IMG/VR virus record: IMGVR_UViG_3300037349_000158
Coordinates: 1 to 23,722 of that record
DNA from: a virus
Reading direction: 5' to 3' (one strand)
Length of the DNA: 23,722 bases
In this document: positions 1 to 23,722 of the stretch, piece after piece
How the letters are laid out: each line of letters begins with the position of its first letter
Numbering within the stretch: position 1 is the first letter of the stretch
Program-made: the position numbers and the translations under genes
Notes under the pieces: model-generated
What the model was told of the DNA's origin: nothing
Databases searched by the model: none
What the model saw: the letters and a program-made list of their open reading frames with translations, nothing else

Positions 1-152
1 CTCTGTCGCCGGTCGCTGAGGCCGCACCTCTGTAGCCGGTCGCTGAGGCCGCACCGCTGTGGCCGGTCGCTGAGGCCGCACCGCTGTGGCCGGTCGCTGA
101 GGCCGCACCGCTGTGGCCGGTCGCTGAGGCCGCACCTCTGTCGCCGGTCGCT
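1..152. repeat. 27-bp tandem repeat inside the DUF7666-type gene
   Basis: Five full 27-bp units begin at 1, 28, 55, 82 and 109, with a partial sixth at 136-152. Copies differ almost only at two codons, so the DNA repeat codes a 9-residue protein repeat with two variable positions. The array continues to the window edge and may be longer. The units are directly adjacent with no spacers, so this is not a CRISPR array. Confidence 0.95.
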
Positions 153-493
153 CTTTCACCTTCCGGTTTGGCGCGCTTGATCGTGTATTCGACAGCGGCC
201 TGAATCAGGCCAGCCAGTGTAATTGATGCCTTGATCTTCAAAGTGCTGGATGCGACTTTGCTATCATCGCTTTTCTTGTCCAGCTTTCCAGATTGCTCTA
301 CCTCCGCGAACTGGCTACCAGAAGGCGGATAGTAGTTAAAAACATCGAGCGGGTACTCGCAGGCGTGGAAGCCGCTATTGCAGGCCTCGACTTCGCCCTC
401 ATGCGTGTAAGTCTTGCCTACCTCGAACTGGTAACCGCTACACTTCATGTTCGCGTCGAAACCTTTGTACGATTGAATCACCTTGTCGCTCAT
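1..493 (-). CDS. DUF7666-type phage protein with 9-residue tandem repeats (C-terminus outside window)
   Basis: The ATG at 493 opens a frame that stays open to the window edge (164 codons visible). The N-terminal ~110 residues (starts [13 protein letters not shown], then a C[19 protein letters not shown] segment) resemble a phage and prophage domain I know as DUF7666; its function is unknown to me. From about residue 114 a 9-residue unit repeats, ATG-x-x-GAAS, coded by 27-bp DNA repeats at 1-152. The two x positions vary between copies: DR, HS, HS, HS, YR, DR in protein order. Such short periodic repeats could fold as a solenoid, which is inference. The start overlaps the upstream stop as ATGA, implying coupled translation. 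It is the last visible gene of the leftward operon. Confidence 0.85.
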
Positions 494-873
494 AAAAGAT
501 CCTCATTGCCTGTCACTATAACGCGAAAAACTTTGTCGCCGGGCTGCGGTGCGGGTGGCGCAGGAAGCAGGTCGCCAACCGTAATCGCCGGCAAGACTTC
601 AATCACGACTCCGGTCGCTGTATCTGCGAACATGTTCACGGGTGCCAGCAGCTCGGCGCCATTCTCCGCTGCCTCGGCGTGCCGCATCAATGTGGCGGCG
701 TGGTAAGCCGGTCCGTTCTCCCATCCGGCTTCGCGAGATGCCGTCATCTGCCGCTCCGCCGCCCACCGATCCCGGATAGCCTCAAACTCGCCCGTATGCA
801 CCGCGCACATATGTGTCCAGCGCGTCGGCGTGGCCGTACATCCGCAGGGAAATTTCTGCTCACCGCGCGACAT
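490..873 (-). CDS. Hypothetical phage protein, Cys/His-containing N-terminus
   Basis: 127 aa from the ATG at 873. I prefer this start over the ATG at 894 because GAGG lies about 8 nt upstream of 873, while 894 has no ribosome-binding site. The N-terminus holds a C-G-C pair and a later C/H pair (PCGCTATP...HMCAVH) that could bind a metal. The middle is an Ala/Glu-rich helix and the C-terminus is Pro-rich, ending in DLL. The stop overlaps the DUF7666-type start as ATGA. No function recognised; it belongs to the operon segment downstream of the promoter at 1870-1902. Confidence 0.75.
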
Positions 874-1078
874 AGGGGTGATCCTCGAAGACATGCGCTG
901 ACAGTACGATGCAGCTCCGCCGCACCAGTGCGATCTGTTCGAGTCGCATGTGGCGAGCCGCGATCTCAGCGCTCGGGTAGAACTGCGCGCTCTTCATCTC
1001 CTTCACGCCGCTCTCGCCTTGCGTTCCGTAGCGAATGGAGAAGTTGTAGGGGTTTCCCGTTGTCGGGAGGGCGCTCAT
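860..1078 (-). CDS. Small hypothetical phage protein (72 aa)
   Basis: The frame is open further upstream, but the ATG at 1078 overlaps the preceding stop as ATGA, the dominant junction type in this operon, so I place the start there. The product begins MSALPTTGNPYNFSIRYG and ends HPYVAR. There is no clear domain, signal peptide or membrane segment. The stop lies inside the next gene, with a 14-nt overlap. Function unknown. Confidence 0.65.
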   Translation of the reverse strand: MSALPTTGNPYNFSIRYGTQGESGVKEMKSAQFYPSAEIAARHMRLEQIALVRRSCIVLSAHVFEDHPYVAR

Positions 1079-1428
1079 GGTTGCGCCGCTTCCATTGTGT
1101 TGTAGGCATTGGCAAAGGCGATTGCTCTTGCGCGCATGAACTCGGTCCAAGCCACTTTTTCAGCCGTACTGGGCTCACACTCGTACTTGTACAGCGCTCG
1201 CGAGGCGCGGCTGTATTTGGCCCGCGCTGGCGCCATAGCGCGGTCATACTCGGCCCCAGCCGAATCTGACAGCAGATTCCCGGCGGCCCAACAAAACTCA
1301 AACTCAGTCGCGACGCGGGCGCAAAGCTCCGGCGTTACGTCTACAGACTCGCCAAACTTGCTGCGGAACAAATCAACCTGCGACTGACAAGCGTTTTTGT
1401 CGATCAGTTGTGAGATGTACAGCTTCAC
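1075..1428 (-). CDS. Hypothetical phage protein (117 aa), GTG start
   Basis: The start is the GTG at 1428, which overlaps the upstream stop as GTGA; a G-rich stretch upstream can serve as ribosome-binding site. The product begins MKLYISQLIDKNACQSQVDL. The pattern NACxxQVxLF-x-FG-x-V-x-VT is one I recognise from small phage proteins of unknown function. The remainder is Ala/Tyr/Arg-rich helix, including an EYDRAMAPARAKYSRA stretch. A role cannot be assigned; it lies in the accessory cluster behind the promoter at 1870-1902. Confidence 0.75.
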   Translation of the reverse strand: MKLYISQLIDKNACQSQVDLFRSKFGESVDVTPELCARVATEFEFCWAAGNLLSDSAGAEYDRAMAPARAKYSRASRALYKYECEPSTAEKVAWTEFMRARAIAFANAYNTMEAAQP

Positions 1429-1835
1429 GATTGCACCCCCGCCTTGGCGAGTGCGGCGCGGCAATGCAAAAGAGTCGCCGGTACCGCGTCGCTGCAATTG
1501 ATCGCTAGGAACTCCGTAGCGCGGCGCAATGCGGCCAGCAGTTCCGGCGCCGCGGCGATCAGGCGGGCGTTAGCCTCTTTGGCCGCGTGCTCATCGATGC
1601 GCCGCTGCGCGTGCGAGACTAGGTAATAGTGCAGGTCGCTGTAGCTGATGCGGTCGCCACCAAAGTACCAGTTAGCGCGGCCGTTGCTTGTGAGTTTCAC
1701 ATACACGCGCTTGGCCACATCCTGAAAATAAGAGCCCGCACTTAGCACGATACCGGCGCGCGCCTCGTGATCCAGCGCCACAAGGAAGCGGCTGACGATG
1801 GCGCGGGGTGATTCGTTTGCGATGTGGTTGCTCAT
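1425..1835 (-). CDS. Hypothetical phage protein with ANARLIAAAPELLAAL motif
   Basis: 136 aa. Two ATGs lie six bases apart; the second (1835) has GGAG seven bases upstream, whereas the first is too close, so 1835 is the likely start. The segment EANARLIAAAPELLAALRRA is widespread in small phage proteins of unknown function. The N-terminal half contains aromatic-rich stretches (NWYFGGDRISYSDLHYYL). It is the first gene behind the leftward promoter at 1870-1902, with a leader of about 30 nt, and its stop overlaps the next start as GTGA. Confidence 0.8.
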   Translation of the reverse strand: MSNHIANESPRAIVSRFLVALDHEARAGIVLSAGSYFQDVAKRVYVKLTSNGRANWYFGGDRISYSDLHYYLVSHAQRRIDEHAAKEANARLIAAAPELLAALRRATEFLAINCSDAVPATLLHCRAALAKAGVQS

Positions 1836-1866
1836 TTCCATTCTCCTTTCGCGTTTCCCAATCCAG

Positions 1867-1913
1867 TGACTATAGGATAGGACATTCCGTCCGGAGAGTC
1901 AACAACTATTTTC
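1867..1913 (-). promoter_or_regulatory. Leftward sigma70-type promoter with embedded dyad operator (site 1)
   Basis: On the minus strand TTGACT (1902-1897) and TATCCT (1879-1874) are separated by 17 nt. A tract reading GAAAATAGTTG lies just upstream of the -35 and may act as an UP element. The spacer holds the dyad GGAC-N5-GTCC (1880-1892), placed so that a bound protein would block polymerase. Over 1877-1913, 32 of 37 positions match the promoter at 18204-18240. The promoter serves the 1425-1835 gene and those beyond it. Confidence 0.8.
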
Positions 1914-2154
1914 AGGGCCCGCATCCGGCCTGCTGATTCAACATAATAGTGGTAACGATCAGGGTGCCCCACGTCCCGAGAATCGCCCCGATCGCGGCGC
2001 CGATCAGCAATCCGTGGAGCGAAGCCTGTTTAACGAGGCCGCGCCAGATTTTGCGCTCGCCCTCGAATTTTTCCCTCTGCATCTGATCATAGCTCTCAGG
2101 ATAGTAAGGTATATAAGGCTTCGTGGCGCCGCGCCAAAGATCGTCGTTGCTCAT
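1912..2154 (-). CDS. Small single-pass membrane protein (80 aa)
   Basis: About 45 hydrophilic residues are followed by one hydrophobic segment (GLLIGAAIGAILGTWGTLIV, about residues 48-72) and a short tail ending QQAGCGP. One membrane span with the N-terminus probably cytoplasmic is expected. The start overlaps the preceding stop as ATGA. It is the last gene before the internal promoter at 1870-1902. A holin role is possible in principle but no lysis gene is nearby, so I leave it unassigned. Confidence 0.75.
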   Translation of the reverse strand: MSNDDLWRGATKPYIPYYPESYDQMQREKFEGERKIWRGLVKQASLHGLLIGAAIGAILGTWGTLIVTTIMLNQQAGCGP

Positions 2155-2369
2155 TCAAACTCCTCGCCCAGATCGGGCTTTTGCTTAAATCGTTTCGATG
2201 CTTCCTTGTCCAGCTGATCGCGCTCTTTCTGGCGCAGCCATGCGGCGGCATCGAGCCCTACCGGCTGTTGATGTGCGCCAACGCGCCGGCGCTGACGCGC
2301 GGGCCGCAGCGGTTCCGATGCCTGCTCTATCAGTGCAATCTCACGCTCACGTCTAAGATCACGCTTCAT
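2151..2369 (-). CDS. Small basic hypothetical protein (72 aa)
   Basis: A strongly charged, Arg/Lys/Glu-rich product (begins MKRDLRREREIAL, ends DLGEEFE), probably largely helical or disordered. No domain recognised. Its start overlaps the upstream gene by 11 nt and its stop overlaps the downstream start as ATGA, so its place in the coupled operon is the main support for it being real. Confidence 0.65.
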   Translation of the reverse strand: MKRDLRREREIALIEQASEPLRPARQRRRVGAHQQPVGLDAAAWLRQKERDQLDKEASKRFKQKPDLGEEFE

Positions 2370-2775
2370 TCATGATCGCCGGATCTACGGGCGGCAGCTC
2401 TTTACGTACGCGGATGTGAACCCGGTTCATGAACTTGAGCTGATCGGTGTCGAGCTTCATAGCCTTGTCTGTGAACACAAGGCATTCTGTGATGCGAGTG
2501 ACCTCGAACTTCGCATACTTCGCGAGCCCAATCGCGCACAGGAAATAATCCCAGCGACCGATCGGCAATCGTGAGACCTCGACATCATCCTGCAGCATCT
2601 TGACCGGGGCTGTGAACATGTAACGCCACATTTCGGCGTCGAGATCGCGCGCGATCTGCCGGCGCACTTGGAGATAGCGCGGATCCATGTCCGGAAAGTG
2701 GTCGCACGCTGCATCGATGACCCACTGCTTCATCTGCAGTTCGATAGCCCGTTCAGTCGGTTGGCTGATGCTCAT
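2359..2775 (-). CDS. Hypothetical phage protein (138 aa)
   Basis: Begins MSISQPTERAIELQMKQWVI. It is a globular-looking sequence with mixed charged and aromatic residues, no signal peptide and no membrane segment. I do not recognise the family. The start overlaps the preceding metallopeptidase-like gene as ATGA, so the two are probably co-translated. Middle segments such as RLPIGRWDYFLCAIGLAKYAK suggest a folded alpha-helical protein. Confidence 0.75.
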   Translation of the reverse strand: MSISQPTERAIELQMKQWVIDAACDHFPDMDPRYLQVRRQIARDLDAEMWRYMFTAPVKMLQDDVEVSRLPIGRWDYFLCAIGLAKYAKFEVTRITECLVFTDKAMKLDTDQLKFMNRVHIRVRKELPPVDPAIMNEA

Positions 2776-3182
2776 AGTCGCTCCATGATGTCCGCCAGCA
2801 CGCGCGGCCGGCCGATGGTGGTGTAGTGATAGATAGGGGCCAGTAGTCGGTCAACGGTGTGGTTCAAGAGCGCAGAGTGACTGTACTTCTTGCCGTCCTT
2901 CCCGCCCTTGCGGTACTGCAGCTCGCGCACGTGCGCCACCAGTTCCTCCTGATAGCGAAATTCCTCGTCGGCGATGTAGCGCTCCCACCACGCATCGGGG
3001 CTCCCGCCCTGCCGCTCGATGTGGATCTTCTCATGCTCGATGATCCACTTGGGCATCTGAGGGCCGCTAGGGCAGTAGATCGCCGGAGCGTACGAGTAGA
3101 TCACGCCAGACAGTTCCTTGACGTGGAATGCCGCATCCACTGCATCGATGTTCGGCGGGTGATCGACAATTAGCTTCACCAT
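2772..3182 (-). CDS. Putative HExxH zinc metallopeptidase-like phage protein
   Basis: 136 aa. The motif HEKIH (residues 50-54) is the HExxH zinc-binding and catalytic signature. About 19 residues later comes DEEFRYQEELVAH, which offers Glu residues as a third zinc ligand, as in gluzincin-type peptidases. The spacing and the WWERYIADEEFR context recall small phage and bacterial proteins of the form HExxH...WWxxYxxDxxFRxxxE. The N-terminal ~45 residues are beta-like (MVKLIVDHPP). No signal peptide, so it would act in the cytoplasm; the substrate is unknown. It starts 6 nt after the preceding stop, with GGGA about 11 nt upstream of ATG, and its stop overlaps the next start. Confidence 0.65.
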   Translation of the reverse strand: MVKLIVDHPPNIDAVDAAFHVKELSGVIYSYAPAIYCPSGPQMPKWIIEHEKIHIERQGGSPDAWWERYIADEEFRYQEELVAHVRELQYRKGGKDGKKYSHSALLNHTVDRLLAPIYHYTTIGRPRVLADIMERL

Positions 3183-3188
3183 GGGCGG

Positions 3189-3512
3189 TTATTCCCATTC
3201 ACCCGCAGCAGCGCGCACGTAAGCGTACGAATCGGGGGTATAGGTGATGCCCCGATCCGCCCCTGTCGTCATGCCATCCAGCGAACACTCATACGGCACG
3301 CCAGCGGCTGCCAGCGCCTTTGCGATGCTGTCAGTAAGCGCGCGTGCGGTAACAAGGTTTGTACTCCCTGCCTCTGTCCCCGGACTGCCGCCAATCTTCG
3401 ACAGCGTCATACGAAGCGCGATTGCCTCATGTTTAGTCAGCTCAAGGGTGACGTGTGTGATCGGATTGACTACGGGTACAGCTTCGCCCCGGTTCACTCG
3501 TGCTCTTGCCAT
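3189..3512 (-). CDS. Hypothetical phage protein (107 aa)
   Basis: The ATG at 3512 has a good ribosome-binding site (TAGGAG, 9 nt spacing). The segment VTLELTKHEAIALRMTLSKI followed by IGGSP and a later RALTDSIAKALAAAGV looks like a small helical domain seen in phage proteins of unknown function. The N-terminus is Arg-rich. There is a 38-nt gap from the sigma-like gene, one of the few clean gaps in this operon, which fits this gene having its own strong ribosome-binding site. Confidence 0.75.
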   Translation of the reverse strand: MARARVNRGEAVPVVNPITHVTLELTKHEAIALRMTLSKIGGSPGTEAGSTNLVTARALTDSIAKALAAAGVPYECSLDGMTTGADRGITYTPDSYAYVRAAAGEWE

Positions 3513-3550
3513 GTGGGTATGCTCCTATCGTGTTGCGTATCGAGTGGCGC

Positions 3551-4264
3551 TCATAGCCGCTCTCCGTTGCCGATCTGGATCTTGCGTGACTCGGTCGCCC
3601 GAATCACCTCACAAATCACCTCATCCGCGTGATGCGTCGGATGGTAGTTCGTCGGGGTCAACCCAAGGAAGTAGCAGCAACGCCAGCACACGGGGCAGTC
3701 AGCGCGCTCGCTCGCGGGACGGCGCAGCATCTTCTCGATCTCGTGATCAATCGGCGCCAGCTCGCCATCATCCTTGTTGCGAGTCGGTGAATGATACACC
3801 GGCCGATCCTCTGGCATCAAGTCACGGATGCGCCGGAGCTTGCGCACCGAGGCCTTCACGGCCCCTGTAGTGACGCCCAGCTCCTGCGCTATGTCCTTGA
3901 TGTGCTCGCCGCTCTCGAGGCGCGCGACCAGCGCTCGTTCAGGATCCGTAAGACCTTCAAGCAATCGCTGTCGCTCAGCGTCGCGTTCGACATCATCATG
4001 CGCAACCAGTTCGGCGAGCCGCTCCGTGGAGACTTGCCCGGGCACCTCGCGATACTCACGACGCGCTTCGCGCATGCGATCCGTAAACCATGATTCAAGT
4101 GAGGTGGTAGCGGCATCGAAGCTCTCCCGTTGCTCCCAGCATTTCAGTATCGTCTCGGCGATCACATCCTCGCGATCGGCGCGCGAGAGCCAGCGCAGAT
4201 AGCGCTGTCCGCGCTTGGATACGCGCGCGAGCTGGATCACGAATTGCTCGACAGCTGTCGTCAA
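3551..4264 (-). CDS. Sigma-70-family-like transcription factor with Cys/His-rich tail
   Basis: 237 aa from a TTG at 4264 that overlaps the previous stop as TTGA, with GGGAG 11 nt upstream. Residues ~10-70 fit sigma region 2 (ADREDVIAETILKCWEQRESFD...ESWFTDRMREARREYRE). Residues ~103-147 fit sigma region 4, with a helix-turn-helix (HIKDIAQELGVTTGAVKASV). The C-terminal ~50 residues carry CPVCWRCC, then H208, H211, H212 and C218, a likely zinc-binding module not usual for small sigma factors. Such a protein could redirect host RNA polymerase to phage promoters; a related regulator without sigma activity is the alternative. It sits mid-operon. Confidence 0.75.
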   Translation of the reverse strand: MTTAVEQFVIQLARVSKRGQRYLRWLSRADREDVIAETILKCWEQRESFDAATTSLESWFTDRMREARREYREVPGQVSTERLAELVAHDDVERDAERQRLLEGLTDPERALVARLESGEHIKDIAQELGVTTGAVKASVRKLRRIRDLMPEDRPVYHSPTRNKDDGELAPIDHEIEKMLRRPASERADCPVCWRCCYFLGLTPTNYHPTHHADEVICEVIRATESRKIQIGNGERL

Positions 4265-4479
4265 AGTGCGTGCACTCCCGCCAGAATCTGTTCACGAATC
4301 TCTTGCCGGGCAGCGAAGTGAAACCTCTGCGCTGCTCTCTTACGGCACGCTTCCAGATCCCGATGCAGCCCCGGCACCAGCGACGGGCGCGCCGCCGCTT
4401 GGAACTCGTTTAGCTCGTTTTGCGTGATTAGCGTGTTTAACCCCTCCATCTCTCGCGATCTTTCGTATTGATTCGTCAT
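4261..4479 (-). CDS. Small hypothetical protein (72 aa) upstream of the sigma-like gene
   Basis: Begins MTNQYERSREMEGLNTL and is mostly charged helix (RPSLVPGLHRDLEACRKRAA). Both ends overlap neighbours by four bases, ATGA at its start and TTGA at its stop, so translation is coupled to the sigma-like gene that follows. No domain recognised. Tight coupling raises the possibility that it partners the sigma-like protein, but no direct evidence is visible. Confidence 0.7.
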   Translation of the reverse strand: MTNQYERSREMEGLNTLITQNELNEFQAAARPSLVPGLHRDLEACRKRAAQRFHFAARQEIREQILAGVHAL

Positions 4480-4787
4480 TTGATCACCTTCTGATCGATG
4501 TTAGCCCTAGAGCGTAGCAGGAAGCAACACATCTGGGCGTACTCGTTCTCACCGAACGGGACGTTGCCGCCGGACAGGATGCGCGTGTAGCGCATCATCT
4601 GACTAATACAATTCTCCCATTCCTCGTTGCGAATCATCTCGTTACGCGCAAACTTGACTAATTCGTCAAGGTCCGTCGCACCCTGAATGTTGTGCTTGCC
4701 CATGTCGAAGCCGTGGAGCTTGCAGATGGTTCGCAGAAGTTTGGAGAGCGCATCGCCTTCCCCGGGGGTGTGGATTTCAAGTGTCAT
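4476..4787 (-). CDS. Hypothetical phage protein (103 aa)
   Basis: The open frame extends further upstream, but the ATG at 4787 lies inside the end of the preceding gene (11-nt overlap) and opens a more sensible protein, MTLEIHTPGEGDALSKLLRT. The sequence is predicted alpha-helical, with a DLDELVKFARNEMIRNEEWENCISQ stretch given here only by its ends (D and Q). No recognisable catalytic motif. Function unknown. Confidence 0.65.
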   Translation of the reverse strand: MTLEIHTPGEGDALSKLLRTICKLHGFDMGKHNIQGATDLDELVKFARNEMIRNEEWENCISQMMRYTRILSGGNVPFGENEYAQMCCFLLRSRANIDQKVIK

Positions 4788-4926
4788 GTATGCCCATCTC
4801 CGGCATTGGCAGGCGGTGCAGCGTCGCAGGGCTGATACCGATCTCCGGGGCCAGCTTGCGCATCGTCCACCGCTCCATCGCCATGAAGTACCGCAGCGCC
4901 GCGCCAAGGTTGGTTTCAGCCTTCAT
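4777..4926 (-). CDS. Short XRE/Cro-like helix-turn-helix protein (49 aa)
   Basis: The ATG at 4926 overlaps the previous stop as ATGA and has AGGAG upstream, so I prefer it to the longer frame. The product begins MKAETNLGAALRYFMAMERW and continues TMRKLAPEIGISPATLHRLP, a textbook helix-turn-helix of the Xre/Cro type. It ends soon after the recognition helix, shorter than typical Cro-like proteins (about 60-70 aa), so it may be a minimal DNA-binding protein or a truncated one. It is the only obvious small HTH protein in the window and so a candidate regulator of the dyad operators, which is inference. Confidence 0.65.
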   Translation of the reverse strand: MKAETNLGAALRYFMAMERWTMRKLAPEIGISPATLHRLPMPEMGIHDT

Positions 4927-5108
4927 TTCTTCCTCTCCTTCGGCAATGCCTTCCCGAGCCATTTGTGGAGTGCGCGGGCTTCTTTGACGTTCAGCATGCA
5001 GCCGTTCACCCATAGCTGATCGTCATAGGCGGATGACATATCAGCTCCAAACGGAGGACAGCGACCTTTCGGCCGCCACCCCTTCACCTTGCGGAACTTC
5101 TCAGCCAT
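4923..5108 (-). CDS. Small basic phage protein (61 aa)
   Basis: The ATG at 5108 follows AGGAGG, a strong ribosome-binding site, and overlaps the preceding gene by 8 nt. The segment LNVKEARALHKWLGKALPK is reminiscent of a recurring short helical phage domain. The C-terminus is Lys/Arg-rich. Probably a small nucleic-acid-associated or accessory protein, but its function is not known to me. Confidence 0.7.
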   Translation of the reverse strand: MAEKFRKVKGWRPKGRCPPFGADMSSAYDDQLWVNGCMLNVKEARALHKWLGKALPKERKK

Positions 5109-5343
5109 CGGAGCCTCCTGCGGCCTTGTCAGTAATCTTCTCCAAGGCCACGACCAGTCTCTCCAGCAATGGCAGCAACGTGACCCACGGGACGGCTAAG
5201 CCTGTAGCCTGCGACAGGAATAGCGGCGTCGGCCAAGGTTGGCTTGACACAGGGCAAGCATGCGTTACTCCATGGGGGACAAAGCCGCCGCAGCGGGCGC
5301 ATTTCCAGCCAGCACTGGCGTCAAATGGGTTCGGGTTATTCAT
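5101..5343 (-). CDS. Small zinc-ribbon-like phage protein (80 aa)
   Basis: The frame extends upstream, but the ATG at 5343 with GGGAG a few bases before it, overlapping the upstream stop by 8 nt, is the better start. Residues ~11-30 read GWKCARCGGFVPHGVTHACP: a CxxC pair followed by H and HxC, fitting a small zinc-binding ribbon. The rest contains a hydrophobic helix (TLLPLLERLVVALEKI). Such small zinc-ribbon proteins are common in phage early regions; the role is unknown. Confidence 0.65.
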   Translation of the reverse strand: MNNPNPFDASAGWKCARCGGFVPHGVTHACPVSSQPWPTPLFLSQATGLAVPWVTLLPLLERLVVALEKITDKAAGGSDG

Positions 5344-5728
5344 GCTTCTCTCCCACGTTGGAGGCGTAGCGTCGTAAGAACGAATCAATATCGGTCCATC
5401 GCTGCCTAGAAAACTTTTCTTCCTCGGCAGTGACATATGGGCCTATCGGACCGGCCTCACTTTGCGCGAAAAGCAGTAATTCAAACGCCTCTTTGAGCGC
5501 GGCCTCTGCGGTTTCCGCCCGACCCTGCATCGTTACCCGCAGATCGTGTTCGCGCTGGCGATCCCAAGAAACACAAGAAAGAAAGGTTTGCATACCTTCA
5601 TAGTGTTCCGCACGCACAAACAGAGAGGTGCCCGGCACAATGTTCCCTTTGATTGCCATTCTGAACTTCGTATAGGCATTAGCGATTTCTTGCTCGCTGT
5701 ACCGTCGCACACTTGGCTTTGCGTTCAT
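5336..5728 (-). CDS. Hypothetical phage protein (130 aa)
   Basis: Begins MNAKPSVRRYSEQEIANAYT. Soluble, mostly helical, with a long Glu/Ala-rich helix (QGRAETAEAALKEAFELLLF). Its start overlaps the stop of a 30-aa gene as ATGA and GAGG lies 11 nt upstream. No domain recognised. Confidence 0.75.
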   Translation of the reverse strand: MNAKPSVRRYSEQEIANAYTKFRMAIKGNIVPGTSLFVRAEHYEGMQTFLSCVSWDRQREHDLRVTMQGRAETAEAALKEAFELLLFAQSEAGPIGPYVTAEEEKFSRQRWTDIDSFLRRYASNVGEKHE

Positions 5729-5817
5729 GGTTTGACTGCCTCGGATTTACTATCAGAGCATGCGGGGTGTTCAAGCACCTTGCGTCGCTCGCGCTCATCG
5801 AATTCTTGCTTTTTCAT
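5725..5817 (-). CDS. Microprotein, 30 aa, highly charged
   Basis: ATG at 5817, stop at 5725; begins MKKQEFDERERRKVLEHP and ends SEAVKP. Both ends overlap neighbours as ATGA, exactly the junction type used across this operon. GGGA lies about 6 nt upstream of the ATG. The peptide is a charged helix of unknown function. Its length makes it easy to miss; operon context is the main support. Confidence 0.55.
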   Translation of the reverse strand: MKKQEFDERERRKVLEHPACSDSKSEAVKP

Positions 5818-5945
5818 TTCCAATCCCACCCCACCGTCATTCCAAATAGTCGCAGCCAGATATACCAACGACCTAACCCAAGACAGCAATGCCACGTGTT
5901 AAGCAGGCATTCTTTGCGTGTGCGCCATGTTAGATAAAACCTCAT
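5814..5945 (-). CDS. Microprotein, 43 aa, Trp/aromatic-rich
   Basis: ATG at 5945 with GGAG five bases upstream; the stop overlaps the next start as ATGA. It begins MRFYLTWRTRKECLLNTWHC and ends with GRWYIWLRLFGMTVGWDWK. It is basic and rich in Trp, Tyr and Phe. The pattern RTRKECLLNTWxxxxGxGRWYIW recalls short conserved phage proteins with a W-rich C-terminus; I cannot name the family with certainty. The aromatic C-terminal half might associate with the membrane. An overlapping GTG frame (5725-5895) has no ribosome-binding site and is less likely. Confidence 0.6.
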   Translation of the reverse strand: MRFYLTWRTRKECLLNTWHCCLGLGRWYIWLRLFGMTVGWDWK

Positions 5946-5981
5946 CCTTGCTCCGCGAACTTTACCTCAGTACGTCCACGC

Positions 5982-6001
5982 TAGCCCGCTGCGACGGGCT
6001 A
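5982..6001 (-). terminator. Hairpin after the exported Cys-protein gene (possible terminator)
   Basis: TAGCCCG (5982-5988) pairs perfectly with CGGGCTA (5995-6001) across a 6-nt loop, about 11 nt beyond the stop at 6013. There is no T-run after it on either strand, so it is not a classic intrinsic terminator. It may be a weak terminator or a transcript-end stabiliser within the operon. Confidence 0.35.
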
Positions 6002-6012
6002 ACAGTGATGCG

Positions 6013-6504
6013 CTAGTGGGTCACTTCCCCGTAGCCGCTCACGGCCACCGGGTAATAGGCGGTCCCGAATCGCTCCCGGCGCGGTACGTACTGATAGACA
6101 TACGTCACGGTGCCAGTCCAGCTATCGGCCGAGAAGGCGAAGTCAACGCAGGTCAGGTCTGACGACACCAGCGTCGTCGGCGGCTTGATCTTCTGGCCAC
6201 CGGGGGGCAGCGGGGGAGTCGTCACGACGCCCGTGCAGTTGAGCCCCAGCTCATCCCCCGGATGCGTCGGGCTCACCGGCAGCACGATTTGCACCGATTC
6301 CCCCGGAGGCACTTCGTAGCCCTCGCACACATTGGTCGTCAGCGCACAGTCGTACACGTAATCCGTGTACCAGTTTGAATTGATGGCTGCGCCGTTCTCA
6401 GTCAGCACGGGCAGGTAATTGTTTACCGCACTCCCTGCGGTGAACGTCACGGTCTGCGCTTGCACTCCAAGCGACAGAGCGAGTAATAGGATTCCCTTGA
6501 TCAT
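6013..6504 (-). CDS. Exported Cys-containing protein of unknown function (163 aa)
   Basis: The ATG at 6504 has AGGAG about 7 nt upstream; the longer GTG start at 6537 lies inside the preceding microgene. The N-terminus MIKGILLLALSLGVQA is a classic Sec signal peptide with predicted cleavage after VQA. The mature part is beta-rich and holds four Cys residues (YDCALTTNVCEGYEVPP, LNCTG, LTCVDF), fitting two disulfides in the periplasm. A Pro-rich linker sits mid-protein. It follows a JAMM-like exported protein and a zinc microprotein. A host-surface or periplasmic effector such as a superinfection-exclusion factor is possible but unproven. Confidence 0.75.
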   Translation of the reverse strand: MIKGILLLALSLGVQAQTVTFTAGSAVNNYLPVLTENGAAINSNWYTDYVYDCALTTNVCEGYEVPPGESVQIVLPVSPTHPGDELGLNCTGVVTTPPLPPGGQKIKPPTTLVSSDLTCVDFAFSADSWTGTVTYVYQYVPRRERFGTAYYPVAVSGYGEVTH

Positions 6505-6505
6505 C

Positions 6506-6589
6506 TCAACACTCCTTGCATTGTTTTTGATAGACACCGGACAGAAAATCTGTGTGGCAGGTCTCGCAGGTCCAAGTGATGCGGCTCAT
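6506..6589 (-). CDS. Zinc-ribbon microprotein (27 aa)
   Basis: ATG at 6589 overlaps the preceding stop as ATGA, and the stop (6506-6508) lies one base before the next ATG, whose ribosome-binding site is inside this gene. The 27 residues begin MSRITWTCETCHTDF and end QCKEC, giving CxxC...CxxC, a complete four-Cys zinc-knuckle arrangement. The conserved cysteines plus perfect operon spacing argue that it is a genuine gene. Function unknown. Confidence 0.65.
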   Translation of the reverse strand: MSRITWTCETCHTDFLSGVYQKQCKEC

Positions 6590-6978
6590 GGCAGATCCCC
6601 GAGCGATACCTTGAGCCCAGCCAGCGCGTTGGGCAGATGCGAGGGCGGTACGAGTTTTGTCTCGCCCGGAACATAGACCCTGAACTTGTCGTGCGCTATC
6701 AGCAGATAGCTCGGGACACGATAGGCATTCGCGAGCTTCACATCCGCATCGCTGAAGTAATCAGCGTATTCGAGGCGCAGATGCGTGTGGAAAAGCGCCA
6801 CCAGCTTATAGCCTTCAGGCGGATTGATGTTGAAGCGGGTGCGAAACGCTTCACCTTCGGTCTGATTAGTACAGATCAGATTGCCGGCCGCGTCGCTGGC
6901 AATGATGCCGGCGTGCTCGTGGGCATCGTGCGGGAACGCGCTCAGGCACAGCAGCGCGAGAGTAGCTAGTGGGCTCAT
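6586..6978 (-). CDS. JAMM-like (DUF4329-type) protein with putative signal peptide
   Basis: 130 aa. The motif FHTHLRLEYADYFSDAD (residues 63-79) gives HxH, then S and D at 76 and 79. This is the JAMM/MPN zinc metalloprotease signature, and the surrounding pattern (HTH...FSxxDxxxA...YLL...VYVPG) resembles DUF4329. The N-terminus MSPLATLALLCLSAFPHDAH looks like a signal peptide, though without a positive charge after the Met. The substrate is unknown. The start overlaps the primase stop as ATGA. Presence of the metal ligands suggests an active hydrolase; a binding-only domain is the alternative. Confidence 0.65.
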   Translation of the reverse strand: MSPLATLALLCLSAFPHDAHEHAGIIASDAAGNLICTNQTEGEAFRTRFNINPPEGYKLVALFHTHLRLEYADYFSDADVKLANAYRVPSYLLIAHDKFRVYVPGETKLVPPSHLPNALAGLKVSLGDLP

Positions 6979-9641
6979 AGTAAATCTCCATTCTCAGTTT
7001 CAAAAGTTACGCCACCATCTTCATCCGGGTTCACCATCAGTCCGCGAATGCCGCGCTGAGTTTTCCATCGGCCATCGATCTTCGTTCGCTTCTCCTCAAG
7101 TATCGCGCTCGGCACTACGCGTGTCAACTCGCCCGTAAAGCGGTTAAGACTGAGGGCGTGGTAGCCCGCCTGCTTGCACCATATGGCGTAGGCTGGGTAG
7201 ATCCCGTTCGAGCCGCTGTGCGCGCTCCAGTACTCGCGGCCAGTCATGCAGCACTCGGCTACAAACTGCTTCACGCGATCCTGTTCGTTCTGATAATTCT
7301 CGCGCGCCTCAATCACAGATGCGGGCATGTGCAGCCCGGTCTCGTACCACATCTTGGCGCCACGCACGAGCCACGCGAAGATGCCTTCTCGCTCGGCGCG
7401 CAGTATCGGCTCCAGATCAGGATCGATCAGACGCGTTGCTTCGCGCTTGTCGATCTGCGCTTGCGTGCCGTACTTGTGCGTGTACCAGAGCAGCACGAGC
7501 CGGCGCCAGATACCGAAGTCGGCTCCTTTGACCACTGGCTTGTGATTGGTCAGGAGCTGGAGCTTGAATGTGGGAGTGAAGTTAAAGAAGTCACGGTGCA
7601 TATAGCGCGCGCTCAGCTCGTCCTCGCCGCTCGCGTGCTTTAGAAATCCTTCCCGTAGAACTGCTCCGTCGTCAGATTCCTGACTGACCACGAGCCGTCG
7701 CCCAAGTAGATCAGCGATCTCCGTAGGGTGTCGCTCAGATCCACTTGTGAAAAGTCCCGGAGCAGCTGTATGCACATAAGATCCAAGCACAGACTTGAGT
7801 GAACGTATGAGGGTTCCCTTGCCATTTGCTCCGTCACCGATGTGGAGGACAATTTTCTGTTCTCTGGTCTCCCCAGTAATACAGTAGCCCAGCCAACGCT
7901 GTAGAAAGGCGGCTCTCTCGTCATCGAGTATCTCCGTTAAAAAACGTTCGAACCGGGGGCACTCGGCGTTCGCGTTGTAGCTCACCGGGGCGCAGTGGGT
8001 TAGAAAATCGTCGGCGCAATGCGGCTTCAAGACGCAAGTGCGCAAATTCAAGGTACCGCTCTCGCAATTGATCAGCTCCGGGTGGGTATCGAGCTTCGCC
8101 GCATCCAAGGTCACGAGCTTGCGCACCATCTCCAGCGCCTTCTGTTGCACCGTGGCCATTTCGCATTGCTTTGTCCATTTCTCCAGTGCCTCCATCTTCT
8201 CAAGCGTTGATGTGATCTCTTGCCAGTTCGGCACAACAGCAAGCCTGTTCGTGCTCACCTGATCGCGACGTGCGGCATTCTGATAGCCCTCGATCAGCGT
8301 TTTCTGTTCCGCTGCGAGCGCTGCCATGAGCGACTCGAATTTCTCGCGCGCTGCGCGTGCCTCAGCACCGACAATCGCATTGAGCTGCGCGACGCATCTA
8401 GCAGCCTCGCCCTCTCCGAGTTCCCAGTGTCGTCCGTTATACCAATAGAATCGTCCGCCAATGGCTCTAAGGCGAGACTGGAATCTTGCGCTGATTCGAG
8501 TGGCGTTCGCCTGATCGGTGCAAAGGTGCTGAGCGGGAGGGATTGCATCAGCGCTAATAGCAGCTGCAGCCTCAGGGAGGAGTGAGAAGGCTTTGTCATG
8601 CTTGGCATTAATCTCCGCATTAATCTCCGCATTAATCTCCGCATAAACATCAAAGTCACTCAGCGCAGCCACCGTGTCCCAGCCACGCCTGCGCGCCATC
8701 GTGAAGATGTGCCGATAGTCGGTGCGAGTGGGGCTATTGGCGTGCGCGGCCCACCAATCGGTTGGCGCATCGGGCGTATAGTTCGGGCAGCACATTGACC
8801 ATTCATTGAAGAGGTTCGCGCCATGCGCCGGGCCGAGGCTCAGCAGCGCATAGCCCACCTCAGACCATACATCGTTGCTGCCTCCAGCCTCGCGCATCGC
8901 CGGCCACATCAGCGCATCGTGCAGCCTGATGCGATCGTTCTCGCTAATCTCCGTGAGCAACGCCTCATTAGTCTCTGTACGGACTGTTTGCTCTTTAGTC
9001 CCTTGCGGGACTAGCGCATATTGCTGCAGGGTATCCCATAGCTGGTCTATGGGCTCAATGCCATACGCTGCGGGGATCGAGCGCAGCCAACGTCTGGGCG
9101 CCCACTGATAGCGCACGCCGCTCGGGTGCATGCCCGCGGCTACGAACTGCTGGCCATCGCCGAGCAGCTCGATGCGGCCATGGGCTGTCTCTATGATGCG
9201 CTTGGCAATGGGTGCATCAAGCGTGAATGGCATCAGGAACTTCAGGCTATTGGGGCGCACGCGACGCGGTGCATCGTCTCCAAAGCACTCATAGAGCTGC
9301 GCGAGAATATCCTCGCTCATGTCGAAGTCAGCCACGTCCACATCAATGGCACGCACGCGACTCGTGCGTATGCAGAATCCTAATCGAGGGTCTTGCGACC
9401 AGCGCTGCCAGAGTGAGGGATCAATAGTACGTAACTGCCACTGACCAACGCCAATGCCGGCGCCAGATGCGGTATAGTGGCTAGGAATCTTGCCGAACTT
9501 CTTTATCTTGCTGTCTGCTGATGGCTTGACGCTCGGGTCATTGACCACGGGCAACATATCGGCTGCCAGACCCAGCGTCGTGGCAAAGTGCGCCCATTCG
9601 GCCTTTGTAGCGCCGCGCGGCTGGCTCACAGCCACATCCAT
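6975..9641 (-). CDS. Bifunctional primase-polymerase / SF3 (D5-type) helicase
   Basis: 888 aa. Residues ~1-190 form a PrimPol domain: RAIDVDVAD carries the metal-binding D100 and D102, and GDGQQFVAAGMHPSGVRYQW matches the third conserved region with H172. A linker around 334-346 contains INAE repeats. Residues ~390-560 are D5_N-like (GGRFYWYNGRHWELGEGEA). The SF3 helicase has Walker A GDGANGKGT (602-610), Walker B/B' around LGRRLVVSQESDDGAVLREG, and motif C LQLLTNHKP. The C-terminus ~785-870 looks like a winged-helix region. It should synthesise primers and unwind DNA at the phage origin. Start: ATG at 9641, with a 16-nt overlap and a weak ribosome-binding site. It is next to the probable origin at 9945-10590. 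Confidence 0.95.
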   Translation of the reverse strand: MDVAVSQPRGATKAEWAHFATTLGLAADMLPVVNDPSVKPSADSKIKKFGKIPSHYTASGAGIGVGQWQLRTIDPSLWQRWSQDPRLGFCIRTSRVRAIDVDVADFDMSEDILAQLYECFGDDAPRRVRPNSLKFLMPFTLDAPIAKRIIETAHGRIELLGDGQQFVAAGMHPSGVRYQWAPRRWLRSIPAAYGIEPIDQLWDTLQQYALVPQGTKEQTVRTETNEALLTEISENDRIRLHDALMWPAMREAGGSNDVWSEVGYALLSLGPAHGANLFNEWSMCCPNYTPDAPTDWWAAHANSPTRTDYRHIFTMARRRGWDTVAALSDFDVYAEINAEINAEINAKHDKAFSLLPEAAAAISADAIPPAQHLCTDQANATRISARFQSRLRAIGGRFYWYNGRHWELGEGEAARCVAQLNAIVGAEARAAREKFESLMAALAAEQKTLIEGYQNAARRDQVSTNRLAVVPNWQEITSTLEKMEALEKWTKQCEMATVQQKALEMVRKLVTLDAAKLDTHPELINCESGTLNLRTCVLKPHCADDFLTHCAPVSYNANAECPRFERFLTEILDDERAAFLQRWLGYCITGETREQKIVLHIGDGANGKGTLIRSLKSVLGSYVHTAAPGLFTSGSERHPTEIADLLGRRLVVSQESDDGAVLREGFLKHASGEDELSARYMHRDFFNFTPTFKLQLLTNHKPVVKGADFGIWRRLVLLWYTHKYGTQAQIDKREATRLIDPDLEPILRAEREGIFAWLVRGAKMWYETGLHMPASVIEARENYQNEQDRVKQFVAECCMTGREYWSAHSGSNGIYPAYAIWCKQAGYHALSLNRFTGELTRVVPSAILEEKRTKIDGRWKTQRGIRGLMVNPDEDGGVTFETENGDLL
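8605..8644. repeat. 12-bp in-frame tandem repeat in primase-helicase linker
   Basis: GCATTAATCTCC repeats three times (8605-8640) with a fourth partial copy. On the minus strand this codes the four-residue unit INAE, giving AEINAEINAEINAK in the linker between the PrimPol and helicase modules. Such in-frame repeats expand or contract by slippage and alter linker length without breaking the frame. Confidence 0.9.
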
Positions 9642-9832
9642 GTCGGTGGGCTAGGGAAGCGTGCGAGGTAGTCCGCAATGGCTTGGCGGTCACTGCGGTT
9701 CGCGTGGTGCAAGGTGCCAGAGCGGCGCGAGTTGGCGCTACGCCGGGCTCTGTCGCATTCACGGCTATCGCTCATGCGCTTGATGAACTGCTCTTTGGTC
9801 GCGCGCTGCGCTGGTGTGATTGATCGGGGCAA
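9626..9832 (-). CDS. Small phage protein upstream of primase (68 aa, TTG start)
   Basis: TTG at 9832 preceded by GAGG with 8-nt spacing. The product (MPRSITPAQRATKEQFIKRM... ending RFPSPPTWMWL) is basic and Ser/Arg-rich. The pattern EQFIKRMxxSRxxxxARRxANxxRxGTLH...DRQAIADYLARFP is one I recall from small conserved phage proteins near replication genes, function unknown. It overlaps the primase start by 16 nt and is the first gene behind the promoter at 9866-9894, so it is probably co-expressed with the primase. Confidence 0.7.
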   Translation of the reverse strand: MPRSITPAQRATKEQFIKRMSDSRECDRARRSANSRRSGTLHHANRSDRQAIADYLARFPSPPTWMWL

Positions 9833-9858
9833 CGGATAGACCTCACTGCGATTAGCCA

Positions 9859-9894
9859 GCTGCGGACCCTACAGGCCCGGCTCAGCTGCGTCAA
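9859..9894 (-). promoter_or_regulatory. Candidate leftward promoter for the replication operon
   Basis: TTGACG (9894-9889), 17 nt, then TAGGGT (9871-9866) on the minus strand. The -35 is five of six to consensus while the -10 is weak. Predicted start of transcription near 9859 leaves a leader of about 27 nt before the TTG at 9832. Its placement is right for driving the primase operon, but the weak -10 suggests an activator or alternative sigma may be needed. Confidence 0.45.
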
Positions 9895-9944
9895 GTGGGG
9901 TAGGGATAAGCGTACGGCTCTGGCCTGATCGCGGCTCTCAGACG

Positions 9945-10068
9945 GTTTGTCGCGCTTGTCGCGCACTGTAAGCGTTTGGCGGAAAGTGTCCTTAGAGTTG
10001 AGTAATGTTACTCATCCCTAGGGGGGAAATAGGGGGAGGGGTTACAGTGCGCGACAAGCGCGACAAAC
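9945..10068. repeat. 27-bp perfect inverted repeat flanking a 70-nt centre
   Basis: The 27 bases at 9945-9971 are the exact reverse complement of 10042-10068. Each arm contains two tandem copies of TTGTCGCGC. The 70-nt centre holds the dyad TGAGTAATGTTACTCA (two 7-bp arms around a 2-bp centre) and a G-rich run at 10021-10041. Located between divergent arms next to the primase operon, this is a strong candidate for an initiator-binding or regulatory site, or part of the replication origin. Confidence 0.9.
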
Positions 10069-10075
10069 TATGCGG

Positions 10076-10144
10076 TACGCCTTATTGGCTCCTAGATACG
10101 CCTGATTGGCTCCTAGATACGCCTGATTGGCTCCTAGATACGCC
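10076..10144. repeat. 21-bp direct repeats, three full copies
   Basis: Units begin at 10076, 10097 and 10118 with the shared core GATTGGCTCCTAGATACGCC (first copy has TA for GA), followed by a 6-nt remnant at 10139. Exact 21-bp spacing equals two DNA turns, typical of binding sites for one protein on one face of the helix. The array lies beside the 27-bp inverted repeat in the intergenic region. Confidence 0.9.
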
Positions 10145-10494
10145 GGGAGCTGATGCACGAACATGCCCGGCTGCGCGATTGTGACGTAGGTCCGCCATTT
10201 GTAAGCGTGTCGGAAGTAAACAGACTGGTTAGATATACAGTGGTTTGGCTCTCCCGGCGTGTCGCATACGCGCCTCAGTATGTCGTTCGCAGAACATAGC
10301 TCATGATATCAATGGATTGTGAGTTAACGTAATAACCATTATGCGAACTTCGAGCCGCGCGCCGCGCGGACATAATCCTCCGGGCCACGCGGCATAATCC
10401 CTAGAAAGTCAAAACCCCCTATTAGGGGCCATGATGGTCATAGGCCATTGATCGTCGCGGCGGGGAATAAAAAGTGTTTACAGTCAAGCACTTA
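10145..10494. other. Non-coding part of central region: dyads and AT-rich patch
   Basis: No convincing gene is seen. Visible structures: GTTCGCA (10285-10291) facing TGCGAAC (10342-10348), enclosing an AT-rich stretch (10302-10341) that could be easily melted; a GC palindrome CCGCGCGCCGCGCGG (10355-10369); two CATAATCC boxes 22 nt apart (10371, 10393), with a third at 10729; and the palindrome CCCCTATTAGGGG (10416-10428). Together with flanking repeats this fits an origin or control region. I see no strong sigma70 promoter. Confidence 0.6.
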
Positions 10495-10590
10495 GCCCGG
10501 CGTATCGGTGATTGAGGCCCGGCGTATCGGTGATTTGGCCCGGCGTATCGGTGATTTGGCCCGGCGTATCGGTGATTGAGGCCCGTCGTA
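10495..10590. repeat. Iteron-like direct repeats, four copies
   Basis: The core GCCCGGCGTATCGGTGATT occurs at 10495, 10517, 10538 and 10559, with a degenerate fifth start at 10581. Spacing is 22, 21, 21 and 22 bp, two helical turns. Between copies only the two or three bases after the core vary. Frames crossing it on both strands only translate the repeat. The arrangement matches iterons bound by replication initiators; a multi-site operator is the alternative. Confidence 0.9.
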
Positions 10591-10630
10591 CCCCTTCCAG
10601 CGAATCGCTTTCCGGGATACTCCGTCACAC

Positions 10631-10654
10631 TGTTCGCTATTTGCGAATAGCATA
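10631..10654. other. Dyad upstream of the rightward genes
   Basis: Two overlapping inverted repeats, TTCGC-TATTT-GCGAA and GCTATT-TGCG-AATAGC, share the same bases. The GTTCGC half-site also occurs in the dyad at 10285-10348, so one protein may bind both. It lies about 100 nt upstream of the first rightward gene (10749) and could control it. I see no clear -35/-10 pair for that gene. Confidence 0.5.
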
Positions 10655-10748
10655 TGACCCAGACTGTGAACCGCTTCACGCGCTAGACCCCCCTCAAATC
10701 CGGTTATAGGGGACGACGAACGTTTTTCCATAATCCCCGGAGATTCCC

Positions 10749-10970
10749 ATGACCGAAACTACTTCTCAGGCGGCAACGGCCGCTGTCGATACCGCGAAAG
10801 CCGCGGTGTCGGCCGACGTGTCCAAGGCCGAGGCGACCGTGAAGACGGACGTCAGCAAGGCTGAGGCCGCTGTCGAGACGGAGGCGAAAAGCCTCTGGAG
10901 CAAGATTGCTCCCTATGCCATCCCGGCGGCAACGCTCGCGGCTGGCTTCCTCGTCGGCAAGCTCGTTTAA
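10749..10970 (+). CDS. Ala-rich helical protein with C-terminal membrane anchor (73 aa)
   Basis: ATG preceded by GGAG. Residues ~1-50 are an Ala/Lys/Glu/Val-rich amphipathic helix with internal periodicity (AAVSADVSKAEATVKTDVSKAEAAV). The C-terminus IPAATLAAGFLVGKLV is a single hydrophobic segment, so the protein is probably tail-anchored in the inner membrane. The architecture recalls DUF883/ElaB-like proteins, without enough identity to claim membership. First gene of the right arm. Confidence 0.75.
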   Translation: MTETTSQAATAAVDTAKAAVSADVSKAEATVKTDVSKAEAAVETEAKSLWSKIAPYAIPAATLAAGFLVGKLV

Positions 10971-10983
10971 CGAGCCCCGACCA

Positions 10984-11262
10984 ATGACCACTGGAACCGC
11001 GCCGCTCGGCGAGCTGGATTCAACATCTGGCCGCCAGCGGCCGGCCCCCGCCCTGCTCCGCGATCATCTGATCGCCCTGCTGGGCTGTTCCCACTTTGAG
11101 CTTGGCCGCCTGCTGCGCGAGAAGATCGCCCCGCTCCCGGTGAGGCTCGACGGGCTGATCCTCTGGTATGAGGATGAAGCCCGGGAGGCGATAGCGCGAT
11201 GTCAAGACGCAACGAACTACTGGCGCAAACGTCGCGCCCAGTCTCAGCGCGCACCAGCCTGA
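10984..11262 (+). CDS. Hypothetical phage protein (92 aa)
   Basis: I take the ATG at 10984, just after the preceding stop at 10970; a longer in-frame start at 10906 would overlap that gene. The ribosome-binding site is weak. The C-terminal two thirds (RDHLIALLGCSHFELGRLL, then ARCQDATNYWRKRRAQ) look alpha-helical. The last 64 nt overlap the next gene in another frame. No function recognised. Confidence 0.6.
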   Translation: MTTGTAPLGELDSTSGRQRPAPALLRDHLIALLGCSHFELGRLLREKIAPLPVRLDGLILWYEDEAREAIARCQDATNYWRKRRAQSQRAPA

Positions 11263-11600
11263 TCCTTGCTCTGGCGGCGGCGCTGGCGCTGGCGATCCTG
11301 CCTCAGGGTTGCGTAGAAGTAGCGGCGGCCACCGCGCCGGCCAAGGCGGCACTGGCCACCCCGGTGGCGGTGCATGCGATCCTTGTCGAGCTGGACAACG
11401 TGATCAAGGCCGTGATCTTCGTCGACCAGTATGGCGACGTGGCCGCGGTGGATGCACACAACTGCAAAGAAGGCACGGTCTGCGCCAGTGAGATCGACAG
11501 GCTGCTCAAGCTCGATCATGGCGTCGGGGCGATTCATCTGGATAGCGCCACGGCGGCCCAGCACCCGGATCAGGACGATCGGGCGAAGACGCCGGTATGA
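11199..11600 (+). CDS. Membrane-anchored or exported hypothetical protein (133 aa)
   Basis: ATG with GGAGG 10 nt upstream, starting inside the end of the previous gene. After a basic N-terminus (MSRRNELLAQTSRPVSARTS) comes a hydrophobic segment (LILALAAALALAILPQGC). The Cys at its end is reminiscent of a lipoprotein site, but PQGC is not a standard lipobox, so a membrane anchor is equally likely. The remainder contains an HNC...C pair. The stop overlaps the next start as ATGA. Function unknown. Confidence 0.6.
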   Translation: MSRRNELLAQTSRPVSARTSLILALAAALALAILPQGCVEVAAATAPAKAALATPVAVHAILVELDNVIKAVIFVDQYGDVAAVDAHNCKEGTVCASEIDRLLKLDHGVGAIHLDSATAAQHPDQDDRAKTPV

Positions 11601-11818
11601 GCAGCGATCTGGCGAACATCTGGGCCTACACGGCCAGTGGTCTTAATTGCGGGATCTTCCCGGAGTACGTCTCACTCAATCATTCGCCCGGCGCACGAGC
11701 AGCGCTCACAGTGCGCGGGCCACAGGGCATCGGTGGTTCGCTGGGGCCCACAACGACAATTCAGCTGACACGGGACCAGTTAAAGGATCTCGCGACGGCA
11801 ATCATCGCCTACCTGTAG
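11597..11818 (+). CDS. Small hypothetical protein (73 aa)
   Basis: ATG overlaps the previous stop as ATGA. Begins MSSDLANIWAYTASGLNCGI; the C-terminal half (GSLGPTTTIQLTRDQLKDLA) is beta then helix. No domain recognised. Being coupled to a membrane-anchored protein suggests joint function, but nothing more can be said. Confidence 0.65.
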   Translation: MSSDLANIWAYTASGLNCGIFPEYVSLNHSPGARAALTVRGPQGIGGSLGPTTTIQLTRDQLKDLATAIIAYL

Positions 11819-11852
11819 GCTGACAAGACCAAAAGACCCCGGAGCTTTTTCC

Positions 11853-12287
11853 ATGTCCCAGAAACCCCTATACGATGATTCGCTGTCGGGCCTCGGCCTC
11901 CTGCCGCAGGAAGCCTACTCGGCCGAATCTACCGTCACGCCTTTCACGCTGCTGCCTTCGCAGATCTTGGGTGGAACGGAGACGTTCCTCGCCTCGAGCG
12001 GCAACGTTGCTGCAGCGGTCACGCTGCCGACGGCGGCCTCGCTCTTCGCTTACGCGCAATCGCTGCTGGCTCAGCAAAACATCGCCTCGGCCAACCAGCT
12101 GGTGAACACCAGCTACTTCCTGCGCGTGATCAACAACAACACGGGCATCCTGACGTTGTCGGGTGGCACGGGTTGCACGATCAACGGCACTGCGACGCTG
12201 GCGGCTTCGAGCTACCGCGACTACGTCGTGACGATCACAGGCCCGACGGCCTACGCGCTGCAGAACGTGGGTTCAGGCACAAACTAA
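11853..12287 (+). CDS. Putative virion or decoration-type beta-rich protein (144 aa)
   Basis: ATG with GGAG upstream. Ala/Thr/Ser/Gly-rich with beta-strand patterns (TGILTLSGGTGCTINGTATL followed by a RDYVVTITG strand) and no charged cluster, resembling phage capsid decoration or fibre-like proteins. A 5-bp hairpin with a T-rich tail follows the stop, consistent with a highly expressed unit. The structural role is inferred from composition and location only. Confidence 0.6.
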   Translation: MSQKPLYDDSLSGLGLLPQEAYSAESTVTPFTLLPSQILGGTETFLASSGNVAAAVTLPTAASLFAYAQSLLAQQNIASANQLVNTSYFLRVINNNTGILTLSGGTGCTINGTATLAASSYRDYVVTITGPTAYALQNVGSGTN

Positions 12288-12312
12288 AACGCTCACGGGC
12301 GTTATTTTACTT
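12288..12312 (+). terminator. Candidate intrinsic terminator
   Basis: AACGC (12288-12292) pairs with GCGTT (12299-12303) over a 6-nt loop, followed by ATTTTACTTT. The 5-bp stem is short, so termination would be partial. It directly follows the stop of the 11853-12287 gene. Confidence 0.45.
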
Positions 12313-12327
12313 TCGGAGATTTTTCAC

Positions 12328-12579
12328 ATGGCACGTTACGAAAACGACAAGCAAAGCGACGGCAGCATGAGCGGCAAGTCCAAGGGCGTCGAGGGCAGCT
12401 ACGGCAAGAGCCGCGGCTCCAAGGGCGCCGAGAAGACTGTTGTGCAGGAAGATGACCGCTCTGATGGCGGCGGCGCTGGCGCGATTTCCACCGCGGCCTC
12501 GAACATCTACCGCGCCGCGCTCAAGGACGGCAGTCCCGGCGAGCCGGGCGCGTCGCTCGACGCACTGCGCACGCGATAA
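12328..12579 (+). CDS. Low-complexity Lys/Gly/Ser-rich protein (83 aa)
   Basis: ATG with CGGAG about 10 nt upstream. The first half (MARYENDKQSDGSMSGKSKG and onwards) is disordered and basic; the C-terminal part contains a short helix (AISTAASNIYRAALKDG). It resembles the two other low-complexity basic proteins nearby (12706 and 13668). No enzymatic motif. A DNA-binding or virion-internal role is possible but not shown. Confidence 0.6.
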   Translation: MARYENDKQSDGSMSGKSKGVEGSYGKSRGSKGAEKTVVQEDDRSDGGGAGAISTAASNIYRAALKDGSPGEPGASLDALRTR

Positions 12580-12587
12580 TTAGCCGG

Positions 12588-12685
12588 ATTTAATGCGCAG
12601 TAAAGGGTGCATAAAGCCGGCGGTAATGTGCCTTAAAGGGTGCATAAAGCCGTTTAATGCGCCTAATGCGCCTTAATGCGCCAGT
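12588..12685. repeat. Direct-repeat array between two low-complexity genes
   Basis: TAAAGGGTGCATAAAGCCG occurs exactly twice (12601-12619 and 12634-12652). A 9-10 bp element TTAATGCGCC or close variants occurs five times (about 12590, 12623, 12654, 12664, 12673). The whole 126-nt gap holds no gene. The alternation of the two elements suggests local duplication. A role in regulation or recombination is possible. Confidence 0.85.
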
Positions 12686-12705
12686 ACGCAACCGAGGATC
12701 GACCC

Positions 12706-13044
12706 ATGGCATTCGCCAAGAGCACGACGAGCGATCGCACCTACGAGAAGAAAAACTCGCGGGGCAGCTCGTTCAAGACGATCGCGCCGAAAACCCGAGT
12801 CGGTGACGGCGGGGGCGGCGGCGGAGCCGAGACCCAGAAGGTCGCGCGCAAAATGCGCTCGGGCAAGCCCGGTCTCGGACTGCCCAAGGGCAACGGCCCC
12901 TCTCCGTTCAAGGAGAAGAATTCGGCCGGCGGGTCGTTCAAGACCGTAGCGCCTCGCGCGCAGTCTGAAGGCGGCGAGCCGGCGGCTGTGCGTCGTGGCC
13001 GCAGGCTCGATCGATGGGCCGCTGGCAAGAGGGATACCCCGTGA
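12706..13044 (+). CDS. Low-complexity basic protein with duplicated KNSxGxSFKT motif (112 aa)
   Basis: ATG at 12706 with GAGG upstream; a 30-nt longer frame starts within the repeat array and is less likely. The protein carries two copies of a 19-residue segment: EKKNSRGSSFKTIAPKTR and KEKNSAGGSFKTVAPRAQ, separated by a poly-Gly run and an Arg/Lys-rich stretch. It looks intrinsically disordered and highly basic, which fits nucleic-acid or scaffold contact. The stop overlaps the next start as GTGA. Confidence 0.65.
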   Translation: MAFAKSTTSDRTYEKKNSRGSSFKTIAPKTRVGDGGGGGGAETQKVARKMRSGKPGLGLPKGNGPSPFKEKNSAGGSFKTVAPRAQSEGGEPAAVRRGRRLDRWAAGKRDTP

Positions 13045-13415
13045 GTGATGTCAATCTTTCCTTAGCGCCATTCCAGCCGTTCTATCCGCAGAGCGGCGCG
13101 ACGCAGACCACATCCGTGGCGGTCGCATCAGCCGCCTCGACCGAGGCACCGCTGGTCTATCCTGCGACCGACGCCAACGGAGTCAAGCGGACCCCCAACC
13201 AGTTTCTGTGTTCGAACTCGAGCACGACCCCGGCCGGATTTACTTTCGGATGGGGTACGAACGTGGCCGCCGCTACCGCGACGAGCGCGCACGTTGTCGT
13301 GCCCGCGGGCGGCGTCAAAGTGGTCACGCTCCCCGGCGGCCCGAACACGGTTGCCACGTGGGGGTATGGTGCCGGCACAGGCACCGCCACGGTGACCCCG
13401 GGCGATGGGATCTGA
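13041..13415 (+). CDS. Putative beta-rich structural protein (124 aa), GTG start
   Basis: GTG at 13041 overlaps the previous stop as GTGA, with GAGGG about 8 nt upstream. The longer frame from 13014 lies inside the previous gene. The product (VSDVNLSLAPFQPFYPQSG onwards) is Thr/Val/Ala/Gly-rich with a repeated beta pattern and ends GTATVTPGDGI. Composition and location suggest a virion-associated protein such as capsid decoration. Confidence 0.6.
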   Translation: MSDVNLSLAPFQPFYPQSGATQTTSVAVASAASTEAPLVYPATDANGVKRTPNQFLCSNSSTTPAGFTFGWGTNVAAATATSAHVVVPAGGVKVVTLPGGPNTVATWGYGAGTGTATVTPGDGI

Positions 13416-13668
13416 TGTGGCCAAGCTTACTGCCAAGGCCCGCAAAGCGATTCCTTCTAAGGAATTTGCCGGCCCTGATCGGAGCTACCCGATTAACGAT
13501 GCATCTCATGCGCGCAATGCTCTGAGTCGCGTTTCGCAGAATGGCAGCCCGGCCCTGAAGGCCAAGGTGCGCGCTGAAATCCACAACAAATACCCCAGCA
13601 TCGGGGACAAATCCAAGTCCCGCGAGCGCGTCTCGAAGTGGACTGAAGGCAAACGGAGCAAACCCTGA
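13405..13668 (+). CDS. Small phage protein resembling DUF6582-type (87 aa)
   Basis: The segment KARKAIPSKEFAGPDRSYPI then NDASHARNALSRVSQNGSPA and KVRAEIHNKYPSI matches a recurrent phage pattern (PxxxFAxPxRxYPIxxxxHARxALSxVxxxG...KVxxxVxxxxPxI) that I associate with DUF6582; function unknown. Start uncertain: ATG at 13405 overlaps the previous gene by 11 nt, and the GTG at 13417 is an alternative. The stop overlaps the next ATG by one base. Confidence 0.75.
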   Translation: MGSDVAKLTAKARKAIPSKEFAGPDRSYPINDASHARNALSRVSQNGSPALKAKVRAEIHNKYPSIGDKSKSRERVSKWTEGKRSKP

Positions 13669-14105
13669 TGGGCATCAAAGATTCAATGCTGGCCTCTGCA
13701 TTCCCGGCCGGGAAGCAGAAGGGCCCGAAGGTCAAGAAGATCAAGAGCACGCGCGACACGGGCGAGAAGTCTGTTGTCGATCAGAATCAGCAGCACGGCG
13801 AAGAGAGCAATTCGGAAGAGAGCAAGCGTATCTCGACGAACAAGCCGAAGCAGATGAGCCATTCGAGCAAGGCGATGCTCTCGCCCGACTACGATGCTCC
13901 TCGCGCTGCGATCATGAACAACGGCCCGGGCAAGTCCAAGGAGCCGGCCGCGGAATCACCCCATGATCGCGTGATGCGCCACGCTCACAAGGCCAAGGTA
14001 GAAGCGACGAAGCGCTGGATTGATGGTGAGCTTACGCCTGAGAAGCACGATGCGATCCACGCTCGCGCCAACAAAGTGATCAAACACGCACGGATGCGCC
14101 CGTGA
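13668..14105 (+). CDS. Charged, low-complexity hypothetical protein (145 aa)
   Basis: Starts at the last base of the previous stop (TGATG). N-terminal half is disordered and Lys/Glu/Ser-rich (KQKGPKVKKIKSTRDTGEKS). The C-terminal ~45 residues are a His/Lys/Ala-rich helix (DRVMRHAHKAKVEATKRWID then EKHDAIHARANKVIKHARMR). Probably a nucleic-acid- or protein-binding accessory factor; no family recognised. Confidence 0.7.
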   Translation: MGIKDSMLASAFPAGKQKGPKVKKIKSTRDTGEKSVVDQNQQHGEESNSEESKRISTNKPKQMSHSSKAMLSPDYDAPRAAIMNNGPGKSKEPAAESPHDRVMRHAHKAKVEATKRWIDGELTPEKHDAIHARANKVIKHARMRP

Positions 14106-14173
14106 TCGCATCGGTCATTCGCACCGCTCAACTGTTTTCGGCGATTCGCCCGAACCAGCAGTATCCGATCTAG
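14102..14173 (+). CDS. Possible 23-aa microORF
   Basis: GTG at 14102 overlaps the previous stop as GTGA and opens 23 codons (MIASVIRTAQLFSAIRPNQQ...) to TAG at 14173, just before the GGAG of the next gene. No good ribosome-binding site. It could be a chance frame in a short gap. Confidence 0.3.
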   Translation: MIASVIRTAQLFSAIRPNQQYPI

Positions 14174-14182
14174 GAGTCAGCC

Positions 14183-14584
14183 ATGCCACTGGGCAATATG
14201 GGCCTGCAGGGCCAGCCGCAGCTCCCATACACTGACGTTAGATCGTACGCGGGCTCGGATGTTTTTATCGATCTCTCGTTTCTTGACCACACTGCGACTC
14301 CGGTGGTGCCAACCGCGCTCTGGTATCAGATCGATGATCTGACCAATGCGCAGAACATGGTGCCCCAGACGCAGGTGACCGCAGGTCTTGCGGCGCAGAT
14401 GACGCTACAGATTCCCGGCTCCGTGATGCAGATGAGCTACCCGTATCAGGGTTCACAGATTTGCCAGATCTCGTACTGGTTCAGCGCCATCGATTCGGTG
14501 ACGCTCGCTTCGTTCAACGCAACGAAGGTTGATGTCGTTGAGCTGGTTGCGATCATGACTCCGACGAACACGCCATTCCCGTAA
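14183..14584 (+). CDS. Putative virion structural protein (133 aa)
   Basis: ATG with TAGGAG upstream. Begins MPLGNMGLQGQPQLPYTDVR; contains a beta-sandwich-like sequence (DVFIDLSFLDHTATPVVPTA then ALWYQIDDLTNAQNM) and aromatic strands. The pattern of a Tyr-Gln-Ile-Asp-Asp-Leu-Thr strand with following hydrophobic strands recalls Ig-like phage structural proteins. It precedes the co-chaperonin and packaging genes. Confidence 0.6.
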   Translation: MPLGNMGLQGQPQLPYTDVRSYAGSDVFIDLSFLDHTATPVVPTALWYQIDDLTNAQNMVPQTQVTAGLAAQMTLQIPGSVMQMSYPYQGSQICQISYWFSAIDSVTLASFNATKVDVVELVAIMTPTNTPFP

Positions 14585-14607
14585 CTTTCACCCGAGGTGA
14601 GGCTCCC

Positions 14608-14862
14608 GTGACAGAATTTCCGATCAAGCTGCTGGGCGATCTGATCGCCGTGCGCCCCGACAAGCCGGATGTGCAGAAGATTATCACGCCTGACTGGACC
14701 CGCAGCCTCAAGGGCCGCGTGGTCTCCGCGGGCGATGGGTGTCACGACCTCAAGGGCGGCGAGACCGTTGTCTTCGGGGCGGTCGTTGGCATGGAGACGA
14801 TGGTTAACAACATTCCCATGCGTATGATGCGCGAAGAGAATGTGGACGCGGTGCTCGAATGA
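14608..14862 (+). CDS. GroES-like co-chaperonin (84 aa)
   Basis: GTG at 14608 with GAGG upstream. IKLLGDLIAVRPDKPD at the N-terminus, a variable loop, LKGRVVSAGDGCHDLKGGET (the GroES KGxVxAVGxG region), then VVFGAVVGMETMVNNIPMRM and MREENVDAVLE, matching the GroES pattern of KVGDxVxF...YLIMREEDIxAVxE. Length is close to canonical GroES (about 95 aa). Phages use such proteins to adapt host GroEL for capsid folding (gp31 of T4 is the known case). The stop overlaps the start of a second GroES-like gene as ATGA. Confidence 0.8.
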   Translation: MTEFPIKLLGDLIAVRPDKPDVQKIITPDWTRSLKGRVVSAGDGCHDLKGGETVVFGAVVGMETMVNNIPMRMMREENVDAVLE

Positions 14863-15368
14863 GCGTCACGAAGGAACGTCTCGAAGCTCAGTTCAAGGAA
14901 GATGCCGCGCGCATTGCAGAATCTGAAGTGCGCGCCCTCGATATCGGATCCCGGTTGCGCGTTTTGCGCGATCGCGTGATCGTCAAGCGCTTCGAATACC
15001 AGAATCCGCACATTGCGGTTACTGGCATCGTGCTGCAGAAAGGATTGATCGTCGCAGTGGGCTACGGCCGGCGCGTGCGGCGCAAAGTGCGGTTCGAACA
15101 GGGCACGGGCGGCAAAGTTCTCTATTTTGAGGATGGCGAAGAGACCGGAAAGATCCTTCCCATGAAGGTGCGGGTTGGTCAGGTAGTCGAATTCAGCTAC
15201 CGAAACCAGTGGGAATTCGCTCTGGAAGGCGAGAAATTCGTGCAGATCTGGCAAAACGCGATTTATGGCGTCAGTAACGACTCCCGCAGTGAAGCGCTGC
15301 TATTTCAGCAGAGCGCGGGCTTCGACAGGGACGGAAATTTCATGAGCGGGAAAGAGACAGCCATCTGA
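14859..15368 (+). CDS. Second GroES-like co-chaperonin-type protein (169 aa)
   Basis: A helical N-terminus (residues 1-30) is followed by LRVLRDRVIVKRFEYQNPHI, resembling the GroES opening LRPLHDRVIVKR, then GIVLQKGLIVAVGYGRRVRR and a GQVVEFSYRNQWEFALEGEK block ending in YGV. It is longer than canonical GroES, with extra N- and C-terminal sequence (SAGFDRDGNFMSG). ATG overlaps the previous stop. With the preceding gene it forms a tandem pair, which could assemble a mixed or homomeric cap for host GroEL. Confidence 0.7.
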   Translation: MSVTKERLEAQFKEDAARIAESEVRALDIGSRLRVLRDRVIVKRFEYQNPHIAVTGIVLQKGLIVAVGYGRRVRRKVRFEQGTGGKVLYFEDGEETGKILPMKVRVGQVVEFSYRNQWEFALEGEKFVQIWQNAIYGVSNDSRSEALLFQQSAGFDRDGNFMSGKETAI

Positions 15369-16393
15369 TGAACGCTCGCGTCGAGGATTCTCCAGAATCT
15401 ATCGCCCCGCTTAACAAAGATGGCGGCCCGGATCTGATGAATTACATGCCCACGCGCTTCGTGCCTATCGATGAGGCCAAGCAGCGTGGGTGGCCGCATT
15501 TCTACGAGGGTCAGCCATGCAGATACGGCCATCGGGCGCCACGATACGTCTCGAACCCGAGGATGTGCGTGGATTGCTTCCGGGTCAGTCGGGGCAAGAA
15601 TGTATTGACCGCCTCACCCGTGTCCTCGAATGTCGAGTACAAGAAGCCCCGGGACTACGCGCAGCGCAAGCTTGCCGTTGCGGGCGCGGCGGCGCCTACT
15701 GCGGTTGCGGTGAGTCCGCTGGAGCCGGATCGTGTTGAGAAAAAGTTCCTCGTGCGCTATGCCGAGGTCAAAGACATCGATGTCGCCGCATCCCTGATCG
15801 GCGTTTCAGCAGCGCAGATCATTGCGCGCATGTCGTGGTCAAGAGTTTTCGCAGACGCGGTAGCCAAGATCGAGGATGAGCTTGGCCTGACGCGCGTCCC
15901 GGTTCCGACCGGGCCGTTTGAGTGGAATGACGACAAGCAAAAACGCCTCATTGAGGTGTATGTAGACACTGGTGATATCGCGACCGCGCGGGATTCGATC
16001 CGCGTGACGCCATCCGAATACTTTCGTGAGCTGGAACGTAATCCAGACTTCTCGGCTATGCTCAAAGAGGCCGAGCCGCTAGCGCACAAAGCTCTTGAAG
16101 AGCGCGCGACCCAGATGTCGCTCGCCGGAAATGACAAGCTCCTGCTGAAGGTGCTGGCCGCCAAGATGCCTGAGTATCGCGAGCGCGTGAACGTGGATAT
16201 GAACGTCACCGAGAAAATGACCGATGACCAGCTCGACGCCCAGCTCACAAGACTCGTCAGCAGATATGCGAGTAACGTCTTTGACGGGGAATTTACTGTC
16301 CTCGATGACGCGAGCGGACAAGCTAAAGCTCTTGCGCACGCTGCAGGAGCGGGATCGGAGGAACAAGCAGAACCAAATAGCGACCTTCTTTAG
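15368..16393 (+). CDS. Small-terminase-like protein with N-terminal zinc finger (341 aa)
   Basis: Starts at the last base of the previous stop (TGATG). Residues 51-70 hold C51, H55, C67 and C70 (PCRYGHRAPRY...MCVDC), a C-x3-H-x11-C-x2-C zinc finger known from phage DNA-binding and HNH-related proteins. The C-terminal two thirds are helical and HTH-like, with a DIDVAASLIGVSAAQIIARM segment, a second RDSIRVTPSEYFRELERNPD segment and NDKLLLKVLAAKMPEYRERV, typical of small terminases. It sits directly before TerL, overlapping it. It should recognise packaging sites. It is about twice the length of P22 gp3 (162 aa). Confidence 0.8.
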   Translation: MNARVEDSPESIAPLNKDGGPDLMNYMPTRFVPIDEAKQRGWPHFYEGQPCRYGHRAPRYVSNPRMCVDCFRVSRGKNVLTASPVSSNVEYKKPRDYAQRKLAVAGAAAPTAVAVSPLEPDRVEKKFLVRYAEVKDIDVAASLIGVSAAQIIARMSWSRVFADAVAKIEDELGLTRVPVPTGPFEWNDDKQKRLIEVYVDTGDIATARDSIRVTPSEYFRELERNPDFSAMLKEAEPLAHKALEERATQMSLAGNDKLLLKVLAAKMPEYRERVNVDMNVTEKMTDDQLDAQLTRLVSRYASNVFDGEFTVLDDASGQAKALAHAAGAGSEEQAEPNSDLL

Positions 16394-17771
16394 TTCGCCA
16401 GAGGTTCGCAATCTTTATCCAAAGCACATACTTTTCCTCGCGGCTGGCGCGCAGTACAAAGAACGTGCGTTCATAGCCGCCAACCGGGTCGGTAAGACGG
16501 TAGCCGGCGGATGCGAGATGACCTACCACTTGACCGGAGAATATCCGGATTGGTGGACGGGACGACGATTCAATGATCCAGTCGATTGCTGGGCGGCCGG
16601 CAAGATTTCGAAGACGGTTCGCGACATTATTCAAGCGCTCCTGCTGGGCAAGCCCGGCAGTGCTGAAGCGCTGGGTACCGGACTAATTCCGAAAGACAAG
16701 ATCATCAAGACCACGATCAAGCACGGACTCGCCGACGCGGTTGAGACCGTGTACGTGAGGCACATCAGCGGCGGCGTTTCAACGCTGCAGTTCAAGTCAT
16801 ACGATCAGGGGCGCGATGCCTACGAGGGCACGTCGCAGCACGTGATCTGGCTTGACGAAGAGCCGCCACAGGACATCTACGCGGAGTGCTTGACGCGCAC
16901 CGCGACGACGAAGGGTATCATCTACGTCACGACCACTCCAATGGAAGGTCTGACGGATTTGATCCTGCAGTTCCTGCCGGCGCTGCGTCCGCGCACGATC
17001 GACGATGAAGTCGACACCGATAAAGACGGCAAGTCAGTTACGAAGTTCGCGATTCAGGCGGGCTGGGATGACGTCCCGCACTTGGATGAGAACGAGAAGG
17101 CAGCGCTCCTTGCATCGTACCCGCCGTGGCAGCGCGACGCGCGTACGCGCGGTATCCCGATGCTGGGAAGCGGCGCGATCTATCAGGTCGCAGAGAGTGA
17201 CATCACGTGCGCGCCGTTCGACATCCCCAAGCACTGGGCGAAGTCATTCGGAATGGACGTGGGCTGGAACAAAACCGCGGCACTCTGGATCGCGCATGAC
17301 CGGGATACCGGCAATGCGTTTGTATACGATGAGTACTATCGCGGCCAGCAGGAGCCTTCGGTTCACTGCATCGCGATCGACAGACGCGGCAAGTGGATTC
17401 CCGGAGCGATCGATCCCGCAGCGCGCGGCCGTTCACAGGTTGACGGCCAGAAGCTGCTCGAGATGTACGTCGATCTTGGGCTCGATATTGAGAAGGCCGA
17501 CAATGCCCGCGAGGCCGGCATCTACGCGGTGTGGGAATTGCTGAGCCAAGGGAAGCTGAAGATTTTCACTTCATGCACCAACACCATCAGCGAGTACCGA
17601 TTGTATCGGCGCAACGAGAAGGGTGAGGTGGTGAAGAGCAATGACCACTTGATGGACGCGTTGCGGTACAACGTGATGAGCGGAATGCCGCGGGGCAAGA
17701 CGGAACCTTCCGCTCGCCCCGACGGCATGCCGTGGTTTCACTGGTCGCCAGAGACTGTCTGGTCAGGCTGA
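16305..17771 (+). CDS. terL: Terminase large subunit (packaging ATPase/nuclease)
   Basis: 488 aa from the ATG at 16305, which I choose because MTRADKLKLLRTLQERDRR matches a typical TerL N-terminus; the frame starts at 16224, and either way it overlaps the small terminase. Numbering from 16305: Walker A ANRVGKT (59-65), Walker B VIWLDEE (180-186), motif III TTTP (209-212). The RNase H-like nuclease has GMDVGW (Asp 318), GAIDP (Asp 371) and NDHLMDALRY (Asp 447 and 451). It hydrolyses ATP to pump DNA into the procapsid and cuts it. Length agrees with P22 gp2 (499 aa). No ribosome-binding site is obvious at either start. Confidence 0.95.
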   Translation: MTRADKLKLLRTLQERDRRNKQNQIATFFSSPEVRNLYPKHILFLAAGAQYKERAFIAANRVGKTVAGGCEMTYHLTGEYPDWWTGRRFNDPVDCWAAGKISKTVRDIIQALLLGKPGSAEALGTGLIPKDKIIKTTIKHGLADAVETVYVRHISGGVSTLQFKSYDQGRDAYEGTSQHVIWLDEEPPQDIYAECLTRTATTKGIIYVTTTPMEGLTDLILQFLPALRPRTIDDEVDTDKDGKSVTKFAIQAGWDDVPHLDENEKAALLASYPPWQRDARTRGIPMLGSGAIYQVAESDITCAPFDIPKHWAKSFGMDVGWNKTAALWIAHDRDTGNAFVYDEYYRGQQEPSVHCIAIDRRGKWIPGAIDPAARGRSQVDGQKLLEMYVDLGLDIEKADNAREAGIYAVWELLSQGKLKIFTSCTNTISEYRLYRRNEKGEVVKSNDHLMDALRYNVMSGMPRGKTEPSARPDGMPWFHWSPETVWSG

Positions 17772-18166
17772 TACTTCGGCTCGTGGCCTGATCTGCCGGC
17801 AACCCAGCTAGGATTGCTAGCCCGTCTCCACAACGCTTTGGTCAAGGTGCCCCAGAGGATTCTCTGGAAACGCTCCCCATGGGGGCGCCGACTGCGCAGC
17901 CACTTACCATAAGCGGTCATCCTATCGATGTGGTGGCTAAGCTCGTGCACTAGCAGGATGTACTGATCGCGGCGGTTTGATTTCGTGCCGACCCGCAGCG
18001 TTATAAAGTTGCCATGGTGGTAGTAACAGCCGCCAACCGCGGCCCCGTACCGCGACATTTTCACTACATAGATACGTGGCGTCTTCATCCGCTCGCCGCG
18101 GCGCTTGATCAGCCGGCGCGCGATTGCTTCGGCCACTTTCGATCGTTGCGATGCATGTAATTTCAC
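17738..18166 (-). CDS. SprT-like zinc metalloprotease, antisense within the head operon
   Basis: The open frame reaches 18229 via a TTG that is actually the -35 box of its promoter, and the ATG at 18202 lies in the -10, so neither can be used. GTG at 18166 has GGAG nine bases upstream and follows the predicted start of transcription by about 27 nt; this gives 142 aa. HELSHHID (from residue 74) is the HExxH zinc site, and about 17 residues later RPHGERF provides the HG pair of SprT-like proteases. No signal peptide; a cytosolic DNA-associated protease role fits the family. Its tail overlaps the end of terL by 34 nt on the opposite strand. Confidence 0.75.
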   Translation of the reverse strand: MKLHASQRSKVAEAIARRLIKRRGERMKTPRIYVVKMSRYGAAVGGCYYHHGNFITLRVGTKSNRRDQYILLVHELSHHIDRMTAYGKWLRSRRPHGERFQRILWGTLTKALWRRASNPSWVAGRSGHEPKYQPDQTVSGDQ

Positions 18167-18193
18167 CGTTCCGTGCTCCGTGTTTCTAACCAA

Positions 18194-18240
18194 CAAATAC
18201 ATTATAGGACATTCCGTCCTAGAAGTCAAGAACTATTTTC
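18194..18240 (-). promoter_or_regulatory. Leftward sigma70 promoter with embedded dyad operator (site 2)
   Basis: TTGACT (18229-18224), 17 nt, consensus TATAAT (18206-18201). The spacer contains a perfect dyad TAGGAC-ATTCC-GTCCTA (18205-18221), overlapping the -10. The upstream AT tract AAAATAGTT resembles an UP element. Sequence 18204-18240 matches the promoter at 1877-1913 at 32 of 37 positions. It drives the SprT-like gene alone and ends 15 nt before the next rightward gene. Confidence 0.9.
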
Positions 18241-18254
18241 TAGGAGATTTTCCC

Positions 18255-18566
18255 ATGACCACCCTTAATGCTGCTATTGCCTATGCCGCTTCTGCTCCGA
18301 CGTTTGCCCCGGGGACTGTCGTGGCTTCGATGGCTGTCTCGATTACCGGCACAGTCGCCGCAAACAACCAGACGGTTACCGTCGCTGCGGGCGCGATTTT
18401 GGCCCAGTTCCTGAATGTCGCCGCCGACACGTACACCGTGAGTGCGCAGGCGCAGGACTCGAACGGTAATCCGCTCGGCACCGCCGCGACCACGACCATT
18501 GCGGTCACCGCTCCGGCGAATATCAGTCTGAGCCTGCCGTCCACCCTGACCGTTACGCAGAGCTAA
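18255..18566 (+). CDS. Putative Ig-like/beta-rich virion protein (103 aa)
   Basis: ATG at 18255 with GGAG upstream; the longer frame runs through the antisense gene and its promoter and is rejected. Ala/Thr/Val-rich, with strands such as VVASMAVSITGTVAANNQTV and NISLSLPSTLTVT, and no charged core. Composition fits an Ig-like or decoration-type phage structural protein. It resumes rightward transcription after the SprT-like gene. Confidence 0.65.
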   Translation: MTTLNAAIAYAASAPTFAPGTVVASMAVSITGTVAANNQTVTVAAGAILAQFLNVAADTYTVSAQAQDSNGNPLGTAATTTIAVTAPANISLSLPSTLTVTQS

Positions 18567-18611
18567 GCTCGTGCGCCGCTGGTTTTTCTGGCGCCGCAGA
18601 AAGCACCGGGA

Positions 18612-19004
18612 GTGCGGTATTTCTCTGCTCCTCCCGGCCGCGATCTGGATAGTCATTACCCCGTGCGCGTAGTTCGCTACATCGATGTCGGGTTCGCAGA
18701 AGTTGGTAAGCCGGCGCGGCTCATTGCGCTCGATCATCCGACCGCGCCGAATCGCGAATGGCTACGGACCTCGACCGTTGTGGCGGTTGCCCCGGGCCGG
18801 TTTGGCCCGATTATCAATACGCAGAACACGACGTATCTTTCCGCGGATCGCGACCCCGCGCCTAGCGGTCGCAAATTTGTTTTCCAACGTGTAGGTGAGG
18901 GTCAATATAATGGCGACAAAAATCGAATTCCGAAACGGCAACGTGCGGAACAACATCAAGGTATCAATGCAGGATCAGGTTACCGAGCTGGACAAAGCCG
19001 GTAA
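18612..19004 (+). CDS. Hypothetical phage protein, possibly frame-extended (130 aa)
   Basis: GTG start at 18612; the frame is open back to 18567, so a non-standard start further upstream is possible. MRYFSAPPGRDLDSHYPVRV and RLIALDHPTAPNREWLRTST, then GRFGPIINTQNTTYLS, look like a conserved small phage protein with an RTSxVV...NTxY pattern. The last ~30 residues (NRIPKRQRAEQHQG onwards) run through the next gene in another frame and are low-quality, so homologues may end near 18900. Confidence 0.5.
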   Translation: MRYFSAPPGRDLDSHYPVRVVRYIDVGFAEVGKPARLIALDHPTAPNREWLRTSTVVAVAPGRFGPIINTQNTTYLSADRDPAPSGRKFVFQRVGEGQYNGDKNRIPKRQRAEQHQGINAGSGYRAGQSR

Positions 19005-19134
19005 GCCGACAGGCAAGAAGTACTGGAAAACCCGCGATGCTGTTCAGGTGGTCAAGCCGAACGAATTCGCTGGTGCTTACGTGGGCTCTGAGGGGACGCC
19101 CGCCCGCATGATCATCGAGGAAATGCCCACCTAA
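18910..19134 (+). CDS. Small hypothetical protein before portal (74 aa)
   Basis: ATG at 18910 with GAGG upstream; an in-frame GTG at 18895 is less likely. Begins MATKIEFRNGNVRNNIKVSM and is beta-rich and charged. The stop TAA shares its last base with the portal ATG (TAATG), so translation is probably coupled to the portal. Function unknown; position suggests a head-assembly accessory. Confidence 0.7.
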   Translation: MATKIEFRNGNVRNNIKVSMQDQVTELDKAGKPTGKKYWKTRDAVQVVKPNEFAGAYVGSEGTPARMIIEEMPT

Positions 19135-21242
19135 TGAAGGCCGAAGTCCCTCCGAATCTGTCCCCGCCCGCCGAGGGCGAGACAGAGTCTGACGCATCCT
19201 CGTATACCTCCGCCTTTGATCCCGAGAAGCTACTCGATCGGATCAAGAGCCGGTACACCGAGGGCGTGAGCGCGATGGAAGAGAACCGTCGCCTGCATTC
19301 GGAGGATTTGAATTTCATCTACAACGCCGAGGCCCAAGCGCAATGGGATCCGGTGGTGCTCGAGGCCCGCAAGGGCAAACCGTGCTACACGTTCAATCGT
19401 GTGCTCGGCCCCGTGAATATCGTGAACGCGGACATGCGCCAGACGCGCCCGTCGGTGAAGTACCGGCCCAGCCGCGGCGGAGCGACGCAGCCGATCGCCG
19501 ACATTTACGGTGGCCTGTTCCGCAGCATGGAGAAAGACTCCCACGCGGTGCAGATCTACAAAGAGCAGTACAAGTATGCCGTGGGCGGCGGATATGGCGC
19601 GTGGCGGCTGGTTCCGGAGTTTGCGGACGATGACACCTTTGATCAGGTGCTGCGGCTTAAGTCGATTGCGAACCCGCAGAACGTTGTCTGGGATCCGCAG
19701 TGCGATGAGCCGTGCGCTGGCGATGCGATGTGGTGCGAAGTCGCCACGCGCATCTCGCGCGACCAGCACATTGCGCTGTTTCCCGATTGCGATCTGACAA
19801 GTTTTAACTGGTCGCGCGATTCGTACGGCTGGTTCACAGACAAGGATATTCGCGTCGTCGACTACTACGAGCGAGTGCCGTTTGAAAAGACAATCGCGCT
19901 GCTCTCCAGCGGCGATGTGATCGACTGGGTTGCTGACGAAGAGAAAGCGATCGCGCACCTTGACAGCCTTGGCATGAAGCACGCCAAGGTAGTCAAAACG
20001 CGCACCGTGCTCAAGTGGCGCGTGCTCTGGTGCCGGGCTAACGGCGCCCAGATTCTGGATGAGCCAGAATACTATGACTGGAAGCGCATCCCAGTCATCC
20101 GCGTCCCGGGCCGCTACATCAACATTGAAGGCCGGAAGAAATTCCAGAGCCTGATCCGCCACAGCAAGGACGCGCAGCGCAGCTATAACAGCCGCAACTC
20201 GGACATGATCGAGCGCAGCGCTCTCACTCCGAAAGCTCCGTACCTTGTGACGGAGGCCATGATCAAGGGTTATGAGCAGGTCTGGGCTCAGGCGAATACC
20301 GCCAGCCGACCGTATCTGCCGTACAACATCGACCCCAAGGCGGTGCAGTCTGGCGGTATGCCAGAGCGCACGCCGCCAATTGACGTGCCGACCGCAGCAC
20401 TTGCGCTGTCGCAACAGGCACTGGCCGACATTCAGGCCACGACAGGTTACTTCGACCCAGCGCTCGGCAACGCCGAGGATATGAACCGCGTCAGCGGCAA
20501 AGCGCTCGTGCAGCATACGCGCCGCAGCGATCTGGGCAGCTTCGAATTTATCGACGGGTTCGGCGACGCCATGCAGCTCACTGCAGAGATGTTCGCGGAC
20601 ATGGTTCCGACCGTGATGGACACTGAGCGCGTTGAGCGCATCATCGGTATGGATGACGTCGAGAAGATGATTACACTGAATGGCGAAGACGATGACGGGA
20701 ATGTGATCAATGACCTGAGAGAAGGATCTTACGACTGCACCGTGACGATTGGTCCGAGCTTCCAGACCGCAAGGCAAGAGTCGCTCGACACACTGATAAG
20801 CATTGCAGAGACAATTCCGCAAGCGCAGAACTTGATTGGCGATCTGATACTGAAGAACATCGATTCCCCGGACGCTGACGAGATGGCTCGCCGGCTGCGG
20901 ATTCCGCTGATACAGGCCGGCATAGTGCAGCCGACCGCTTCGGAGAAAGCCCAGCTTCCTCCCCCGCCACAGCCAAGTCCGGAACAGCAGATGCAGTCGA
21001 CACTGATGCAGGCGCGTACGGGTAAAGCCGTTGCAGATGCGCATCTGGCGTCCCAGAAGCTGAAGAACAGTCCGCTCGAAGTGCACCGTTTGATTTATGA
21101 GGCCGCTGGCAAGCACCTCGCGAACATCCTCGCTGCCCAGAATATAAAGTCGAACACGGCTGAGTATGCGGCAGATCAGGCTGAACGCGCGGCTGCGGCT
21201 GGCGACCAGACCGGCAGTGCCGGCAGTGGTGAGACCAGTTGA
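19134..21242 (+). CDS. P22-type portal protein (702 aa)
   Basis: Similar in length to P22 gp1 (725 aa) and with the familiar portal features: N-terminal clip/wing region (MEENRRLHSEDLNFIYNAEA), FNRVLGPVNIVNADMRQTRP, QYKYAVGGGYGAWRLVPEF, and a long central crown region with RIPVIRVPGRYINIEGR. The C-terminal ~60 residues form a helical, Gln/Ala-rich barrel-type extension (EQQMQSTLMQARTGKAVADA). Twelve copies should form the ring through which DNA enters the head and onto which terminase docks. The start shares one base with the previous stop. Confidence 0.95.
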   Translation: MKAEVPPNLSPPAEGETESDASSYTSAFDPEKLLDRIKSRYTEGVSAMEENRRLHSEDLNFIYNAEAQAQWDPVVLEARKGKPCYTFNRVLGPVNIVNADMRQTRPSVKYRPSRGGATQPIADIYGGLFRSMEKDSHAVQIYKEQYKYAVGGGYGAWRLVPEFADDDTFDQVLRLKSIANPQNVVWDPQCDEPCAGDAMWCEVATRISRDQHIALFPDCDLTSFNWSRDSYGWFTDKDIRVVDYYERVPFEKTIALLSSGDVIDWVADEEKAIAHLDSLGMKHAKVVKTRTVLKWRVLWCRANGAQILDEPEYYDWKRIPVIRVPGRYINIEGRKKFQSLIRHSKDAQRSYNSRNSDMIERSALTPKAPYLVTEAMIKGYEQVWAQANTASRPYLPYNIDPKAVQSGGMPERTPPIDVPTAALALSQQALADIQATTGYFDPALGNAEDMNRVSGKALVQHTRRSDLGSFEFIDGFGDAMQLTAEMFADMVPTVMDTERVERIIGMDDVEKMITLNGEDDDGNVINDLREGSYDCTVTIGPSFQTARQESLDTLISIAETIPQAQNLIGDLILKNIDSPDADEMARRLRIPLIQAGIVQPTASEKAQLPPPPQPSPEQQMQSTLMQARTGKAVADAHLASQKLKNSPLEVHRLIYEAAGKHLANILAAQNIKSNTAEYAADQAERAAAAGDQTGSAGSGETS

Positions 21243-21287
21243 TTCATTTTCGTCTCGCGGCAACGTATGCCGTGGTTGGAGTACATC

Positions 21288-22400
21288 ATGACTTTCACAC
21301 GCGAAGAGCTGGCCGCCTACGAGGCGAAGCCGGCGCCCACTGCTGCATCTGCTGCAGCTGAACCAGTTGAGATCGCCGAGCCGGCGGGCGAAGAAACGCC
21401 GGCAACCGATCCTGAGAGCGGTACCACTCAGGACCAGACAGCGGACACGTCAACCGCTGCTGAGACGGCCCCGGCCGATCCGGATGATGACGGTTCCACT
21501 CCCGATATAGAGGACTCGGGTACCTCACCCGCCACAGCTGAAGGCGAAACCGACCCAGATCCGGAAGCAGAGGCAGCGCCTCCAGCCCCGAAAAAGGGAA
21601 GTGCAGCAGCCCGTATACAAGAGCTGATCGACGAGAACAAAGCCCTTCGCGGCTTCGGAAATCATGTGACTGGGCAACTCACCGAGGCTCTTGCAAAGCT
21701 CAACGGTGGCAAAGGTGCAACTCAGGCGCAGGTAGAAGCAGTGGCGGAAGCGCCGCCCGCTGATGATCCGATGCCGACCCTCGAAGCCTCCGACTACGAC
21801 TCCGCAGCGCACACGAAGAAACTCTCCGAGTGGACGCAGCGGCAGATCAAGCGCGGAGTGCAAGAGGCTGTGCAGACAGTGCGTCAGCAGCAGGACAATG
21901 AGGTGATCAAAAACACCTACTTGAACAAAGCTGCCGAATTCGCCAAGACCAAAGCCGACTACGAAGCGGTGATGAGTAACCCTAACCTGCCTCAGCAGAA
22001 GCAGCGGGTGTCTCGCGCCGTAGTGTTATCGGATATTGGTCCGCAGATTGCCTATCACCTTGCCAAGCACCCGGATCTGGCCACGCGCATCTCCAAGATG
22101 GACGTGGAATCAGCTCTGCAGGCCATTGGCCGGATTGAAGGGCAGTTGACGGCGACCACTCCCCCGCCGAAGAAAGGTCCACCCCCGAAAGAGGGCTTGA
22201 AGACTCCAGCTCCTAAAACAGGCACAAGAACCGTCAGTAAGGCGCCTCCGCCGCCGCGCACGATCAACACTGGATCGAACACGCAATCGGGAGATTCTCT
22301 CGATACAAGTTCGTCTATGGACGATTGGGTAGCGCGCGAACGGAGTCGTAAAATGCAGGAGCGCGAAAACCGCCGAAAGATGCGGACTGCGCTTCGCTAG
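21288..22400 (+). CDS. Scaffolding protein (P22 gp8-like, 370 aa)
   Basis: ATG at 21288 follows GGAG at the usual spacing; the longer ATG at 21267 lacks one. Layout: acidic, Pro/Ala/Asp-rich disordered N-terminus (~1-110), a coiled-coil-type helix (AAARIQELIDENKALRGF and onwards), a helical middle (TKKLSEWTQRQIKRGVQEAV), a Pro/Lys-rich linker and a basic C-terminal helix (WVARERSRKMQERENRRKMR). This matches P22-type scaffolds, whose basic C-terminus binds the coat protein. It lies between portal and coat genes, the standard order, and would be removed from the mature head. Confidence 0.9.
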   Translation: MTFTREELAAYEAKPAPTAASAAAEPVEIAEPAGEETPATDPESGTTQDQTADTSTAAETAPADPDDDGSTPDIEDSGTSPATAEGETDPDPEAEAAPPAPKKGSAAARIQELIDENKALRGFGNHVTGQLTEALAKLNGGKGATQAQVEAVAEAPPADDPMPTLEASDYDSAAHTKKLSEWTQRQIKRGVQEAVQTVRQQQDNEVIKNTYLNKAAEFAKTKADYEAVMSNPNLPQQKQRVSRAVVLSDIGPQIAYHLAKHPDLATRISKMDVESALQAIGRIEGQLTATTPPPKKGPPPKEGLKTPAPKTGTRTVSKAPPPPRTINTGSNTQSGDSLDTSSSMDDWVARERSRKMQERENRRKMRTALR

Positions 22401-22424
22401 AAGAAAACCGGATAGGAATTCATC

Positions 22425-23702
22425 ATGGCCGTTGGCAATAGTCTACTTACGGCGCAATGGGTCGCGAGAAAAGCTCTCGTCCTCATGCACGCCAAGTCTA
22501 ACTTCACGGGTCGTTCGAACCGTGATTACCAGAGCCTGCTCCCCGGCCCGATTTCGGGCGTGATCTTGGGTCAGCAGCTCTCAATCCGCCTCCCGTTCCA
22601 GTACGTCGGCCGCACGGGCGCGACGATGAACGCACAGGCTTCAGTGCAGCGCTATGCAACGCTGAACGTGAACAATCAGGCTGGTGTTGACATCAATTTC
22701 ACCTCGGTTGAGCGCGGCATGTTGCTGAACAACTTCGAAGAGCAGGTTCTTGAACCGGCGCTTGCGAAGGCTGCTTCGATCGTCGAGACCTTCACCGCCG
22801 GACTGACGAACTCGGTTCCGAAGTTTGTCGGCGCCTACAACACCACGGCGAATTACGCCAACGTGCTGCTGGCAGAGCGCTTCCTCACGGAAACGCTGGC
22901 TCCCGAAGACGATCGCCGCACGATGTCTGCGACCCCGCAGGCTTCGTACTACTTCGTGCTCGACAACAAGGGCCTCTTCAATCCTCAGTCCGAAGTCTCG
23001 GACCAGTGGCTTGAGGGCGTGATCGCCGACAAGGCGGCCGGCTTCGTTGCATTCCGCAACACGAAGATGCCGACCCACTTGATCGGGTCATTCTCCACGA
23101 CCAGCGTTCCTGTGGTTAACGGCGCGGGTCAGAGCAATGCGGGCACGAACAATGCCTTCGTCGCAACCTTCACGCTGAACACCAACGGCTGGGCTGCGGG
23201 TCTCTCGACCCTGAACGCGGGCGATATCTTTACGATCGCTGGCGTCAATGACGTGGATCCGGAGAGCAAGATCTCGCTGGGCCGTCTGAAGCAGTTCACG
23301 GTCAACACGACCATCAGCGACACCGCTGGTGCGATTTCCGTGTCGATCTCTCCTGCCATCATCACCGGCGGAGCTTATCAGAACGTTGACTCGGTCCCGG
23401 CAGCTGGTGCCTCGATCTCGGTCTTCGGTTCGGGCGCTAACCCGGCCGCTGTCTCTGGTCAGCTGATCAAGCAGTCTCTGGCTTGGTACCGTGACGCGAT
23501 CGTGTTCGCGAATCCCCCGATGCTCGATCTGTCCCCGCTGGTCAAGATGACCGCTGCGGAGAATTTCGAAGGGTACAATATCCGATTCGCTCAGCAGTGG
23601 GATCCGACCAACGATCTGCTGCCGGCGCGTCTGGATATGATCTACGGCGCTGTTCTGGCTTACCCCGAAATGGCTGTCCGTCTCATCGAAATCCCGGCCT
23701 AA
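22425..23702 (+). CDS. Major capsid protein, P22 coat-type (425 aa)
   Basis: ATG with TAGGAATTC upstream. Close in length to P22 gp5 (430 aa) and in the same gene position. N-terminal NSLLTAQWVARKALVLMHAK and SNFTGRSNRDYQSLLPGPIS, and QLSIRLPFQYVGRTGATMNA, resemble gp5-type coat proteins of HK97 fold. Residues ~226-330 form a beta-rich insertion (NAFVATFTLNTNGWAAGLST onward) in the place of the P22 I-domain. The C-terminus ends RLDMIYGAVLAYPEMAVRLI. It builds the icosahedral shell on the scaffold. Confidence 0.95.
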   Translation: MAVGNSLLTAQWVARKALVLMHAKSNFTGRSNRDYQSLLPGPISGVILGQQLSIRLPFQYVGRTGATMNAQASVQRYATLNVNNQAGVDINFTSVERGMLLNNFEEQVLEPALAKAASIVETFTAGLTNSVPKFVGAYNTTANYANVLLAERFLTETLAPEDDRRTMSATPQASYYFVLDNKGLFNPQSEVSDQWLEGVIADKAAGFVAFRNTKMPTHLIGSFSTTSVPVVNGAGQSNAGTNNAFVATFTLNTNGWAAGLSTLNAGDIFTIAGVNDVDPESKISLGRLKQFTVNTTISDTAGAISVSISPAIITGGAYQNVDSVPAAGASISVFGSGANPAAVSGQLIKQSLAWYRDAIVFANPPMLDLSPLVKMTAAENFEGYNIRFAQQWDPTNDLLPARLDMIYGAVLAYPEMAVRLIEIPA

Positions 23703-23722
23703 GCCGTAACTGAGTAGCGGGG

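Follow-up and report, generated by a model that had tools for sequence, protein, structure and literature searches.

Two distant phage promoters share a spacer dyad that probably places accessory genes under a phage repressor

Two leftward promoters lying 16.3 kb apart on the minus strand of one viral sequence carry the same dyad between their -35 and -10 elements, and a phage-repressor regulon of accessory genes, with two accessory gene sets probably gated, is the best reading of this arrangement. The sequence analyzed, which we call the window, is virus record IMGVR_UViG_3300037349_000158 (23,722 bases, ends undefined), whose plus strand carries the terL, portal, and coat genes and whose minus strand carries a gene series headed by a primase. 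We consider it fairly likely, judging from sequence comparisons, that both sites are phage promoters with spacer operators for an XRE-type repressor of a 434-cI-like family, here called A1, gating the accessory units behind them.

The principle of a phage repressor acting at dispersed promoters is already known from P1 and L5. The C1 repressor of P1 acts on widely dispersed operators, 22 asymmetric 17-bp sites (PMC8546580), and in mycobacteriophages L5 and D29 the sites, about 24 asymmetric ones of 13 bp, are for the most part distant from promoters (PMC5712189). The window resembles both in the dispersal of its operators, having the same operator at two distant promoters where at least two in one phage genome mark a regulon of the P1 C1 or L5 type. 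It differs from P1 in that its two dyads are symmetric and the repressor gene is not on the fragment, and from L5/D29 in that both sites lie inside promoters. A literature search found no relevant description of the window's operator motifs and no earlier description of the A1 family or its operator set.

Two Promoters With One Spacer Dyad

Promoter site 1 (1877 to 1913, minus strand; GAAAATAGTTGTTGACTCTCCGGACGGAATGTCCTATCCT as read on that strand) comprises the UP-like tract AAAATAGTT, a -35 TTGACT, a 17-nt spacer, and a -10 TATCCT ending at 1874, while site 2 (18204 to 18240, minus strand; GAAAATAGTTCTTGACTTCTAGGACGGAATGTCCTATAAT) has the same tract, -35, and spacer length and a -10 TATAAT ending at 18201; the 37-position coordinates take in only the first bases of each -10. 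Direct comparison bears out the original prediction that the two sites agree at 32 of 37 positions and in their 17-nt spacing, with the common pattern GAAAATAGTT[G/C]TTGACT-N4-GGACGGAATGTCC-TAT. The GGAC-N5-GTCC dyad that it placed inside the spacer is present at both sites, and site 2 is the fuller, as claimed (TAGGAC-N5-GTCCTA, 6-5-6, vs. CCGGAC-N5-GTCCTA, 4-5-4, at site 1). The predicted operators occupy 1880 to 1892 (GGACGGAATGTCC, read on the minus strand) and 18205 to 18221 (TAGGACGGAATGTCCTA). One of the five differences between the sites adjoins the -35 and four fall between the -35 and the dyad, leaving the -35, the dyad, and the start of the -10 identical. The DNA flanking the 37 bp is unrelated on either side, which excludes a long duplication.

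The window contains two copies of GGACN5GTCC where 0.29 would be expected, and both are these sites; the full 37-mer pattern likewise occurs twice, against none in 100 shuffles. Dyad promoters of this type are rare in control phage DNA as well (0 in 0.92 Mb and 4 in 0.99 Mb), and on these three counts we reject a chance origin of the pair. Within the 23.7-kb fragment, a scan for the dyad, suggested beforehand as a check, reveals no random scatter, with two occurrences only.

The Upstream Tract Is a Generic Promoter Element

The AAAATAGTT tract that had been counted as part of the shared match is present at both sites but lies outside the operator and proves to be generic. At least 120 stretches match AAAATAGTTNTTGAC-N18-TAT in a scan of viral contigs, several contigs holding two to four copies (about 1e-5 expected), and among the matches listed most come from AT-rich contigs and lack a GC dyad in the spacer, one being at 62% GC. 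In its fuller form, AAAATAGTT[CG]TTGAC-N17-TATAAT, the element is widespread in phages, mainly AT-rich ones, with up to four copies in 10-14 kb; a 62% GC phage (L267) carries it twice. By its sequence and distribution, then, AAAATAGTT[C/G]TTGAC is a generic strong phage sigma70 promoter element, which makes the tract uninformative on the regulator or operator and leaves the dyad as the informative part. The idea that AAAATAGTT is a half-operator derived from an A1 O1 site (GGACAAATAGTCCTTGAC) was dropped, because AAAATAGTT[CG]TTGAC-N18-TAT is common, occurs in many copies per contig, and is usually free of a dyad. Sites 1 and 2 are the only promoters of this chassis in the window, and site 2 is the best sigma70 match there.

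The spread of this chassis, usually with no dyad in its spacer, and the position of both copies ahead of mobile accessory genes would fit ordinary strong phage promoters whose dyads are unbound remnants of a copied promoter cassette. We regard such an origin as improbable, since the copies are unrelated beyond 37 bp, the changes within those 37 bp avoid the dyad, and dyad-bearing promoters are as scarce in control phage DNA as noted above.

Genes Behind the Promoters

Site 1 lies in a 70-bp gap within a leftward gene series. The first gene behind it (1425 to 1835, minus strand) encodes a 136-aa protein of phrog_1273 (unknown function), with AGGAG 7 nt before the ATG at 1835, and the rest of the leftward cluster (2 to 1428, minus strand) consists of ORFs 1075-1428, 860-1078, and 490-894 and the DUF7666 gene at 2-493, which matches PF24703 (3e-37) and runs off the contig. 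The prediction that site 1 drives a DUF7666-type cluster therefore holds for the leftward series downstream, but the series begins with the gene at 1425-1835, and the DUF7666 gene is only the fifth. At the contig end, a 27-bp array of 5.6 copies (3-152) codes for a tail of collagen-like repeats on the DUF7666 protein.

Behind site 2 lies a gene for a putative SprT-like zinc metalloprotease (17738 to 18166, minus strand; HELSH motif), antisense between terL and portal. Its 142-aa ORF has a weak match to PF10263 (9.9e-5); the listed start falls inside the promoter, and behind it the GTG at 18166 is the first start to have a ribosome-binding site. The terL-portal gap measures 1363 bp in the window vs. 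a mid-value of about 707 bp in 64 relatives, and all 64 terL relatives lack a SprT-like homolog or such a promoter in this gap. HExxH frames seen in the gap of relatives are out-of-frame readings and not SprT, and SprT relatives were found neither in viral contigs nor in INPHARED. The long gap and the absence from the 64 relatives support an inserted accessory gene, in agreement with the original view of an antisense insertion in the head operon.

Elsewhere on the minus strand (3551-4264), a 237-aa protein has weak matches to sigma70 regions 2 and 4 and may be a phage sigma-like factor. It was set aside as the shared regulator because both promoters are plain sigma70 promoters, distinct from the ECF type.

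Site 2 Scores Like an Operator of the 434-cI-Like A1 Family

A scan with TTGACNNNNNGGACGNNNTGTCCTA led to phages in which a small HTH gene lies close to tandem dyads (TAGGACAAATAGTCCTTGAC-N4-AGGACNNATTGTCCTA), and the A1 profile was built from an alignment of eight of these HTH proteins. With this profile, matches were obtained to the solved structure of the 434 repressor (E 7e-7) and to PHROG transcriptional repressors. Searches by protein alone found A1 in Bradyrhizobium, a Hyphomicrobiales MAG, Chelativorans, and Pseudorhodoplanes genomes and in 26 viral stretches. Across loci L107-L135, the small 434-cI-like repressors that make up A1 come with a stereotyped arrangement of operators in Hyphomicrobiales prophages: two dyads 23-24 bp apart at a facing promoter and one or two before the repressor gene.

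The link between A1 and its operator rests on gene-dyad linkage across all members. Dyads are present at 29/29 A1 gene-linked loci, 21 of which are independent of the operator-based seeds (one pair among the 21 being the same prophage), and number 98 sites in 168 kb of A1 loci vs. 34 in 923 kb of portal-relative loci (0.58 vs. 0.037 per kb). In 27 of the 29 loci one dyad (O1) overlaps the -35 from upstream and a second (O2) lies in the spacer, with GGAC starting 10 nt (23/27) or 11 nt (4/27) from the first T of TTGAC; both window sites have the 10-nt register of A1. By the A1 spacer-dyad pattern AGGACN5GTCCT, site 2 is complete (AGGAC) and site 1 has CGGAC on one side. A position weight matrix from 26 A1 O2 sites (leave-one-out mean 22.6, SD 3.6, minimum 12.6) scores site 2 at 25.0, reached by 0.02% of random GGACN5GTCC sequences, and site 1 at 14.7, reached by 2.3% and at the low end of A1 operators; as a predicted operator, site 1 is weak. 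Site 2 contains AGGACGGAATGTCCTA, the exact sequence of the PR operator (O2) of L009/L111.

The window thus shares AGGACN5GTCCT in the spacer, in the same register, with A1 immunity regions such as those of Bradyrhizobium sp. Arg816 (L107) and Chelativorans xinjiangense (L109). Unlike the window, these regions have an O1 overlapping the -35 and additional operators by the repressor gene, and distant sites are usually absent. No dyad is present 23-24 bp upstream at either window site, where O1 would overlap the -35 and the sequence is AAAATAGTT[CG]TTGAC. The window, a fragment, has no A1 homolog (QD[KR]YKQYE helix; best E 0.41).

The proposal of a shared repressor, perhaps phage-encoded, is well supported as to a repressor of phage type, in that dyad and register match two independent HTH families (A1 and H, the latter described below) and site 2 scores like an A1 operator, but neither family is encoded in the window. 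A truncated HTH ORF at 4777-4926 is unlikely to be the repressor, as no more than half of an HTH is present (best PHROGs E 0.0045; E 0.0076 for HTH_3).

A Second HTH Family Uses the Same Promoter Layout

A scan for the exact geometry TTGACN5GGACN5GTCCTATNNT returned 29 stretches with 27 distinct sites, 13 of which have TA before GGAC, a feature not imposed by the pattern (P about 2e-9). A1 is present in one of the 28 exact-geometry contigs (G037, discussed below), and several contigs have a different HTH gene, H (phrog_20491), just downstream. In two integrase-bearing contigs without A1 (L147 and L151), the gene for a conserved 148-aa "MTTIAYRSG" protein is preceded by a promoter of the window type.

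Searching with the H protein retrieved three named phages (Bordetella phage vB_BaM-IFTN8, Serratia phage vB_SspM_BZS1, and Paraburkholderia phage IPK) and 80 viral loci. The named phages, found by protein alone, have TTGAC-N3-TAGNNC-N5-GNNCTA-type promoters, one with imperfect half-sites. Over this collection (L330-L409, L327-L329), phrog_20491, of unknown function in PHROGs, is a small XRE regulator with a spacer-dyad promoter in most loci; in Serratia phage BZS1 its gene lies between two OafA-like acyltransferase genes. The occurrence of a spacer dyad with both H and A1 indicates that the layout is general among small phage HTH regulators, with half-sites varying by phage.

The window operators might accordingly answer to a phrog_20491-type XRE protein that autoregulates a single TAGNNC-N5-GNNCTA spacer-dyad promoter. 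TTGAC followed by a 6-5-6 dyad (one mismatch allowed) lies upstream of H in 62 of 78 scorable loci vs. 5 of 390 shuffles, 55 of the 62 at offset 8, which is the offset of site 2, and H promoters, like those of the window, have a single operator without O1. Site 2 matches TTGAC-N3-TAGNNC-N5-GNNCTA exactly (site 1 with two mismatches), TAGGAC half-sites occur in five H loci, and the layout recurs in the three phages identified by protein alone. The inner bases speak against H: TAGGAC-type H sites read GGACC..GGTCC, whereas the window reads GGACG..TGTCC, as do many A1 operators. Half-sites also differ between H phages and the window, each H gene has one autoregulatory promoter, and a second such promoter nearby is seen in 1 of 80 H loci, a doubtful case. 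The window has no H homolog (best E 0.77) and so no H gene within about 350 bp downstream. We rate regulation by an H protein as unlikely. By operator linkage, A1 and H are candidate families for the HTH protein expected to bind the dyad, with no homolog of either in the window.

An Uncultured Phage With Dispersed Sites Is the Closest Analogue

The closest analogue of the window layout is G037 (IMGVR_UViG_3300047310_000188), an uncultured podovirus-like phage that encodes an A1 repressor at 946-1164. Its spacer-dyad promoters at 2340, 4523, and 5143 (the third imperfect) are dispersed, single-operator, and all leftward, its terL and portal-like genes lie on the opposite strand, and O1 is missing, as in the window. 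The two share the promoter chassis (AAAATAGTTGTTGAC in one G037 copy), the spacer dyad, its register, the dispersed leftward promoters, and the terL/portal strand; the window differs in lacking an A1 gene, and the left arm of G037 has no detectable homology to it. Autoregulation is suggested in G037 by the position of the A1 gene behind its 2340 promoter; in parallel, the site 1 operon of the window is also leftward and leaves the contig.

Dispersal of such sites is nevertheless unusual in A1 and H phages as surveyed by sequence, and G037 is the exception: among the A1 phages examined, dyads are otherwise almost confined to the immunity region. The accessory-gene regulon originally proposed is therefore backed by gene context and by one sampled precedent, and is set against most A1 and H phages, where sites occur only beside the repressor gene.

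Repressor Model and Other Sources of Regulation

According to the A1 model, each site would be a strong sigma70 promoter (AAAATAGTT, TTGAC, 17 nt, TAT..T) whose spacer is a full operator, and the cognate repressor would be a small XRE-type phage protein, the 434-cI-like A1 family being its likeliest source. When a repressor dimer occupies a dyad that fills the -35/-10 spacer, RNA polymerase should be excluded, and we infer that repressor dimers would block it here. With repressor present, both accessory units, the SprT-like gene and the cluster whose last gene is DUF7666, would be silent; they would be switched on soon after infection or at induction. The sequence missing from the record probably holds the repressor gene, which plausibly follows site 1 in the operon that leaves the contig on the left, as in G037.

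Against the A1 model stand the lack of A1, H, and O1 in the window, the single A1 among 28 exact-geometry contigs, the near confinement of dyads to the immunity region in other A1 phages, and the weakness of site 1. A search of the window and of eight long portal relatives turned up no tyrosine integrase, which makes lysogeny no more than a possibility and also counts against the model.

The same absences of repressor and integrase would suit a phage with operators only, its repressor supplied by another resident prophage, whose lysogeny the genes would sense or be silenced by, or else lost, as in D29. D29, which has no working repressor, retains dispersed L5-type sites, and the immunity of temperate relatives acts on it (PMC5712189); the promoter occurs without A1 in contigs G054, G058, G060, and G045-G047. 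The window and most such contigs are fragments, however, or may hold other repressors (G054 has three HTH_3 genes), and we consider this explanation rather doubtful. Its more specific form, in which the immunity repressor of another prophage in the cell controls the accessory promoters, seems improbable; if true, the SprT-like protease and the other genes would be on only in cells lacking or inducing that prophage.

Host repressors such as LexA typically use spacer operators too, and a host transcription factor could in principle bind the dyad. We judge this very improbable: the operator promoter occurs in 0/397 Hyphomicrobiales genomes, vs. 8 for a reversed control pattern, making a host regulon in that order unlikely. 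The coat protein of the window shares only 27-38% identity with prophage proteins of Hyphomicrobiales.

Where an operator can be read from sequence, as for the A1-type dyad, the targets of a phage repressor can be listed without experiments. Two barely described small HTH families (A1 and phrog_20491) are tied here to operators in dozens of phages, and the window suggests a way for a phage's repressor to gain control of accessory genes that have inserted into structural operons.

Other Features of the Window

Two overlapping minus-strand frames, 9626-9832 and 6975-9641, form one primase-like protein (..ARFP / PTDMDVAVSQP..), whose start may be broken by a frameshift or an assembly error. Between the divergent gene halves lie two non-coding 21-bp tandem repeat arrays (10076-10144 and 10495-10590), which are iteron-like and possibly an origin.
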